64,000 bases of DNA, taken from assembly GCA_036500345.1 (NCBI GenBank), contig DASYCE010000007.1, positions 1 to 64,000 of the forward strand, written 5' to 3'. The translations under genes and the position numbers were made by a program. The number at the start of each line of letters is the position of its first letter. Within the stretch, counting starts at the first letter, position 1. Shown here piece by piece: positions 1 through 64,000 of this stretch. The DNA comes from Gemmatimonadales bacterium (lineage in GTDB: Bacteria; Gemmatimonadota; Gemmatimonadetes; Gemmatimonadales; GWC2-71-9). The notes below the pieces were generated by a model. That model saw nothing but the letters and a program-made list of their open reading frames with translations. It did no database searches and was not told the DNA's origin.

Positions 1-223
1 CGTCGATCGAATTGACCAGGCCGCGCGCGGCCCGGATATATACGGAGTCATCGGGGAGCGAATCGAGCGCTCGTTGCGTGACGATCTGCAACACTTGGCC
101 GAGGACCGTGGCGCCGTTCGGTTCCTTGCGCGCACGTTTGAACGCCCCGAAGACGAGGGGTGTGGCGATCGCAACCAGCAGCAGCGGCAACCAGCGCCGC
201 CAGGCGGATACCCGAATTGACAT
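1..223 (-). CDS. N-terminal part of a probable S41 C-terminal processing peptidase (runs off the left edge)
   Basis: The minus-strand reading begins at ATG 223, with GAGG about 10 bases upstream, and stays open to the window edge (74 residues). Residues 11-27 form a hydrophobic signal or anchor segment after a basic start (WRRWLPLLLVAIATPLVFG). The following stretch (VLGQVLQIVTQRALDSLPDD, then IRAARGLVNSID) resembles the helical region before the PDZ domain of tail-specific (Ctp/S41) proteases, which usually reads as a helix ending just before 'DPYS'. The PDZ domain and the Ser-Lys dyad would lie outside the window, so the family call rests on N-terminal resemblance only. A secreted or membrane-anchored protease is the best guess. 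Confidence 0.5.
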   Translation of the reverse strand, partial: MSIRVSAWRRWLPLLLVAIATPLVFGAFKRARKEPNGATVLGQVLQIVTQRALDSLPDDSVYIRAARGLVNSID

Positions 224-346
224 GACATCCTCGAGAGAGGTGTATTGCGACTGCAAACTAACGTCGGCGGGCCACCGGCGGTTTCGCGCCCTCGTTCGAG
301 CTCGGACAAACCCGGCGCACTACCGTCCCAATCGCGGCGCCGGCGA

Positions 347-424
347 TCAGGCGTTGATCTGAGTGACAGCCATCACGCCGATCGAATGGGTGCTGATGTC
401 GGAAAACGGCACGAACTGCTGCAT
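347..424 (-). CDS. Possible 25-residue small protein
   Basis: An ATG at 424 is preceded by a strong ribosome-binding site (AAAGGAGAGAG, 3 bases before the ATG). It opens a 25-codon frame, MQQFVPFSDISTHSIGVMAV followed by TQINA, ending in TGA. It sits in the 311-base gap between the PQQ dehydrogenase (upstream) and the S41-like gene (downstream), all on one strand. It has no cysteine or charged-core motif that I recognise, and it is not PqqA-like because the conserved Glu and Tyr are missing. It could be a true small protein or a leader peptide. Apart from this ORF I see nothing in 224-534. The call depends on the ribosome-binding site alone. Confidence 0.3.
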   Translation of the reverse strand: MQQFVPFSDISTHSIGVMAVTQINA

Positions 425-534
425 CGTCTCTCTCCTTTATCCATCTGGTGAATGGATCAGCAGGGAGACGACGGCGGGGAAATGGGAAGGACAGGGGAAC
501 CGATGCGCCCGGCGACCCCCGAAGGCGAGACCGC

Positions 535-2592
535 TCACTTGAGCGCGAACGCCACGTAGCTCCCGCCTGACTCCGCCCCGTTCTTTCCCCCGCCGCACGC
601 AATCACGATGTATTCCTTGCCGTTCACCATGTAGATCGACGGCGTGGCGCTGCCGCTCGCCGGAAGGAGCGTCTCCCAGAGGAGCTTGCCGGTCCGCTTG
701 TCGTAGATGTGGAACTTCCGGTCGTAGGTCGTGGCGCCGATAATGAGGAGTCCGTTTGCCGTGACGATCGCGCCGCCATAGTTGTCGGTGCCGGTGTTGG
801 TGACTCCCTGCGCCGCAAGTTTGGGATACTCGCCGAACGGAATCGACCAGCGAATCGTCCCCTTGTCGAGATCGATCGCATTGAGCGTCCCCCACGGCGG
901 CGTGATCGGCGGGTAGCCATCGGGGTCGAGCCAGAGATTCACGCCGGTGGTGCGGTACTTCACATAGGTCGGCAGCGTCGAGAGGGAATCGGCGAAGTCC
1001 TTGCCGGTCAGGAGAAAATTCACCAGCGCGTTGATGGTGCCGTTGCCAAGGGTCGCGCCGAAGGCCGGCATCCGGCCGGTTCCTTGCGAGATGATCGTCC
1101 GCAACTGATCGCGATTGAGCCGCTGTCCGATGTCGACGAGCGACGGCGCCGCCGGCGTGCCGCGCAGGTTCTCGCCGTGACAGGTCGCGCAGACGTTGGC
1201 GTAGAGCGAGTGATCGCTGCGCGGCACCAGGTGCACGGTCCACGGCATCTCGTTCGCGTTGACGAAGAGCAGATCGGTGCCCGGATCGTACGCCGGACCG
1301 CCCCACTCGCCGCCACCATCGGTCCCCGGAAAGAGGATGTTCCCTTCCGGTGAGGCCGGCTGGTAGAAGCCGCTCTTCATCGTCTGAAAATCCTTGAGCG
1401 CTGCCGCGTGTGCTTCCGGCGTCCGCGTTGTCAGCATCGACGCCGTGAGTTGCTGACGCGTAAACGCCGGCGGCTTCATCGGATAGGGCTGCACCGGCGA
1501 CGGATGCTCCCCCTCCATTCCGGCGGTCGGTACCGCGCGCGCGCCGATCGGAAAGAGCGGCGCTCCGGAGACGCGATCGAAGACGTACACATACCCGGTC
1601 TTGGTGATCTGCGCCACGGCGTCGACGCGCTTGCCGTCGCGGGTCACCGTGACCAGTGTGGGCGGCGTGGGGAGATCAAAATCCCAGAGATCGTGATGCA
1701 CCACCTGATAATGCCAGATTCGCTTTCCGGTGTTGGCGTCGAGTGCCAGCACCGTGTTGGCGTAGAGGTCGTCGCCGGTGCGGTTGGCGCCGTACCAATC
1801 CATCGCCGCCGAGCCGGTGGCGGCAAAGACGATCCCGCGTTGCTGGTCGACCGAGACGCCGGCCCAGGCGTTGGCTCCCCCCGAATAGGTCCACGCCTCG
1901 GGTGGCCACGTTTCGTAACCCGCTTCACCGGGATGAGGAATCGTGTGGAAGGTCCACCGCAGCGCACCGCTGTGGATGTCGTATGCCCGGATGTCGCCCG
2001 GCGAACTCGGCAACGCCTCGGCGACAGCGCTGCCGAGAATCAGCATGTCCTTGTACACCACACCCGGCGTGCTGGCGCTCACGCCCTGCTGTTGCGCCGG
2101 ACGTCCGAGCCCCTCGCGCAGGTCGACGACACCCTCAGTGCCGAACGATGGGATCGGTTTTCCGGTCAGCCGATCGAGGGCGTACAGCCGGTTGCGGTAG
2201 GTGAAGAGGACGCGATCGCCGGTCACCACGACGCCGCGATGCCGGACGTGGGCGCGCTGGCCGTTCCCGGGATCGAAGGTCCAGAGCTCCTTCCCGGTCG
2301 CCGCGTCGAGTGCGAAGATCCGCTCGATCGGCGATTCGGAGTAGAGGACCCCGTCGACCACGATCGGATTCGCCTCCATCTCCGATCCCTTGAAGGCATC
2401 CTTGGTGTCGTAGGTCCACGCCACCTGCAGCTGCGACAGATTGGCCGGCGTGATCTGGTCGAGTGTCGTGTAGTGCGAATTGTCGTTGTTGCCGCCGTAG
2501 ACCGGCCAATCGGCGTTGCGCCCCTGGGCCGCGGCGACGAACGGAACGAAGAGAGCCGCGATAGCGGCGCCAGACCAGCGAATCGGCGTCAT
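535..2592 (-). CDS. PQQ-dependent (glucose-type) dehydrogenase with inserted cytochrome c domain, secreted
   Basis: 685 residues with a Sec signal peptide (residues 1-22, ending near VAAAQG). The protein is an eight-bladed PQQ propeller with repeated blades such as ALDAATGKELWTFDP and VLALDANTGKRIWHYQ, plus the family phrase HHDLWDFDLPTPPTLV. Between the late blades, around residues 460-525, lies a cytochrome c domain with CATCH (about 467-471) and a likely distal Met in GRMPAF. After the insert the propeller resumes (PPWGTLNAIDLDKGTIRW) and closes. By family it oxidises a sugar or alcohol in the periplasm, passing electrons from PQQ to its own heme and then to the respiratory chain; the substrate cannot be read from sequence. 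The frame is intact. It lies 63 bases downstream of the S51 peptidase gene, on the same strand. Confidence 0.85.
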   Translation of the reverse strand: MTPIRWSGAAIAALFVPFVAAAQGRNADWPVYGGNNDNSHYTTLDQITPANLSQLQVAWTYDTKDAFKGSEMEANPIVVDGVLYSESPIERIFALDAATGKELWTFDPGNGQRAHVRHRGVVVTGDRVLFTYRNRLYALDRLTGKPIPSFGTEGVVDLREGLGRPAQQQGVSASTPGVVYKDMLILGSAVAEALPSSPGDIRAYDIHSGALRWTFHTIPHPGEAGYETWPPEAWTYSGGANAWAGVSVDQQRGIVFAATGSAAMDWYGANRTGDDLYANTVLALDANTGKRIWHYQVVHHDLWDFDLPTPPTLVTVTRDGKRVDAVAQITKTGYVYVFDRVSGAPLFPIGARAVPTAGMEGEHPSPVQPYPMKPPAFTRQQLTASMLTTRTPEAHAAALKDFQTMKSGFYQPASPEGNILFPGTDGGGEWGGPAYDPGTDLLFVNANEMPWTVHLVPRSDHSLYANVCATCHGENLRGTPAAPSLVDIGQRLNRDQLRTIISQGTGRMPAFGATLGNGTINALVNFLLTGKDFADSLSTLPTYVKYRTTGVNLWLDPDGYPPITPPWGTLNAIDLDKGTIRWSIPFGEYPKLAAQGVTNTGTDNYGGAIVTANGLLIIGATTYDRKFHIYDKRTGKLLWETLLPASGSATPSIYMVNGKEYIVIACGGGKNGAESGGSYVAFALK

Positions 2593-2629
2593 CGAGAGAC
2601 TCGTTGTGTTGGGATCCGGATCAATACTA

Positions 2630-2650
2630 ACCGGCGAGCCCAGCGCCGGT
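2630..2650 (-). terminator. Stem-loop between the S51 peptidase and PQQ dehydrogenase genes
   Basis: A perfect 7-bp inverted repeat (ACCGGCG / CGCCGGT) with a 7-base loop lies just after the S51 stop codon. The sequence after the 3' arm is only moderately T-rich (TAGTATTG), so it may be a weak terminator or an mRNA-stabilising hairpin. Confidence 0.35.
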
Positions 2651-2655
2651 GGCTG

Positions 2656-4170
2656 CTAGTTCGACAACAACCGTTCGATGATGCGGCCGGCGATCGCTTT
2701 CGCGTCGACCGCATCGTCGTTGGTGAGAACGATCACGCTCACCTGCCGATCGGGGACCCGGACGAACGCCGCGCGCTTTCCCGACGCCGTGCCGTACGCG
2801 CCGTAGCATGTCGTCTCGCCGCATTTCGAGGCCACCCACCCCGCGGTGTAGTCGAGCGGGTGCGTCGAGTCGCGAGAGAAGGTGGTCGGATGCTCGAGCC
2901 CGAGTGACAAGCGATAGAGTTCGTCGACATCGGAGCGGATGCTGTCGCCGGCACCGGCGGCCGTGCGGTGCATCCCGATCGGCGTCGAAATTCTGCGGGT
3001 CACGCAATTCTCCAGCGGCGACACCGGCCGCCCGCCGCGGCCTCCCCGCGCCTGACCGGTCGAATCCGCCGCCGCGCTGCCGGCGCCGTTCCCTCGCCCC
3101 GCGGGAACCGAGGGAAATTGTGCGCAAAGTGCGCTGAACGCAGTGCCGATTTCGCCGATCGGAAAGAGCGGTTCGGTGGTGGTGGGGAGGTACTTCGGCT
3201 GATCGGGCACGCCGTACGACTTGTTGACCAGTACCTCGCCACCGCGCGCCACCAGCACCGTGGCTCCGCCCAGTTTGCCATCGACGTATTTGGCGAAGAG
3301 CCCATCAACGAACGATTCCTTCAGCGGCGATCCGTCGATCGCCCGGCGGATTACGGTGCGCGAGCCAAGATTGTAGCGATCGCCCGGATGCAGGGTAAGG
3401 AAGGGCTTCCCTGCGTCAGTCGCGATACCACCGTATACGAACGCCTTGTTTCGTCCGATGATCTGCGCCGTGTCGCCGCGCACGACCCACGCCGTTCCCT
3501 CATCCTCCGACATGCCGACGAGCTCGGGATGCCTGGGCATGATCGAGTCGGCGAGATCGGCGAGACGCGAGCGGGCGACAACGTGCTGGTCGATCGCCAC
3601 ACCGCGGAGGAAGGCAAATCCCTTCTCGTAGCGCGGATCGTCCATGATCATGTTGTCGTTCGACGGTGCACCGCGCACCAGGAAGTCGCCGAGAATCGTG
3701 GCACCGGCGGACGAACCGCCGGCAACTCCGCCGCGTGCGAGGAGGTCATGGAAGGCCTGTTCGGTCTTCGTTCCGGCGTAGGCATCGACCAGATGAAACT
3801 GCCGTCCGCCGTCGAACCAGACGCCTCCCGCCTTCGCCAGAATCGCGGGGAACGAGTCGGAGTCGGCGATCTTGCGATCGGTGGTGTGAAGCACGACGAC
3901 GTTGTGCGCGCCCGCGGTGCGCCACGCGCGCGCTCCGGAATAGTCCTGCGCATATGTGGCACCGCCATCGGCGGTGGGAACGTCGACGATCAGGGCATCA
4001 GGGCCGCCAGCGGCCGCGATGAACGCCTGGTAGACCTCGGGGCCCATGGCGCCGCCACCGACCACGATCACCGTGCCATGCGCCGGCCCGACTTTCGGTG
4101 GTCGCTGGGCGAGTCCCGTTGCGGGGAGGAGCAGCGGAACGAGCGCGAGACTCGACAGCGACCGTGACAT
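2656..4170 (-). CDS. Secreted cyanophycinase-like S51 peptidase fused to a degenerate beta-lactamase-like domain
   Basis: 504 residues from ATG 4170, chosen because AGGAGGAGG lies just upstream and a signal peptide follows at once (LALVPLLLPATGLAQ). The frame is open upstream, but that extension lacks these signals. Residues about 32-285 are a peptidase S51 domain: VIVVGGGAMG at the start, and GGSSAGAT with the nucleophile Ser at about 154. Residues about 290-504 match the serine beta-lactamase/esterase fold in outline (ATVLVARGGEVLVNKSYG, ISTPIGMHRT, YTAGW, VSVIVLTN). However, the SxxK position reads GEIG-T, the region that should carry YxN is replaced by a Gly/Ala/Arg-rich linker, and the HxG position reads AYG. 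I infer an active periplasmic S51 hydrolase with a non-catalytic, possibly binding, C-terminal domain. Confidence 0.75.
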   Translation of the reverse strand: MSRSLSSLALVPLLLPATGLAQRPPKVGPAHGTVIVVGGGAMGPEVYQAFIAAAGGPDALIVDVPTADGGATYAQDYSGARAWRTAGAHNVVVLHTTDRKIADSDSFPAILAKAGGVWFDGGRQFHLVDAYAGTKTEQAFHDLLARGGVAGGSSAGATILGDFLVRGAPSNDNMIMDDPRYEKGFAFLRGVAIDQHVVARSRLADLADSIMPRHPELVGMSEDEGTAWVVRGDTAQIIGRNKAFVYGGIATDAGKPFLTLHPGDRYNLGSRTVIRRAIDGSPLKESFVDGLFAKYVDGKLGGATVLVARGGEVLVNKSYGVPDQPKYLPTTTEPLFPIGEIGTAFSALCAQFPSVPAGRGNGAGSAAADSTGQARGGRGGRPVSPLENCVTRRISTPIGMHRTAAGAGDSIRSDVDELYRLSLGLEHPTTFSRDSTHPLDYTAGWVASKCGETTCYGAYGTASGKRAAFVRVPDRQVSVIVLTNDDAVDAKAIAGRIIERLLSN

Positions 4171-4238
4171 GATGGTCCTCCTCCTGCGGTTGGCCTTCGG
4201 GCGTGGGCGAGAAAGATACGGTCCGCCGCGCTCGCGGT

Positions 4239-5618
4239 TCACTGGAACGGTACGGCGGTCCCGGTTTGCCTCACCAGCCACGCGGCGGCCCGTTCACCAG
4301 CCGCGATCCCCGCCGCGGCCGCTGCAGGGAACGACACCCCATTGAGCGCCGTCCCGGCCAGGGCGCATCCCGGAATGGAAGCCATCGCTCCCTCGATCCG
4401 ATCGACCCGCTCGCCGTGACCGACTGCATACTGCGGAATCGCGTCCGACCATTGTACCAGCTCCTCGAAGACTGGTTCTTCGACGATGCCGTACAATCTG
4501 CTGATCTCGCTTCGGGCAAGCGCCGCAAGCTCGCCCCGCCCCAGCAGTGCCGCTTCCGGATCGACACTACCTCCATAGAGCGCGCGAATCAGGACGTGAC
4601 CGGCCGGCGCCCGATCCGGGAAGATCTGACTCTCCCAGAGGTTGCCCAGCATCCGGAATCCAGCGTCACGTGCCATGAGAACCCCGAAGCCGGCCGGCAC
4701 CCTTGATGCGGCCCGCGGGTCGTAGCCCAGCGCCACGACGCTCACCGGCGGTGTCGCGATCGCGGCGAGGTTGTCGGCGACGATTGTATTGATCGATCGA
4801 AACAAATCAGACGCCGGGCGTGGACCGGCGGCGATCGCCAATGCATCAGCGTCAACCGCATTGCCACCGTCCAGGTCGATCCGCCACCTGACGCCTGCCG
4901 ATGTCACCCTGGTAACCCGCGCGCCGCACCGGACCGTGAACGCACCGCGCGCCGCCAGCGCCTGTGCCAGCGCGCCGATCCCGCCGGCGAACGACGTCAG
5001 CGCTCCGCGCGGCGTCCCCTGTCGCGCGAAGAATCCGCGAATCACGCTCCTGTGACTGCGCTCGAGCTCGGCAAGCGACGGAAACGCTGCAGCAACCGAC
5101 AGGGCGCGGGTGTCGCCGGCAAAGACACCGAGCGTCATCGGTCGGGCCAGCCGCTCCGCGGCCTCCCGCCCAAATCGTCGCGCCACAAACTGTTCGATTG
5201 ATTCGTCGTCCGGATTCTCGCGCCGGGGGACTCCGACTTCCGCGAGCAGCCGTGCCGCGCCAGCGGGACTGAGCAATCCTGACCGTACCAGCCCGATTGG
5301 ACTCGGTGTGACCCGCCGCATCCGTCCGTGCCAGTAGATGTAGCGCCGTGCTGCGACGGCAGAGGCCGCGAGCAACGTGTCGCGCAGCCCCACCGCGTCG
5401 ATCAGCCGCTCGATCGCCGGCGATCCGCTCAGGAATCCGTTCGGACCACTTTCGACCAGCCAGCCGTCGCGCCCGATCGACTGCGCCACGCCACCTGGTG
5501 CGCTGCCCTGCTCCAGCACGATGATCTCGAGACCGTCGGACGGTTGCGGTGCCGCGCGTGCCGCCCACGCGGCCGCGAGTCCCGAGATGCCGCCGCCGAT
5601 GATCGCGAGCCGCTTCAC
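4239..5618 (-). CDS. hemG: Protoporphyrinogen oxidase, HemY/HemG FAD type
   Basis: An FAD/NAD-binding amine-oxidase-type protein that oxidises protoporphyrinogen IX to protoporphyrin IX. The dinucleotide motif LAIIGGGISGLAAAW is at the N terminus, followed by an acidic strand end (IIVLEQGSAPGG) and the family phrase SGPNGFLSG. The C terminus has GCALAGTALNGVSFPAAAAA, which packs on FAD. I place the start at GTG 5618, one base past the hemN stop, because it puts the Rossmann motif at the very N terminus. A GTG at 5648, inside hemN, would add 10 residues. It is the last gene of the heme operon. The oxygen-using HemY type here sits beside an oxygen-independent HemN. Confidence 0.88.
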   Translation of the reverse strand: MKRLAIIGGGISGLAAAWAARAAPQPSDGLEIIVLEQGSAPGGVAQSIGRDGWLVESGPNGFLSGSPAIERLIDAVGLRDTLLAASAVAARRYIYWHGRMRRVTPSPIGLVRSGLLSPAGAARLLAEVGVPRRENPDDESIEQFVARRFGREAAERLARPMTLGVFAGDTRALSVAAAFPSLAELERSHRSVIRGFFARQGTPRGALTSFAGGIGALAQALAARGAFTVRCGARVTRVTSAGVRWRIDLDGGNAVDADALAIAAGPRPASDLFRSINTIVADNLAAIATPPVSVVALGYDPRAASRVPAGFGVLMARDAGFRMLGNLWESQIFPDRAPAGHVLIRALYGGSVDPEAALLGRGELAALARSEISRLYGIVEEPVFEELVQWSDAIPQYAVGHGERVDRIEGAMASIPGCALAGTALNGVSFPAAAAAGIAAGERAAAWLVRQTGTAVPFQ

Positions 5619-5619
5619 G

Positions 5620-7044
5620 CTAGACGGTACGGGAAAAGAGCGGCGCACTCTCGGCGGCGTGCGCGGTGCGCTGATACCGGTCGAAGCACATCGCGAGATT
5701 CCGGACGAAGAGTTCGCCGATCGGCGTTGCCTCGATCATCGCAGGGGTGATTCGCACCATTCCCTCGCGTTCGTGCTCGGCCAGGAGCGCAAGATCCTCC
5801 GCGAAGTAGCGCGCGAAGTCGATTCCGTGCCGCCGCTCGACTTCGGCGCAGTCGATCCTGAAGTTGCACATCAGTTCATGGATCACGTCGCGGCGAATCT
5901 CGTCGTCGTCGCTCCGGCCCACGCCGCGCGCAATCGGCAACTCGCCGGCTGTCACGCGATCACCGTAGACCGACAGCTTCTTTTCGTTCTGGACGTACGC
6001 CCCACGCACATCGCCGATCGCGGAAATCCCGAATCCGATCACATCGTCGCCGGGGATCACCGCGTAGCCCTGGAAGTTGCGACGGAGCTTTCCCTCACGC
6101 CTGGCGCGGGCGAGGTCGTCGTCGGGGCGCGCGAAGTGGTCCATCCCGATCGCCTCGTACCCCGCGGCGAGGAACTTTTCCCGGGCAATCGCGAAGAGCG
6201 ACAATTTCACGTCGGGCGCAGGGAGCTGATCCGTTTCGATCTTCTTCTGGTGACCACGTACCCACGGCACGAATGCGAACGAATACACCGCCGCCCGGTC
6301 GACGCCGAGATCGATGATGGCGTCGACGGTGCGCTCGAAACTCTCCGGCGTCTGCAGCGGCAGTCCATAGATCAGGTCGACGTTGATCCCGCGGAAACCG
6401 CGGCGTCGCGCGTGGTCGATGATCGCCGCCGTCTGCTCCAGCGACTGAATGCGATTGATCGCCTCCTGCACCACCGGCGTGAGGTCCTGGACGCCGAGCG
6501 ACACGCGATTGAAGCCGAGATCGGCGAGCGCGTCGATGTGGGCCGCCGTCGTGACGCGAGGATCGACCTCGAGCGCCAGCTCCGCCCCGGGGAGCGGATG
6601 GAATTGCGTGAGGAGATGCCGCAGGAACCCGGACATCTCATCGGGTGAGTAGTACGTCGGCGTGCCACCGCCGAGGTGGAGCTGTGCGAAGGAGCGACGG
6701 TCCGGCAGATGGGCCGCGACGAGGTCGATTTCGCGCTTCAGCAATTGGAGATACGGCTTGGTGGCTTCTCGCTGCTTCGTCACGATGACGTGGCAGCCAC
6801 AGAAGAGGCAGCGTTCCTCGCAGAACGGCAGGTGCACGTAGAGCGAGAGCGGTGCGTCGCCGAGCGCGTTGGCGCGCGCCAGGCGATCGGCGTACTCGGC
6901 CGCGGTGATGCCGTCGTGGAATTCGACGGCAGTCGGGTAGCTCGTGTACCTCGGGCCGGGACGATCATACCGCGCGAGAAGATCGGCGGTGACGCTCCGT
7001 TCGACTGGCCGTACGCCTTCAGCGGCGCGGTTCAAGTCACCCAT
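5620..7044 (-). CDS. hemN: Oxygen-independent coproporphyrinogen III oxidase (radical SAM)
   Basis: 474 residues, the usual HemN length. The radical-SAM cluster motif is C75-x3-C79-x2-C82, with the extra C84 typical of HemN (HLPFCEERCLFCGCH). GRYTSYPT-like residues (PRYTSYPTAVEF) precede it, and LHLGGGTPTYYSP follows. It decarboxylates two propionates of coproporphyrinogen III to give protoporphyrinogen IX without oxygen, using SAM. The ATG at 7044 overlaps the end of hemE by 13 bases, and the stop is directly followed by hemG, so it is an internal gene of the heme operon. Confidence 0.93.
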   Translation of the reverse strand: MGDLNRAAEGVRPVERSVTADLLARYDRPGPRYTSYPTAVEFHDGITAAEYADRLARANALGDAPLSLYVHLPFCEERCLFCGCHVIVTKQREATKPYLQLLKREIDLVAAHLPDRRSFAQLHLGGGTPTYYSPDEMSGFLRHLLTQFHPLPGAELALEVDPRVTTAAHIDALADLGFNRVSLGVQDLTPVVQEAINRIQSLEQTAAIIDHARRRGFRGINVDLIYGLPLQTPESFERTVDAIIDLGVDRAAVYSFAFVPWVRGHQKKIETDQLPAPDVKLSLFAIAREKFLAAGYEAIGMDHFARPDDDLARARREGKLRRNFQGYAVIPGDDVIGFGISAIGDVRGAYVQNEKKLSVYGDRVTAGELPIARGVGRSDDDEIRRDVIHELMCNFRIDCAEVERRHGIDFARYFAEDLALLAEHEREGMVRITPAMIEATPIGELFVRNLAMCFDRYQRTAHAAESAPLFSRTV

Positions 7045-8060
7045 TGCTGCCCCTCTCCGTGCACCACGTCGACCAATGCGTGCACGCTTTCGATCGGCGT
7101 TTCCGGCAGGATGCCGTGGCCGAGGTTGACGATGTGGCCGTGAGCCGGGACGCGCGCGAGGAGCGACGAGGCGGCGTCACGCGTCGCGTCCGCGCCGGCG
7201 AGGAGAATGGCCGGATCGAGATTCCCCTGCATCACGAAGCGCGGCCCCAGGTCCGACCGGAGCGCGGCAAGATCTTCCCGCCAGTCCACCGCGATCGCCT
7301 CGGCGGGGAGGGCCGCGCACTCGCGCACCAGGTGTGACGCGTCCTGCACGAAGAGAATGCGCGGGATGCCGAGCGGAGCGGTCTCGCGCAGGATCCGTTC
7401 GAGATGCGGCTTGACGGCACACCGCCAGTCTGCGAGCGAGAGGACACCGGCCCAGGTATCGAAGATCTGTATCGCATCGGCACCGGCCGCGACTTGCGCG
7501 GTGATGTACTCGACCACGAGCGTCGAAAGGCGATCGAGGAGCGCCCGCACCAGTCCGGGATCGCGAGCCAGCATCGCGCGCAGCGCCGGAAATCCCGGAG
7601 CGCTCTTCCCCTGCACCAGGTACGCCGCAAGCGACCACGGCGATCCTGCAAATCCGAGCAACGCAGTGTCGTCGGCGAGCGCCGAGCGCACGGTCTTGAG
7701 CGCGGCGGCGACCTCGGGAGCGATTTCGCCGCCGGACGGGATCCGAATCGCATCGACGTCGCACGCCGTGCGAATTGGTCGATCGATCACGGGGCCCGGC
7801 GCAAAGCGGACATCGAGGCCTGTGGCCGGGATCGGGCTCATGAGGTCGGCGAAGATGATCGCCGCATCGAGGGGAAAGCGCGCCAGCGGCTGCAGCGTCA
7901 CCGCAGCCGCAAGTTCCGCGTTGCGCGACAGTTCCTCGAACGAATGCCGTTCCCGCAGCGCGCGATATTCGGGGAGATAGCGCCCCGCCTGCCGCATGAT
8001 CCAGAGCGGACGACGCGGCGTCGCCTTCCCGTGCAGTGTCTCGAGGAGGAGCTTGCTCAC
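7032..8060 (-). CDS. hemE: Uroporphyrinogen III decarboxylase
   Basis: 342 residues, standard for the family. The N-terminal substrate-binding signature RPLWIMRQAGRYLPEYRALR is intact, and the later motifs FAGSPWSLAAYLVQG, IFDTWAGVLS and GNLDPAILLAG follow. The enzyme removes four acetate carboxyls from uroporphyrinogen III to give coproporphyrinogen III in the cytoplasm. The start is GTG 8060, whose GTGA overlaps the stop of the response regulator gene by four bases. The frame stays open far upstream, but that region is the regulator gene in another frame. This tight coupling ties hemE expression to the two-component system genes. Confidence 0.94.
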   Translation of the reverse strand: MSKLLLETLHGKATPRRPLWIMRQAGRYLPEYRALRERHSFEELSRNAELAAAVTLQPLARFPLDAAIIFADLMSPIPATGLDVRFAPGPVIDRPIRTACDVDAIRIPSGGEIAPEVAAALKTVRSALADDTALLGFAGSPWSLAAYLVQGKSAPGFPALRAMLARDPGLVRALLDRLSTLVVEYITAQVAAGADAIQIFDTWAGVLSLADWRCAVKPHLERILRETAPLGIPRILFVQDASHLVRECAALPAEAIAVDWREDLAALRSDLGPRFVMQGNLDPAILLAGADATRDAASSLLARVPAHGHIVNLGHGILPETPIESVHALVDVVHGEGQQWVT

Positions 8061-8773
8061 CCTTCGGCCTCCGCCTCGCTGGTGAAGCGGTACCCGATTC
8101 CCCGGATCGTGTGGAAGTACACTGGATGCTCGGGGTCGGGCTCGAACCGCTTGCGGAGCCGGAGGACGAAGTTGTCGATCGTCCGCGACGATGGGAGGAC
8201 ATCGTCGCCCCAGACCTTCTCCAGGATCTCGTCGCGCCACACAACCTCGCCCTGCCGCGCGGCGAGGAGCTTCAGGATCATCGCTTCCTTCTGCGTCAGG
8301 ATCTGGTCGGCGCCATCCCACGAACGCCCGCGGAACGATCGGAAATCGAATTCGTTGTCGCCAAAGCGCACGACCGGTTCGAGTGCAGTCATCGCGTCAT
8401 AACGCGTGCGGCGGCGAATGATGGCGGCGACTCGCAGGAGCAGTTCGCGGAGCTGAAACGGCTTCGGCAGATAATCGTCGCCGCCTGCTTCGAGCCCGCG
8501 AATCCGGTCGGGCCCGCTCCCCTTCGCAGTGAGGAACAGAATCGGGGTATCGCGCCCCTCGCGGCGCGCCGTCTGGCAGACGGTGTAGCCGTCCATTCTC
8601 GGCAACATCACGTCGAGAATCACCAGCCCGAACTCTTCCTTCCGGATCCGATTGAGCGCAGTCTCGCCGTCGATTGCCACGTCGACGAGATATCCCTCCG
8701 CTTCGAGATTTTCGCGGATGCCGCGCGCGAGGTTCACCTCGTCCTCGACCAGAAGAATTCGCGCCGCGGTCAT
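8057..8773 (-). CDS. OmpR/PhoB-family response regulator inside the heme operon
   Basis: 238 residues. The receiver domain (1-120) has the acidic pocket VEDE (9-12), the phosphoacceptor Asp54 in LVILDVMLPRMDGY, and the switch Lys in DDYLPKPF. The winged-helix DNA-binding domain (about 140-232) has LTQKEAMILKLLAA and the recognition-helix region TIDNFVLRLRKRFEPDPEHP, ending HTIRGIGYRF. The start is ATG 8773, overlapping the kinase stop (ATGA), and its own stop overlaps the hemE start (GTGA). It is the obvious partner of the upstream kinase and is translated within the hem operon. Its targets are unknown; autoregulation of heme synthesis is inference. Confidence 0.92.
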   Translation of the reverse strand: MTAARILLVEDEVNLARGIRENLEAEGYLVDVAIDGETALNRIRKEEFGLVILDVMLPRMDGYTVCQTARREGRDTPILFLTAKGSGPDRIRGLEAGGDDYLPKPFQLRELLLRVAAIIRRRTRYDAMTALEPVVRFGDNEFDFRSFRGRSWDGADQILTQKEAMILKLLAARQGEVVWRDEILEKVWGDDVLPSSRTIDNFVLRLRKRFEPDPEHPVYFHTIRGIGYRFTSEAEAEG

Positions 8774-9885
8774 GCGAACGCCTTCGCTGCGGCGGCCGAC
8801 GCTGTCGATCCCACCGCCAGTGGCCAGATCACGGTAAAAATCGCGCCATGGCCGGTCCCGGCACTGCTCGCCGTCACGGCACCATGATCGAGATCGACGC
8901 ACCGCCGCACCAGATAGAGACCAAGGCCGGTACCACCCATCCGCGCCGGCTCGCTCCCTTCGACTCGATAGAACTTCGTGAAGAGCCGCGGCGCCGCGGC
9001 GGATGGAAATCCGATCCCGTTGTCACGCACCTGAAGCTCGACCTGTCCCTTCGACACGGTGCCGTGGATCTCGACATCTCCGCCCGGCGTTGCCGCGCGA
9101 ATCGCGTTGTGGAGCAAATTCCGGAGCACGGTCTGCACCCGGTCCTCGTCCGCAAGCGCCACGAGCGCTACCGGTACGTTTGTGGTAACAGTCACCGCGG
9201 CGTCATTCGCGACCTCGCTCAGCTCATCCACCACGGAGCTCACCGCCGCCGCCAGCGCGACCGGTCCGCGATGCTCGACGGCATCCCCGGCGTCGAGACG
9301 CGTCACCTCGAGGACGTTGGCGTCCATCCGTTCGAGTCGATTCAGGTCCGCCAGCATCCGGCGAATGAGCTCGGCGCGCCGCTCCGGTGGCGGATCGCGG
9401 AGCGCCAGCGTTTCGGCCGAAAGCTTGAGCGACGCGAGCGGACTCTTCAGTTCGTGGGACACTGCGTCGAGGAAATGTTCCTGCCGCGCTCGCAGCCTTG
9501 CCTCGTTGCGCAAGGCGCGATAGACCACCGCCATCGCGGCGAGGAGGACCGCCAGGAAGAATCCTCCTTCCCAGGCATACCGGTTCAGTCGGTGAAAGCG
9601 CTGCGCGTCGAGCGCGGCCAGCGTTTCCGGCCTGATCGAAACCATGGAGTCGGGGCCAAGGGTCAGGTCGGGATAGGTGGCAGCGATCGTTCCCCAGTTT
9701 GCGCCGGCGCGGAGCATCAGCTGAGCCGCCTCGGCGTCGGCGTGGTGTGCTTCGCGCAGGTCGGTTTGCACCACGGCGGTGTACGACACTTCGTCGGCAA
9801 GCCAGTACGCCAACTGCGCAGTGCAGATGCCGAGGAGGACGAGGAATCCGACCTGCAACGAGCGCGTCAGCCGCCAGCCGTTCAC
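8770..9885 (-). CDS. Membrane sensor histidine kinase inside the heme operon
   Basis: 371 residues from GTG 9885, which overlaps the hemL stop as GTGA. Two membrane helices (about 10-29 and 108-126) enclose an extracytoplasmic segment of about 80 residues without cysteines. That segment includes ADAEAAQLMLRAGANW. There is almost no linker or HAMP after the second helix: HisKA follows directly with His144 in FLDAVSHELKSPLASLK. The ATPase has N-box NLLHNAIRAA, DNGIGF and GGTGLGLYLVRR. It would phosphorylate the adjacent regulator. The sensing domain is not one I recognise; its position between hemL and hemE suggests a signal linked to heme, redox or envelope state, which is inference. Confidence 0.92.
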   Translation of the reverse strand: MNGWRLTRSLQVGFLVLLGICTAQLAYWLADEVSYTAVVQTDLREAHHADAEAAQLMLRAGANWGTIAATYPDLTLGPDSMVSIRPETLAALDAQRFHRLNRYAWEGGFFLAVLLAAMAVVYRALRNEARLRARQEHFLDAVSHELKSPLASLKLSAETLALRDPPPERRAELIRRMLADLNRLERMDANVLEVTRLDAGDAVEHRGPVALAAAVSSVVDELSEVANDAAVTVTTNVPVALVALADEDRVQTVLRNLLHNAIRAATPGGDVEIHGTVSKGQVELQVRDNGIGFPSAAAPRLFTKFYRVEGSEPARMGGTGLGLYLVRRCVDLDHGAVTASSAGTGHGAIFTVIWPLAVGSTASAAAAKAFA

Positions 9886-11192
9886 GAGGCGAGCGCCTCG
9901 GTGGGGACCGCGCGCGCAGCGACGATGAGTGCGTCGCGAAGCCGTTCGAGGTGCCGCCGTTCGTGGGCCAGCGAAAGGAAGCCGACTTCGAACGCCGACG
10001 GGGCCATCGCGATCCCCTGATCGAGCAGCGAATGAAAGAGCGCGCGATAGCGCGTCGCGGCGGCCGGATCGATTGCGGCCGCGCTCCGTGGCGGATCGCC
10101 CGCCTGCAGCGAGAGCCAGAACAGCGAACCAAGGTGCACCAGCGTCGCCGGCGATTCCCAATCGGAGATCACCGGCTCCAGTAGCGAGGCGAGCGTCGCA
10201 CCGAGTTGTTCGAGCCGCGGCCACGCGTCGCCGTGTTCGAGCACTTTGAGCGTGGCAAGACCGGCGCTCATTGCCAGTGCGTTGCCGGAGAGAGTGCCAG
10301 CCTGATAGACCGCACCATCGGGAGCGAGGTGCTGCATCAGCCGTCGCGGGCCGGCAAAAGCGCCCACCGGCAGCCCGCCGCCGATGATCTTTCCGAACGT
10401 GACGAGATCGGGGACGATCCCGTAATACTCCGCAGCCCCGCCCCGGGCCACGCGGAATCCCGAGATCACTTCATCGAAGATCAGCACGATCCCGGCGCGC
10501 CCGGTTTCGCGCCGAAGGGTCGCGAGAAATTCGGGGCGCTGCAGCAGCAGGCCGTTGTTCGCAGGGACCGGCTCGATGATCACCGCGGCGATCTTGTCGC
10601 CGTCGCGACGGAGCACTTCGGTGAGTTGCGTTTCGTCGTCGAGCGGGAGGACGATCGTCTCCGCCGCAAAGGCCGCCGGCACCCCCGCCGACGACGGACG
10701 GCCAAAGGTCACCAGCCCGGAGCCCGCAGCAACGAGTAGATGATCGGCATGCCCGTGATAGCAGCCGGCGAATTTCACGATCTTGTCCCGATGCGTCGCC
10801 CCGCGCGCGAGACGAATTGCGCTCATCACCGCTTCAGTGCCGGACGAGACAAAGCGTACCTGCTCAATCCCGGGATACGCGGCGACGATCCGCTCGGCGA
10901 GTTCGATTTCGCGTTCACCGGGGGCGCCGAAGGTCGTGCCGCGGGACGCGGCGTCGGTGATCGCCGCGACGACGTCCGGATGTGCGTGGCCCAGGATGAG
11001 TGGTCCCCACGATCCGACGAAATCGACGTACCGATTGCCGTCGACGTCGACAACCTCGGCGCCCGCCCCGCTCCGGATCACCGGCGGCGTCCCGCCTACG
11101 GCACGGAACGCCCGCACCGGCGAGCTCACGCCGCCGGGCATCACGTGCTCGGCACGCGCCATCCACTCCTCGGATTCCCGGCCGGCGCTCAC
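9882..11192 (-). CDS. hemL: Glutamate-1-semialdehyde 2,1-aminomutase
   Basis: 436 residues, a class III PLP aminotransferase-fold enzyme that turns glutamate-1-semialdehyde into 5-aminolevulinate. Diagnostic features are the N-terminal MPGGVSSPVRAF, the cofactor region FVSSGTEAVMSAIRLAR, DEVISGFR, and the Schiff-base Lys268 in LVTFGKIIGGGLPVGAF. GTG 11192 overlaps the hemB stop (GTGA), which fixes the start. With HemA it forms the C5 route, so the organism makes ALA from glutamyl-tRNA and not from glycine plus succinyl-CoA. Confidence 0.95.
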   Translation of the reverse strand: MSAGRESEEWMARAEHVMPGGVSSPVRAFRAVGGTPPVIRSGAGAEVVDVDGNRYVDFVGSWGPLILGHAHPDVVAAITDAASRGTTFGAPGEREIELAERIVAAYPGIEQVRFVSSGTEAVMSAIRLARGATHRDKIVKFAGCYHGHADHLLVAAGSGLVTFGRPSSAGVPAAFAAETIVLPLDDETQLTEVLRRDGDKIAAVIIEPVPANNGLLLQRPEFLATLRRETGRAGIVLIFDEVISGFRVARGGAAEYYGIVPDLVTFGKIIGGGLPVGAFAGPRRLMQHLAPDGAVYQAGTLSGNALAMSAGLATLKVLEHGDAWPRLEQLGATLASLLEPVISDWESPATLVHLGSLFWLSLQAGDPPRSAAAIDPAAATRYRALFHSLLDQGIAMAPSAFEVGFLSLAHERRHLERLRDALIVAARAVPTEALAS

Positions 11193-12187
11193 AACCAGTC
11201 GCCACGCAGGGCGTCGCGTGCGTGATACGTGATCACCATGTCGGCGCCGGCGCGGACCATCGCCTGCAGGTTCTCGCGAACGACCGCCGGCTCGTCGAGC
11301 CATCCCTGCATCGCCGCGGCCTTCACCGCGGAGTATTCGCCCGACACGTTGTAGGCGGCGAGCGGAAGGGTCGTGGCGTCGCGCACCTGACGCACCACAT
11401 CCAGATAGGCGAGCGCCGGCTTCACCATCACCATGTCGGCACCTTCTGCTTCGTCGAGCTGCACTTCACGAATCGCCTCGTCGCGACGGCGCGGATCCAT
11501 CTGATAGGCGCGACGATCGCCGTGCTGCGGCGCCGAATCGGCGGCGTCGCGGAACGGCCCGTAGTACGCTGACGCATACTTGACCGCGTAGGAGAGAATT
11601 CCTGTATCGATGTGACCCGCGATGTCGAGGGCATCGCGAATGGCACCGACTCGTCCGTCCATCATATCCGAGGGCGCGACGATGTCTGCACCAGCAGCGG
11701 CATGCGCGACCGCCATCTCGCTGATCGACTGCAACGATCGATCGTTGTCGACTTCTCCGTTGGCGAGCACACCGCAATGACCGTGATCGGTATAGGCACA
11801 GAGACAGACGTCGGTGATGATCACGAGATCGGATCCCAGCGCACCGCGCAGCGCGCGAATGGCCCGGGGCACCGCACCGTCGGGATTACAGCTGCATGAA
11901 CCGGTGGCATCCTTGCTCCCTTCGGGCGGCGAGCCGAAGAGGAGCACGGTGGCGATGCCGAGCGCGCGATCGCCGGCAACGGCGCGGACGAGGTCGTCCG
12001 TGCCGAGGCGCGACAGCCCGGGCATCGAAGGAATCGGTTCGTCGCCGCGCTCGACCGGCAGCACGAAGTGCGGCATGGTCAACTGCTGTGGCCGTACCCA
12101 GGTGTCGGCGACGAGGTCACGAAGCGCCGCTGTCCGCCGCAGGCGCCGCGGCCGAATCCGCCCCACGCCGCCGGAATCGATGCTCAT
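11189..12187 (-). CDS. hemB: Porphobilinogen synthase (delta-aminolevulinic acid dehydratase)
   Basis: 332 residues. Both active-site lysines are present: Lys203 in SYAVKYASAYYGPFRDA and Lys256 in MVMVKPALAYLD. The DVCLCAYTDHGHCG segment gives Cys128, Cys130 and Cys138, the zinc-binding triad, so this is a zinc-dependent form. It condenses two ALA molecules into porphobilinogen. The ATG at 12187 overlaps the hemD stop by ATGA, and the stop overlaps the hemL start. Confidence 0.95.
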   Translation of the reverse strand: MSIDSGGVGRIRPRRLRRTAALRDLVADTWVRPQQLTMPHFVLPVERGDEPIPSMPGLSRLGTDDLVRAVAGDRALGIATVLLFGSPPEGSKDATGSCSCNPDGAVPRAIRALRGALGSDLVIITDVCLCAYTDHGHCGVLANGEVDNDRSLQSISEMAVAHAAAGADIVAPSDMMDGRVGAIRDALDIAGHIDTGILSYAVKYASAYYGPFRDAADSAPQHGDRRAYQMDPRRRDEAIREVQLDEAEGADMVMVKPALAYLDVVRQVRDATTLPLAAYNVSGEYSAVKAAAMQGWLDEPAVVRENLQAMVRAGADMVITYHARDALRGDWL

Positions 12188-12924
12188 CCGATTGCCTCCA
12201 GAATCCCCTCGAATGTCGGCTCGTTCGCTTCACGCGCAACGGTGAGTCCTGCCGCCACCGCCGCTTGCGACGTCGTCGGACCGATCGTAACGATGCGCGC
12301 ACTGGTCGGCACGTTCGCGACCCGCAGCAGGCCGGTCACCGCTGACGGCGACGCGAGGACGATGACGTCGATCCGATCGGCCGCCAGATCGCGGCGCGGG
12401 GCCGTCGGCGCCGCCGGAATGGTGCGATAGACCACGACATCACGCGCCTCCCAACCGGCCGAGCGAAGGATCGCCGGTGCAGCGTCGGTCGCGATGGCGC
12501 TGGTCGCGATCACGCCACGCGGCCCACGAGCCCCCGCGCGGTGGAGCGCGACGAGTTCCTGCGCCAGACCTGCCGCGGACTGCTGCATCGCCACGAGGTC
12601 AACGCGACCGAGACGCGCCGCCGCCACACGCCCAGTGGCTGGGCCGACGACCCCAACGCGCACTGTGCTCGGAAGCCGCTCCGATCCCAGCAGCTGCGCC
12701 GTCGCTTCCGCGCCGCGCGGGGATGTCAGCAGCAACCAGTCGGTGTGCTGCACAGCGTCGACGAGCGTTGCGCGAGTTGAGTCGTCAGCGATCGACTCGA
12801 AGGAGAGGCACGGGAGAATCACGGTCTCAGCGCCCGCTTCGGCGAAGCGCGACGCCCAGCGCGCCGAGTCGTCAACCGCACGCGTCACCAGGATGCGATG
12901 ACCCTGCAGCGAATGGCGCATCAT
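12184..12924 (-). CDS. hemD: Uroporphyrinogen III synthase
   Basis: 246 residues, a weakly conserved family recognised by its two-lobed pattern: ILVTRAVDDSARWASRFAEA at the N terminus, DWLLLTSPRGAEA, VGVVGPATGRV, then VIVLASPSAVTGLLR and IGPTTSQAAVAAGL. It cyclises hydroxymethylbilane with inversion of ring D. The ATG at 12924 (reading MMRHS) overlaps the hemC stop as ATGA. Placement directly after hemC and before hemB supports the call. Confidence 0.9.
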   Translation of the reverse strand: MMRHSLQGHRILVTRAVDDSARWASRFAEAGAETVILPCLSFESIADDSTRATLVDAVQHTDWLLLTSPRGAEATAQLLGSERLPSTVRVGVVGPATGRVAAARLGRVDLVAMQQSAAGLAQELVALHRAGARGPRGVIATSAIATDAAPAILRSAGWEARDVVVYRTIPAAPTAPRRDLAADRIDVIVLASPSAVTGLLRVANVPTSARIVTIGPTTSQAAVAAGLTVAREANEPTFEGILEAIG

Positions 12925-13904
12925 GACAGGCCCGACGCCGATGCCGCGACTGGAGCCGGGCCCGATGGTGATTCGACGGCGTCGATGCCTGCCGTGGCTC
13001 GCAGCTCGGCCCACGCCGCACGAGCAAGTGCGTCGGGATTGGTGCCGGTCTTCGCTCCGCGCGCAATGGTCCCGTCCTCCAGGCCGAGGGCGACGGTGAG
13101 GCGGAGCTGTCCGTCGACGCCGCTGCACCATGCCCCGAACGGGAGGGTGCATCCGCCCTCGGCGAGGCGGAGTGCTTCGCGCTCCGCACGAAGCGCACGC
13201 GCAGTCGTGACATCGTTGATCCCGCCGGCCGCCGCGATCACGGCGCTCCGATCGGCGCGCACCTGCAGCGCGATCGCACCCTGCGATGGCGCCGGAACGA
13301 ATCGGGTCGGATCGAGCCGCACCACCGTGATCGTGGGCGGCAACTCCAAGCGGTCGCCGTCGGTGAGCCGCTCCAGTCGAGCGATGCCCGCTGCCGCGAG
13401 GACGATGGCATCGTATTTCCCGTCGCAGAGCGACGCGACGCGCGTCGGCACATTGCCGCGCAACGGCAGTGTCACCAGGTCGGGACGTGCGGCGCGCAGC
13501 CACGCCGTCCGCCGTGCCGCGGAAGTTCCCACCCGCACACCGTTGCGCAGCGGAAAGTGCGCCGCGCTGTCGTCGGTCGCGTCGCGGCAAATGAGCAGGA
13601 GATCCGCAGGATCGAGGCGTTCCGGTACCGATGCAATGACCAGGCTCTGCGGGCTCGTCGACGGGATGTCCTTGTACGAATGCACTGCGATGTCGATGTC
13701 GCCGGCGATCAGTGCCGCTTCGATCTCCCGCACGAAGATGCCGAATGCACCGACGTCGGCGAACGGTTCGGTCGCCGCGCGATCACCCAGCGTGCTGATC
13801 ACGGCAACGTCAACGCGATGCCCGGCCGCGGTGAGGCGGCGCGCGACGTCATTCGCCTGCGCGCGCGCAAGTGCCGATCCGCGCGTCCCGATCGTGAGCT
13901 TCAT
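12921..13904 (-). CDS. hemC: Porphobilinogen deaminase (hydroxymethylbilane synthase)
   Basis: 327 residues. The N-terminal IGTRGSALARAQA, the catalytic-loop region HSYKDIPS (usually HSMKD), GTSAARRTAWLRAARPDL and LPLRGNVPTRV are all present. The dipyrromethane cofactor attaches to Cys252 in AEGGCTLPFGAW. It links four porphobilinogens into hydroxymethylbilane. The C terminus past residue 310 is a short Ala/Ser/Pro-rich tail. The start overlaps the hemA stop (ATGA). Confidence 0.95.
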   Translation of the reverse strand: MKLTIGTRGSALARAQANDVARRLTAAGHRVDVAVISTLGDRAATEPFADVGAFGIFVREIEAALIAGDIDIAVHSYKDIPSTSPQSLVIASVPERLDPADLLLICRDATDDSAAHFPLRNGVRVGTSAARRTAWLRAARPDLVTLPLRGNVPTRVASLCDGKYDAIVLAAAGIARLERLTDGDRLELPPTITVVRLDPTRFVPAPSQGAIALQVRADRSAVIAAAGGINDVTTARALRAEREALRLAEGGCTLPFGAWCSGVDGQLRLTVALGLEDGTIARGAKTGTNPDALARAAWAELRATAGIDAVESPSGPAPVAASASGLS

Positions 13905-15247
13905 CCCTCGTCCAATCCCGCAAACGATTCGGCATTCGAGGCGTCGGTCGCCGAACGCAATGCCAGCGCGAGCTCAGGGTCGGCAGTCGCAAAGAACGCT
14001 TCGACGGCGCCCGGGCCGACTTCGAACGCGAGATCGCGAAGCCCCACCGAGGGCACGTGCGCAAACCGGCGGGCGAGTGTCTCCGCCCAGCGCCGGATGG
14101 CGTCACGCTCCGGCTCGCCCAGGCCTGCGAGCTCGCGTTCAAAGAGGCGATCGATCCCTTCGAGCGCCGTGTGCCGGTACCGCAATCGCAGCTGCGCGAT
14201 CAGCGGCCCAACCAGTCGCTCGGCGAGCTGGCGGCGCAGTTCGATCAGCGCTTCGTCGACGATCGCGCGAGCGTCGGCCACTTCGACGAGGAGCCGTTCG
14301 CGATGCGCCGCCGCATCCGCGTTGATCTCGCGCATCCCGATTCTCGGCACGTCGGCCGCCTCGGCATCTTCGGGGGTGATGTTCGGCGGAACTGCGAAGT
14401 CGACGACCAGCGGCGACTCCCCGGAGGGCGACCGCGCGGCGATCCGTTCGAGATCACCGCGATTGAAGAGCGGCAGTCGGGATCCGGTGCAGACGATCAA
14501 TGCTTCGACTGCCGGCGGCTGCGCGCGGAACTCATCGAGCGACATCACCGGCGCATCGCACGAGACGCCAAGCGCCTGCGCCCGTTCAATCGTCCGATTG
14601 ACCACGACCACGGGCACGCCGTCGGCGTGGAGACCGTGCGCGCAGCGCTCGGTCATCGCCGAAATGCCGATCACCGCGACACCGCCAGGAGTACGCGTGA
14701 TGCGGTCGATCACGTGCCGCAATCCGACGTCGGCGAGCGAGACTCGACCGGTCCGCTGGTCGGTCACCGGGCGCACCCGCCTCGCAACCTTGAGCGCCGC
14801 CTCGAAGACGCGATCGAGCCGCGGCGAGAACAACCCCAGAGCGCGCGATTCATCGACCGCCTCGCGCACCTGACCGGCGATTTCGAGTTCGCCGACCTGC
14901 GCGGAATCGAGCCCGGCCGAGAGGAGGAAGATGTGCTCGGCGGCACCCTCCCCCTGCCAGCCGCGGAGCGCGTGTTCCGGCTCGCCCGCGCGGGCCTCGC
15001 GCCCGGCGAGGGCAGCAAAGACGCGCCGCCGCACCGCCCCGATCGGGAGCGTCCCGTCGGTGGCGAAGATGATCTCGACTCGATTGCAGGTGGCGAGGTA
15101 GACGAGCTCCGTGACACCGATCGTCGCGGCGAGCTCCGGCAGGCGGCTCTGGCGTGTCTCTCTGGGGATAGTGAACTCGGCGAGCAGGTCGGGAAGACCT
15201 TGCCGCCAGGAGATTCCCACCACGCCGATCCGATCCATGGCCCCCAT
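13901..15247 (-). CDS. hemA: Glutamyl-tRNA reductase
   Basis: 448 residues, first gene of the hemA-C-D-B-L-HK-RR-E-N-G run. The catalytic Cys54 lies in LVYLATCNRVEII. AGLDSAQVGELEIAGQVREA matches the conserved SGLdSmvlGE region, and a helical dimerisation domain ends the protein. It reduces glutamyl-tRNA to glutamate-1-semialdehyde with NADPH, the committed and usually regulated step. The nucleotide loop is unusual: VAVIGISAMTERCAHGL replaces the common GAGEM(G) pattern. Two starts are possible, ATG 15247 and ATG 15238 (MDRIGVVGIS); the second has GGGGGCC just upstream. The upstream 15248-15350 region holds a direct repeat. Confidence 0.92.
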   Translation of the reverse strand: MGAMDRIGVVGISWRQGLPDLLAEFTIPRETRQSRLPELAATIGVTELVYLATCNRVEIIFATDGTLPIGAVRRRVFAALAGREARAGEPEHALRGWQGEGAAEHIFLLSAGLDSAQVGELEIAGQVREAVDESRALGLFSPRLDRVFEAALKVARRVRPVTDQRTGRVSLADVGLRHVIDRITRTPGGVAVIGISAMTERCAHGLHADGVPVVVVNRTIERAQALGVSCDAPVMSLDEFRAQPPAVEALIVCTGSRLPLFNRGDLERIAARSPSGESPLVVDFAVPPNITPEDAEAADVPRIGMREINADAAAHRERLLVEVADARAIVDEALIELRRQLAERLVGPLIAQLRLRYRHTALEGIDRLFERELAGLGEPERDAIRRWAETLARRFAHVPSVGLRDLAFEVGPGAVEAFFATADPELALALRSATDASNAESFAGLDEG

Positions 15248-15268
15248 CTTACCACGACCGCTGTTTAC

Positions 15269-15288
15269 TGTGTCATGGTTGTGTCATT
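15269..15288 (-). promoter_or_regulatory. Direct repeat upstream of hemA (candidate operator)
   Basis: Read on the minus strand, ATGACACA occurs twice, 11 bases apart (ATGACACAACCATGACACA), ending about 22 bases before the hemA start. Spacing of one helical turn is typical of a response-regulator or activator site. I do not see a convincing -10/-35 pair here, so the assignment is tentative. Confidence 0.35.
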
Positions 15289-15350
15289 GCAAATGCCGCG
15301 GCGGTATCCTGCAGCCACGGTGCCCGGTCGGGAGGCCCGAAGGTGGACGC

Positions 15351-16316
15351 CTAGCGCTGCGCCAGATTGACGAGTCCCTGCACGAAAGCGGGGTGGTCGC
15401 CGACCGCTCCCGCATAGGTAAACGACTCGCCGCCGGCGGCCACAAATGTCTCCCGCGCGCGTATCCCGAGCTCCTCAAGAGTCTCAAGCCCTTCGGTCAC
15501 GAATCCCGGCGCGATCACTGCTAGGTGCTTCACGCCGCGAGCGGGAAGCTCCGCGATCACGTCGGATGTCGCCGGCGTGAGCCACGGTTCCGAGCCGAAC
15601 TTCGACTGGTAGGCGACCGTGGTGCGGTCACGCGGCCAGCCAGCCGCCGCGAGAAAAGCGGTTGTGGTCCGCTCGCAATCGCCGGTGTAGACGTGGCCTT
15701 CGCGGTTGTCGTATCGCACCGGAAGGCCATGATACGATATGACGAGATGGTCAGGCGCGGTCGGCGCGGCCGCGAGTGCTTCGCGCCATCGTTCCACCAA
15801 TGCTGCGATGTAGCCGGGATCGTCGGCAGGAATGGCACGTTCGACGATGCGCGGCCCGACGCCGGCGCGAGCGGCGACCTTCCGTGCGAGCCGAAAGACC
15901 GTCCCGGTCGTTGCGTCGGTGCGCTGCGGAAAGAGCGGGACCACGACGATCTGCCCGCGCGTTTCGTTCGCCATCTGCCGGATCATTGTGTCGATCGACG
16001 GGGCACCGTAGCGGTACGCGCATCGCACCGAGTGGTCCGATGCCTGTGTCGCGGCGCGCGCGGTGATCGCCTCGGTGCCGACGCGGAGTGGCGAACCGGC
16101 GGGCGACCAGATCGATGCGTACTGCTCTGCCACACGCTTCGGTCTGGTGCGGAGGACGATACCGTACAGCGTCGGCAGCCAGATCCACCGCGGCAGGTCG
16201 ACCACTTCGGGGTCGCCGAGGAATTCGGCGAGAAAGGCGCGCACCGACGCCGTCGTCGGCGCCTGGGGAGTGCCGAGGTTGACGAGGAGGAGTGATGGAG
16301 CGTCGGAGGCGGTCAT
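15351..16316 (-). CDS. hemH: Ferrochelatase
   Basis: 321 residues from ATG 16316. SLLLVNLGTPQAP opens the protein, and the iron-site His lies in HLVISYHGLPVRYDNREGHVY. It ends with IAPGFVTEGLETLEELGIRARETF, where the last Glu residues line the metal path. It inserts Fe2+ into protoporphyrin IX. It lies 103 bases upstream of hemA on the same strand, so it may be cotranscribed or driven separately. There is no Shine-Dalgarno before ATG 16316; TACATT lies about 10 bases upstream, so a leaderless transcript is possible. An upstream in-frame ATG (16388) exists, but the extra residues look unlike the family. Confidence 0.93.
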   Translation of the reverse strand: MTASDAPSLLLVNLGTPQAPTTASVRAFLAEFLGDPEVVDLPRWIWLPTLYGIVLRTRPKRVAEQYASIWSPAGSPLRVGTEAITARAATQASDHSVRCAYRYGAPSIDTMIRQMANETRGQIVVVPLFPQRTDATTGTVFRLARKVAARAGVGPRIVERAIPADDPGYIAALVERWREALAAAPTAPDHLVISYHGLPVRYDNREGHVYTGDCERTTTAFLAAAGWPRDRTTVAYQSKFGSEPWLTPATSDVIAELPARGVKHLAVIAPGFVTEGLETLEELGIRARETFVAAGGESFTYAGAVGDHPAFVQGLVNLAQR

Positions 16317-16387
16317 GGGGAAGGACAATGTACCTGCACTCGGCGCCCGCTGGAGTAGACTTTCGGACATGAACCTACGGTCAGTCA

Positions 16388-16735
16388 ATGCGGTGCCCGG
16401 AGCGCGCCCTGCGAAGTACCGAAGCTCTGATCGCTGCCATCAAGGTCGCCGTCGCCGGGACGACGGCGCACACCGTTCACGGGGTGACGTTGCCGACCGG
16501 TGACAGCAGTCGCATTCGCCTCAACGGAGTCGACTCACTCTGCGCCGTCGCCGGACAGACGATCAATCAGCACGACGGAACGCCGCGGTTCACGCAACGC
16601 CTCGTCGAGGTGATCGTCGTCGGAGATCTCCGTGTCGTCACCGACGACGGCTCTGCCAATGGCCCCCGAATCTTCCTGATCGACTCGACGCTCAGGAAGG
16701 TCCTGCAGGTGTCGCCATCCACTCGGCCGCCGTGA
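16388..16735 (+). CDS. Hypothetical 115-residue protein
   Basis: A plus-strand frame lies between two minus-strand genes, divergent from hemH (71-base gap) and overlapping the 3' end of the isochorismatase-like gene by 44 bases. The codons look coding: third positions are mostly C or G, with frequent GTC, ATC, GAC and CTC. The product has no signal peptide and no motif I know. It reads like a small alpha/beta protein with beta-type strands (RLVEVIVVGDLRVV, PRIFLIDSTLRKVLQV). There is no clear ribosome-binding site before ATG 16388. Function unknown. Confidence 0.45.
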   Translation: MRCPERALRSTEALIAAIKVAVAGTTAHTVHGVTLPTGDSSRIRLNGVDSLCAVAGQTINQHDGTPRFTQRLVEVIVVGDLRVVTDDGSANGPRIFLIDSTLRKVLQVSPSTRPP

Positions 16736-17237
16736 TCACCTTCGCCTGGCGCGCAAAGACCTTCTCGAGCAGCACGCGGTGGACTTCAGGATCGGGATCG
16801 GCGCAGAGATCAGAGAGCACCGTCATGGCGTAGTCCTTGTCGGCCGCTTCGCGCAACGTCGAGAGCACGACGCCGCTGGTGGCGATGCCGCAGAGAACCA
16901 GCTGCCGGATATCGTTGGCTCGCAGCAGGACTTCGAGGTCGCTCCCGGCAAACGCGCTGATCCGCTTCTTCACGACGACGACGTCGCCTTCCGCAGGAGT
17001 GAGGGCCGGCTGCACGTTGACGAGGCCGGCGGCGTGCTGCCTGAAATAGTCGCTCGCCTCCGGAGCGCCCGGCCGGAACGAGACCACGACGTGGATGACG
17101 AGGAGGCCGCGGGCGTGGGCGTGATCGACGGCCTTCTGCGCCAGCGGGAGGTAGCTGCTCTTGTCGCCAATCCGGTCGACGATCCCGGGTTGCACATCCA
17201 TGACCAGCAGCGCGGTCTTCGGGGTATTGTTTGTCAT
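16692..17237 (-). CDS. Isochorismatase-like cysteine-hydrolase-fold protein lacking the catalytic Cys
   Basis: 181 residues with the isochorismatase fold: Asp14 in ALLVMDVQPGIVDR, the Lys region VVVVKKRISAFAGSDLE, and LVLCGIATSGVVLSTLREA. In cysteine hydrolases of this family (nicotinamidase, N-carbamoylsarcosine amidase type) the last motif carries Cys as T-x-x-C-V; here that position is Val123. Asp and Lys remain. The product could be a non-cysteine hydrolase of the isochorismatase kind or may have lost activity. The substrate is unknown and the neighbours do not help. The start is ATG 17237. Confidence 0.8.
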   Translation of the reverse strand: MTNNTPKTALLVMDVQPGIVDRIGDKSSYLPLAQKAVDHAHARGLLVIHVVVSFRPGAPEASDYFRQHAAGLVNVQPALTPAEGDVVVVKKRISAFAGSDLEVLLRANDIRQLVLCGIATSGVVLSTLREAADKDYAMTVLSDLCADPDPEVHRVLLEKVFARQAKVITAAEWMATPAGPS

Positions 17238-17298
17238 GCCGACCAGCTAAGCGCGATTGACCCGGCAATGCAAGCGATGGTCACACATTGTGACCTTC

Positions 17299-18831
17299 TC
17301 ACCCTCCCCTATCAAGCACCCGGTACTGCACCGCCTCCGCGACGTGCGCCGGCCCGACCGCATCGACTCCCGCCAGGTCCGCCAGCGTCCGCGCCAGCTT
17401 CAGCACCCTGTGATACGCCCGCGCCGAAAGCCCGAGCTTGGCGACCGCACCCTTGAGCACCAATTCAGTCTCGGCGTCAATGCGAACGTGTCGCCCGACC
17501 TCGCGCGGCCCCATGTGCGCGTTGGCGAAGATTCCCGGTGACCTCCGGAACCGATGGAGCTGCCGGTCTCGTGCCGCTTCGACGCGCCCGCGTACTGTCG
17601 CACTCGACTCCGCGGGCGTGCGCGCGGCGAGATCGTCGTACGCAACCGGTGGCACGCTGAGATGAATGTCGATCCGGTCGAGGAGCGGCCCCGACACCTT
17701 GGCCCGGTATCGCTGGACCGCGGCGGGCGCACAGGCGCACTGTCTCGAAGAATCGCCGAGGTATCCACACGGACACGGATTCATGCTGGCAATCAGGAGA
17801 AAGCGCGCCGGATAGGTGAGCGACATCGAGGCGCGCGAGATCACGACGACACCGTCCTCCATCGGTTGCCGCAGCATCTCCAGCACATGATTCGGCAGTT
17901 CCGCGACCTCGTCGAGAAACAGTACGCCGTGATGCGCCAGCGACACCTCACCCGGCCGCGGGATCGCACCACCCCCGATCAGCCCCGCGTAGCTCACCGT
18001 ATGATGCGGCGCCCGAAACGGCCGTTCGTCGATCAATGCGTCGCCGGTGCGCAGCAGCCCAGCCACGCTGTGGATCCGCGTCACGTCGAGCGCCTCCGCG
18101 CGCGTGAGCGGTGGGAGGATCGTCGGAAGCCGTCGAGCGAGCATCGTCTTCCCCGCTCCAGGGGCACCGAGCATCAGCAGATTGTGTGATCCAGCTGCCG
18201 CAACCTCGAGCGCGCGCTTCGCGGCAACCTGCGCTCTGACGTCGGCGAGATCGACATCCGCGTTCCGGGAAAGCCTGGAGTTCCCATGGGCGGCATTCGC
18301 CGATGCCGGCTCGATCGGCACACTACCGCTCAGATGATCGCAGACGGCAGCGAGTGTCGCGGCGCCGCGTACGTTGACTCCGTCGACGACCGCAGCCTCC
18401 GCCACATTCGACGCCGGCAGGACCAGATCGGAACAGCCAAGCGCGCGTGCGGCGAGGGCGATCGGAAGTGCCCCGCGAATCGGGCGGAGATCACCTTCCA
18501 GGCCAAGCTCTCCGAGCAGGAGCGTGCGCGCGAGCTTGTCGTCGGGGATCTGACCGCTCGCGGCGAGGATTCCGATCGCGATCGGAAGGTCAAACGCGCT
18601 GCCGCGTTTCGGCAGATCGGCGGGCGCGAGATTGACGGTGATCCGCCGGAGCGGGAGCTGGAAGCCGGAGTTGCCGAGCGCCGCGGCGACGCGCTCTCGA
18701 CCCTCCTTCACCGCGCCCAGCGGAAGCCCGACGGTGGTGAACGATGGCAGCCCGCTGACGATGTCGATTTCGACATCAACTGCGAGGGCGTCGACGCCGA
18801 GCACGGCGGCGGAATGAATACGGGCGAGCAG
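17299..18831 (-). CDS. comM: ComM/YifB family AAA+ ATPase (Mg-chelatase-like helicase), apparent CTG start
   Basis: 510 residues if started at CTG 18831. ComM homologues begin MLARIHSAAxLG, and the DNA upstream of the first GTG (18804) encodes exactly (CTG)LARIHSAAVLGVDA, with GGAG five to eight bases before the CTG. A GTG start at 18804 would cut off these conserved residues. The N-terminal S5-like domain spans about 1-170, with the AAA+ domain after it: Walker A GAPGAGKTML, Walker B VLFLDEVAEL, and MNPCPCGYLGD (zinc-like Cys pair). The Mg-chelatase C domain ends the protein. By family it is a branch-migration helicase extending recombination during transformation. Confidence 0.88.
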   Translation of the reverse strand: MLARIHSAAVLGVDALAVDVEIDIVSGLPSFTTVGLPLGAVKEGRERVAAALGNSGFQLPLRRITVNLAPADLPKRGSAFDLPIAIGILAASGQIPDDKLARTLLLGELGLEGDLRPIRGALPIALAARALGCSDLVLPASNVAEAAVVDGVNVRGAATLAAVCDHLSGSVPIEPASANAAHGNSRLSRNADVDLADVRAQVAAKRALEVAAAGSHNLLMLGAPGAGKTMLARRLPTILPPLTRAEALDVTRIHSVAGLLRTGDALIDERPFRAPHHTVSYAGLIGGGAIPRPGEVSLAHHGVLFLDEVAELPNHVLEMLRQPMEDGVVVISRASMSLTYPARFLLIASMNPCPCGYLGDSSRQCACAPAAVQRYRAKVSGPLLDRIDIHLSVPPVAYDDLAARTPAESSATVRGRVEAARDRQLHRFRRSPGIFANAHMGPREVGRHVRIDAETELVLKGAVAKLGLSARAYHRVLKLARTLADLAGVDAVGPAHVAEAVQYRVLDRGG

Positions 18832-18958
18832 AGACGCTCCGGGAGCGAGGTACCGGAGAGTGGTGCGCCTGCGTTGCGGGACCTGATCGTTTCAGTGCAA
18901 TGACTGGCCGATCAGACGCGGCAAGCCGCGGGACCGCGAGTCGAAGGGCGCGACGAAG

Positions 18959-19507
18959 TTACGGCAGCGTGATCCCGAAGACGCCCGCCCAGGTCGCCGC
19001 CGTGTTCATCAACTTCGTTTCCCGTTCCATCAGCTGCTGCGGGGTGATATCGCCCCTCGGCTCGAACGACTGATCGGTCCACAGCACGATCCGCCCACCG
19101 TCGATGGCGTAGATGTCCGCCACCTGCTGCACCACCGCGACGTCGCCGCCCATGAACCAGATGTCGGTTTCGCCGTTGTTGACGCCGGTCGCATTGGTGT
19201 CGACCGACATCAGCTTCCGGATCACATCGTTCTGGACCCAGACGGTAAGATGCCTCGGCAGTGAATCGCCGGGAATGGTGATGACCGAGTCGTGCTGCAC
19301 CATCTGCGGCAGGTCACCGTCGATGGTCCGCATCGTTTCGCGCATCATCGAGATCACGGCGCTGGTATCCCCTGGCGCGAGGTCGGAGAACTGGGCCGGC
19401 GCAGAACCGATCGACGAAGGGAGAGAGTCACCGGGTGCCGACGACGGCTTGGAACCGTTCCGGCACCCGGCGACGAGGATCGCGAGAACCGCGATCCGGA
19501 GGTTCAG
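18959..19507 (-). CDS. Hypothetical lipoprotein, apparent CTG start
   Basis: Reading on from the TAA of the upstream gene gives (CTG)NLRIAVLAILVAGCRNGSKP: a basic start, a hydrophobic core and the lipobox LVAGC. The first in-frame ATG (19357) would discard this signal, so CTG 19507, directly after the stop, is the likely start (182 residues), read by coupling. The mature part has no domain I recognise: LPRHLTVWVQNDVIRKLMSV, a mixed region with IWFMGGDVAVVQQVADIYAI, and a C terminus ending WAGVFGITLP. It forms a pair with the glycine-rich protein upstream. Function unknown. Confidence 0.6.
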   Translation of the reverse strand: MNLRIAVLAILVAGCRNGSKPSSAPGDSLPSSIGSAPAQFSDLAPGDTSAVISMMRETMRTIDGDLPQMVQHDSVITIPGDSLPRHLTVWVQNDVIRKLMSVDTNATGVNNGETDIWFMGGDVAVVQQVADIYAIDGGRIVLWTDQSFEPRGDITPQQLMERETKLMNTAATWAGVFGITLP

Positions 19508-19918
19508 TTACCGACCACCGCCGCCACCACCGCCACGGCGTGCAGCCATCGCGGTCTGGACCGAGTCGAACTTCTTCGACTGATCCGCAGTCAGCAGCGC
19601 CTTGAACTTGGCGTTGAAATCGTTGCGGAGATCCGTCGACTTCTTCGCCGAATCCGGATCAACGGTGGCCCCGGCCTGGCGCTGCGCCCGGGTGTATTGC
19701 ATCAACGGCTGCGCGTTCTTGTTGTACTCGTCGAGGAGCGTCTGGGTCTTGGCCTTCTGGTCGTCGGTGAGCGTGTAGAGCGTCGTCATGGCGTCGACGT
19801 TCATGCCGCCACCGCGGCCGCCGCGGCCACCACCACCACCGCCGCCACCACCACCCTGGGCGGCGAGCGGGGCCGCCGCCAACGCCAGCATCGCCACCAG
19901 TGCGAAACGGGACTTCAT
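19508..19918 (-). CDS. Secreted glycine-rich LTxxQ-like small periplasmic protein
   Basis: 136 residues from ATG 19918, with GGAGAG upstream. The signal peptide (MKSRFALVAMLALAAAPLAAQ) is followed by a run of ten glycines and RGGRGGG. A helical core then carries LTDDQKAKTQTLLDEYNKNA and LLTADQSKKFDSVQTAMAAR, two motifs of the LTxxQ type seen in Spy/CpxP-like periplasmic proteins. The protein ends in another glycine run. By analogy it may be a stress-related chaperone or metal sensor. The symmetric polyglycine flanks are unusual. It is upstream of and adjacent to the CTG-start lipoprotein. Confidence 0.7.
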   Translation of the reverse strand: MKSRFALVAMLALAAAPLAAQGGGGGGGGGGRGGRGGGMNVDAMTTLYTLTDDQKAKTQTLLDEYNKNAQPLMQYTRAQRQAGATVDPDSAKKSTDLRNDFNAKFKALLTADQSKKFDSVQTAMAARRGGGGGGGR

Positions 19919-20022
19919 AGGGAAAGCTCTCCAGTACTCGGGTTGGCCCGCCGATAGGTGGCCGGAGCGGCCCCACGGGCTTGGAACAGGTACGCCAAGG
20001 TGAGGCTCCGGGTTGAGACGGA

Positions 20023-23000
20023 TCACCCTCCCGCCTCTTCTCCCCCGCCCCCAGCTGCGAACCTGATCGTAAAGGTCGCTCCCCTTCCCGGCTCGCTCTC
20101 GACGGCAACGGTCGCCCCCCACCCATCGACCAGCCGCCGAACAATCGCCAGACCGAGACCGGTCCCGCTCGTCGTCGTCGAGAACGCCGGCTCGAAGATC
20201 CGGGCGATCTGGTCGGCCGAAATCCCCTTCCCGTCGTCCGTCACCCTGAGCGAATACCCGGCGAGCACCATCCTGACCACCGACGCACCCGCCTGTCGGG
20301 CGTTGTCGAGAAGATTAAGGAGGACCTGGATCAATTCCTCTTTTCGCGACAGTACCGGCCCGGCCGCACTCCCGGACACTTCGACCGTTGGTCGCTCCGC
20401 CGTGAGCGAGAAGAGCGACGCGAGTTCGGTCGCCGCCGCGGCGAGATCGATCGGCTCGAGCGGCGCCGTCTCTTCCGGCGGCGCGCCGTAGCGTGCAAAT
20501 GACCTCGCGATCCGGTCGAGGCGGTCGACCTCTGCGAGCAGCCGCTCGGTCGTCTCGTGCACCGCGTGACTCAGGTCGCCGCCGCCGTCGGCGCGGATTC
20601 GCCGCAGGTGCTGCAGCCCCAGCCGCATCGGCGTCAGCGGATTCTTGATCTCGTGCGCGACCTGCCGTGCCATTTCACCCCACGCCACGATCCGCGCTGC
20701 GCGCGACGACTCGGTGATATCGGTGATCGCGAGAACGAGTCCGCCGTCGCTCAAGGGCGCCAGCGTCACGGCAAAGCGCGCCTCACCCAACTGGATCTCG
20801 CGATTCTCCGCTGTGTGATGACGCAGCCCGAGCAATCGCTCGATCCCGATGTTCAACACGCGCCAGTCGCTCGACAGTTGCGGGGCGATCGGCGCGCCGA
20901 TCACGATTTCTCGGCCGAGCAATTCGTTGGCGCGGGGATTGGCATGGGTCACGACCGTGTCGGCGTCGATACCGATCACGCCCGTCGCCACCGTCGCGAG
21001 AATCGCGGCGGTTCGCGCGCGCCCCGCCTGCAGCTCCGCTTCGGTGGCGCGGAGATCATCCTCCATCTGGGTGATCGCGCCGAAGACCGGAGCGAACTCC
21101 GCCGGCACCAGTCCGACCCCGGGAGGGAGCTCCCGGCGACCGATGGCGATGGCGGCCTGCCGGAGCATCTCGATCGGCTGTCCGAGTGCCCGCGCAATCG
21201 CGCCCGCAACAAGAATCGAGGCGATGATCCCGCTCAGCGCGACGAGGAGCAGTCGCAACGCCTGGTCGATCTGCTCGCGGGCGAGCCCGGTATCACTCCC
21301 GGGAATCGCGGTGAGCAGGAGCACACCCGGACGCGCGGTGCCGATCATCCCCACGCGAAGGCGCGCGCCGGGAAAGGGCGGTGGCAGCGCAATCGCGTCC
21401 AACCCCGCCGGCGTGCGAGTGCCGTGATCGATGATCGGCGGGAGATACCCGAGTTCGGCGAGGAGCGGATCGCTCGCAGCGGTGAGCCGCCCCTCCTGGT
21501 AGATGCCGATGGCAGCATTGGCGCTGTCACCGATCACCGCCAGGGTGTCGTTGCTGGGGCGCCGCAGCTCCGCCTGTGCCAGGCCACCGCCGGCCGCCAC
21601 TTCGCGCACGGTGCTCGAAAGCTCCGCGGTCCGTTGCTGCGTCGCGTCGACGCGCAATCGGAGGACGCTCGTCGCCGTCAGCAGCGCCGCCGGAACGATG
21701 AAGAAGACGATCAGCGCGCCGGTCATCGTGCGGCGATACGAGCGCTGGAAGACCGGACCGACGAGAGTGCGCGGCTGGCCGAGAATCCGCTGCAGCGCGA
21801 GCCAGACGGCGAGAATCACCCCGATATCGACCAGGATGCCGAGCATCGCGCGCACCAGGAATGGCTGCGGCTGCTCGATCGTCACGGTGGCGCGAACCAC
21901 TCTCGGCGGCATGTCACCCGAGGTGATCACGCGATCGGCCGAGATGAATCGATGATTGCGCCGGAAGATTCCGTCCGGCGTCGGCGTGGCGTCGTAGTTG
22001 ACCTCGACGGTGTACGGCGGATCGCTCTCCGGTTGCCGCCAGCCGACGAGCAGGCCAAAGGTGGTGGGCGCGAGCAATCGCGATCGCGGGCCGACGGTCA
22101 CAGTCGCAACCGTGTCGGGCGCCAGCGGCAGGATCAGCACTTCGTGATGGCCCGCGCCGAGCGGAAGGCCGATCCGCTTCGGATCGGGCCCTGCGAATCG
22201 CACCAGCGGGGCGAGTTCGCTCCAGCCGACGCTCAGCGAGTCGAGCGCCACGACTTCACGCTGGTCTCCCTCGGCGCTCCAGAGCGCCAGATAGGTCGGC
22301 ACACCTTCCTGCGCCAGCGGCGAGGCACTCCACGCGGCGTAGAGCCGGTCGAGTCGCGTCGCGTGCGCTGCCCGGGCCGTTGCCACGAACTGGTCGAGCG
22401 CCATCGCCGAAGTCGAATCGAACGGCGAGTTGAGACGATTGACGTCGGCCCGGGCGAGATCCATCCGGTGGTCGAGCGACACCGACCACGATGCGAGGAT
22501 CGCCAGCACGCTTGCGGTCGTTGCCACCGCGAGGAGCCGGATGCGCGGCGACGTGACTGGCAGGAAGAAGACGATCGGGAGGAGCCAGAGCGGGAGGTAC
22601 CACGACTGCCACCCAACCGGCGTCCACGCCTCGATCCCGACCAGTCCGACAAAGACGACCGCCGCGGTCGCGAACCACCCCCACACCGGGTCGGCGCCGT
22701 CGTCACCGGGGGCGCGGAGAGGCGCCACCGCGACCGCGATCAGCCCGGCGGCCGCGAGGGCGATCAGCAACTCCCACCCGAACTCGACCATCAGCGAATG
22801 CGCCCCCGGCGGTGTGACCAGTCGCGCGAGGATGACGGTAAGCGGCGGCGCCGTGGCGAGGAGGAGCACCGCCGCGACCATTCCGATCACATTTCGGCGG
22901 GCGGGCCTCCGCCACAACGCCGTCGCGAGAAAGAGCAATGCAGCGACGGCGAGGGCGGTTCGAATCGCATTGAGGCCAGTTTGCGTACTGGTCAGATCAG

Positions 23001-23934
23001 CTCGTGCCAATGCCCACAATGGAACCAGAATCGCGCCCGCACGTATCGCAGGCGTGGGACCGGTCAGGAGCACGATCAGGGCGAGGACCAGGATCCCGGC
23101 ACCCACGATCAGCCGGGCGACCCGCTCCTCCCCGGCGACGAACTCGGGGACCGGTGGCGGAACCGGCTGCATCGCAGTGATCACGGCATTGCTCGCGGCA
23201 TCAAGCGACGGATATTCGAGGAGTCGATCGGGCGAAGTCGCCCAGGTCCATCGCACCCCCTGGCCGCCGCCGGCGCTCGCCGCGAGCGACGGTCCTGCGA
23301 TCGGAAGTCCGGGAAGTGAATCAAGGAGGAGCGTGACTTCAGCCTGGCGGACGCCGCGATGCGATCGGACCACGAGCAGGATGGCGAACGGCGTGCTGAT
23401 CAGGGCTGCAGGGGTGGTACCCACCAACGGCTGCATCCGGTGGGGCCCGGTCGAGGCGACGATGGTATCACCGGCGGTGATATCAATCGCCGTTTCGACT
23501 TCGCTCCCGGCACGCAAGTCGTCGAGCGTCGGGGCGTTCTGTGGCTTGGCGGTGCCAACGCGGTCGAGCGCCAGCTGCGCGGTACGCGAGGCGGCTGCGA
23601 GTGACGAGCGGAGGAGGCGGTCCCGCTCGGCCCTGGCCGCGCGAACCGCTTCGGACTGGAGCAGATTGGCGTGCAGCGACGTGTGCGCCATCTTCCCCGC
23701 CGCGATGGCGGCGGCGAGCGACAGCAACGCGAGTCCGGTGGCGGCTCCGCGGGTGGTGTGATCGGCAAGCCGCCACCCGAACACCGCGAACCCCGCCGCT
23801 GTCAGCGCAAGCAGTGTCAGCAGCGGCCACCCGGCGTGGAGTGCTGCCTCGCCGGCAAAGAGGACCGTTGCCGCCGCTCCGAGCCAGAGGAGCGTCCGGC
23901 CAGTTTGCAGAGATGTAGCACCTTGAAACTTCAC
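20023..23934 (-). CDS. Very large NtrY-like sensor histidine kinase, multi-membrane-spanning
   Basis: 1303 residues from GTG 23934. The first roughly 480 residues contain several membrane helices: an N-terminal group, an extracytoplasmic stretch, then a dense group around 270-470 including TIASVLAILASW-like segments. A second extracytoplasmic region of about 190 residues follows, then more helices (VDIGVILAVWLALQRILG; GALIVFFIVPAALLTATSVL), a HAMP-like stretch (ARALGQPIEMLRQAAIAI), a PAS-like domain (AILATVATGVIGIDADTVV), HisKA with His1094 in QVAHEIKNPLTPMRLGLQHL, and an ATPase with DDGKGIS and TGLGLAIVRR. The kinase end is NtrY-like. No response regulator is adjacent. It is divergent from the TolC gene across 63 bases. 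The signal is unknown. Confidence 0.88.
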   Translation of the reverse strand: MKFQGATSLQTGRTLLWLGAAATVLFAGEAALHAGWPLLTLLALTAAGFAVFGWRLADHTTRGAATGLALLSLAAAIAAGKMAHTSLHANLLQSEAVRAARAERDRLLRSSLAAASRTAQLALDRVGTAKPQNAPTLDDLRAGSEVETAIDITAGDTIVASTGPHRMQPLVGTTPAALISTPFAILLVVRSHRGVRQAEVTLLLDSLPGLPIAGPSLAASAGGGQGVRWTWATSPDRLLEYPSLDAASNAVITAMQPVPPPVPEFVAGEERVARLIVGAGILVLALIVLLTGPTPAIRAGAILVPLWALARADLTSTQTGLNAIRTALAVAALLFLATALWRRPARRNVIGMVAAVLLLATAPPLTVILARLVTPPGAHSLMVEFGWELLIALAAAGLIAVAVAPLRAPGDDGADPVWGWFATAAVVFVGLVGIEAWTPVGWQSWYLPLWLLPIVFFLPVTSPRIRLLAVATTASVLAILASWSVSLDHRMDLARADVNRLNSPFDSTSAMALDQFVATARAAHATRLDRLYAAWSASPLAQEGVPTYLALWSAEGDQREVVALDSLSVGWSELAPLVRFAGPDPKRIGLPLGAGHHEVLILPLAPDTVATVTVGPRSRLLAPTTFGLLVGWRQPESDPPYTVEVNYDATPTPDGIFRRNHRFISADRVITSGDMPPRVVRATVTIEQPQPFLVRAMLGILVDIGVILAVWLALQRILGQPRTLVGPVFQRSYRRTMTGALIVFFIVPAALLTATSVLRLRVDATQQRTAELSSTVREVAAGGGLAQAELRRPSNDTLAVIGDSANAAIGIYQEGRLTAASDPLLAELGYLPPIIDHGTRTPAGLDAIALPPPFPGARLRVGMIGTARPGVLLLTAIPGSDTGLAREQIDQALRLLLVALSGIIASILVAGAIARALGQPIEMLRQAAIAIGRRELPPGVGLVPAEFAPVFGAITQMEDDLRATEAELQAGRARTAAILATVATGVIGIDADTVVTHANPRANELLGREIVIGAPIAPQLSSDWRVLNIGIERLLGLRHHTAENREIQLGEARFAVTLAPLSDGGLVLAITDITESSRAARIVAWGEMARQVAHEIKNPLTPMRLGLQHLRRIRADGGGDLSHAVHETTERLLAEVDRLDRIARSFARYGAPPEETAPLEPIDLAAAATELASLFSLTAERPTVEVSGSAAGPVLSRKEELIQVLLNLLDNARQAGASVVRMVLAGYSLRVTDDGKGISADQIARIFEPAFSTTTSGTGLGLAIVRRLVDGWGATVAVESEPGRGATFTIRFAAGGGGEEAGG

Positions 23935-23997
23935 GGCGATCTCAGCGTAGAAGCCAACGTCGGTCGCTCAATCATTACCTGTTTTCGAGGATGGAAG

Positions 23998-25524
23998 ATG
24001 CCGATGCGTCGGACCAGTGCTGTCCTTCTTCTTGTCGCGCTTCTTGTCGCGGCCGCCGCGCGCCTTGGCGCCCAGGCGCAAGTGCCCCATCAATTGTCGC
24101 TCCAGCAGGCGCTCCAGCTGGCCAAGGCGAACAATCCAACCTACCGCCAGGCGGTCGACGCTGCCGATCCCGCCGCTGAAGCGGTCAAGGAGGCGAAGTG
24201 GGCGATTCTCCCCCGCCTCTCGCTCAACGGCGGCATGGGATATACCGGCTCCGGTAGCCAGACCTTCGGCGGAACCGTTTTCACCAGTTCGTCGCTGCTG
24301 AGTTCGAACTACGGATTCAACGCGTCGATGCAATTGTCGCCGCAGACCTGGATGACGCCGTCACTCAACCGGGCGCAGGAACGGGTCGCCGACGAGAATA
24401 TCAACGTGTCGGGGGTCACGCTGACCTCGAACGTGAGCACCCAGTACTTCACCGTCCTCCGCGCCCTCGCCACCGTCAACGTGGCGATCCAGCAGATCAC
24501 CGCTGACAGCGGGCAGCTCCGGCTGGCGCAGGCGAAGCAGGCGGTCGGCCAGGCGTCTTTGCTCGATGTCCTCTCCGCCCAGACGGCGATGGCGAATCAT
24601 CAGGTGCAGCTGCTGCAGGCACGCCAGGCAGCCACGCAGGCGAAGATCACCCTGGTGCAGATGATCGGGATGCCGGGCGACGCCAACGTCGATTCGCTCG
24701 CATTGACTGAGCCGTATCCGCTCACCGAGCCGCATTTCGATCTCGCCCAGCTCGAGGCGTCGGCGCACACCGCCAATCCGAGCATCCGCTCGCTCCTGGC
24801 GCAGGATCACGCCAATTCGGTGAACGTGCACATCCAGAAGCTGGCCCGTCTCCCGACCGTGTCGCTGAGCGCCGGCCTGAGCGGATATACGCAGGAGTCG
24901 ACCGATGAGAACTCGCTCATCGTCAACCGGCTGCAGAGCGCCCAGGGGCAGGAAGCCAACTGCGCCTTCCAGAATCAGATCCTCCTGGGGTTGAATCCCC
25001 CCCTGCAGGGATCGATCATTCCGGATTGCAAGGCGTTCTCCGGCCTCGACGCAACCGGCACGGCGCTGCAGCCGAGCATTGTCAACGAGATTCACGCAGA
25101 GAACTCGGTCTTCCCGTTCGCGTTCACCCGCAATCCGCTGTCGGTCAACCTGCAGTTCTCGCTGCCGCTGTGGGACGGTTACTCGCGGTCGCTGGCGATT
25201 TCGCAGGCCGAGGCGGCGCGCGACGAGGGGCGTGAATCACTCCGCGCGCAGCAGCTGGCGACCGACGCGCAGATTCAATCGCAGCTCCTCGCCGTCACCA
25301 CGGCGTGGCAGCGGATCGGGATCCAGGATTCCAACCGGGTGACCGCCCGGCAGCAGTTGCAGCTGGCGCAGGACAAATACCGGATCGGCAACGGATCGGT
25401 CCTCGACGTCTCTGCCGCCCAGACCGCGATGACGCAGGCCGAAGCCGATTACGTCAACGCGATCTACGATTACCATCTCGCCGTCGTCGCCCTCGAGGCT
25501 GCGGTCGGCCGACCCCTTCGCTGA
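23998..25524 (+). CDS. TolC-family outer membrane efflux protein
   Basis: 508 residues from ATG 23998, with GAGG and GGAAG upstream. A signal peptide (VLLLVALLVAAAARLGAQA) precedes the first outer-membrane-factor repeat, which starts SLQQALQLAKANNPTYRQA. The second repeat includes LAISQAEAARDEGRESLRAQ and ends QDKYRIGNGSVLDVSAAQTA. Such proteins form the trimeric outer membrane and periplasmic channel of tripartite exporters. It heads the operon with the fusion protein 13 bases downstream, so it is the exit duct for the MacAB-like system that follows. Confidence 0.92.
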   Translation: MPMRRTSAVLLLVALLVAAAARLGAQAQVPHQLSLQQALQLAKANNPTYRQAVDAADPAAEAVKEAKWAILPRLSLNGGMGYTGSGSQTFGGTVFTSSSLLSSNYGFNASMQLSPQTWMTPSLNRAQERVADENINVSGVTLTSNVSTQYFTVLRALATVNVAIQQITADSGQLRLAQAKQAVGQASLLDVLSAQTAMANHQVQLLQARQAATQAKITLVQMIGMPGDANVDSLALTEPYPLTEPHFDLAQLEASAHTANPSIRSLLAQDHANSVNVHIQKLARLPTVSLSAGLSGYTQESTDENSLIVNRLQSAQGQEANCAFQNQILLGLNPPLQGSIIPDCKAFSGLDATGTALQPSIVNEIHAENSVFPFAFTRNPLSVNLQFSLPLWDGYSRSLAISQAEAARDEGRESLRAQQLATDAQIQSQLLAVTTAWQRIGIQDSNRVTARQQLQLAQDKYRIGNGSVLDVSAAQTAMTQAEADYVNAIYDYHLAVVALEAAVGRPLR

Positions 25525-25537
25525 GAGGAATGACCGG

Positions 25538-26827
25538 ATGTCGCGTGGAGCAAGGCTCACAGCTGGACTCGTGATCGTCGTGGCGGTGATCGGCGGCGTC
25601 GTCATGCTTGGCGCCAACCGAAAGGGGCAGCGCGGAACCGAGGTGCGGATGGAGAAGGTCGGCCATCGCGACCTCGTGGCAGCCGTGACGGCCAGCGGCC
25701 AGATCGAGGCGAAGTCCGACGTGGACATCTCCGCCGATGTAACCGCCAGGATCACCAAGCTCCATGTGAAGGAAGGCGACATGGTGACCGAGGGTGAGCT
25801 GCTGGTCGAACTCGACCAGGCGCAGTTCAAGGGCGCGGTCGAAGTGGGACAGGCATCGCTGGCACAGGCGAACGCCAGCAACCTGCAGGCCGTCGCCAAT
25901 CGCGATCAGGCGAAGCGCACCCTGGATCGTCAGACCGAACTGCAGAAGACGTCGCCGCAACTGATCACCAAGGAATCGGTGGAGCAGGCGCAGCAGGCGT
26001 ACACCGTGGCGCAGGCCCTGGTGAAGTCGTCCGAAGCGCAGATGGCGCAGGCACAGGCGTCGCTCAAGGAAGCGCAGGACAACCTCGCCCGCACCATGAT
26101 CTATTCGCCGATTGCCGGCCGCGTCGTTCGTCTTGCGGTCGAGGAGGGCGAAGTCGCGGTCCCCGGGACCTTCTCGAAGGAGACCGGGCTGCTGATGCGG
26201 ATCGCAGACATGTCGACGATCCTCGCCAAGGTGAAGGTTGATGAAACCGACGTGGTGCGCCTGGCGCACGGCGATTCGGTCTCGGTGTCGATCGATGCGT
26301 TCCCCGACACGACCTTCGTCGGCCACGTCACCAAGATCGGCAACAGCGCCTCCACCGACGCGAGTACCTCGACCACGAGCTCAACCGACAAGGCTGTCGA
26401 CTTCGATGTCGAGGTAACGCTCGCCAATCCCCCCAAGGATGTTCGCCCCGACCTGAGCATGACGGCGCGGATCATCACCGATGTCCGGAAGGGCGCGCTC
26501 AGCATCCCGATCATCGCGCTCACCGCACGCGCGGCGCCGAACAAGGCCGGTGACACGGGACCGAGCGCACCGTTGACCGCCAGTCCGGGCGATACCACCG
26601 CCAACAAGGTGAAGGAGCAGGACGGCGTCTTCGTGGTGGAGAACGGGCTGGCACGCTTCCGGCCGGTCAAGGTCGGGATCACCGGTGACGAGTACTTCGA
26701 AGTGCTCGACGGCCTCAAGGAAGGCGAAACAGTCGTGTCGGGAACGTACCAGGCGATCCGCGACATGAAGGATTCGACCAAGGTGAAGGCCGCCACGGCG
26801 ATGCCGGCCGACGTGAAGAAGCCATGA
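25538..26827 (+). CDS. MacA-like periplasmic membrane fusion protein
   Basis: 429 residues. One N-terminal membrane anchor ([19 protein letters not shown]) is followed by a lipoyl/barrel-sandwich half ([20 protein letters not shown]), a long coiled-coil hairpin (about 105-195, Gln/Ala-rich), the second lipoyl half ([19 protein letters not shown]), a beta-barrel, and a membrane-proximal domain ending [12 protein letters not shown] low-complexity Ser/Thr insert ([14 protein letters not shown]) lies in the barrel region. It bridges the inner-membrane ABC transporter to TolC. The stop overlaps the ATPase start by ATGA. Confidence 0.93.
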
Positions 26828-27537
26828 ACGAAGTGATCATCAAGCTCGAGGGGATCACCCGTGAGTACATCATGGGGAGCGAGCATGTCCGCGCCCTGCG
26901 CGGCGTCGACCTCGCGATCCATCGCAATGAATACGTCGCGATCATGGGGCCGTCAGGCTCCGGCAAGTCGACGATGATGAACGTCCTCGGCTGCCTCGAC
27001 ACGCCGAGCGACGGGCGCTACTGGCTCAACGGGCACGAAGTGTCGGAGATGCGCGACGACGCCCTTGCCCGCGTGCGCAACCGGGAGATCGGCTTCGTCT
27101 TCCAGACCTTCAATCTTCTCCCGCGCGCTTCGGCGCTCGCCAACGTCGAACTCCCGCTGGTCTACGCCGGCACCTCCGCGCGGGAACGTCGCCGCCGCGC
27201 CGAACAGGCACTGCATCGCGTCGGCCTCGGCGAACGGATGCTCCACAAACCCAACGAACTGTCGGGCGGTCAGCGGCAGCGCGTCGCGATCGCCCGCGCG
27301 CTGGTCAACGAACCGTCGATCCTCCTCGCCGACGAGCCGACCGGGAATCTCGATTCGACCACGAGCGAGGAGATCATGCGCGTCTTCGGATCACTCCACG
27401 CACAGGGTCAGACCGTGGTCCTCGTGACGCACGAGCCCGACATCGCGGCGCACGCGCATCGCGTGATCGTGCTGCGCGACGGCAGGATCGACACCGACCG
27501 CACCAACCCACCGCACGCCGGCGCGGCGGCGGCCTGA
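26824..27537 (+). CDS. MacB-type ABC transporter ATPase subunit
   Basis: 237 residues, a stand-alone nucleotide-binding domain of the MacB/LolD class. Walker A is GPSGSGKST (42-50), Q-loop [13 protein letters not shown], signature [15 protein letters not shown], Walker [14 protein letters not shown] and H-loop [24 protein letters not shown] is typical of the class. It is the only ATPase in the cluster and must energise one or more of the four permeases that follow. The first permease starts one base after its stop. Confidence 0.95.
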
Positions 27538-27538
27538 G

Positions 27539-28779
<1,241 letters not shown>

Positions 28780-28783
<4 letters not shown>

Positions 28784-30030
28784 GTTCGCTCGGCCGGGGC
28801 AACGTGCTCGCTCGCGGCTTCGAGGGCGTCGTCCTCGCGATTGACGCCGTGCGGGCCAACAAGACCCGGGCGTCGCTCACGATTCTGGGGATCGCCATCG
28901 GCGTCATGGTCGTCATCGCGATGGCGTCGACGATCACCGGCATCCAGCGGTCGGTCAGCGACGTCGTGTCGCGCGCCGGCCCGACCTCATTCTACGTCAT
29001 GCGGCATTACCAGACCGGGATCGTGTTCGACGACCGTGACGCCGCCTGGCGGCATCGCCCGCGCATCAGCCGCGACGAAGCGGAACTGATCCGGACGTTG
29101 CCGGGTGTCGCCGACGTCAACGTGTCGGAAAACGCCTCGTCGTCAGTCAGCTATCGCAGCACCAACCTGAGTTCGGTGAACGTCTCCGGCATGGATTCAC
29201 CGTGGCTCAAGGTCGGCGGTGGTACGCTCATCGAGGGGCGCAATTTCACGCCGGTGGATGAAGCCGCGCTGAGCTACGTCGTGGTGATCAACGACAAGGC
29301 AGCCGAGCTGCTCCTCGCCGGCCTTGATCCGATCGGCAAGGTCCTGCGGATCTTCGGTCTGCCGTTCACGGTGGTGGGAGTCTATCAGGACCCGTCCGGA
29401 CTCTTCTCCCAGAGCTCGCCCCGGTTCATCGTGCCGCACACCACGTTCGTCAAGTCGGCCGACTACGACCGGGGCGCCATGCAGATCATCGTCTTCCCGC
29501 AGCCCGGCGTCTCGCAGCCGGAGGCGATGGACCAGGTCACCACCGCGTTGCGCATTCGCCGCGGTCTCAAGCCGGGGGACGACAACAGCTTCGACCTCGT
29601 CTCCGGTGACAAGCTGCTCGAAGGGTTCAACAGCATCACCTCGGGATTCTTCCTGGTCATGCTGGCCTTGTCCAGCGTTGGCTTGATGGTCGGCGGCGTG
29701 GGCGTGGTGGCGATCATGATGATTTCGGTGACGGAGCGGACCCGCGAAATCGGGGTGCGCAAGGCGCTCGGGGCCACTCACGGCGAGATCCTCTTCCAAT
29801 TCCTGGTCGAGGCGGCGACGCTGACGCTGATCGGCGGCATTTGCGGGCTGATTCTCGGTGCCATCATCGCGTACGCCGTCAACCACTTCACGCCGATCCC
29901 TGCGGCGATTCCGCTCTGGTCGGTGGCTGCGGCGATGCTGGCCTCGGCGGTGACGGGCATCTTCTTCGGCCTCTATCCCGCCAACAAGGCCGCCGGCCTC
30001 GACCCGGTCGATGCCCTCCGGTACGAGTGA
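28780..30030 (+). CDS. MacB-type ABC permease, first 'B' copy
   Basis: 416 residues from ATG 28780, overlapping the previous stop; the frame is open further upstream but inside the neighbour. The N terminus (FEGVVLAIDAVRANKTRASL, then TILGIAIGVMVVIAMAS) matches the fourth permease, not the first. The periplasmic core begins TSFYVMRHYQTG. The FtsX domain has TERTREIGVRKALGATHGEI and ends YPANKAAGLDPVDALRYE. It is followed by a 58-base gap, the longest in the operon, before the second permease pair. Confidence 0.9.
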
Positions 30031-30088
30031 CGACAGAGGCCGGCGCGCTTTTCCCGAGCGCGCCGGCGCACCCGTAGAGTTCGAATAA

Positions 30089-31333
30089 ATGCCCTACAGC
30101 GAAGCCTTCCGCCTCGCCATCGCCACGATCCGTGGTGCCAAACTCCGCTCGTTCTTCACCCTCCTCGGCATCATCGTGTCGGTCGGATTCCTCGTCACCG
30201 TGGTCGCGGTGATCCAGGGGATGAACCTCTACGTGAAGGACAACCTCACCGACGCGATCATCGGCGCGAACGCCTTCCAGGTGCGGCGCACGCCGATCTC
30301 GATCGGTCTCGCCGACGACGACCAGGTTCGTCGCTACAATCTCCGGCCGATCATCTCGCACGACGACGCGCTCGCCGTTCAACGCGCCCTTCCTGATGCC
30401 GAGGCGGTCGCGCTGCAATCCGGTAACGCGTCGCCGATCGAGAACGTCACCTATCGCAGCAACACCCTCGGCGGCGTGCGGCTCCTCGGCGTGACCCCGC
30501 CTTATCAGTCGGTGCAGGACTACAAGTTCGTTGCCGGCGATCCGCTCGCCGAGACCGACATGCGCGGTCGCCAGTTCGCCATCGTGGTGGGCTACGACAT
30601 CGCCGACAAGCTCTTCGCCTCGCCGGAGACGGCGGTCGGTTCCACAGTCCGGATCGCCGGGTACGAGTTCACGATCAAGGGCGTGATCGCCGCAAAGGGA
30701 AAAACGCTGGGACAGTCGTTCGACGCGTTCGTCCTGATGCCGATGCCGACCTTCGAATCACTCTGGGGACGTCGCGGCACGACCGTGGTTTCGGTGAAGA
30801 TGCGCGATGCCGAGGCGATCCCGGGCGCGATGAACCGCGCCGAAGAAGCGATGCGGATCGCCCATCATCTGCGCCCCGAACAGGAGGATGACTTCGCCGT
30901 CGACAAGGCCGATGCACTGGTCGCCTTCTGGAAGCAGCTCACGCAGCTCCTCTTCGCGGTCATTCCGGCGGTGGTCGGGATCGGCGTCGTCGTCGGCGGG
31001 ATCGTGATCATGAACATCATGCTCATGTCGGTGAGCGAGCGGACGCGCGAGATCGGGATCCGCAAGGCGATCGGCGCCAACCAGCGCGACATCCGACGCC
31101 AATTCCTGATCGAGACGATCCTCCTCAGCTCGCTCGGCGGGTTGATCGGCGTGGGAAGCGGATGGGGGCTGGCGCAACTCGTCGCAGCGGTCTCACCGCT
31201 TCCGGCCAAGGTGACGCTCTGGTCGGTCGGGATCGCGCTGGCACTCGGCGCGGGGACGGGGATCATCTTCGGCGTCTACCCGGCGGCGCGGGCGGCGCGC
31301 CTCGACCCGATCACCGCCTTGCGGGCCGAGTAG
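30089..31333 (+). CDS. MacB-type ABC permease, second 'A' copy
   Basis: 414 residues, the same length as the first permease and clearly its paralogue: PYSEAFRLAIATIRGAKLRS, then FFTLLGIIVSVGFLVTVVAV and GMNLYVKDNLTDAIIGANAF. The FtsX part reads ERTREIGIRKAIGANQRDI and ends YPAARAARLDPITALRAE. The periplasmic part differs more (VALQSGNASPIENVTYRS), so substrate or partner specificity may have diverged. The next permease starts three bases after its stop. Confidence 0.9.
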   Translation: MPYSEAFRLAIATIRGAKLRSFFTLLGIIVSVGFLVTVVAVIQGMNLYVKDNLTDAIIGANAFQVRRTPISIGLADDDQVRRYNLRPIISHDDALAVQRALPDAEAVALQSGNASPIENVTYRSNTLGGVRLLGVTPPYQSVQDYKFVAGDPLAETDMRGRQFAIVVGYDIADKLFASPETAVGSTVRIAGYEFTIKGVIAAKGKTLGQSFDAFVLMPMPTFESLWGRRGTTVVSVKMRDAEAIPGAMNRAEEAMRIAHHLRPEQEDDFAVDKADALVAFWKQLTQLLFAVIPAVVGIGVVVGGIVIMNIMLMSVSERTREIGIRKAIGANQRDIRRQFLIETILLSSLGGLIGVGSGWGLAQLVAAVSPLPAKVTLWSVGIALALGAGTGIIFGVYPAARAARLDPITALRAE

Positions 31334-31336
31334 CCG

Positions 31337-32584
31337 ATGCCGCTCAGGGTCCGGAACGTCGGCGAAGGGGTCCTTCTCGCACTCGACGCGATGCGGAACA
31401 GCAAGCTGCGGTCCGCGCTCACGATCCTCGGTGTGGTGATCGGCGTCACCACCGTGATGGTGATGGCGTCGCTGGTGGAGGGGATTCGCGGACAGATCTT
31501 CGCGTCGATCGAAAACTCGGCACCCGAAACGTTCTACGTGATCCGCTATTTCTCGACCACCCCCGTCAACCCGAACAACCTCCCCGCCGAAGTCCGGATC
31601 CGGCCGGTGGTCGACCAGCGGGATGCCCAGGCGCTGGAGCGGATTCCGATCATCCGCCATGCGGGACTCTGGGTCCAGGTTCCGCAACGGATGGAATACC
31701 AGGGAATCCGGTCGCAGCAACTCAACATCTGGGGAGCCGACAACGCCTATCTCGACGTCCAGGGCGGGACGCTGCTGAGCGGCCGATTGTTCTCCACCGG
31801 TGAACTCGCCGGCGGCGCGCAGGTGGTGATCATCGCGCGGGATGTAGCGGACCGACTCTTCGGACAGCTCGACCCGCTCGGCCGCGTCGTCCGGATCGGC
31901 GGCAAGGCGTTCACGACGATCGGGGTCTTTGCGCCCCCCGACAACATCTTCCAGCCGCCCGGCCAGACCGACGGCGGTGTGATCCCGTTCCGCGCCGCCC
32001 AGCAGAATTACCACTACGACGAAACCAACGCGCTGTTGATCGTGGTGCTTCCGAACCGCGGCGTCAACGTCGACCTTGCCAAGGACGCGGCGATCAGCGC
32101 GCTGCGCGTCTCCCGCGGGCTGCATCCGGGCGCACCGAACAACTTCGATCTGCTGACCCAGGACCAGATCCTGCAGGTCATCGACAAGCTCACCTCGGCG
32201 TTCTTCCTGGTGATGATCGCGCTGTCGAGCGTGGCGCTCCTCGTTGGCGGGATCGGCGTCATGGCGATCATGATGGTCTCGGTCACCGACCGCACCCGCG
32301 AGATCGGGATTCGCAAGGCACTCGGCGCAACGCACGGCGAGGTGTTGCTGCAATTCCTGGTCGAAGCGGCGACGCTCACCGCCGTCGGCGGGTTGATCGG
32401 CATCGGGATCGGCATGCTTGGCGGTGAACTCCTCAAGGCGCTCCTCGGCATCAAGAGCGGGCCACCGCTCTGGAGCGCGCTGGTCGCGACCGGTGCCAGC
32501 ATCGCCATCGGCCTGGTGTTCGGCGTGATCCCCGCGAACCGCGCCGCGCGGCTCGATCCGGTGGAGGCGCTCCGGTACGAGTAG
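31337..32584 (+). CDS. MacB-type ABC permease, second 'B' copy
   Basis: 415 residues, paralogous to the second permease: VGEGVLLALDAMRNSKLRSA, TILGVVIGVTTVMVMAS, then TFYVIRYFSTT at the start of the periplasmic core. FtsX phrase DRTREIGIRKALGATHGEVL; end IPANRAARLDPVEALRYE. It closes the A-B-A'-B' set. The bshB1 start codon lies 18 bases further on, so that gene could be read from the same transcript. Confidence 0.9.
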   Translation: MPLRVRNVGEGVLLALDAMRNSKLRSALTILGVVIGVTTVMVMASLVEGIRGQIFASIENSAPETFYVIRYFSTTPVNPNNLPAEVRIRPVVDQRDAQALERIPIIRHAGLWVQVPQRMEYQGIRSQQLNIWGADNAYLDVQGGTLLSGRLFSTGELAGGAQVVIIARDVADRLFGQLDPLGRVVRIGGKAFTTIGVFAPPDNIFQPPGQTDGGVIPFRAAQQNYHYDETNALLIVVLPNRGVNVDLAKDAAISALRVSRGLHPGAPNNFDLLTQDQILQVIDKLTSAFFLVMIALSSVALLVGGIGVMAIMMVSVTDRTREIGIRKALGATHGEVLLQFLVEAATLTAVGGLIGIGIGMLGGELLKALLGIKSGPPLWSALVATGASIAIGLVFGVIPANRAARLDPVEALRYE

Positions 32585-32601
32585 TGTTCTATCTTCCGTC
32601 C

Positions 32602-33315
32602 ATGACCGTTGATCTCCTGGCCATCATGGCTCACCCCGACGACGCCGAGTTACTCTGCGGCGGCACCTTGATCCGCGCCGTCGATCAGGGGCACCGCGCC
32701 GCGGTGCTCGACTTGACCCGCGGTGAATTGGGAAGCCGCGGCACGCCCGAGCTCCGGGCCGAGGAGGCGGCGCGGTCGAGCGAAATCATGGGACTGAGCG
32801 AACGGGTCAACGCCGGCCTCCCCGACGGACATCTCGCCAACAACGATGCGACGCGCCGGGCGGTCGTGGAGCAGTTGCGCCGGCTGCGGCCGCGCACCGT
32901 GATCGTGCAATACAGCGAGGGACGCCACCCCGATCACCGGATCGCGTCGGAGCTGGCGCGCGACGCCTGTTTTCTCTCGGGGCTGGCGAATTATCCAGGG
33001 AGCGGCGAAAGGTTCCGTCCGTCGAAGATCTGCTTTGCGATTTCGTTCCGCGAGGATCAGGTCAAGCCGAGCTTCGTGGTCGACATCTCGGACCAGATGG
33101 AGCGGAAGCTGGCGGCGGTCCAGGCGTTCACATCGCAGTTCACAGGCGTCACGCAGGCTGGTGAGCTCCATCCGACCGGCCAGCCGCTCGTCGACTTGAT
33201 TGCCACGCAGAACGCGCATTATGGGTCGCTGATCCGTACGCGGTATGCCGAGCCGTTCTGGACCCGCGAGACGGTGGCGGTGGATGATATTGTCACGATG
33301 GGTGTGGCGACGTAA
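32602..33315 (+). CDS. bshB1: Bacillithiol-type GlcNAc-malate deacetylase (BshB1 family)
   Basis: 237 residues from ATG 32602, which puts the zinc motif at the N terminus as in the family. LLAIMAHPDDAELLCGGTL supplies HPDD, RHPDHRIA gives the third ligand, and DLTRGELGSRGTPELRAEEA is the hallmark of BshB1 over general PIG-L deacetylases. It would remove acetyl from GlcNAc-malate before cysteine addition in bacillithiol synthesis. bshA and bshC are not in the window, so the pathway is inferred from this gene only. Link to the upstream exporter is positional. Confidence 0.85.
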   Translation: MTVDLLAIMAHPDDAELLCGGTLIRAVDQGHRAAVLDLTRGELGSRGTPELRAEEAARSSEIMGLSERVNAGLPDGHLANNDATRRAVVEQLRRLRPRTVIVQYSEGRHPDHRIASELARDACFLSGLANYPGSGERFRPSKICFAISFREDQVKPSFVVDISDQMERKLAAVQAFTSQFTGVTQAGELHPTGQPLVDLIATQNAHYGSLIRTRYAEPFWTRETVAVDDIVTMGVAT

Positions 33316-33402
33316 CACTCCGCGCGCCCGATAGGGCCCGGGGACTATGCCCGCGCGCCGCGGCATTGACGGCCGCGATCGGCAAGGCAACTTTAGCCCC
33401 CT

Positions 33403-33741
33403 ATGGTACGCCGAACGGTGCATAGACTTCGCGCACTAGCCGCCATCCTGCTCTTCGCAGGAAGCGACGGCGCACCGCAGCTTGCTGATGCGCTTCTCTT
33501 CCATACCGGGCGACAGTACCACACCGAAATCGTCGGGGTCGACGACGGCCAGCACTGTCACGCCGAACGATGCGATCTCGGTGCCACCATCGCGTCGCCG
33601 CCACCGCTGGCGCCTCCCGATCTCGGCGATCGCTTCGAATTCGTCTCGTTCCGCGTCGCGTTCGTCTCACCGACGAATCCTCCGCGCCGCTGCCTCCACT
33701 CTGCTCCCGTCGGTTCCCGCGCTCCACCGCTCTTCTCCTGA
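33403..33741 (+). CDS. Small secreted His/Cys-containing protein of a probable metal locus
   Basis: 112 residues. A basic start and hydrophobic run (RLRALAAILLFAG) suggest a signal peptide. The mature N terminus holds clustered His and Cys (LLFHTGRQYHTEI, then DGQHCHAERC), and a proline-rich C terminus follows (ASPPPLAPPD, PTNPPRRC). This layout resembles the small DUF2946-like periplasmic proteins found next to metal efflux genes, though the match is by pattern only. It lies upstream of a TonB receptor, a CsoR-like regulator and a CDF exporter on the same strand. No ribosome-binding site is visible; TTGACG about 35 bases upstream may be part of a promoter with a very short leader. Confidence 0.5.
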   Translation: MVRRTVHRLRALAAILLFAGSDGAPQLADALLFHTGRQYHTEIVGVDDGQHCHAERCDLGATIASPPPLAPPDLGDRFEFVSFRVAFVSPTNPPRRCLHSAPVGSRAPPLFS

Positions 33742-33879
33742 CATTCGCTCAGACATAGCTGCCGTCGCGCGCTGATTGCGCGCGCGGTGAATCGAGTCCT
33801 TCGGGCGTCAGCTGCGCCCGGGACTCAGCAATCGGCGCCACCCGCGCCGGAGGCTCACCTCTGTTCGACGGAGTCGGGA

Positions 33880-36264
33880 ATGTCTTTCAAGCTGTTGCTG
33901 GCGGTGGCGTTGACCATCGCGCTACCATCGTCGGCCCTCGCCACGCCGCGCCCGCATGCGGGACCTATACTACGCAATGCGGATGTCGCCGGTCGTGTCA
34001 CGGACAGCACCTATGGCAAACCGCTCGCGGGGACGGAAATCGTCATCACGCGAGCCGGCACGGTCGTGTCGCGGGTCACAACCGATGAATTCGGCGCCTG
34101 GCGCGTCCACGATCTCGCACCGGCGGATTACCAGGTCGAGGCTCGGCTGATCGGATTCCGGCCGGCAACGCGTCCTGTCACCGTCGGAACCGGGACCGCC
34201 GATATCACGGTTGACATCACCCTCGTCCCGGCCCCGGTGCAGCTCAACGAGATCGGCGTCACCACGTCGCCGCTGGCGCTCAATACCCGGACCGGCGATC
34301 AGGTCTTCAAGCAGAGCGACTACCAGGGGGCGCCTACGCAGACCACTTCGCAGATCCTGCAGCAGTCGATTGCCGGGGCTGCACGCGCCCCCACCGGCGA
34401 AGTGCACATCCGCGGCCAGCACGCCGAATACACCTACTACATCGATGGACTGCCGGTTCCGCCGGGGATCTCCGGGAGCCTCAACGAACTCTTCGATCCG
34501 TCGGTGGTCAACACCATCGATTTCCAGACCGGCGGTTGGGACGCCGAGTTCGGCAAGCGCAACGCGGCGATCGTGAACGTGCAGACCAAGGTCCCCTCGG
34601 GGCTGTTCCATCTCACGGCGACCGGGTATGCGGGAAACTATGCCAGCAATGGCGAAACGGTCACGATGAGCGCGAACTCGGGAAAGTTCGGTTTCTTCGT
34701 CGCCGGAACGCAGCAGGGAACCGACTTGCGCCGTGAGCCGGTCGTCGCCGACACGACCGCCTTGGGATCGATCACCGGCATCCGTAACTACGCCAATGAC
34801 GGCAAGGATCTCTTCGGATTTGCCAAGATCCAGTACGTGGCGAACGATCACGACCTGTTGAATCTCGACGTAAACCTTTCGCGGTCGCGCTTCGCTACGC
34901 CATTTGACTCGTCTGCCGGGGGGATCGATGACCGGCAGCAGGACATCAATCATTTCGTCAATCTTTCCTGGCAGCACCGCGAGCTGGCAGGACAACACGC
35001 CGGATCCGAAGCCTTCGCCGGCGTGTATTACCGGTACGGCTCATTGAATTACGTCCCCGGCGTCGCGGACGACCCGACCTTCACCTTCGCTCCAGATACC
35101 ACGCTCTACAACATCGCCGAAGCGCGGTCGTTCAATATCATCGGCTTCAAGGCAGACTACCTGCTGCAGGTCACGCCGAAGGTGAGCTTCAAGGCCGGGA
35201 CCGACCTGTCGAAGACCAGCGGCACCGAGGCGTTCAGCACCTTCGACGCCGGCGGCAATTCCGGACCGGCATCGAATTCCGTTCTCAACGGCAATGACCA
35301 GGCAGCGTACATCCAGTCGGTGCTGCAACCGAGCGAGAAGATCGAGTTCCGGGTCGGCGTGCGCTACGACCGCCACTCGTATCCGCTGTCACCGACTGTC
35401 GACACCGCCGTCGACCAGGTGAGCCCGCGATTCCGCATCAACCTCTACCCCAGTTCGGCGACATCGTTCTGGTTCTACTACGGGCGGCAGTTCATGCCGA
35501 CCAACACCGAGGACCTGCGGGCGATCACCACCGCCGCGACCGGCGGCGAAGCGTCGACGCCGACGTTGCCGGAGCGTGACGACTTCTTCGAGGTCGGCGC
35601 GATCCACCGGTTCAATCACGTCGTGGCGAAGCTTTCGGGGTACCGCAAGAACAGTTCGCCAGGGATCGATGACACCCAGATTCCGGGCTCGGCGATCACG
35701 ACGGACGTCAACATCGCCGAGGTGCACGTTACCGGGATCGAAGCCGTGCTCGAAGTGCGGCCCAGCGGACCGCTGACCGGATTCCTGAATCTGTCCGTCA
35801 ACCACGCCTACGGCGAAGGCGCCGTCACCGGCGCATTCCTCGCCGAGACGCCGCCGGCGCAGGCGTTCGATCTCGACCACGATCAGCGGTTCTCCAGTGT
35901 CGTGGGGCTCACCTGGTCGCAGGGGAAGCTGCTGGCGACCGCCACCGGGATCTACGGAAGCGGACTGACCAATGGCCTGACCCCCAACGCGCCCGAGCTG
36001 CCCGGATTCGATCCCACCCAACCGTCGACACCCGTCCTCGGCACGGGCCTGTTCGACTTCAACAAGCCGTTCAAGGTCGACCCGAACTTCATCGCCGATG
36101 CATCGGCTGGCATCACCTTTACCTCGGGGACGGTCACGTTCCGGCCGCAGATCTTCGTCGACAACGTCTTCAACTCGAAGTACTTGCTCAAGGGAGCGTT
36201 CTTCAGCGGTGCGTCGTTCGGGCGGCCGCGGACGTACTCGCTCCGGATGACGGTCGGGATATGA
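33880..36264 (+). CDS. TonB-dependent receptor with N-terminal carboxypeptidase-like domain
   Basis: 794 residues from ATG 33880 (GGAG six bases upstream), followed by a signal peptide (LLLAVALTIALPSSALA). Residues about 35-120 form a CarboxypepD_reg-like Ig fold (VAGRVTDSTYGKPLAGTEIV). The plug domain, about 120-235, has ILQQSIAGAARAPTGEVHIR and YYIDGLPVPPGISGS. The rest is the outer-membrane barrel, closing with YSLRMTVGI. By family it imports a ligand across the outer membrane using TonB energy. The flanking genes suggest a metal chelate; that is inference. It is followed 9 bases later by the CsoR-like gene. Confidence 0.88.
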   Translation: MSFKLLLAVALTIALPSSALATPRPHAGPILRNADVAGRVTDSTYGKPLAGTEIVITRAGTVVSRVTTDEFGAWRVHDLAPADYQVEARLIGFRPATRPVTVGTGTADITVDITLVPAPVQLNEIGVTTSPLALNTRTGDQVFKQSDYQGAPTQTTSQILQQSIAGAARAPTGEVHIRGQHAEYTYYIDGLPVPPGISGSLNELFDPSVVNTIDFQTGGWDAEFGKRNAAIVNVQTKVPSGLFHLTATGYAGNYASNGETVTMSANSGKFGFFVAGTQQGTDLRREPVVADTTALGSITGIRNYANDGKDLFGFAKIQYVANDHDLLNLDVNLSRSRFATPFDSSAGGIDDRQQDINHFVNLSWQHRELAGQHAGSEAFAGVYYRYGSLNYVPGVADDPTFTFAPDTTLYNIAEARSFNIIGFKADYLLQVTPKVSFKAGTDLSKTSGTEAFSTFDAGGNSGPASNSVLNGNDQAAYIQSVLQPSEKIEFRVGVRYDRHSYPLSPTVDTAVDQVSPRFRINLYPSSATSFWFYYGRQFMPTNTEDLRAITTAATGGEASTPTLPERDDFFEVGAIHRFNHVVAKLSGYRKNSSPGIDDTQIPGSAITTDVNIAEVHVTGIEAVLEVRPSGPLTGFLNLSVNHAYGEGAVTGAFLAETPPAQAFDLDHDQRFSSVVGLTWSQGKLLATATGIYGSGLTNGLTPNAPELPGFDPTQPSTPVLGTGLFDFNKPFKVDPNFIADASAGITFTSGTVTFRPQIFVDNVFNSKYLLKGAFFSGASFGRPRTYSLRMTVGI

Positions 36265-36273
36265 CGGTGGCCC

Positions 36274-36612
36274 ATGATGCGGGAGGACTCCGTGACAGCG
36301 TTTGAGAGTTCGCGCATGGGCGTTCCGGACCTCTCGGCAGGGTCGCGTTCGAGGGCGGCGGTAATCCGCCGCCTTCGGCGAATCGAGGGGCAGGCGCGCG
36401 GCCTGCAGAAAATGGTCGACGAGGGCCGCAACGGTGACGAAATCCTGGGCCAGATCGCGTCGGTTCGCGAGGCGCTCTACGGTGTCGCTGCGATCGTGCT
36501 CGAAGATTATCTCGCATCCAGCGCCGAGTCGGTCATGCGCGCCGGGAGCGAGGCCGAGGGAGAGGAACTGATCGCGAACGCCGTGCGGATCTTCAAGAAA
36601 TGGGTGCCGTAG
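36274..36612 (+). CDS. CsoR/RcnR-family (DUF156) transcriptional regulator without the usual metal ligands
   Basis: 112 residues. The helical DUF156 core is clear: RRLRRIEGQARGLQKMVDEG, then ILGQIASVREALYGVAAIVL. CsoR uses Cys-His-Cys and RcnR uses Cys-His-His at fixed spacing. Aligning on the core, these positions are Gly54, Tyr79 and Ser83, so none of the standard ligands remains and there is no cysteine in the protein. It may sense something else through the N-terminal extension (residues 1-28) or act as a constitutive repressor. It sits between the TonB receptor and the CDF exporter and most likely controls this locus. Confidence 0.82.
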   Translation: MMREDSVTAFESSRMGVPDLSAGSRSRAAVIRRLRRIEGQARGLQKMVDEGRNGDEILGQIASVREALYGVAAIVLEDYLASSAESVMRAGSEAEGEELIANAVRIFKKWVP

Positions 36613-36643
36613 ATCCTATGCCCTCCGACCGGGACGGATCCAG

Positions 36644-37273
36644 GTGAACTCGGTGCCCGCCGGTATCGCGATACCGATAGGCATTGACGACGCACGGCGC
36701 AATCAGGCCATCTATCTGCGTGCGTGGCTGCTGACGCTGGTGATCGTCGGTCTCGAGGTGGCGGGTTCCGCCACCTCGGGCTCGCTGGCGCTCCTGGCCG
36801 ACGTGGGCCACGTCATCGCCGATACGATGCTCGCAGTCGTGCCGCTGTCCATTGCCTATGCCACGCGACGCGGACGAAGCTATCGGCTGCTGAACCGGCT
36901 TGCAGGAATGGCCGCCGCGTTGTTGCTCGCCTTCATCGGCTACCACATCATTGCGGAATCGCGCGCTGACTTGCTGGAGGGTCAACACCGCAATGTGAGG
37001 GGGTGGCTCCTCTTTCTGTTCGCCGCCTCGGCCGCCGGGGTCAACATGATGCAGCACCGGCTGCTGTCGCGTGTGAGCTCGCTGCATCGACATGCGGCGC
37101 ACCGGGGACTCCATTTTCACGTGCTGACCGACTTGTTCAAGAACACCGCGTTGCCCGTGCTCGGTGCGCTCATTGCCTTCGGAGCCGTGCCGACCCGCGC
37201 TGACATCTATGTCGCGCTGGCCATTGGTGGACTCATTCTCGTTCGGGCATTCGTCCTGGTCATCGAAGTTTGA
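36644..37273 (+). CDS. CDF-family metal cation exporter (CzcD-like), short form
   Basis: 209 residues from GTG 36644 (CAGG just upstream). About six membrane helices. The transport site is recognisable: SLALLADVGHVIADT gives Asp53, His56 and Asp60 in TM2, and HFHVLTDLFKN gives His159 and Asp163 in TM5, the CzcD-type H-x3-D pair used for Zn/Co/Cd. It stops after TM6, so the cytoplasmic dimerisation domain of typical CDF proteins is absent. It would export divalent cations by proton antiport. It is the last intact gene of the metal locus; the 21-bp repeat region begins right after. Confidence 0.85.
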   Translation: MNSVPAGIAIPIGIDDARRNQAIYLRAWLLTLVIVGLEVAGSATSGSLALLADVGHVIADTMLAVVPLSIAYATRRGRSYRLLNRLAGMAAALLLAFIGYHIIAESRADLLEGQHRNVRGWLLFLFAASAAGVNMMQHRLLSRVSSLHRHAAHRGLHFHVLTDLFKNTALPVLGALIAFGAVPTRADIYVALAIGGLILVRAFVLVIEV

Positions 37274-37809
37274 GTGGCAGAAGAAACTTCGCTGGCCGCC
37301 TCACGTCGGCGTCGGCAGAATTCGCGAACCGCCGGGATTCTCCCGCGAACCGCCGGGATCCTCCAGCGAACCGCCCTTCTCCGATATCGAACCGCCGGAA
37401 TCGGGCAGCGCCTGGAGCTGTCGAAGCCAAGCGATGCCCTCCGACAATCATCCTTCGAGGTTTGCCATCCGCTGAACGCGGTTACTCAGCCGCGATGCGG
37501 CGTTCACCTGCCATGAAGCGCTGGATGCGGGCCGTCGTCGATGCTGATCAGTCGGCGAAACGCTGTTTGTCCCCCATCGTCCTCGCTGACGATTCCTTGA
37601 TATGCCGTTTGCCAGTCGCGGAACGAACTATCTCCACCGCGAAATGCCCTGATTCTCTGTTGATGTGCCGTGATTCTCCGTTGATGTGCGGTGATTCTCT
37701 GTTGATATGCGGTGATTTCATGTTGGAATGCGCTGACGATCACTTGGAACGCTGTTTGACAGTCATGAAGCGCCGAAATCGCCAGCGGAACTCGGTGTTG
37801 CCGAGTTGA
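37270..37809 (+). pseudogene. Upstream half of a possible heptad-repeat gene, frameshifted
   Basis: An open plus-strand frame (from TTG 37270, overlapping the CDF stop) runs through the first part of a 21-bp repeat array. It encodes loosely repeating seven-residue units such as NRRDSPA-NRRDPPA and later MCRDSPL-MCGDSLL-ICGDFML. Its last units, LERCLTV and MKRRNRQ, match the heptads LKRCVTD and LKRRVSE of the next frame. The unit at about 37785-37805 is 20 bases instead of 21, which breaks the frame and gives an early stop at 37807. Restoring one base would join the two frames into a product of about 260 residues. This may be a decayed gene, a sequencing error, or non-coding repeat DNA that is open by chance. 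Confidence 0.3.
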
Positions 37810-38038
37810 AGCGCCCTTTCGCAGAGTTGAAACGCTGTGTGACCGACTTGAAGCGCCGTGTCTCCGAGTTGGAACTCCGTGATAGTGAGTTGGAGGGCTG
37901 TGCTAGTGAGTTTGAGCGCCGGACCAGTGAGTTTGAACGCTGTGCTCGTCGGTTTGAACGTCCTGTTGGACGATTCGAGCGGTCCGTTCGCCGGTTGGAG
38001 AGCGTGTCCGCACGAACTTTCCCGCTATTCGCCACCGA
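37321..38038 (+). repeat. Diverged 21-bp tandem repeat array (about 34 units)
   Basis: A core like GAA(C/A/G)CGC recurs with a 21-base period: its first G falls at 37326, 37347, 37368 and 37389, then after weaker units at 37515, 37557, 37599, 37641, 37662, 37683, 37704, 37725, 37746 and 37767. After a one-base slip it falls at 37808, 37829 and 37850, and so on to about 38010. Adjacent units near 37650-37720 (TTCTCTGTTGATGTGCCGTGA type) are nearly identical, while others are heavily diverged. GC content is visibly lower than in the flanks. The period is a multiple of three, so every frame encodes seven-residue repeats. Confidence 0.8.
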
Positions 38039-38051
38039 ATTCTCCTGGTAG
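37806..38051 (+). CDS. Possible heptad-repeat coiled-coil protein (81 residues or C-terminal half of a longer one)
   Basis: The plus-strand frame of the better-preserved half of the array. It encodes ten successive heptads: LKRPFAE, LKRCVTD, LKRRVSE, LELRDSE, LEGCASE, FERRTSE, FERCARR, FERPVGR, FERSVRR, LESVSAR. Leu/Phe and Val/Ala alternate at three- and four-residue spacing, the classic a/d pattern of a coiled coil, and the remaining positions are charged. The only start is TTG 37806, without a ribosome-binding site, so it is more likely the continuation of the frame upstream than an independent gene. It ends in TAG 56 bases before the cysteine desulfurase. The minus strand is also open here, but its product is a Ser/Asn/Arg-rich string without amphipathic order. 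Confidence 0.3.
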   Translation: MKRPFAELKRCVTDLKRRVSELELRDSELEGCASEFERRTSEFERCARRFERPVGRFERSVRRLESVSARTFPLFATEFSW

Positions 38052-38107
38052 GCGATTTTCACCAGGGTGCCCCCCGGCTGCCGGTCCCGTTGTTTACATT
38101 TATCCAC

Positions 38108-39277
38108 ATGGATCCGATCTACCTCGACCACTCCGCCACGACGCCGGTCCGGCCGGAAGTGCTGGACGCGATGCTTCCGTTCCTCAGCGCCTCCTGGGGG
38201 AATCCGTCCTCGGCGCACCGCTTCGGTCGCGCCGCCAAGGCCGGGCTCGAACAGGCGAAGCGCGAGGTAGCCACGGCGCTCGACGTCGAACCCAACCACG
38301 TCATCTTCACCTCGGGCGGGACCGAAGCCGACAACCTCGCCATCATCGGCGCGGCCCTCGCGGCACGGGCGCATGGCCGGGCGATGCACGTCGTCACCAC
38401 CGCGATCGAACACAAGGCGGCGCTCGCTGCAGCCCATGCCGTCGTCGAGCTCGGTGGCCGCGAGACGATCCTCGGCGTCGACGAGAACGGCACCGTCCTC
38501 CTCGATGAGCTCGACGCAGCCCTCGCTGATCATCCCAACGTCGTGTCGGTGATGTGGGTCAACAACGAAGTTGGTGTGGTGCAGCCGATGGCGGAGATCG
38601 GCGCGCGATGTCGCGCCGCCGGCGTGCCACTCCACAGCGACGCGGTGCAGGCGTTCGGCAAGGTGCCGGTCAACCTCGACGCCGCCGGCTGTACCCTCCT
38701 CTCCATCAGCGCCCACAAGCTCGGCGCCCCGAAGGGAGTCGGTGCACTGATCGTTCGCGACCGGAAGATTGTCGAAGCGATCATTCACGGCGGCGGCCAG
38801 CAATACGGCATTCGGCCCGGGACCGAGAACGTCGCCGGCGCCGTGGCACTCGGCCGCGCCGCGCGTCTCGCCCGCGAAGAGCTCGACCGCGAGATGCCGC
38901 GGCTCCGCGCGCTGCGCGACGACCTCGAAGCGCGACTCGTCGCCGCCGTCCCCGATCTCGTGGTCAACTCGCGTGAGGCCACCCGCGCACCCCACATCCT
39001 GTCGGTCTCGATTCCGGGTGCCGAGTCCGAAGCACTCCTGATGCATTTCGATCTCGCGGGGATCGCATGCTCCGGCGGATCGGCGTGCTCCACCGGCGCC
39101 GTCGAACCATCGCATGTGTTGAATGCGATGGGCATCGAACGATCGGTCGCACTGGGAACGATCCGCTTTTCGCTCGGGCACGAGAGCACTGCCGCAGACG
39201 TTCAGCGGGTTGCCGACGCGTTCCCCGCCGTGGTCGATCGCGTGCGCCAGCTCGGAGTTGCTCTCGGCCGTGCGTGA
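38108..39277 (+). CDS. Cysteine desulfurase (NifS/IscS family)
   Basis: 389 residues from ATG 38108; [19 protein letters not shown] is the usual N terminus. The PLP lysine lies in [18 protein letters not shown], preceded by [12 protein letters not shown]. The catalytic loop [18 protein letters not shown] carries the persulfide-forming Cys in the long-loop (group I) arrangement. [12 protein letters not shown] holds the cofactor phosphate. It releases sulfur from L-cysteine as enzyme persulfide. The mnmA gene overlaps its end by eight bases, so its main role here is probably tRNA thiolation, with possible supply to Fe-S assembly. Confidence 0.93.
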
Positions 39278-40334
39278 CCGGAAGAAGATTCTCGTCGCGA
39301 TGAGCGGCGGCGTCGATTCATCACTTGCGGCGGCGCTCCTGGTCGACGCCGGTCACGACGTGATCGGCGCCACGATGAAGCTCTTCTGCTACGGCGACGA
39401 CGTCCCCGACCGGCCGTGCTGCTCACTCGACTCGATCGCCGACGCCCGCGCCGTCGCGCATCGTCTCGGCGTGCCGCACTACGTCGTCAATCTCGAGGAC
39501 CGCTTCTCCGATACGGTCATCGCCAACTTCGTCGACGAATATTCGCACGGGCGCACGCCGATTCCATGCGTCCGGTGCAACTCGTTCACCAAGTTCCGCG
39601 ACCTCCTGGCCCACGCCGATTCGCTCGGATGTGACGCGATTGCGACCGGGCACTATGCGGTCGCCCGCGACGGCAAGCTCTTTCGCGGTCTCGATCGGAA
39701 CAAGGATCAGAGCTACTTCCTGTGGGGGATCGATCCGCGCGTCGTGGCCCGGATGGTCACGCCCGTTGGCGAACTCACCAAGGCCGAAACACGCGAGCGC
39801 GCGCGCGCGCTGCAGCTCGAGACCGCCGACAAGCCCGAAAGCGTCGAGATCTGCTTCGTTCCCGACGACGACTACGTCGGCGTTCTCGAACGGCATCTCC
39901 CGGCCGATGCTCCGGCGCTCGCGCCCGGCGCATTCGTGACGACGTCAGGGAAGGTGATCGGCGAGCACAACGGATTCGCCCGGTACACTGTCGGTCAGCG
40001 GAAGGGACTTCCCGGCGGACGGTCGCTCCCGCTCTATGTGATCGGGATCGATCCGGCACGCCGCGAAGTGGTCGTCGGCGACGCGGAGGAACTCCTCGGC
40101 GACACCGCCACACTCGACGAGTGCAACTGGCTCGATCAGCCGCTCGTGGAAGGGGACCGCTGCCAGGTCCAGCTGCGATACCGGGCACGGGCAGTGGCAG
40201 CGACAGTGCGCACCATTACTGATCGGCGCTGCGTGCTCGATCTGGAGACGCCGGTGCGTGCGATTGCACCGGGACAGTCAGGAGCGATCTATTCGTTCGA
40301 GGAGCAGCTGCTTGGTGGAGGGGTGATCAGCTAG
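39270..40334 (+). CDS. mnmA: tRNA-specific 2-thiouridylase MnmA
   Basis: 354 residues from GTG 39270, inside the end of the desulfurase gene; ATG 39300 is a shorter option but would cut into the PP-loop strand [19 protein letters not shown]. The first catalytic Cys is in [14 protein letters not shown], and [20 protein letters not shown] plus DQSYFLWG bind the tRNA. The second Cys is in [13 protein letters not shown]. It adds sulfur to U34 of Glu, Gln and Lys tRNAs using the desulfurase persulfide. The 3' end overlaps the convergent dnaJ by eight bases. Confidence 0.94.
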
Positions 40335-41442
40335 CGCTGGTCGTGCCGCCCATCTTTCCCGCGAATTCGTTGAGCGCCGCCTGCTGCTCGGGGGTGAGCT
40401 TTTCCGGCAGCTTGACCTGCACCGTCACGATCTGATCGCCACGCTGTCCCTGCTTCTCGAGCCCCTGCCCCTTGATGCGGAACTTGCGCCCCGGCTGCGT
40501 CCCCACCGGGATCTTGAGCTTGACCTTCGCGCCGGCGACAGTGCGTACCTGAATCGACGCACCCATCAATGCCTGGGTCAGCGTGATCGGAATCTCGCAG
40601 AGGATATCCAGCCCGCTGCGTGAGAAGAACCGGTCGGGCTCGACCTGAAAGGTGATGATCACGTCGCTCGCCGGTCCCCCCGCGCGGGTGCGAGGTCCCT
40701 GCCCTTTCACCCGGACTCTCGTCCCGGCATCGGTCGCCGGTGGTACAGCGACGAGAATCTGCCGCTCGGTATGCTGCTCGCCGCTTCCGTTGCAGGTGTG
40801 ACACCGCTTCGACGGAACCTTGCCGCGCCCGCGGCAGACCGGGCACGGGCGATTGACGGCAAACCCTCCCTGCCCGAACGAAATCGAGCCGGATCCCTTG
40901 CACTCGGGACAGGTCGACATCGTGGCGCCAGGTTCGGCACCGGTTCCACCGCAGGTCGCGCAGACGTCGTTCATCTCGAGCGTCAGCGGGACCTTGCCGC
41001 CGTTTGCCGCTGTCCGGAACGGCACCGACACGGTGACCTCGACGTGCTCCGGCGCCATCGGCTCGCTGTCGGGCCGACGTCCACTACGTCCGAAGATCGA
41101 CGAGAAGATGTCGCCGAGCCCGAACGAGCCGACGTCGCCGAAGTCGAATTGTTCTTCCGTCTGCGGACGCGGGCCACCGCGCGGTCCGGCCGGTCCGCGC
41201 GGATTGGCGAATCCACCGAACGCGCCGAGCCGCCGCATCTGGTCGTACTTGGTGCGCTTCTCGGGGTCGGAGAGGACGCTGTTCGCTTCGGAGATCTGCT
41301 TGAACTTCTCCGCCGACTGCGGGTTGTTCGGGTTGGCGTCGGGGTGGAACTGCTTGGCAAGCTTCCGGTACGCCTTCTTGATATCCGTGGCGCTCGCCGA
41401 GTCGGGAACGCCGAGGACTGCGTAGAAGTCCTGCGACGCCAC
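40327..41442 (-). CDS. dnaJ: Chaperone DnaJ
   Basis: 371 residues. The J domain (1-70) has the HPD motif in [13 protein letters not shown] Gly/Pro-rich linker (about 78-100) follows. The zinc region has four CxxCxGxG-type motifs: [24 protein letters not shown] and CHTCNGSG. The two substrate-binding beta domains close the protein ([30 protein letters not shown]). It delivers unfolded clients to DnaK and stimulates its ATPase. GTG 41442 directly abuts the grpE stop. dnaK and hrcA are not in the window. Confidence 0.94.
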
Positions 41443-42006
41443 TCAGGCGACTCCGTGGGCGGAGTAGACCTGCACTCGCGCCGGCCTGATCACTCCACCC
41501 TTGAATCGATAGCCGGCCTGAAAGGTCGCCTTGACGGTGTGATCCTGCTCCGGCGTTTCGGGAGCGATGGCAGCGACCGCCTCGTGCAGCGTCGGATCGA
41601 AGACGTGACCGGCGGGATCGATCCTCTCGAGACCCGCTGTTTCGAGCTCCTTGCGCAACTTGCGCTGGACCACGTCGAACGCGCTCCGGAACGACTCGTA
41701 GGAGGTCGCCGCCGGGTCGCTCGTGCCGAGGCGATCGATGTCGTCGAGGACGTCGAGGAGGCGCGCGACGAGCGACGTCGCTCCACGGTCGAACGCCTCA
41801 GACTTCTCCTTCGCCGTCCGCTTGCGGTAGTTGTCGTACTCCGCGGCCAGCCGGAGGAGACGATCCTCGGCCTGCGCCACGGCCTGGGCTGCTTCGGCCG
41901 CGGTGGCGCTGTCGGCGGCGTCCCAGTCGTCGGGAAGCGGGCGCGGATCGGCCGGAAGTGAGTCCGGCTTCTCCGTGGGGTCTCTCGGCGGCTGGTCTTC
42001 GCGCAT
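41443..42006 (-). CDS. grpE: Nucleotide exchange factor GrpE
   Basis: 187 residues. An acidic, disordered N terminus leads into the long helix (AEDRLLRLAAEYDNYRKRTA) and the beta domain with HVFDPTLHEAVAAI and ATFQAGYRFKGGVIRPARVQV, the family signature at the C terminus. It releases ADP from DnaK. The ATG at 42006 comes directly after the stop of a short upstream ORF (TAGATG). It forms a two-gene unit with dnaJ. Confidence 0.93.
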   Translation of the reverse strand: MREDQPPRDPTEKPDSLPADPRPLPDDWDAADSATAAEAAQAVAQAEDRLLRLAAEYDNYRKRTAKEKSEAFDRGATSLVARLLDVLDDIDRLGTSDPAATSYESFRSAFDVVQRKLRKELETAGLERIDPAGHVFDPTLHEAVAAIAPETPEQDHTVKATFQAGYRFKGGVIRPARVQVYSAHGVA

Positions 42007-42084
42007 CTACCGGGGCTCCAAAAACTGGTTCGCGGAAAGGAATGCAACCGACGGGCCGGAAAGCAATGCCAGAGTGGCAGACAT
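42007..42084 (-). CDS. Possible 25-codon small ORF coupled to grpE
   Basis: ATG 42084 follows GGAGG at an 8-base spacing and opens a 25-codon frame (MSATLALLSGPSVAFLSANQ then FLEPR). It ends in TAG immediately before the grpE ATG. The ribosome-binding site is better than grpE's own (GGAG nine bases away), so this ORF could serve as a coupling leader or encode a tiny hydrophobic peptide. Support is the ribosome-binding site and the exact stop/start contact only. Confidence 0.28.
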   Translation of the reverse strand: MSATLALLSGPSVAFLSANQFLEPR

Positions 42085-42086
42085 GG

Positions 42087-43682
42087 TCAGTACCTCCAGC
42101 TCTTGAGGTCCGCGCCGCCGGGCGCGTTGTGCTCGACCTGGCGCACCATCTTCGGGAGGAGGTCGGTGAGCGGCGGCCCCCAGCAGTGCGGCGCCATCGG
42201 CTGGAAGACGATCTCGCCATTCCACGACGGCGACTTCGTGGTCACCAGAAAGTCGTGCAGGAAATGGACGCCATCATTGAGGAAGTACGAATCGGCATCC
42301 CCGACGTACACATTGATCTTGTCGGCGACCCTGGGACCGAGCGTCGCCCAGTTCGATGCGAGGATGCTGCGGAGGTCGTAGTGCGCCTTCCAGTAGGCGG
42401 CGACATCGTGATGAATCACCCCGGTCGTCTTGTCCCAGATCCGCTGGGGATAGCCGTCGGCGCCCACCGGCGAATAGGTCGCTTCCCAGATGTCCCACTG
42501 GCCGCCCGATCGTGAGTGATCGCCCACGGTGAGTTCGTACCAGTTCTCGTCCTTCATCATCGTCGTGATGTTGCCGTCGGGGCGGCGAACGTCGGGACGC
42601 TCGACCTTCATCCAGCCGTGATCGACCCAGTACGCGTTGGAATCCTGGTACACATTCACGATCTGGAAGGCGCGGAAGTCGACGCCGTCGGGGCAGAGCG
42701 ACCACGTGCCGCCGTAGAGGTCGGGATACATCACCTGTTTTGCAAGCGAGATCCATCCGCCAGTTGACCCGCCAGTCAGCAACCGCGCCCACGGCTGGCC
42801 CAGCGCGCGGAACTGCTTCTCCACCATCGGCAGGAGTTCCTGCGTGAGTGCGTCGCCGTACGGTCCGTTGTTGGCTGAGTTCACTCCGTACGAATCGTCG
42901 TAGTATGGCGACGGATGCTGGATGGTGACGAGGAGGATCCGCGGTGCAGTGTCGCTGTCCCAGTATTTCGTGAACGCCGCGTTTCGTCCGTATCCGCCTG
43001 GCGCGCCGAGGGAGAAATGGCCCTCGTCATAGACGATCGGGTAGTGCGCATCGGGGTGGGCGTCGAATCCCTTGGGCAGGAGGACCGTTGCGCCGAGATA
43101 GATCGGCTGGCCCCACCAGTTGCTGAGAATCGTGCTCTTGAACTTGAGGTGCTTGACCGACGCATCGTCGGCGGGTGGCGTGATCGGCGGAATGACCTGA
43201 TCGGCGACGAGGCGGATTGGGACTGATGACGCTGGATTCCAATGAATCCGGACCGGTTTCCCTGCGATGTTTCCGGGCGAGCGCTTCCAGTCCTGTCCCT
43301 CCCATTGGTCCATGTGCAGCCAGACGACATGCCCGTCGGCGCGCGGGAAGCGGGTGTAAACGTTGATGAACGGTTCGACCCAGTAATCGCCGGCGGGGAG
43401 ATCGCGCAGCGATTGCACCGGATGGCCGAAGGTCTTCGCGTCGATGATCGCCGGCTTCCCTGGAGCGAGCGCATCGATGTTCACGCCGAAGAGCGGGACA
43501 CCGGTCTCGCCGGTCTGGTCAATCGGTGAGCGGCGCGACGAATCGCGGGTGACGGCAACATAGGCGCGACCGGTGATCGGGCCGGCGTGCGCCCCGGCCG
43601 GAAAGGAGATCTCGAAGCGGGGACCGGGAGTCGCGCGGTGCACCGGCTGCTGCATCGCGATCGCCATCAGCATGATCATCAT
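42087..43682 (-). CDS. Secreted esterase-like alpha/beta hydrolase
   Basis: 531 residues from ATG 43682 (AGGGAA upstream), beginning with a short hydrophobic segment (MMIMLMAIAMQQPVH) that may act as a signal. The N-terminal 180 residues are beta-rich (FEISFPAGAHAGPITGRAYV). The catalytic half follows: YPIVYDEGHFSLGAPG, nucleophile Ser in LLTGGSTGGWISLAKQVMYP, Asp region KINVYVGDADSYFLNDG, and likely His in MAPHCWGPP. The fold is that of putative esterases (esterase D-like). The substrate is unknown. It starts 13 bases after the cinA stop. Confidence 0.8.
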   Translation of the reverse strand: MMIMLMAIAMQQPVHRATPGPRFEISFPAGAHAGPITGRAYVAVTRDSSRRSPIDQTGETGVPLFGVNIDALAPGKPAIIDAKTFGHPVQSLRDLPAGDYWVEPFINVYTRFPRADGHVVWLHMDQWEGQDWKRSPGNIAGKPVRIHWNPASSVPIRLVADQVIPPITPPADDASVKHLKFKSTILSNWWGQPIYLGATVLLPKGFDAHPDAHYPIVYDEGHFSLGAPGGYGRNAAFTKYWDSDTAPRILLVTIQHPSPYYDDSYGVNSANNGPYGDALTQELLPMVEKQFRALGQPWARLLTGGSTGGWISLAKQVMYPDLYGGTWSLCPDGVDFRAFQIVNVYQDSNAYWVDHGWMKVERPDVRRPDGNITTMMKDENWYELTVGDHSRSGGQWDIWEATYSPVGADGYPQRIWDKTTGVIHHDVAAYWKAHYDLRSILASNWATLGPRVADKINVYVGDADSYFLNDGVHFLHDFLVTTKSPSWNGEIVFQPMAPHCWGPPLTDLLPKMVRQVEHNAPGGADLKSWRY

Positions 43683-43695
43683 CGTGTTCCCTTTG

Positions 43696-44949
43696 TCAGG
43701 TAGTACCGCGCCACGACCGCCAGATTCCGAGAAGGGCACCCTGCACCGCGCGCGCTCGGACTTCGTCGCGCGTCCCGCCGAACACCGAACGATGCGTGGT
43801 GACCGTCCCGTGCCGCGAAAGACCGAACCAGACCAGCCCGACCGGCTTCTCTTCGCTTCCGCCACTCGGACCGGCGATCCCCGTGATCGACACCGCAACG
43901 GTCGCGTTGAATCGTTCGGCGGCGCCGCGCGCCATCGCCGCGGCGACTTCGGATGACACCGCTCCATGTTGCGCGATCAACTCGCGGTCGACGCCGACGA
44001 TCGTGGTCTTGATGTCATCTGCATAGGAAATCGCGCCACCGAGAAATACGTCGGACGCGCCCGGGACAGCGGTCACCCGCCCGCCGAGTAACCCGCCGGT
44101 ACACGACTCGGCGACGGCGAGTGTATCGCCGTTGGTGCGGAGTTGATCGAGAACGATCGCTGCGAGGTCGACATGGTCGGTGCCGTAGATCCAGTCGTCG
44201 CAGTGCGCGCGAATTGTCGCGGCAGCGGCGGCAAGCTTTTCGTCGGCCTCGGTCGCACCGACGTGCCACGCCGTGATCCGCAGATCGACGCCGTTGGTGC
44301 TCGGCAGGTATGCCAGCGACAGCGGGGCGATCGCGTCTTCGGCGTCGCCGATCCGCTCGGCAAGCGTCGATTCGGGAATGCCGCAGGTACGCAGCGTGGT
44401 CGAACGCACCACGGTGCCGGTCTGCCGGGCGGCGAGGCGCGGGATCACCTCGTGCTCCATCAGCATCCGCATCTCGAGCGGGACACCGGGAAGCATGATC
44501 ACCAGTCCGCGCGGCGTGTCGAGCCAGAGCCCGGGCGCCGTACCCCAGTGGTTGGGAAGCCAGGTGCCGCCGTGAGGGACCATCGCCTGCGAACGATTCG
44601 ACTCCACCGGCGTTCGCCCGAAGCGCCGATAGCGCGCCAGCACCATTTCCCAGACATCGTCGCGGAATTCGAGCGGAAGGCCGAGGAGGTCGGCGACGAT
44701 CTGCTTCGACATGTCGTCGCGGGTGGGACCGAGACCGCCGGTGGTGATGACGGCACCGGTGCGGGTCAGACCCTCATCGACTGCGGCGCGGATTTCGGCG
44801 GGGAGGTCGGCGATGGTCAGGTGGCGGGAGATGGCGACGCCGGCTTCGGCGAGTCGCTGGCCGATGAACGCAGCGTTGGTGGCGACGGTAAACCCGAGGA
44901 GGAGCTCGGTGCCGATGGTGACGAGTTCGATCCGCTCGCCAGCGGCCAC
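43696..44949 (-). CDS. cinA: CinA-family protein (MoeA-like domain plus nicotinamide-nucleotide amidase domain)
   Basis: 417 residues. The N-terminal molybdopterin-binding-like domain (1-170) has IELVTIGTELLLGFTVATNA and ITTGGLGPTRDDMSKQIVAD. A middle domain follows. The C-terminal CinA domain (about 255-417) has LAVAESCTGGLLGGRVTAVP and VSITGIAGPSGGSEEKPVGL, with the catalytic Ser in AESCTGG. It deamidates NMN and the N-terminal part acts on ADP-ribose in studied homologues. GTG 44949 abuts the pgsA stop. Confidence 0.93.
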   Translation of the reverse strand: MAAGERIELVTIGTELLLGFTVATNAAFIGQRLAEAGVAISRHLTIADLPAEIRAAVDEGLTRTGAVITTGGLGPTRDDMSKQIVADLLGLPLEFRDDVWEMVLARYRRFGRTPVESNRSQAMVPHGGTWLPNHWGTAPGLWLDTPRGLVIMLPGVPLEMRMLMEHEVIPRLAARQTGTVVRSTTLRTCGIPESTLAERIGDAEDAIAPLSLAYLPSTNGVDLRITAWHVGATEADEKLAAAAATIRAHCDDWIYGTDHVDLAAIVLDQLRTNGDTLAVAESCTGGLLGGRVTAVPGASDVFLGGAISYADDIKTTIVGVDRELIAQHGAVSSEVAAAMARGAAERFNATVAVSITGIAGPSGGSEEKPVGLVWFGLSRHGTVTTHRSVFGGTRDEVRARAVQGALLGIWRSWRGTT

Positions 44950-45600
44950 TCAGATCCCCAGCGTGAAGAGGCGGCGGTACTCGACGAGATAGTCGACGAA
45001 CGAATAGATCGTGAGCGTGAGCGCGATCCCCAGCGTGGCGGCCACAAACCCGCCGTGGAACTGGTGCCAGTACGCCGCGAAGCGTGAGTGTTCCCAGCCG
45101 AGGGGGTGGACGGCGTCGCGAAAGGCAAACCAGGTGAGCGTCCCGCCGATGAAGACGTTCTGCAGCACCGCCTTGGTCTTGCCGGCGTGACCCGCCGGAA
45201 TCACCACGCCGCGCGCCTGCGCCCACGCGCGGAAGACGGTCATCGCCAGTTCACGCCCGATCAGCAGCAGGCAGACCCAGAGCGGAATGCTCCCCCAGAC
45301 CGGGATGTCGTACAGCGCCTGGCGGTCGCGCGAGATCCACCAGATCGGCCCCAGCGTGGCAAAGAGGAGGAGCTTGTCGGCGATCGGATCGAGAATCTTG
45401 CCGAGATCAGTGACCTGATTGGTCCGCCTGGCGAGACGGCCGTCGATGACATCGGTGACGGCGGCCGCGACGAAGACGACGAAACACGCCAGCTTCGGCC
45501 AGTACCCGTTGATGAACGGCAGCGAGGCGATGACCGGCGTGATGGCAATGCGGGCGACGGTCAGGATGTTGGGAAGGGTCCACCACGCCGGACGCTTCAT
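44950..45600 (-). CDS. pgsA: CDP-diacylglycerol-glycerol-3-phosphate 3-phosphatidyltransferase
   Basis: 216 residues with several membrane helices. The CDP-alcohol phosphotransferase signature D-G-x2-A-R-x8-G-x3-D-x3-D is present ([19 protein letters not shown], then PIAD). The N terminus [18 protein letters not shown] is typical of PgsA. It makes phosphatidylglycerol phosphate in the inner membrane. ATG 45600 overlaps the mglA stop (ATGA), linking it to the GTPase unit. The protein is slightly longer than average, with a C-terminal helix pair. Confidence 0.9.
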
Positions 45601-46271
45601 CCGAGCGACTTGAGTACCAGCTTGCTGACGGCCTTGAGCGTATCGAACACCCCTTCGCCGCGGACGGCGACCGCTTCGAACGTGGGCACGCGCTCGATCC
45701 ACACTCCGTCGACTTCCTTCACCAGATACTCACCGGGCCGGAAGGGATCAGGCGTCACCTTCTGGCGGTCGCCGTCTTCCACCGGCCACCCCGGGTTGAG
45801 CGAGGCGTCGAGCGTCGCGATCGGCGCGGCGTTGGGAAGGTCGCGCTTGTTGTACTGGATCACGAACGGGAGCCTGGTGAGATCGTAACCGTGCTGCGTC
45901 ATGTTGTCGTAGAGGTTCTGCATCGCCTCGAGGTTGGCCTCAGTACGATCGATCTGCGAATCGGCGACGAACACCACGCCGTCAACCCCCTTGAGGATCA
46001 GCTTGCGCGACGCGTTGTAGTACACCTGGCCGGGCACCGTGTAGAGGTGGAATCGGGTGCGGAATCCCCGGATCGTGCCGAGGTCGACCGGCAGGAAATC
46101 GAAGAAGAGCGTCCGTTCGGTTTCGGTGGCGAGGGAGATCAGCTTCCCCTTCGACGACGGCGCGACCTTCTCGTAGACGTACTCGAGATTGGTGGTCTTG
46201 CCACCAAGGCCGGGGCCGTAGTAGACGATCTTGCAGTTGATTTCCCGCGACGCATAGTTGACCAGGGACAT
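45597..46271 (-). CDS. mglA: MglA-type small Ras-like GTPase
   Basis: 224 residues from ATG 46271 (GAGAGG upstream). [20 protein letters not shown] leads into KTTN, giving the P-loop at 19-26. The switch region contains [20 protein letters not shown], where the usual DxxG is TVPG as in Mgl[12 protein letters not shown] gives the NKxD base motif. These bacterial GTPases control polarity and motility with MglB-like roadblock proteins. The roadblock gene lies 13 bases upstream, so the pair is complete. An insert around 165-190 ([17 protein letters not shown]) is longer than usual. Confidence 0.92.
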
Positions 46272-46284
46272 GCCGGCGAACCTC

Positions 46285-46785
46285 TCAGGTCGTGCCGAAG
46301 AGTTTATCGAGCTCGTCTTCCGCTTCGCCGACGAATGACGCGTCGACGTGACCGGCCGTGCCGGTCTCACGGGTAAACATCGCGGTGAAGATCGCCGTCA
46401 GGTCGCCCACGACGGCGCGCATCCGGAGCTTCACCAGCCCCAGGGTGGTGCGGTTGTCGAAGAGCACGACGAGGATCACTCGACGCGCAATGTCTGCCAG
46501 ATACAGCGATTCTTTTTCACCCTGATGGAAGAGGGTGCCGAAATCTCCTTCACCGAGCAGCCGCGCCAGCTGATCATTGGCCGAAAAGTCTGCGGCCGTG
46601 AGCGACGCGAACGCGGTCGGATCGAATGACGGCGGTTCGCCGACGGTGATCAGCATCTGCCCGGCGCGGTCGACGAGGAGCGCAGTCCGCGCCGAGGCGT
46701 CGCGAAGAAAATCGAGCAGGACGGCGCGAATCCGGACCGAATCCTCTTCGCGGAATGACCACGACGCCGCGCGCGGTGCCGTCAT
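46285..46785 (-). CDS. Roadblock/LC7-domain protein, probable MglB partner
   Basis: 166 residues from ATG 46785, whose ATGA overlaps the stop of the small membrane protein upstream. The roadblock fold is seen in [20 protein letters not shown], then [11 protein letters not shown], a strand-helix region, and [20 protein letters not shown] plus [20 protein letters not shown]. The C terminus ([19 protein letters not shown]) is acidic. MglB-type proteins act as GTPase-activating partners of MglA, and adjacency supports this. Confidence 0.85.
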
Positions 46786-47057
46786 GCCGTCGCCGCCAGT
46801 GCGTCGATCACGCGCTGCGCCCGCTGCTTGAGCGCGGGGATCCGTTCCCACGCGAGATAGTCGCGCAGCAGCGGCACGTGCTCGAGATCGCCCCGACGTT
46901 CGATCCATCCCAGTGCTGCGAACCGGCGGTGCATCCGCGTCGAGAAGAGATCGTGGCGATGCGACCGATCGTATCCGCCCGCAAGCAGCCAGCCGCCGGC
47001 GACGCCAAGGATCGCGGCTCCGGCAAAGATTGCTGCAGCAGGGGGACGACGATTCAT
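46782..47057 (-). CDS. Small membrane-anchored hypothetical protein
   Basis: 91 residues. One N-terminal membrane helix (AAAIFAGAAILGVAGGWLLA) and a short, charged, helical tail (LEHVPLLRDYLAWERIPALK). ATG 47057 overlaps the recR stop and its own stop overlaps the roadblock gene start, both by ATGA. It lies between recR and the MglA/roadblock pair in the operon. No known domain; function unknown. Confidence 0.65.
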   Translation of the reverse strand: MNRRPPAAAIFAGAAILGVAGGWLLAGGYDRSHRHDLFSTRMHRRFAALGWIERRGDLEHVPLLRDYLAWERIPALKQRAQRVIDALAATA

Positions 47058-47647
47058 CGCAGCTCCTCGCGTGCGGTGAGAGCGTGGGTCAGGGTGACTC
47101 CGTCGACGTATTCCAGTTCGCCTCCGACCGGGAGCCCGCGTGCGAGGCGCGACACCCGGACTGCCGGATACGCCGACAGGACCTGCTGGAGATATGTCGC
47201 CGTCGCTTCGCCTTCGAGCGACGAGTTCGTGGCGAGGATCACCTCGCGTACCGCTCCGCCGGCAAGCTGGGCTTCGAGCAATCCGATGCGCAGCGCATCC
47301 GGCCCCACGCCATCGAGTGGCGACAACCGTCCGCCGAGGACCAGGTACCGGCCGCGAAAGGCAGCCGATCGCTCAACCACCGCCACGGCCGAGGCTTCTT
47401 CCACGATACAGATCAATCCGGCATCGCGACGTGGATCGGCGCAGATGGCGCAGACTTCCTCTTCCGCCGGCTGGCCGCAGATCGAGCATGGATGGACGCG
47501 CTCGGCCACCGCGACGATCGCGCCGGCGAGCGCCGACATCCGCTCGGTCGGCTGCTGCAGCAGGTGGTAGACGAGGCGCTGCGCCGTCTTTCGCCCCACC
47601 CCCGGCAGCCGCGCGAATTCGGTGATCAGCGCGTCGAGTGCGCTCAC
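47054..47647 (-). CDS. recR: Recombination mediator RecR
   Basis: 197 residues. Helix-hairpin-helix LITEFARLPGVGRKTAQRL, the four-Cys zinc motif HPCSICGQPAEEEVCAIC, and the Toprim domain beginning ICIVEEASAVAVVERS with TNSSLEGEATATYL. It ends in a Walker-B-like region (RLARGLPVGGELEYVDGVTL). It works with RecO/RecF to load RecA. GTG 47647 overlaps the ybaB stop (GTGA). The order SRP RNA-dnaX-ybaB-recR is a known conserved arrangement in bacteria. Confidence 0.95.
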   Translation of the reverse strand: MSALDALITEFARLPGVGRKTAQRLVYHLLQQPTERMSALAGAIVAVAERVHPCSICGQPAEEEVCAICADPRRDAGLICIVEEASAVAVVERSAAFRGRYLVLGGRLSPLDGVGPDALRIGLLEAQLAGGAVREVILATNSSLEGEATATYLQQVLSAYPAVRVSRLARGLPVGGELEYVDGVTLTHALTAREELR

Positions 47648-47898
47648 CCGTGGTCATCGAGGCGGCGCTGCGCTTCCGCAATCGCCGCCATCACCAGGTC
47701 CGCCAGCAGATCGGCGTCGCGCCCGTTGAACGCTTCTGGCGCAATCACCAGCGATTGCAGCGCACCACGCCCGTCGACTGTCGCGCGAACCAGCCCCGCT
47801 CCTGCATCTGCCGTCACCAATTTCCCTGCAAGTTCTGCATCAGCGCGGCCTGCGTCCGGCCGTGACTCGCGCTGCGAAATCCTGGTTGGATCTGCCAA
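47644..47898 (-). CDS. YbaB/EbfC-family nucleoid-associated protein, short form
   Basis: 84 residues from TTG 47898, chosen because GGAGG lies eight bases upstream. A longer TTG start at 47937, overlapping dnaX, is possible. The diagnostic half is present: ELAGKLVTADAGAGLVRATV, then DGRGALQSLVIAPEAF and LLADLVMAAIAEAQRR. The N-terminal Gln/Met-rich coiled helix of typical YbaB (about 105 residues) is shortened and unusual (DPTRISQRESRPDAGRADA). By family it binds DNA as a dimer. Confidence 0.8.
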   Translation of the reverse strand: MADPTRISQRESRPDAGRADAELAGKLVTADAGAGLVRATVDGRGALQSLVIAPEAFNGRDADLLADLVMAAIAEAQRRLDDHG

Positions 47899-47923
47899 AA
47901 CTGCCGCCTCCGTCGTCGGGCGA

Positions 47924-49606
47924 TCACTGATCGTCAATCAGTTCCAAATCTAACGCTGCGGCTGCGGCATCCAGCGCCGGATCCTTGCGTCGCAACTCGG
48001 TGAGCCGCTCGTTCCGAAGGTCGGTCGCCGACATCCGCCGCGGCTTCGCATCGGCGGCTGCGGGCGCCGCAGCGCCCTGGATTGCGATTCGCACCGGCGA
48101 CCCCAGTGCTGCCGTCACAATTGTTTCCACCGTCGCCTGCTGCCGTGCAATCCCCTCCTGGAACAACGCGCTCTCCGGCCCGAACATGAGGCCGAGCGTC
48201 CCGGCATCGACCACCTGCGGCGTCGCGTGCGACAGCGCCTGGCCGAGGAGCGGGCTCTGCCGCCCGGCGGTGGCAATGACCTCTTCCCAGACGGCCGCCA
48301 GAACCTCGGCGGAGAGACCTGCGCCCCCCTCGACCACTCGCTTCGGCGGAGTCGGCGCCGCCTTCCGTGCTGTCGCCGCCCGAGCCGCCGCTGGAGCCGG
48401 TGCAGCGGCTTGTGGCGCCTCCGGAACGCCCATCCCCTTACCAGTTATCGGCTTGGACGGGGCTGCCCCAGAGGGGGTTCCACCGGCCAGGAGCTCGCGG
48501 AGGTCTACCGCACGGTCCATCATCGCCCAGCGGAGGATCAGCGTCTCGAGCCCGATTCTCGGATTGGCACTGCGCCTGATCGCCCCCTCCGCCTCGGTGA
48601 GGAGCTTGAGCATCCTGACGGCGTCTTCGGCAGCGATCCCGGGGGCGAGTTCGGTCAGGACGGTCCTGGTCGATTCTGCGAGCCCTTCAGGCTCGGCGCC
48701 GAAGTGGCGCATCACCAGCGCCCGGAGCATCTCGGCGAGGCCGCCGGCGAACTCGGCGAGATCGGCGCCAGAATCGACTACCTGGTCCATGATCTGGAAG
48801 ATCCTGGCCGGATCGCGGGCGGCCACGGCGCCCAGCACCGCCCCGTACGATTCGTCGTCGAGCAGACCGAGCGCCTGGCGCACCCTGGCCGCCGTAAGCG
48901 GACCCTCTCCGAACGAAAGGCACTGATCGAGGACCGAGAGGGCGTCTCGCATACCGCCGTCGGCGTGCCGGGCGATCAGCAGGAGGGCGTCGTCCTCGGC
49001 GTCAAGCTGTTCGGCCGTGAGAACCTGGCGGAGCCGGTCGTGAATCGCCGCCGGCCCGATACGTCGAAAGTCGAAGCGCTGCAGCCGCGACAGGACGGGA
49101 GCTGCGGTGTTGGCGATCTTCTGCGGCTCGGTCGTGGCAAAGACAAAAACCACCCCCGGAGGCGGCTCCTCGAGGATCTTGAGGAGAACGTTCCACGCCT
49201 CGCGGGTGAGCATGTGCGCTTCGTCGACGATGTAGACCTTGTGATGCCCTTCCTGCGACGCCGCGTACATGGCGCGCTCGCGCAGGTCGCGGGCGTCGTC
49301 GACGCCGCGGTTCGATGCGGCATCGATCTCGACGACGTCGAGGTCGGCGGAGCCGTTCCAGATCTTGAGGCACGAGGAGCATTGCCCGCATGGCTCGCCG
49401 TCGGCACCGCGATTTTCGCAATTGAGCGCCATCGCGAGGATGCGGGCGGCCGTCGTTTTCCCCACGCCGCGCGGTCCGGTGAGCAGGTAGCCATGGCCCA
49501 CGCGATTGCGCGCCACTGCACCGCGAAGCGCAGCCGCGACGTGATCCTGCACCACGAGATCGGCAAAGCGGCGCGGACGGTAACGGCGGGCGAGAGCAAT
49601 GGTCAC
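47924..49606 (-). CDS. dnaX: DNA polymerase III subunit gamma/tau
   Basis: 560 residues from GTG 49606, where the family N terminus starts (IALARRYRPRRFADLVVQDH). Walker A GPRGVGKTTAARILA, zinc module C-x8-C-x2-C-x2-C (NCENRGADGEPCGQCSSC), Walker B VYIVDEAHMLTREAWN, sensor 1 FATTEPQKI, SRC-like ready region. An Ala/Pro-rich linker (about 385-440) separates the clamp-loader core from the C-terminal tau domain. I see no obvious slippery A-run for a short gamma form. The SRP RNA lies 30 bases upstream. Confidence 0.94.
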   Translation of the reverse strand: MTIALARRYRPRRFADLVVQDHVAAALRGAVARNRVGHGYLLTGPRGVGKTTAARILAMALNCENRGADGEPCGQCSSCLKIWNGSADLDVVEIDAASNRGVDDARDLRERAMYAASQEGHHKVYIVDEAHMLTREAWNVLLKILEEPPPGVVFVFATTEPQKIANTAAPVLSRLQRFDFRRIGPAAIHDRLRQVLTAEQLDAEDDALLLIARHADGGMRDALSVLDQCLSFGEGPLTAARVRQALGLLDDESYGAVLGAVAARDPARIFQIMDQVVDSGADLAEFAGGLAEMLRALVMRHFGAEPEGLAESTRTVLTELAPGIAAEDAVRMLKLLTEAEGAIRRSANPRIGLETLILRWAMMDRAVDLRELLAGGTPSGAAPSKPITGKGMGVPEAPQAAAPAPAAARAATARKAAPTPPKRVVEGGAGLSAEVLAAVWEEVIATAGRQSPLLGQALSHATPQVVDAGTLGLMFGPESALFQEGIARQQATVETIVTAALGSPVRIAIQGAAAPAAADAKPRRMSATDLRNERLTELRRKDPALDAAAAALDLELIDDQ

Positions 49607-49635
49607 GTGCGGATCCCGCAGGGAGGAAAAGAAAA

Positions 49636-49737
49636 GTGCCCCAGGCACCCCGAAGCGACACCGGACATCGCTTAGCGCTGCTACCGGCGAGGTCCTGACG
49701 CGGTTCGCGCGCCAGCGCCCTTCGGACCTGGGGCACC
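49636..49737 (-). ncRNA. ffs: Small bacterial signal recognition particle RNA (4.5S type)
   Basis: About 102 bases. The ends pair perfectly (GUGCCCCAGG with CCUGGGGCAC), continued by CCGAAG with CUUCGG. The conserved domain IV is present as GUCAGGACC - UCGCC - GGUAGCAGC, the asymmetric-loop plus AGCAGC pattern bound by Ffh. The 3' end runs into a T-rich stretch (TTTTCTTTTCC, 49625-49635), and a TATATT box lies just upstream. Location directly before dnaX-ybaB-recR matches the arrangement known in several phyla. Confidence 0.88.
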
Positions 49738-49740
49738 GCA

Positions 49741-49768
49741 AATATAGTGGATCGATCGACGGCGGAAG
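49741..49768 (-). promoter_or_regulatory. Promoter of the SRP RNA
   Basis: On the minus strand TATATT (49746-49741) lies four to six bases before the RNA 5' end. A weak -35 candidate (CTTCCG) lies 16 bases further up. The promoter sits in the 37-base gap after the beta-propeller gene and partly within its stop region. Confidence 0.55.
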
Positions 49769-49774
49769 GGGTGG

Positions 49775-50878
49775 CTATTTCGCCGGGAGCGAGACCTTCC
49801 AGAAGGTGATGGCGTCGGCGCTGTTTCCCACCGAGATCGACGCGAGGACCTTTCGCGCCTCGAGGTCGATCATCGTCACATTGGGAAGCGACGGATTGTT
49901 GCCGTTCATCGTGACGAACAGATATCGCCCGTCGGGACTCGTCGCCATCCCGTTGGGCGTGCCGGGAAGCGCGATCGTGCCGGCGATCGTGCCGCCGTGG
50001 AGATCGACGATCGTGGCGCTGCCGGTGCCCACCGTGTCGCTGCTGCCGACAATCGCCGTCGCACCGTCCGGCGTGATGGCGATCGCCGATCCTGCCGAAG
50101 GGACCGCGATCCGGCGCGCGACCGTCCACGATCCGATGTCGACATCAAGGACTTCGCCCGACCGTGCACAAGCGATCACCGCCCGTGCGCCGGCGGCAGC
50201 GAGATCGAGCGAGGACGGATCACACGTCGCGCCGGCAGCGCCGACTCCCAGCTTCCGCGTGACTTTCATCGACTTGCGGTCAATCTCAACCAGCGAATCA
50301 CCCTGCGAGCACACCGAATAGTGACGACTCCCATCGGTGCTGAATTTCGACCCGCGGCCGCCCGCGCAGGTCGCGATCCGCGACACCTCGGTCATCGACG
50401 TGAGGTCGACGACGGAAACCGAAGACGACGCCGGAGACTGATTCGGCGTGGCGCCGCCGTTCATCACCCAGGCGTAGCTGCTGTCCGTCGTGAGTGCGAC
50501 GGCATCTGCATTCGTGCCGACGCGCTCTCCGCCACGAAGGGTGTCGGAGATCTGGGCACCGCGCGCACTGTCGGTGGCAATCGATACCTTCACGACTTCG
50601 CCGCGGCCCGAGGCATGGGTGGTGAGGACGAAGTAGCTGCGGCCATCCGGGATCGCCGCAATCGCGATCGGATCCACCGGATCGTCGGGATTGAGCCGCA
50701 TCATCGTCCTGTGCTCGATCCTTCCTGCGGCCGGCGTGAATCGGACCAGCGAAATAAGCCCCGTCGCGCGCGATGCGACGAAGAGCAGATACGATGTGCC
50801 GGCCTGCTGGGCGCGCATCGGCAGCGGATTGAGCCCCATCGTGCCGAATGCTGCCGCTGCGAGGATGAGATTCCGCAT
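49775..50878 (-). CDS. Secreted YVTN-type beta-propeller protein
   Basis: 367 residues from ATG 50878 (an ATG at 50908 would add ten residues before the signal). Signal peptide LILAAAAFGTMGL... to RAQQA. The body is a seven-bladed propeller with repeats such as SVSVVDLTSMTEVSRIATC, SLVEIDRKSMKVTRKLGVG, EVLDVDIGSWTVARRIAVP, and a clear YVTN-type blade TPNGMATSPDGRYLFVTMNG. There are no catalytic residues I can name; such proteins usually bind ligands or partners in the periplasm. Two Cys pairs may form disulfides (CAGGR...SVCSQ). No operon partner is evident. Confidence 0.75.
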   Translation of the reverse strand: MRNLILAAAAFGTMGLNPLPMRAQQAGTSYLLFVASRATGLISLVRFTPAAGRIEHRTMMRLNPDDPVDPIAIAAIPDGRSYFVLTTHASGRGEVVKVSIATDSARGAQISDTLRGGERVGTNADAVALTTDSSYAWVMNGGATPNQSPASSSVSVVDLTSMTEVSRIATCAGGRGSKFSTDGSRHYSVCSQGDSLVEIDRKSMKVTRKLGVGAAGATCDPSSLDLAAAGARAVIACARSGEVLDVDIGSWTVARRIAVPSAGSAIAITPDGATAIVGSSDTVGTGSATIVDLHGGTIAGTIALPGTPNGMATSPDGRYLFVTMNGNNPSLPNVTMIDLEARKVLASISVGNSADAITFWKVSLPAK

Positions 50879-50913
50879 GCGGCCAAAGGTACTCCGCGGC
50901 CAAGCCATCGGCG

Positions 50914-51885
50914 TCACGGTGTGACTACCGCACCTTCCACCCGCTTCGCCTGCCGCGCGTGATCCCAGACGTCCGCGACCGCGGCGCCAATCAGGAAGAC
51001 AAGCGACATGTACCAGAGCCAGAGGATGAAGAGCATCGCCGCGCCCACGTCGACGTCGAACGAGAACTGGCCGCCGTGCGCGATGTGCGCGAGATAGAGG
51101 CCGTAGAGGCGCTTCGCGATCTCGAATCCGACCGTGCCGACCAGCGACGCGAGCAACGCCCCCGGCCATGCCAGGCGCTTGGGCGACGCGTACCGGTACA
51201 GCAGCACGAAGAGCGCGATACCGAAGAGGAATGCCACCCCCTGCCCCGCCAGCCGGCCGCCGGTGGTGAGGAGGAAGCCCCAGCGAGGATCGACCTGCAC
51301 GCCGCGTGCTGCCGTCATCGTCAACGCGGTGGTGGTCACCGTGTTGGCCACCGCCAGCACGAGCACCACCAGGACCATGGCCGTGTCCTGCGCCTTGGCG
51401 AGGAGATAGCCGGCAACGTAGCTCCAGACGAAGTGACCCTTCACCGGCCGCTGCCGGACCTGGAAGATCCGCGACAGGCAGACGCGGACTGCGCCGAACA
51501 CCCGGGTGCTGAACCAGAGCGACAGCGGAATGGCAAACCAGGTGAGCTTGCTGCGATACCCCTGCAGCTTGGCGACGAGCCCCTCGACGAGGACGAATGG
51601 ATCGGCATTCGAGCCATGTCCATGCTGCGGCAGAAAGCGTCCGATGAGATCGGCCGCCGAGGCGGTATCCACCGCGCTCGATGAGACGAGATAGCCGAGA
51701 AAGGCGATCAGCAGGATCGCCAGCGGAATGATGGCGAGCAGGGCATCAAAGGTCAGCGCCGATGCCAGGAGCGGAAGGTTCGCGCGCTCGAGCGTGTCGG
51801 CGATACGGGCGTGCAGCGAGAGAGGGACCGGGGTCACGGAGCCGCCAGCAGGCGGCCCCGCCGAATCAGCGCCGGGCCCGCTCAC
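50914..51885 (-). CDS. YihY/BrkB-family inner membrane protein
   Basis: 323 residues with six membrane helices. Family features are LPLLASALTFDALLAIIPLA, the cytoplasmic GALLASLVGTVGFEIAKRLYG, and the last helices with AMLFILWLWYMSLVFLIGAA. The hydrophilic tail is short. Once called ribonuclease BN in error, the family is of uncertain transport function. GTG 51885 overlaps the stop of the YtxH-like gene (GTGA), so the two are coupled. Confidence 0.88.
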   Translation of the reverse strand: MSGPGADSAGPPAGGSVTPVPLSLHARIADTLERANLPLLASALTFDALLAIIPLAILLIAFLGYLVSSSAVDTASAADLIGRFLPQHGHGSNADPFVLVEGLVAKLQGYRSKLTWFAIPLSLWFSTRVFGAVRVCLSRIFQVRQRPVKGHFVWSYVAGYLLAKAQDTAMVLVVLVLAVANTVTTTALTMTAARGVQVDPRWGFLLTTGGRLAGQGVAFLFGIALFVLLYRYASPKRLAWPGALLASLVGTVGFEIAKRLYGLYLAHIAHGGQFSFDVDVGAAMLFILWLWYMSLVFLIGAAVADVWDHARQAKRVEGAVVTP

Positions 51886-52295
51886 TCAGACTCGTCGTCG
51901 GCCTCGTCGGGTTCGTCGCCGCCCACCGCGGCGCGCGCCCGGGCACGAGCTTCCGCCAGGCGACGCTCCATCTCGTCGCGGGCATGCGAGGTGTTGCGCT
52001 CGACCTTGCGCTTTCCGTCGCGCACATCGTCGAGGACCTCGTCGGCGAAGTCTTCCACCGACTCCTTGAGCTTGCGCCCCTTGGTCTGGATTCCGTCGCT
52101 GATGTCCTCCAGCGCCTCGCCGGCCCGCACCCGGAACCGGCGACTGCGGCGCACCAGGTCGCGCCGTGTCCGGCCGCCCTCCGCCGGCGCGAAGAGGACA
52201 CCCAACCCCACGCCAAGCGCGGCGCCCACCAGGAACCATCCGAACCCGGATCCCGAGCCGGTCTCGATCACCGTCACATCACGATCTTCTCGCAT
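51882..52295 (-). CDS. YtxH-like membrane-anchored coiled-coil protein
   Basis: 137 residues from ATG 52295 (GAGG upstream). One N-terminal membrane helix GFGWFLVGAALGVGLGVLFA is followed at once by PAEGGRTRRDLVRRS, the YtxH family join. The rest is a highly charged helix (about 45-120, ERNTSHARDEMERRLAEARA) and an acidic end. Such proteins are linked to envelope stress in other bacteria. It is coupled to the YihY/BrkB gene downstream. Confidence 0.8.
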   Translation of the reverse strand: MREDRDVTVIETGSGSGFGWFLVGAALGVGLGVLFAPAEGGRTRRDLVRRSRRFRVRAGEALEDISDGIQTKGRKLKESVEDFADEVLDDVRDGKRKVERNTSHARDEMERRLAEARARARAAVGGDEPDEADDESE

Positions 52296-52315
52296 TGTGT
52301 CGCCTCGCTGTCGGT

Positions 52316-53653
52316 CTATTCGCCTGCGTCGGGGTCGTCCTCGGCCTGGACCCCCGCGTGAACCAGCGCATCGTGCCGGAGGGCCGGCGCCGAGACAAAG
52401 TCGCGAACCACCGATGCCGTTCCACCCACCTTCAACTGATCGAAGAGAAACCCGAACGTCGCTTCGAGATCGGCACCAATCTGCTGACGAATCGCGGCCG
52501 GCAACTCCCACATCTCCCGCTTGAACGGTCCGATCGCCTTCTTGCGCGCCTTGTAATAGAACTGCTCGTCGGAGTCGCCCGATTTCCGCTCGCCCTGCGC
52601 GTTCACATCAAGCCAGGCATACATCCGCTGGCGCAACTCGGCCGGCAGTGCCGGATGGTCGAAGACGATGTTCTGGAAATTGGTCGCGAGATGGATCTCG
52701 GCAGTCTCGATCCGCGGGAAGTTGCCGAAGGCGTTGGAGGGCAGCGTCGATGCACCGTGCTGGACGGCACCCCCAAGTCCATAGTCGTCGCGCGCCGAAC
52801 GCGACAACGCTTCGAGCGCTGCAAGATCGAGCTTGACTGCGGCGATCGACCCGTCGGGGAGAACGACGCCGCCGTGCGACGTGCCGGTCTGGACCGAGAT
52901 CTTGCTGATCCCTTCTCCGCCGCCCCCCGCCGCCAGTGTTCGATTGTACCCATCCATGAACGCGTGCAGCTCTTCCACCGTCGAGTTCTTGGTCCCGACC
53001 TCGCCGATCTCCGCGCCAACCGAGACGGTGACCCCCACGGGTTCGTGCGACCGGATGTACCTGGTGATCTCGGCGGCGCGCTCGTAATTGGCGCGCTGCT
53101 GTTCGTCCAGCGTCGCGAACGACAGATCGACGAGGGTCGAGGTGTCGACGTCGATGTTGAAGAAACCGGCCGCGATCTCCTCGGCGATGAGATGCTTCAC
53201 CTCACGCACCTCGGCCTCGGGATCGGCCTGATACTTCTTGGCGTTGACCTGGCAGTGATCACCCTGAATGAAGAGCGGTCCGCGAAATCCTTCGCGCAAC
53301 GCCGCGGCCAGCATCACCGCCACGTACTCCGCCGGGCGCTGGTCGGTGTAGGCAATCTCGGAACGAGCGATTTCGAGAATGATGGCCCCGGCGTCGCGGG
53401 CACGAGCCGCGCGGAAGACTGCGCGCGCAGTGTCGTATGCCATGACGCGGACGTTGATCGCCGGCACAGTGAACCCGCCGCACGCCCCGCGCCCGCGCGC
53501 GAGATAGAGATCATGGATCGATGCCGGGCGTACGCCAGCCGACTGGCCGAGTTCCCACAGCTTTGAACGGGCGCCGGTCCGCGCATCACCCGGCGCGAAG
53601 ACAGCGTCAAAGGCCAGTTGGTCGATCTGGGCTGGATCAGGGGTGAGCGACAC
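52316..53653 (-). CDS. Class II fructose-bisphosphate/tagatose-type aldolase, large atypical form
   Basis: 445 residues from GTG 53653 (GAGG 13 bases upstream). TIM-barrel class II aldolase features: GGFTVPAINVRVMAYDTARA, the Asp/His site PLFIQGDHCQVNAKKYQ, FFNIDVDTSTLVDLSF, GVTVSVGAEIGEVGTKNST, TGTSHGGVVLPDGS and GAVQHGASTLP. It is about 100 residues longer than FbaA; the extra part is C-terminal (from about 340) and helical (SDEQFYYKARKKAIGPFKRE). It most likely cleaves or forms fructose-1,6-bisphosphate with zinc. It is divergent from pyruvate kinase and near pgi, supporting a glycolytic or gluconeogenic role. Confidence 0.75.
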   Translation of the reverse strand: MSLTPDPAQIDQLAFDAVFAPGDARTGARSKLWELGQSAGVRPASIHDLYLARGRGACGGFTVPAINVRVMAYDTARAVFRAARARDAGAIILEIARSEIAYTDQRPAEYVAVMLAAALREGFRGPLFIQGDHCQVNAKKYQADPEAEVREVKHLIAEEIAAGFFNIDVDTSTLVDLSFATLDEQQRANYERAAEITRYIRSHEPVGVTVSVGAEIGEVGTKNSTVEELHAFMDGYNRTLAAGGGGEGISKISVQTGTSHGGVVLPDGSIAAVKLDLAALEALSRSARDDYGLGGAVQHGASTLPSNAFGNFPRIETAEIHLATNFQNIVFDHPALPAELRQRMYAWLDVNAQGERKSGDSDEQFYYKARKKAIGPFKREMWELPAAIRQQIGADLEATFGFLFDQLKVGGTASVVRDFVSAPALRHDALVHAGVQAEDDPDAGE

Positions 53654-53683
53654 GCGGAATCCTCGAGTTGGTCACAGGCGGGA

Positions 53684-53712
53684 ATGATATGAAATCAGGC
53701 GTATAATGTCAC
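53684..53712 (-). promoter_or_regulatory. Promoter of the aldolase gene
   Basis: On the minus strand GTGACA (53712-53707) and TATCAT (53689-53684) are separated by 17 bases, each one mismatch from the sigma-70 consensus. They lie about 30 bases before the GTG start. The same AT-rich patch reads TATAAT on the plus strand (53702-53707). Confidence 0.55.
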
Positions 53713-53720
53713 GACAGTCG

Positions 53721-54029
53721 TTTTCCACAGCAGGCGATGGTGTGCACGAAATGTGGACCGAAAAGTTGGCACCGGCGCGCCAAGTGGACAATCATCGGGG
53801 GCGCCATGCCCATATGCCGAAAGGAGTTCCGCTCCTCGGCCCCAACTTCTCACCACGTCCACATGTGGAAGAGTTTTCCCGTCCACAGATGTGCGAGTCC
53901 CAAAAGCGGACCATTTGACCACTTCTTCTCGTGTGGACCGAATGTCGATTCACGGGCGGGGAAAAACCACAAAAACCAGCTGCGGTGCGGCTTGCGTGGC
54001 GAAATGGCGGGTGGGAAAAACCTTCCACA
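53721..54029 (+). promoter_or_regulatory. Cluster of TGTGGA/TCCACA motifs in the divergent aldolase-pyk region
   Basis: The 485-base gap 53654-54138 has no convincing gene. Within it the hexamer TCCACA or its complement occurs at 53724-53729 (as TTTTCCACA), 53752-53757, 53858-53863, 53864-53869 (together a perfect TCCACATGTGGA palindrome), 53882-53887, 53932-53937 and 54024-54029. TGTGGACCGAA occurs twice, exactly 180 bases apart (53752 and 53932). TTTTCCACA resembles a DnaA box, so a DnaA-binding region or replication origin is possible; an operator controlling both glycolytic genes is equally possible. A small AGGAG/CTCCT hairpin is at 53822-53836. Confidence 0.5.
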
Positions 54030-54138
54030 CTCTCCCCGTGACGTGGAGCGGTGACTGGGGAGAGAATCGCACCGCAGCTGCCCCTCGTGGCCCCAACAGG
54101 ATACCTTTGGAACCCGATCCTCGGAGCCAGTCGATTTC

Positions 54139-55584
54139 ATGCCTTTGACGCAGGTCCGCCGCACTAAAATCGTTGCCACCCTTGGTCCTGCGTGGGAATC
54201 AGAGGACCGAATCGTCGCGCTACTCGACGCCGGCGTGAACATCATCCGGGTCAACGCCTCCCACGGGACACCGGAGGTCCGGGAGCGCTGGATTCGCCTG
54301 ATCCAGTCGGTTCGCGACCAGCGGCAGACGCCAACCGCAATCCTCATCGACCTGCACGGGCCACGCATCCGGGTCGGCACGCTGGCGACGCCGCGCATCC
54401 TGGTGCCGGGCGAAGTGTTCTCGTTTGCGCCCGAAGCACTCGCCGGCGAAGACGAAATCGCCACCACGTATGCCGAGCTCGCCAACGATGTTCTTCCGGG
54501 ATCGCGCATACTCGTGGACGACGGCCTGATCGCCGTGGACGTCATCGCGGTGCGCGGCGATCGAGTCGAGTGCAAGGTCCGGTATGGGGGGACCGTCAAG
54601 TCGAACAAGGGGATGAACCTTCCCGGCTCGATGGTCAGCGCACCTGCGGTCACCGAGCACGATCGTGAAGAGGTCGAACGCGTGGTCGCCCTCGGGATCG
54701 AGTTCCTCGGCGTCTCCTTCGTGCGGAGACCGGAAGATCTGCAGGATCTCCGCAAGCTGATTCCCCGCACCGTCAAGCTCGTCGCCAAGATCGAGAAGGA
54801 CACTGCCCTGGCCAATCTGGACGGGATCCTCGAATCCTGCGATGCGATGATGGTCGCCCGCGGCGATCTCGGCGTGGAGTTGCCGTTCGAGGCAGTCCCG
54901 CTGGTGCAGAAGCGGCTGATCGCGCGCGCCAATCGCCATGGAAAACCGGTGATCACCGCGACCCAGATGCTCGAGTCGATGGTGAACAATCCGCGGCCGA
55001 CCCGCGCCGAGGCATCCGACGTGGCGAACGCGATCCTCGACGGCACCGATGCCGTGATGCTCTCGGCCGAGACCGCGGTGGGCCAGTACTCGCTCGAAGC
55101 GGTGCTGGCGATGGATCGGATTGCCCGGGAGGTCGAAGCGCATCGTCACCGTCCCACGGAAGGCGAGCGCCGCCGCTGGCAGATCCCCGCGCCACATTTC
55201 GCCCGCACCACCGAAGGCGAAACGCCGACCGAGGACGCGATCGCCGTCGCGGTCTCCGCTGCCGCGGACCTGCTCGGCGCGCAGGCGATCGTCTGCTTCA
55301 CGTCGAGCGGCTTCACGGCGCGGACAGTCTCCTCCTACCGGCCGAAGGTGCCGATCCTGGCGCTCACCCCCGAGCCGGAGACGTTCCGGCAGCTGGGACT
55401 CGCGTGGGGAGTCGTCCCGGTCCTGATGCCCCACCTCAAGCACTACGACCCGATGTGGGCGATCGCCCGCACCGAGATCCTCACCCGCGGGCTCGCCCGC
55501 GAAGGTTCGCGGATCGTGGTGACCTGTGGCGTTCCATTCGACATTCCCGGCACGACCAACCTGCTCAAGGTCGAGACGCTCTAG
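54139..55584 (+). CDS. pyk: Pyruvate kinase
   Basis: 481 residues. RRTKIVATLGPAWESEDRIV opens the barrel; the usual NFSHG is VNASHG here. The B domain follows HGPRIRVG. Substrate and metal residues are seen in LVAKIEKDTALANLDGIL and MMVARGDLGVELPFEAVPLV, and PVITATQMLESMVNNPRPTR is the family signature. The C-terminal allosteric domain ends ILTRGLAREG and VTCGVPFDIPGTTNLLKV. It makes pyruvate and ATP from PEP. It is followed three bases later by the PhnP-like gene and then pgi. Confidence 0.95.
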   Translation: MPLTQVRRTKIVATLGPAWESEDRIVALLDAGVNIIRVNASHGTPEVRERWIRLIQSVRDQRQTPTAILIDLHGPRIRVGTLATPRILVPGEVFSFAPEALAGEDEIATTYAELANDVLPGSRILVDDGLIAVDVIAVRGDRVECKVRYGGTVKSNKGMNLPGSMVSAPAVTEHDREEVERVVALGIEFLGVSFVRRPEDLQDLRKLIPRTVKLVAKIEKDTALANLDGILESCDAMMVARGDLGVELPFEAVPLVQKRLIARANRHGKPVITATQMLESMVNNPRPTRAEASDVANAILDGTDAVMLSAETAVGQYSLEAVLAMDRIAREVEAHRHRPTEGERRRWQIPAPHFARTTEGETPTEDAIAVAVSAAADLLGAQAIVCFTSSGFTARTVSSYRPKVPILALTPEPETFRQLGLAWGVVPVLMPHLKHYDPMWAIARTEILTRGLAREGSRIVVTCGVPFDIPGTTNLLKVETL

Positions 55585-55587
55585 CCC

Positions 55588-56373
55588 ATGCGCCTCACCC
55601 TGCTCGGAACGGGGACCTCGATGGGAGTTCCCCAGATCGGGTGCGGGTGTGCGGTGTGCCGGTCCGACGATCCCCGCGATCGCCGCACGAGGACGAGCGC
55701 ACTGGTGGAAGTCGATGACGTCCGTCTGCTGATCGACACCCCGCCGGAGCTGCGGCTGCAGTTGCTGCAGGCCGATGTGCCGCGGATCGATGCCGTCCTG
55801 TATACCCATGAACACGCCGACCATGTGCACGGGATCGACGATCTTCGATCGTTCTCGCAGTTGCAGGGGGGCGCGCTGCCGCTGTACGGTCCGGCGTCGA
55901 CGATGGCGCATCTTGATCGCTCCTTCCGCTACATCTTTGACGACGGCGTCGTCCCGCAACGCGGAACGTCCAAGCCGAGGCTGACGCTCAACGTCCTGCA
56001 AGCCGGTGTCGAAGTAACGATCGCCGGCGTCCCCGTCCTGCCGATTGCGCTGGAACACGGCAGGCTCACCGTGTTCGGCTACCGGATCGGGAATCTCGGG
56101 TACGTCACGGATGCCAAGCGAATCGAAGGCGACGCGATCGAGAAGCTGCGAGGGGTGCGAGTCCTGGTCCTCAATGCGCTCTGGTGGCGACCGCACCCGA
56201 CTCATCTGTCGGTCGAGGAGGCGATCGAAACAGCGCGCGAGATTGGAGCGGAGCGGACATTCCTGACGCACTTGACGCACGAAACCGCGCACCACGAGCT
56301 GCTGGCACGGCTCCCGGCGGGAATTGAACCCGGCTACGACGGACTGACCCTGGAGATCGGTGATCGATGCTGA
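55588..56373 (+). CDS. PhnP/MBL-fold metal-dependent hydrolase
   Basis: 261 residues. LTLLGTGTSMGVPQIGCGC leads into the Cys-rich loop of the PhnP group (GCGCAVCRSDDPRDRRTR). Metal motif YTHEHADHVHGIDDLR, later GYVTDAKRI with Asp, and a final FLTHLTHETAHHELL. The family includes phosphoribosyl cyclic phosphodiesterase and lipoyl- or nucleotide-related hydrolases; the exact substrate is not clear. It overlaps pgi by seven bases, so it is cotranslated with glycolytic genes but may be a repair enzyme. Confidence 0.87.
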   Translation: MRLTLLGTGTSMGVPQIGCGCAVCRSDDPRDRRTRTSALVEVDDVRLLIDTPPELRLQLLQADVPRIDAVLYTHEHADHVHGIDDLRSFSQLQGGALPLYGPASTMAHLDRSFRYIFDDGVVPQRGTSKPRLTLNVLQAGVEVTIAGVPVLPIALEHGRLTVFGYRIGNLGYVTDAKRIEGDAIEKLRGVRVLVLNALWWRPHPTHLSVEEAIETAREIGAERTFLTHLTHETAHHELLARLPAGIEPGYDGLTLEIGDRC

Positions 56374-57710
56374 CCTACGATGACAACTACATGTTCCGCG
56401 ACGCGCTCGACGACGTCCACGGCCTCGACCCCAAACTTCGGGCCGAGACGGCGTCGCGATTCGCCGACGTGACAGCGGAAGTCGAACGCCGCCGAAAGTC
56501 GGGTGACTATGAATTCCTCGGGCTCGGAGATCAGGCCGATCTGCTGGCACGACTCGACCAATGGAAGCAGACGATCCAGGGAAAGTTCGATCACCTCCTT
56601 GTCCTCGGCATCGGCGGTTCGGCCCTCGGGGCGAAGGCGCTCGTCAACGCGCTCAAGCCGACGGCGTGGAACGAGCGTTCAACGGCGGAACGTGACGGTA
56701 TCCCGACGCTGACCGTGCTGGAGAACGTCGATCCCGTCACCATCAGCGAGACGCTGGGTCGCTTCGATCCGCGGCGGACGCTGGTGAACGTGATCTCGAA
56801 GTCCGGCGGCACCGCCGAGACGCTGGCGCAATACCTGATCGTCCGGAAGTGGCTCGAGGATGCCGTCGGAAATGATCAGGCGCGGCGGCAGCTCGTCATC
56901 ACCACCGACCCGACCAAGGGCGCGCTCCGGGCAATTGCGCGCGACGAGTCGATCATTGCCTTCGACGTGCCGCCGGGAGTCGGCGGCCGCTTCTCGGTGC
57001 TGACAGCCGTGGGGCTGGTTCCGGCCGCCGTGCTCGACATGGACCTTTCGGCGCTGCTGGCCGGCGCCAGGTCGGCGGCGACTTCCGCAGCCAATCCCGA
57101 GTTCGTGGCAAACGAGGCGGCCCGATTTGCTGCATGGCAGTGGTATGCGCAGCAGACCCGCGCCGCCAACGTGCACGTCGTGATGCCCTACTCCGACCGG
57201 CTCAAGGAGTTCTCCGAATGGTATCGGCAGCTCTGGGCCGAGAGTCTCGGCAAGCGGCTCGACCGCGAAGGGACGGAGGCATTCCGGGGCCCGACGCCGG
57301 TCGGGGCGGTGGGAGCGACCGACCAGCACTCGCAGGTGCAGCTCTTCATCGAAGGGCCGTTCGACAAGACGATCACCTTCATCCGGGTGGCCGACACCGT
57401 TGGCCTGCTGCCAATTCCCGCCCGGGACGCGATGGGCGAGGAGCTTGCGTATCTGGCCGGGAAGTCGATCGGCACCCTCCTCGATGCCGAGCTCAAGGCG
57501 ACGCGGGAAGCACTCCGGTCGCGCGGCCGAATGAGCGGGACTCTTCAGATCGACACGGTCGATCCCTGGCACGTCGGGGAGCTGATGATGTTCTTCCAGG
57601 CCGCCACCGGCTTTGCCGGGGTGTGGTACGACGTCAATCCGTTCGATCAACCTGGCGTGGAACTCGGGAAGGTCCTGACCTTCAAGGCGATGGGTCGCTC
57701 CGGGTACTGA
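56367..57710 (+). CDS. pgi: Glucose-6-phosphate isomerase
   Basis: 447 residues, the shorter bacterial form. Motifs: LVLGIGGSALGAKALVNAL, VNVISKSGGTAETLAQYLIV, the sugar-phosphate loop PPGVGGRFSVLTAVGLVPAA, and PVGAVGATDQHSQVQLFIEG with the catalytic His. The end reads NPFDQPGVELGKVL. It interconverts glucose-6-phosphate and fructose-6-phosphate. The start (ATG 56367) lies inside the end of the previous gene. Confidence 0.95.
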   Translation: MLTYDDNYMFRDALDDVHGLDPKLRAETASRFADVTAEVERRRKSGDYEFLGLGDQADLLARLDQWKQTIQGKFDHLLVLGIGGSALGAKALVNALKPTAWNERSTAERDGIPTLTVLENVDPVTISETLGRFDPRRTLVNVISKSGGTAETLAQYLIVRKWLEDAVGNDQARRQLVITTDPTKGALRAIARDESIIAFDVPPGVGGRFSVLTAVGLVPAAVLDMDLSALLAGARSAATSAANPEFVANEAARFAAWQWYAQQTRAANVHVVMPYSDRLKEFSEWYRQLWAESLGKRLDREGTEAFRGPTPVGAVGATDQHSQVQLFIEGPFDKTITFIRVADTVGLLPIPARDAMGEELAYLAGKSIGTLLDAELKATREALRSRGRMSGTLQIDTVDPWHVGELMMFFQAATGFAGVWYDVNPFDQPGVELGKVLTFKAMGRSGY

Positions 57711-57787
57711 GCGGCGCGGTTCGTCGATAGATTCTTCCGCTCTCGGTCCACTCCCCACTGCGTCGCGGCCCCGCCGCGGAGGAACCC

Positions 57788-58240
57788 GTGCGTCTGGTCA
57801 ACGTCGCCGCTCCAATCGGCATGGTCATGGCCCTTGGCTGCAGCAACACTCCGACCCGTGACGCCAAGCCGCTGACACCTCGTCCGCGGCGGGACGGCGA
57901 AGTGCTCGACGTGTCCAACATGATGGCCACGGTTCGAAACGCCACCAGCGCACGACCCAACTGCCCAGTCAATCCCCATGTCGAAGCTTCGCTCGTCGTT
58001 CAGGGGATCAGCGGGACAATCCAGTACCACTGGGAGCGGAGTGACAGCACCTCCGGGCCGCTCCGCCAGCTGGTGGTCGACAGCGCGGCGGCGGCGAAAA
58101 TGCAGCACCTCGCGCTCACTCCAGATGACTGGACCGACACGAAATCCGGCGTCCAGTTGCGGTTGCAGGAAACGGTACACGTGACCTATCCATTCGACTT
58201 TCGCTCGCCATCGATCAACATCAACGCGACGTGCTATTGA
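57788..58240 (+). CDS. Hypothetical lipoprotein
   Basis: 150 residues from GTG 57788. Signal VNVAAPIGMVMALGCSN with lipobox MALGC. The mature protein has one further Cys near the middle (ARPNCPVN) and one at the end (NATCY), which may bond. The region HVEASLVVQGISGTIQYHWE and the end HVTYPFDFRSPSININATCY look beta-rich, Ig-like in style. No known domain. It lies 77 bases after pgi and is followed by a strong terminator, so it may have its own promoter. Confidence 0.65.
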   Translation: MRLVNVAAPIGMVMALGCSNTPTRDAKPLTPRPRRDGEVLDVSNMMATVRNATSARPNCPVNPHVEASLVVQGISGTIQYHWERSDSTSGPLRQLVVDSAAAAKMQHLALTPDDWTDTKSGVQLRLQETVHVTYPFDFRSPSININATCY

Positions 58241-58274
58241 GCTGAACCGCGGGTAAGACGACGCAACAACAAGC

Positions 58275-58310
58275 GAGCGGACCTGAGGACCAGGTCCGCT
58301 CTCCTGTTTT
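58275..58310 (+). terminator. Rho-independent terminator after the lipoprotein gene
   Basis: A perfect 10-bp stem (GAGCGGACCT / AGGTCCGCTC) with a 7-base loop, followed by CTCCTGTTTT. It ends the plus-strand unit of pyk, the PhnP-like gene, pgi and the lipoprotein. Confidence 0.75.
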
Positions 58311-58351
58311 GCCCTACGCGTGATCGGCACCGTCACCCCGAACCAGCCTCC

Positions 58352-58389
58352 ATTAAAACCAGACGGCCCCGGTTTCCCGGGGCCGCTGG
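58352..58389 (-). terminator. Rho-independent terminator of the 1227-residue lipoprotein gene
   Basis: On the minus strand CCAGCGGCCCCGG - GAAA - CCGGGGCCGTCTGG is followed by TTTTAAT, starting 26 bases after the stop codon at 58415. A GNRA-type loop and a strong GC stem make it convincing. Confidence 0.8.
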
Positions 58390-58414
58390 TGTGAAGCTGT
58401 GCTTCGTTCGGCGA

Positions 58415-61400
58415 TCAGTTATGAATCGTCGAAGCGAGGCCCGAACCATGGCTGTCGACGCCGATGGCGCGGTATTCGGTGAAGCCTGCCGGCACACCCG
58501 CGAAGGTGTACAGCCAGTACCGCTCGAGGCCGTTGTCGCAGCCCACGACGCCAGTCGACGACGGGGTTGCTGCCGGGCACGATGCACTCACCGCGACCGG
58601 GTTCGGCACGACGATCCGTGCGATGAAGACCCACTGCTGCTGCGCGTTCAACCCGAAGAGGTCGACGCGTCCGAAAATCGGCAGCGAGCGGCTGAGTGCT
58701 TCGGTCGCACGGAATACCTTCGTGCTGCCGGAGGTCAGGTTGTTGTCCGCACGGAAGTTGATGCTGTTCGAGCCAGTGACGCAGGTCGACGACCCGGCCG
58801 GCTGGACCGCACCACCTGCGGGGCAGCTCGAGAGCGCGCCACCGGTGGTGTATGAGACGCCGTAGGTGGTGACCGGCGGAGTCACGGTCGCCGAGAGGAT
58901 CGGCGAGACGAACTCGTTCGAGACACCAGTCACGGGGCTGGCAACGGTGTTGAAGATCCACGAACCGAAGACGTCGCGCACCTGGACCCCGACATTGCTC
59001 GGAATCTGGAGTGCGAAACCACCGGCGTCGGTCGGAATCGGGTCGCCGACGAACTGAGCCGAGCCGCCGCCGCAATCAGTCGCGGTGGTCGGGCCGGTCG
59101 CCGTGCCGGTGGTACCAGTGCAGGTCTCCTGCACGTTGGTGGTGAACAGGTCGAGCGTCAGCGGCGTGACCGACGGATTGATGATGCTGTTGTCGAACCG
59201 CTTGGCGATCGGGTCGAAGAACCCGAAGGCGCCAGTGACGCCAGCCGCCGGACCCGAGCTGATGTGCGATCCAGCTGCCGTACCGGTCATGAACGTACCC
59301 GAGAGGGCGTAGGTCCAGACGAGACCGCCAGCGCCAGCGGCCGGAATGGTGCCGGCGCCATCACCGATGGTCAGGTTCGGGTAGAGCAGGCGCAGCTTGG
59401 CGTCGATCACTTCGAGGTCATTCTGCGACCCGAGAGTGAAGATCGCCGGGCTGTTGCCGACGTAGCTGTTGTTCGGGCTCACACCAGTGACCTGCGGCTG
59501 ACCCGGATCGAGCGCCAGCGTGCGACGCGCGAAGAGGTTGGTGCTGCTGGCCGCAGCCGCGGTGCATGCTCCACCGTTGGCGCCATCAGTTGCACGGGTG
59601 TCCGGGCAGCCCGAGGCGTTACCGGCCTTGTCGACCACATATGCGGTCGTGGTGTAGTAGCCCGGAGTCGTCAAACCAGCGGTGACTCCTTCGGCGTGCA
59701 GCGGCAGCCATCCGTCAATCGTCGACGGGAGGAAGCCGATGGTGGTGTTCGGGAAATCGTTGATGGTGAAGTTCACGCTGAGCGGCGTGGTCGTAGCACC
59801 AGTCGCGCCACCCTGGGCGAAATCATTCACCATTTCGATGCCACGGTAAACGCCCGAACGGTTATCGGTCGATTCGACGCGGACCGAGTCGTTCGTGCCA
59901 GCCGCAGCCGCCAGGAAGAGATCCTGCTGGCCGGCGGTGACGACGTTGGCGCCGTACAGGCCCTGGAAGGCGTTGTACGTCGTCGAGTCGAGGACAGTCG
60001 CCGCGCCGCCACCAACGTAGATCGAGGCGTACGACGACGGAGCGGTCGTGGTGCTGTAGCGAAGCATCGGCGCGGTCTTGTCGACGCCGAACGCGGTGGT
60101 CACCGCCGACGTGCTGCTGTTGCCAAGGCGGTCAGCTGCCGAGGCGCGCGCAGTGTAGCCATCAGTGGTGTTGGTGTTGGTTTCGGCCAGGTCCGCGCCG
60201 GTGTGGATCACCGTCGTGAAGTTCGGGCCAACGAACGCGGTCCAGGTCGCAGGAGCCGGGCCGACGCCGCCGTCATCCACTTCGGTACCGAAGTGGTTGA
60301 ACTGCCAGTTGGCGTTCACCCAGTGCTGGAACTCCCAACCTTCGCCCGACGGGCGCTGGACGTCATCCGGACCGGCCCAGTCAAGACGGAGCGAGTCAGG
60401 CGTGGCGTTCGGCACGACGATGTTCGGGATAAGCGTGTTGGTTGCGAAGTTGTTCGACTGCGCATCGAGCGCGCCCGACTGCACCAGGATGTTATCCCGG
60501 CGGCTGAGCACGTTCTGGTGACCGCTGCAGTCGTTGGTCACGTCTGCACCAGTCGAACCGAAGACCTGCTTGAACACCGGCGTCGCCGGGCTCGTGGTGG
60601 CGCTCTGCGTCGTGAAGTCGCAGTGGCCGAACGAGACCGCAGTGCTGCCGAGCGTCCAGTTGACGGTCGAAATGCAGCCGCTGCCATCGCCGAGCTGATT
60701 GTTGCAACGGTTGTTCGACGAACCAGGAGCGGCGCTCGGGTTGTCGTTGTAGACAACGGCGTAGAGCTGAGCGGTGACTTCACCGGTCACGCCCGGGCCA
60801 CCCCAGTACGTCTTGCCAACGTTCGAACCGGCACCGGCGCTGTCGATGGCAAAGCCACCCTTGCCGGCGACCGGATCTGCCGCGGGGCAGACGGTGCTGC
60901 CGTTGATGGTACCGCCGCACTTCGTGATGTCGGCAGCCCAGCCATCAGCGTTGTTCAGGACCATCGTGTTGACAACCGCGCAGCTCGGATCATTCGCACC
61001 GATCTGGCAGTTGAAGACCGCCCCGCCGACGATGCCGTGCGGGAAGATCTGCGTGATCAGCGCGCCTGCCCCGTTGAACCAGTCAACGGTCGCGGTGCCC
61101 TTGGTCACGTTCTTGGTGAAGTTCGCCGTGTTGATCGACAGCGTGATCGGACCCGACGACGGAATGCTGGCACCGTAGATCTGCTGCGCAGCGCGCTTGA
61201 AGAAGGCGCACGGCGCGGCCGAAGCGGCACAGGTCGGAGTCGCGCGGCCCTGGAAGACCGGCTGGCCCGCGGCGACAGTTCCATGCTGCATGTAGACGTT
61301 GAGCGAATCGAGCGGCTGGATTCCAGCCGTGAGATTCAGCGTGACGTCGATCTGGCAGTTCACGTCGGTCAGGATGACCGGCGCGCCAACGACGCCCGTG

Positions 61401-62098
61401 CAGTTACCGTTGCCGGCAGTGGCGCCAGCGGCGATCTGTCCGATCGAGATCGAAGCAGCTGCGCCGACGTTGATCGTGACGGTCTGCGTGAAGGCCACGC
61501 CGCCGATCGAGTCGACAACCGTGACGACCGCGGTGCCCTGCGAGACGCCGGTGATCGGGCAGCTCGAAGCGTTACCGGTCACAGCCGAGCAGGTGCCGGC
61601 GGTGGCGATCGTCGTCGAGAGCGACGTGGCGATCGGAGTCGACACAACCTGGCCGACAGCCGGAGTCATCGTGACCGACAGGTTCGACGTCTGGCCCGGC
61701 GCGAGGTTCAAAGTCGGCGGGGTGACGTTGAAGGTCGACGAGTTGGTGACGGTGATCTGGACCGCAGCGCTGCGGGCCGGGTTGATCACCGACGTCGCCG
61801 TGACGGTGGTGGTGCCGACGGCGATACCGGTCACCTTACCGGTCTGATCGACGGTGGCAATGCCGTTGGTGCTGCTGGCCCAGTTGAGGCCGGTCGAGAT
61901 CCCGGAGTCAGCGACCACGGTCGCTGCCAGCTGGATCGTCTGGCCGATCCCGACCGACGCGTTCTGCGGAGTCACCTGAACCGAGGTGACGCCCGGAGGC
62001 GGCGTGGTGGGCTGCGTCACGGTGACCTTGTCGCCGCAGGCCGCGAGGCCCAGGGCAAGGACACCTGACACAAAGACGTTACGGTAGACCTTCAACAT
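58415..62098 (-). CDS. Very large surface lipoprotein with Ig-like (BIG2-type) domains
   Basis: 1227 residues from ATG 62098 (GGGGGAG upstream). Signal NVFVSGVLALGLAACGD with lipobox LAACG, then a Thr/Pro linker. Residues about 38-110 form a bacterial Ig-like group 2 domain (VTSVQVTPQNASVGIGQTIQ; VATVDQTGKVTGIAVGTTTV). A second Ig-like domain follows. The rest is Thr/Ser/Asn/Gly-rich and beta-rich with many Cys pairs, including 'AADRLGNSSTSAV'-type segments seen in repeated cell-surface Ig folds (YVVDKAGNASGCPDT). No catalytic motif. It is probably an adhesin or structural surface protein. The frame is intact. Confidence 0.82.
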   Translation of the reverse strand: MLKVYRNVFVSGVLALGLAACGDKVTVTQPTTPPPGVTSVQVTPQNASVGIGQTIQLAATVVADSGISTGLNWASSTNGIATVDQTGKVTGIAVGTTTVTATSVINPARSAAVQITVTNSSTFNVTPPTLNLAPGQTSNLSVTMTPAVGQVVSTPIATSLSTTIATAGTCSAVTGNASSCPITGVSQGTAVVTVVDSIGGVAFTQTVTINVGAAASISIGQIAAGATAGNGNCTGVVGAPVILTDVNCQIDVTLNLTAGIQPLDSLNVYMQHGTVAAGQPVFQGRATPTCAASAAPCAFFKRAAQQIYGASIPSSGPITLSINTANFTKNVTKGTATVDWFNGAGALITQIFPHGIVGGAVFNCQIGANDPSCAVVNTMVLNNADGWAADITKCGGTINGSTVCPAADPVAGKGGFAIDSAGAGSNVGKTYWGGPGVTGEVTAQLYAVVYNDNPSAAPGSSNNRCNNQLGDGSGCISTVNWTLGSTAVSFGHCDFTTQSATTSPATPVFKQVFGSTGADVTNDCSGHQNVLSRRDNILVQSGALDAQSNNFATNTLIPNIVVPNATPDSLRLDWAGPDDVQRPSGEGWEFQHWVNANWQFNHFGTEVDDGGVGPAPATWTAFVGPNFTTVIHTGADLAETNTNTTDGYTARASAADRLGNSSTSAVTTAFGVDKTAPMLRYSTTTAPSSYASIYVGGGAATVLDSTTYNAFQGLYGANVVTAGQQDLFLAAAAGTNDSVRVESTDNRSGVYRGIEMVNDFAQGGATGATTTPLSVNFTINDFPNTTIGFLPSTIDGWLPLHAEGVTAGLTTPGYYTTTAYVVDKAGNASGCPDTRATDGANGGACTAAAASSTNLFARRTLALDPGQPQVTGVSPNNSYVGNSPAIFTLGSQNDLEVIDAKLRLLYPNLTIGDGAGTIPAAGAGGLVWTYALSGTFMTGTAAGSHISSGPAAGVTGAFGFFDPIAKRFDNSIINPSVTPLTLDLFTTNVQETCTGTTGTATGPTTATDCGGGSAQFVGDPIPTDAGGFALQIPSNVGVQVRDVFGSWIFNTVASPVTGVSNEFVSPILSATVTPPVTTYGVSYTTGGALSSCPAGGAVQPAGSSTCVTGSNSINFRADNNLTSGSTKVFRATEALSRSLPIFGRVDLFGLNAQQQWVFIARIVVPNPVAVSASCPAATPSSTGVVGCDNGLERYWLYTFAGVPAGFTEYRAIGVDSHGSGLASTIHN

Positions 62099-62392
62099 TC
62101 CTGCTCCCCCTGATGAGTGAAATGGTGCCACGATCGTGCTGAAAACATCCCCAACATGCTGCAAACTGTGCGTCGTTCTGACTCGCGCCACGACTCAACG
62201 CATTCCCGAGCCGCACCCGCATGGCGCGACGCGATTTCATGGCCCAGAAAGGGGCCGTAACCAGCTGAGCTACAATACCTTGCGAGACAATTGCCACCGG
62301 CGGAAAACCCTCGCCTTTCGATCGCAGTCACGGCGAAGTCCCACTGGGGCAGGCCCGTATTGAGCAATGTCCATGCTCAGACTGACCAGCAA
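62099..62392 (-). other. Intergenic region upstream of the large lipoprotein gene, with a tRNA-like fragment
   Basis: 294 bases without a supported gene. On the minus strand around 62275-62235 the sequence TTGTAGCTCAGCTGGTTA matches the start and D-arm of many bacterial tRNAs, and a GGCCCCTTTCTGGGCC hairpin follows. No T-arm (GGTTCGAATCC) appears, so this is not an intact tRNA. The promoter of the lipoprotein gene must lie in this region, but I cannot pick it with confidence. Confidence 0.3.
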
Positions 62393-63217
62393 CTACCGCT
62401 TTGTTTGTATATGGAACGTCCAGGTGGTCGTCCCGCCGACTTCTTCCGGGCCGACTGCCCGTACAGGCGAGGCGCCGAGCGCTTTTGCGAGGGTATTTCG
62501 TCCCGAGATCTGGAGTGCCCCGACCATCAAACGGCTCGTTTCCGGGGTCCACTCCTCACGTATCATGAGTGACGCCGAGCGTCTCGCCGCGTATCCGAAG
62601 GACATCGAATGTGTCGTTCCGACACTCGGCTCCCCGGTGGCGTGCCCCGACCAGTGGACGATGGCACCGTCGACCTCCATCGCGACGTCGGGGTCATCCC
62701 CCTCGATCCGGATGCGCGAGGTCACCGTGATCCCGCCCATCTCAAGTCCGACGTCGTCGCCGGCGCGCTGGAGCGAGCGCTGGTCGCTCATGACATCGAG
62801 GAGGAGGTCGGTCGCTTCCGGGATCCCCCGCGGCGACTGCACGGCCACCGCGTTGGTCACAATGATGAGGGGGTGATCCTTCTTGCCCTGCGCCAGCACC
62901 TTCCCGTCGGCGGTGACCCGATCGTAGCGGGCAACGCAGATCGCCGCCGGGATCCATTGCGCGAAGCGCGGCTCGTCCTGGACTGTTCGCGTCAGAAAGG
63001 GATGCAGGCCGGCGCCAGTGCCGGCGGGGGCAGGCTTGGCGTCCGACGGCAACAGTTTCGCGACCAGCGCCGGGTCGACGAGGTACGAAATGCAGTAGCG
63101 ACCGTGGTTGCCTTCGAACGACCAATGCGCATCACGCGGCGCCTGCGCGCCGGCCGCTCGCACCGTTGCGATGGCGACCCATACCGCCGCAAGACTTCGC
63201 GACCGCATCCAGCTCAT
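62393..63217 (-). CDS. Secreted hypothetical protein
   Basis: 274 residues from ATG 63217, which overlaps the stop of the redoxin-like gene (ATGA). Signal SLAAVWVAIATVRAAGAQA. The body begins HWSFEGNHGRYCISYLVDPA and continues LVAKLLPSDAKP, then IPAAICVARYDRVTADGKVL, loosely recalling the acetoacetate-decarboxylase fold. The match is weak and no catalytic Lys is evident. Two Cys (GRYCISY, AAICVAR) may pair. It is the last gene of a coupled cluster with a peroxiredoxin-like and a thioredoxin-like protein. Function unknown. Confidence 0.65.
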   Translation of the reverse strand: MSWMRSRSLAAVWVAIATVRAAGAQAPRDAHWSFEGNHGRYCISYLVDPALVAKLLPSDAKPAPAGTGAGLHPFLTRTVQDEPRFAQWIPAAICVARYDRVTADGKVLAQGKKDHPLIIVTNAVAVQSPRGIPEATDLLLDVMSDQRSLQRAGDDVGLEMGGITVTSRIRIEGDDPDVAMEVDGAIVHWSGHATGEPSVGTTHSMSFGYAARRSASLMIREEWTPETSRLMVGALQISGRNTLAKALGASPVRAVGPEEVGGTTTWTFHIQTKR

Positions 63218-63792
63218 TGCGCGCCGCGCGCCGCGCGGATCGCGGCATCGACACGGGTCCACGTCGCGGCGTCACGCGGCGCAAATTGGTCATCGACATA
63301 CCGGACCTGTCCGTCCCGGCCCACGACGATCAGCATCGGTCGCGCCGCCTTTCCACGCAGGGCGCCGTAGCGCCGGGTGACCGACCAGTTCTTGTCACTG
63401 AGAAGCTTGAACGGTAACGCCAAGTCCGCCGCAAATCGAACCTGAACCGGCAATGGGTCGGCGGAAATCCCGACCAGGACCATGTCCGGCGTGACGGCAA
63501 GCGCCCCTTCGTGCGACAGAATCGCGCGCCAATCGTCGGCCGCGCCAGGGGCCGCGTCACCCGGATAGAACACGACGACAACAACGTGACCAAGTTCCTT
63601 GGACAGATCGAATGGCTGGCTCGCCGGTCCCGCGCTGTCCCGCGTGGCGTACGGAATGACGATCGGCGGCGCCTGGCGGCCGGCGTGCACTCCCTGCTCG
63701 ACGCTGAGCCGCAGGTGGACCGCGCCGGAATCCTGTGCCGCAAGCGGTGCCGCGCTACAGAGCATCGCGAGCGCAACGGCTCGCCAGCTCAC
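63214..63792 (-). CDS. Secreted peroxiredoxin-like (AhpC/TSA fold) protein without peroxidatic Cys
   Basis: 192 residues from GTG 63792, overlapping the previous stop (GTGA). Signal peptide to about residue 20 (LCSAAPLAAQ). The redoxin fold is clear: KELGHVVVVVFYPGDAAPGA, VLVGISADPLPVQVRFAAD, LPFKLLSDKNWSVTRRYGAL, and PMLIVVGRDGQVRYVDDQFA. In the BCP/AhpC group the fourth residue of TPGC is the peroxidatic Cys; here it is APGA with Ala84, and the mature protein has no cysteine at all. It cannot be a thiol peroxidase and probably has a binding or structural role. Confidence 0.8.
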   Translation of the reverse strand: MSWRAVALAMLCSAAPLAAQDSGAVHLRLSVEQGVHAGRQAPPIVIPYATRDSAGPASQPFDLSKELGHVVVVVFYPGDAAPGAADDWRAILSHEGALAVTPDMVLVGISADPLPVQVRFAADLALPFKLLSDKNWSVTRRYGALRGKAARPMLIVVGRDGQVRYVDDQFAPRDAATWTRVDAAIRAARGAQ

Positions 63793-64000
63793 TTCGCCAG
63801 CACCTTTCCGAGGAGTGCCGGGATATCCTGATCAGCGCCGTCGCCGGTGTACGCAACCTTGCCGTGCCTGTCGATGATGACGACGTACGATGTCGCCAGT
63901 GCGCCGAACGCCCGGACCGCCGTGCCGTGATCGTCGTAGAGCGGCACGAACGGCGGATGATTCTGTGCGACGTACCGCACGACGTGCGCCTTCGGATCGT
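63789..64000 (-). CDS. C-terminal part of a thioredoxin/TlpA-like protein (runs off the right edge)
   Basis: The frame is open to the window edge (70 residues visible). FVPLYDDHGTAVRAFGALAT, then SYVVIIDRHGKVAYTGDGAD and IPALLGKVLAK, matches the C-terminal half of TlpA/ResA-like redoxins, where the strand before 'DRxGxVxxxG' is typical. The CxxC motif, if any, lies outside. It overlaps the peroxiredoxin-like gene by GTGA, so the three genes 62393-64000 form one coupled unit. Confidence 0.7.
   Translation of the reverse strand, partial: DPKAHVVRYVAQNHPPFVPLYDDHGTAVRAFGALATSYVVIIDRHGKVAYTGDGADQDIPALLGKVLAK

Follow-up and report, generated by a model that had tools for sequence, protein, structure and literature searches.

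We find that the window, the whole 64,000-nucleotide stretch of a Gemmatimonadales genome analysed here, carries a long array of 21-bp direct repeats, W (37324..37995, forward strand), which is one of a number of lineage-specific arrays, dispersed through this genome, that have a common period and differing sequences, and we show that the 21-bp register persists although the units have diverged heavily. W belongs to an ordinary kind of feature, the intergenic minisatellite, in an unusual form: it is dispersed, has a single two-turn period, and keeps its register despite divergence. To the fuller reading, in which W is a noncoding, lineage-specific, dispersed intergenic array of ~32 diverged direct repeats placed at exactly 21 bp, or two turns of B-DNA, and in which this two-turn phasing is constrained, we give roughly even chances.

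Decomposition by dynamic programming divides W into 32 units with the consensus tTGaAaCGCcGTGat.C.gcc. Spacings are 21 bp in 30 of 31 cases, which is the constant whole-turn spacing of a helically phased binding array, and the single exception is 20 bp, with the reservation that some other spacings may be hidden because the decomposition penalises shifts. The earlier note on this DNA had described a core recurring every 21 bases in 37321-38038, and across this interval lag-21 identity is indeed 0.505 (z 13.9), where sequences simulated 2000 times under a first-order Markov model give 0.259 +/- 0.018. Among lags of 3 to 30 only 21 is prominent, and a 7- or 14-bp sub-period is absent (lag-7 identity 0.25, lag-14 identity 0.26). 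The note's count of roughly 34 units was close to ours, while the end it gave, 38038, lies ~43 bp beyond the last unit, within a tail (37996..38042, +) that is also present in a paralogous array, A2, with whose tail it can still be aligned. On the forward strand, W comprises a 5' sub-block of four well-preserved GCGAACCGCCGGGATTCTCCC-type units (37324..37407), a middle sub-block of four TTGATGTGCCGTGATTCTCTG-type units (37639..37722), the sole 20-bp unit (37765..37784), which shifts the frame and has a 20-bp counterpart at the matching position in A2, and a 3' sub-block of TTGAAGCGCYGTGNNNNNNNN units (37806..37995), the portion that had been read as heptads. Tandem Repeats Finder detects only the best-preserved stretches of W. 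Conservation is position-specific within units in four arrays (P 0.006 or less), and the most conserved base of the W unit is the T at position 11.

Tandem periods of 10-45 were sampled over 1.21 Mb, or 37%, of the genome. In this sample eight loci have a period of 21, seven of them intergenic as judged from their flanking ORFs and the eighth within a coding gene, in a stretch that resembles a coiled coil, and all other periods combined contribute three loci, with period 42 excluded as a harmonic of the 21-bp loci. Tandem loci of other periods in the sample include one of 33 bp (L123 16383-16958) and one of 24 bp (L145 15238-15625); periodic matches at L075, L082, and L142 from the first scans were set aside, as they lie in apparently coding DNA. 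Profile comparison sorts the 21-bp arrays into the groups W/A2/A3, L070/L140, and L117/L118, and there are at least three unit families among them. The A3, L070, and L140 arrays have 21 bp as their sole spacing, and the L117 array has five 20-bp spacings. The arrays of the set occur in both orientations and in differing gene contexts, so that no common regulatory role is visible. In a genome from another family of the order (G178), 21 bp is likewise the commonest period (5 of 16 loci, with different sequences). On contig 16 of that genome, two young 21-bp arrays with different units adjoin each other (L066 7034-7957), each preceded by a copy of one ~150-bp sequence located upstream of a gene start. 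Two congeners, G009 and G004, have 7-bp arrays instead, at 9 of 9 loci and in several sequences; these are intergenic and include GAGACGA/GAGACGT, CCCTTCT, and CCCGTGA (L104 230-620, 1080-1350, and 6340-6680; L099 10630-10820; L181, L183, and L184).

The closest relatives of W lie in the same genome, at A2 (contig 26, ~55.9-56.5 kb) and A3 (contig 21, ~23.9-24.5 kb). W and A2 are ~67% identical and have a common unit order along their length, with an alignment score of 485 vs 182 +/- 21 for unit-order shuffles; the excess is weaker for W and A3 (225 vs 156 +/- 15). Entire arrays have thus been duplicated into other sites of this genome. The gaps between W and A2 within the array sum to 0, 21, 21, and 21 bp, which means that length has changed by whole units only, as in a bacterial minisatellite with its head-to-tail tandem units, and the substitution spectrum between the two arrays is unremarkable.

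W lies at the downstream end of a ~4.8-kb lineage-specific insertion (33316..38107, +) that is absent in seven congeners. In these congeners the PIG-L/LmbE deacetylase gene (32584-33315 in the window) and the cysteine desulfurase gene (38108-39277) are direct neighbours, with the aligned blocks 31-221 bp apart. The insertion carries, all on the forward strand, an outer-membrane beta-barrel/TonB-receptor-like gene (33787..36264; Pfam CarboxypepD_reg and OMP_b-brl_3), a gene for a metal-sensitive transcriptional repressor of the CsoR/RcnR family (36274..36612; Pfam PF02583), and a cation-efflux (CDF-like) transporter gene (36644..37273), which ends 50 bp upstream of W and has no match in nine congeners. 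A2 is itself an insertion of ~700 bp that consists of the array only: 792 bp separate the neighbouring genes here vs roughly 35-90 bp in three congeners, as measured from tblastn coordinates in the three with the best-aligned gene ends on both sides. At the L070 site, trpS lies some tens of bases from an inositol-phosphatase-like gene in congeners, and in this genome a glyoxalase-family gene and the array stand between them. The arrays are therefore absent from congeners at all three comparable loci, and no orthologous array was found in congeners. Two candidate matches were dismissed, namely a weak one in G006, which lies within an apparently coding stretch and has no 21-bp periodicity, and one in G039, a short low-complexity AACAACAGA repeat that we judged unrelated. 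A phage or plasmid origin of W was also considered and rejected, with no match and no viral contig. Near A2, a beta-propeller-like gene (L006 2818-4230) lies between an M28-type peptidase gene and an LVIVD-type gene; five congeners align on both sides and leave no room for such a gene. Across the W, A2, and L070 sites, arrays are associated with acquired genes at two of the three loci, and we regard this association as only a lead.

In five arrays or array segments, lag-105 identity is 0.39-0.50 though lag-21 identity is only 0.48-0.66. When neutral decay was simulated with indel:substitution ratios of at least 0.05, no more than 5% of runs reached a lag-105 identity of ~0.40, and at a ratio of 0.03 the observed register was kept in 0-30% of runs, depending on divergence; these ratios are assumed values, and a very low natural ratio in this lineage is possible. 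We infer that the 21-bp register is probably under constraint, a case made from comparison within one genome, since no candidate binding protein was found and congeners have no orthologous array. The W-type arrays show strong 10.5-bp power in their AT content (18.7, 14.6, and 10.7). This helical-phase power is high in the W-type family only, and predicted roll power elsewhere is unremarkable. General intrinsic curvature, predicted with roll values from published tables, was set aside as an explanation for the set, being high for the W-type arrays only and modest even there when compared with column-permuted controls (P 0.026, 0.02, and 0.13). The property common to the arrays is their spacing, not curvature.

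The strongest competing account, which we consider a serious possibility though one that falls short of even odds, is that the arrays are neutral, selfish minisatellites that grow by slippage and unequal exchange, are occasionally copied whole, and decay unit by unit, with the 21-bp step reflecting a mutational preference. The many sequence flavours of the arrays, their varied orientations and neighbours, and their absence from congeners would all be expected from such a process, and the 7-bp arrays of the congeners, which also come in several sequences, point to a preference for certain periods regardless of sequence. We also count in its favour the over-representation of heptameric repeats in bacteria, for which slippage related to the polymerase footprint has been hypothesised (PMC4692102). 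However, a neutral origin does not readily account for a register held across 15-30 units at ~50% unit identity, for indels between W and A2 in whole units only, or for the unequal conservation among unit positions. An improbable alternative is that the arrays are attachment or recombination sites at insertion edges, forming part of the machinery that imports the adjacent accessory genes. The position of W at the end of its insertion and that of the L070 array next to the inserted glyoxalase-family gene agree with this, but the A2 insertion holds an array alone, the genes of the W insertion include no recombinase, no long flanking repeat was found, and the comparison is limited to three loci. 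Less probable again, and in our view very doubtful, is the idea that W specifies a structured RNA or a series of small RNA units: W folds slightly better than shuffled sequence on both strands, but the z-scores (-1.8 and -1.5) are non-significant, no Rfam family reaches threshold, neither a terminator- nor a promoter-like site was found in the region, and folding as single-stranded DNA is no better than chance.

A coiled-coil gene, or its decayed remains, has a similarly slight probability. The earlier note had seen ten heptads in the 3' half of W, and an ORF of 81 aa with a TTG start (37806..38051, +) does read as ~ten regular, LKRCVTD-like heptads. Moreover, the corresponding phase of W is free of stops over 31 units where 3.3 would be expected from column-shuffled units (P 0.02), but this depletion is absent in A2 and non-significant in A3. 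The upstream half of W forms a separate ORF of 179 aa (37270-37809) in a different genomic frame. The two ORFs share one phase of the 21-bp unit, but the 20-bp unit is a base short and so breaks the frame, and no single joined frame runs through W. A2 has three stops in the phase corresponding to the W ORFs, such that a single open frame is not kept in the paralogue either. Codon-position GC in the two tracts, read in the phase of the earlier note, is flat (0.59/0.57/0.59 and 0.62/0.51/0.61) and departs from the 0.60-0.75/0.45-0.49/0.77-0.82 of neighbouring genes. Mismatch rates between W and A2 at codon positions 1, 2, and 3 are 0.38, 0.33, and 0.30, without a wobble excess, and the conserved T at unit position 11 falls on a wobble position in the ORF phase. 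Neither ORF matched a family in Pfam or NCBIfam, the 81-aa ORF has no relative among 197 other genomes of the class, and the array region contains no sigma-70 promoter-like site. We therefore judge the 81-aa ORF not to be a gene, a coiled-coil gene reading of W to be very unlikely, and W to be noncoding. The note's proposal of a coiled-coil gene or a minisatellite able to give rise to one consequently keeps its second half, as to kind, and loses its first, and the free, rapid growth and decay that it envisaged does not sit well with a register stricter than simulated neutral decay permits. Elsewhere in the genome, 21-bp periodicity is also present in a coding gene that includes a coiled-coil-like stretch (NEELQSANEEVQSTNEELQS; L142 2009-2448), and this gene is a useful positive control for the appearance of coding heptads.

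Comparison with known systems places W closest to bacterial minisatellites and VNTR loci, with which it has in common intergenic head-to-tail direct repeats, whole-unit change, and lineage-specific presence. Unlike these, arrays here that look unrelated share one period, and their register survives ~50% divergence between units. A CRISPR array was considered and rejected, as the units of W are diverged throughout, their variable part is common to neighbours, and no Rfam model matches at threshold. Many iterons are direct repeats at about 21-22 bp, that is, at whole helical turns. W resembles iterons and other phased binding arrays of plasmid origins and partition sites in its direct repeats at whole-turn spacing, whereas the W set is chromosomal, with 15-30 diverged units and many copies per genome; W is flanked by genes for a cation-efflux transporter and for a cysteine desulfurase, and it has no replication or partition gene next to it, as an iteron origin or partition array would. 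Heptameric simple-sequence repeats have been described in Xanthomonas, Nostoc, and Geobacter (PMC4692102, PMC2700814), and these, together with cyanobacterial STRR arrays, are likewise intergenic tandem arrays with a preferred period and several sequences. In contrast, units of the W set are 21 bp long, heavily diverged, and assembled into arrays of 300-700 bp; W lacks the 7-bp unit of a heptanucleotide repeat array. A pattern-based search across 84,980 species genomes returned one array with a W-type core, in the Spartobacteria MAG UBA5019 (L148 3272-3564), which consists of 14 units of GTTGGAACGCCGTGCCGGAGG and matches W in its 21-bp period and in an identical 13-bp core, TTGGAACGCYGTG. This array comes from another phylum and is young (91% identical), and in a model search that covered 384 genomes of that class no other genome had an array of its type. 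Because the units repeat, one chance unit match would suffice, and we claim neither a common origin of the two arrays nor cross-phylum conservation of the TTGGAACGCYGTG core. We found no description of 21-bp arrays of this kind in the literature searched, which was largely without subscription papers.

Taken together, we believe that a protein-binding platform is the most likely mechanism behind these arrays, somewhat ahead of a neutral origin. On the platform reading, the register would be kept since the units work together from a single face of the helix and not through encoding anything, and they would most likely be sites recognised by a multimerising DNA-binding protein of a nucleoid-type or regulatory kind. 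Such arrays would form and multiply through duplication of units and through being copied into new intergenic sites, two of which lie beside newly acquired genes. A broader proposal, that across the genome the 21-bp register and not the sequence is conserved, so that several independent unit families would all contribute to a single phased DNA-protein platform, seeded next to newly acquired genes, is one that we put forward as speculative and rather unlikely.

Finally, our analyses carry a caution for annotation, in that a 21-bp period can in itself produce heptad-like ORFs, which may then be annotated as coiled-coil proteins. Tandem repeats between bacterial genes are commonly viewed as products of slippage, with a period that varies from locus to locus. 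With a genome in which nearly all long arrays have one two-turn period and different sequences, selection on spacing alone becomes testable.
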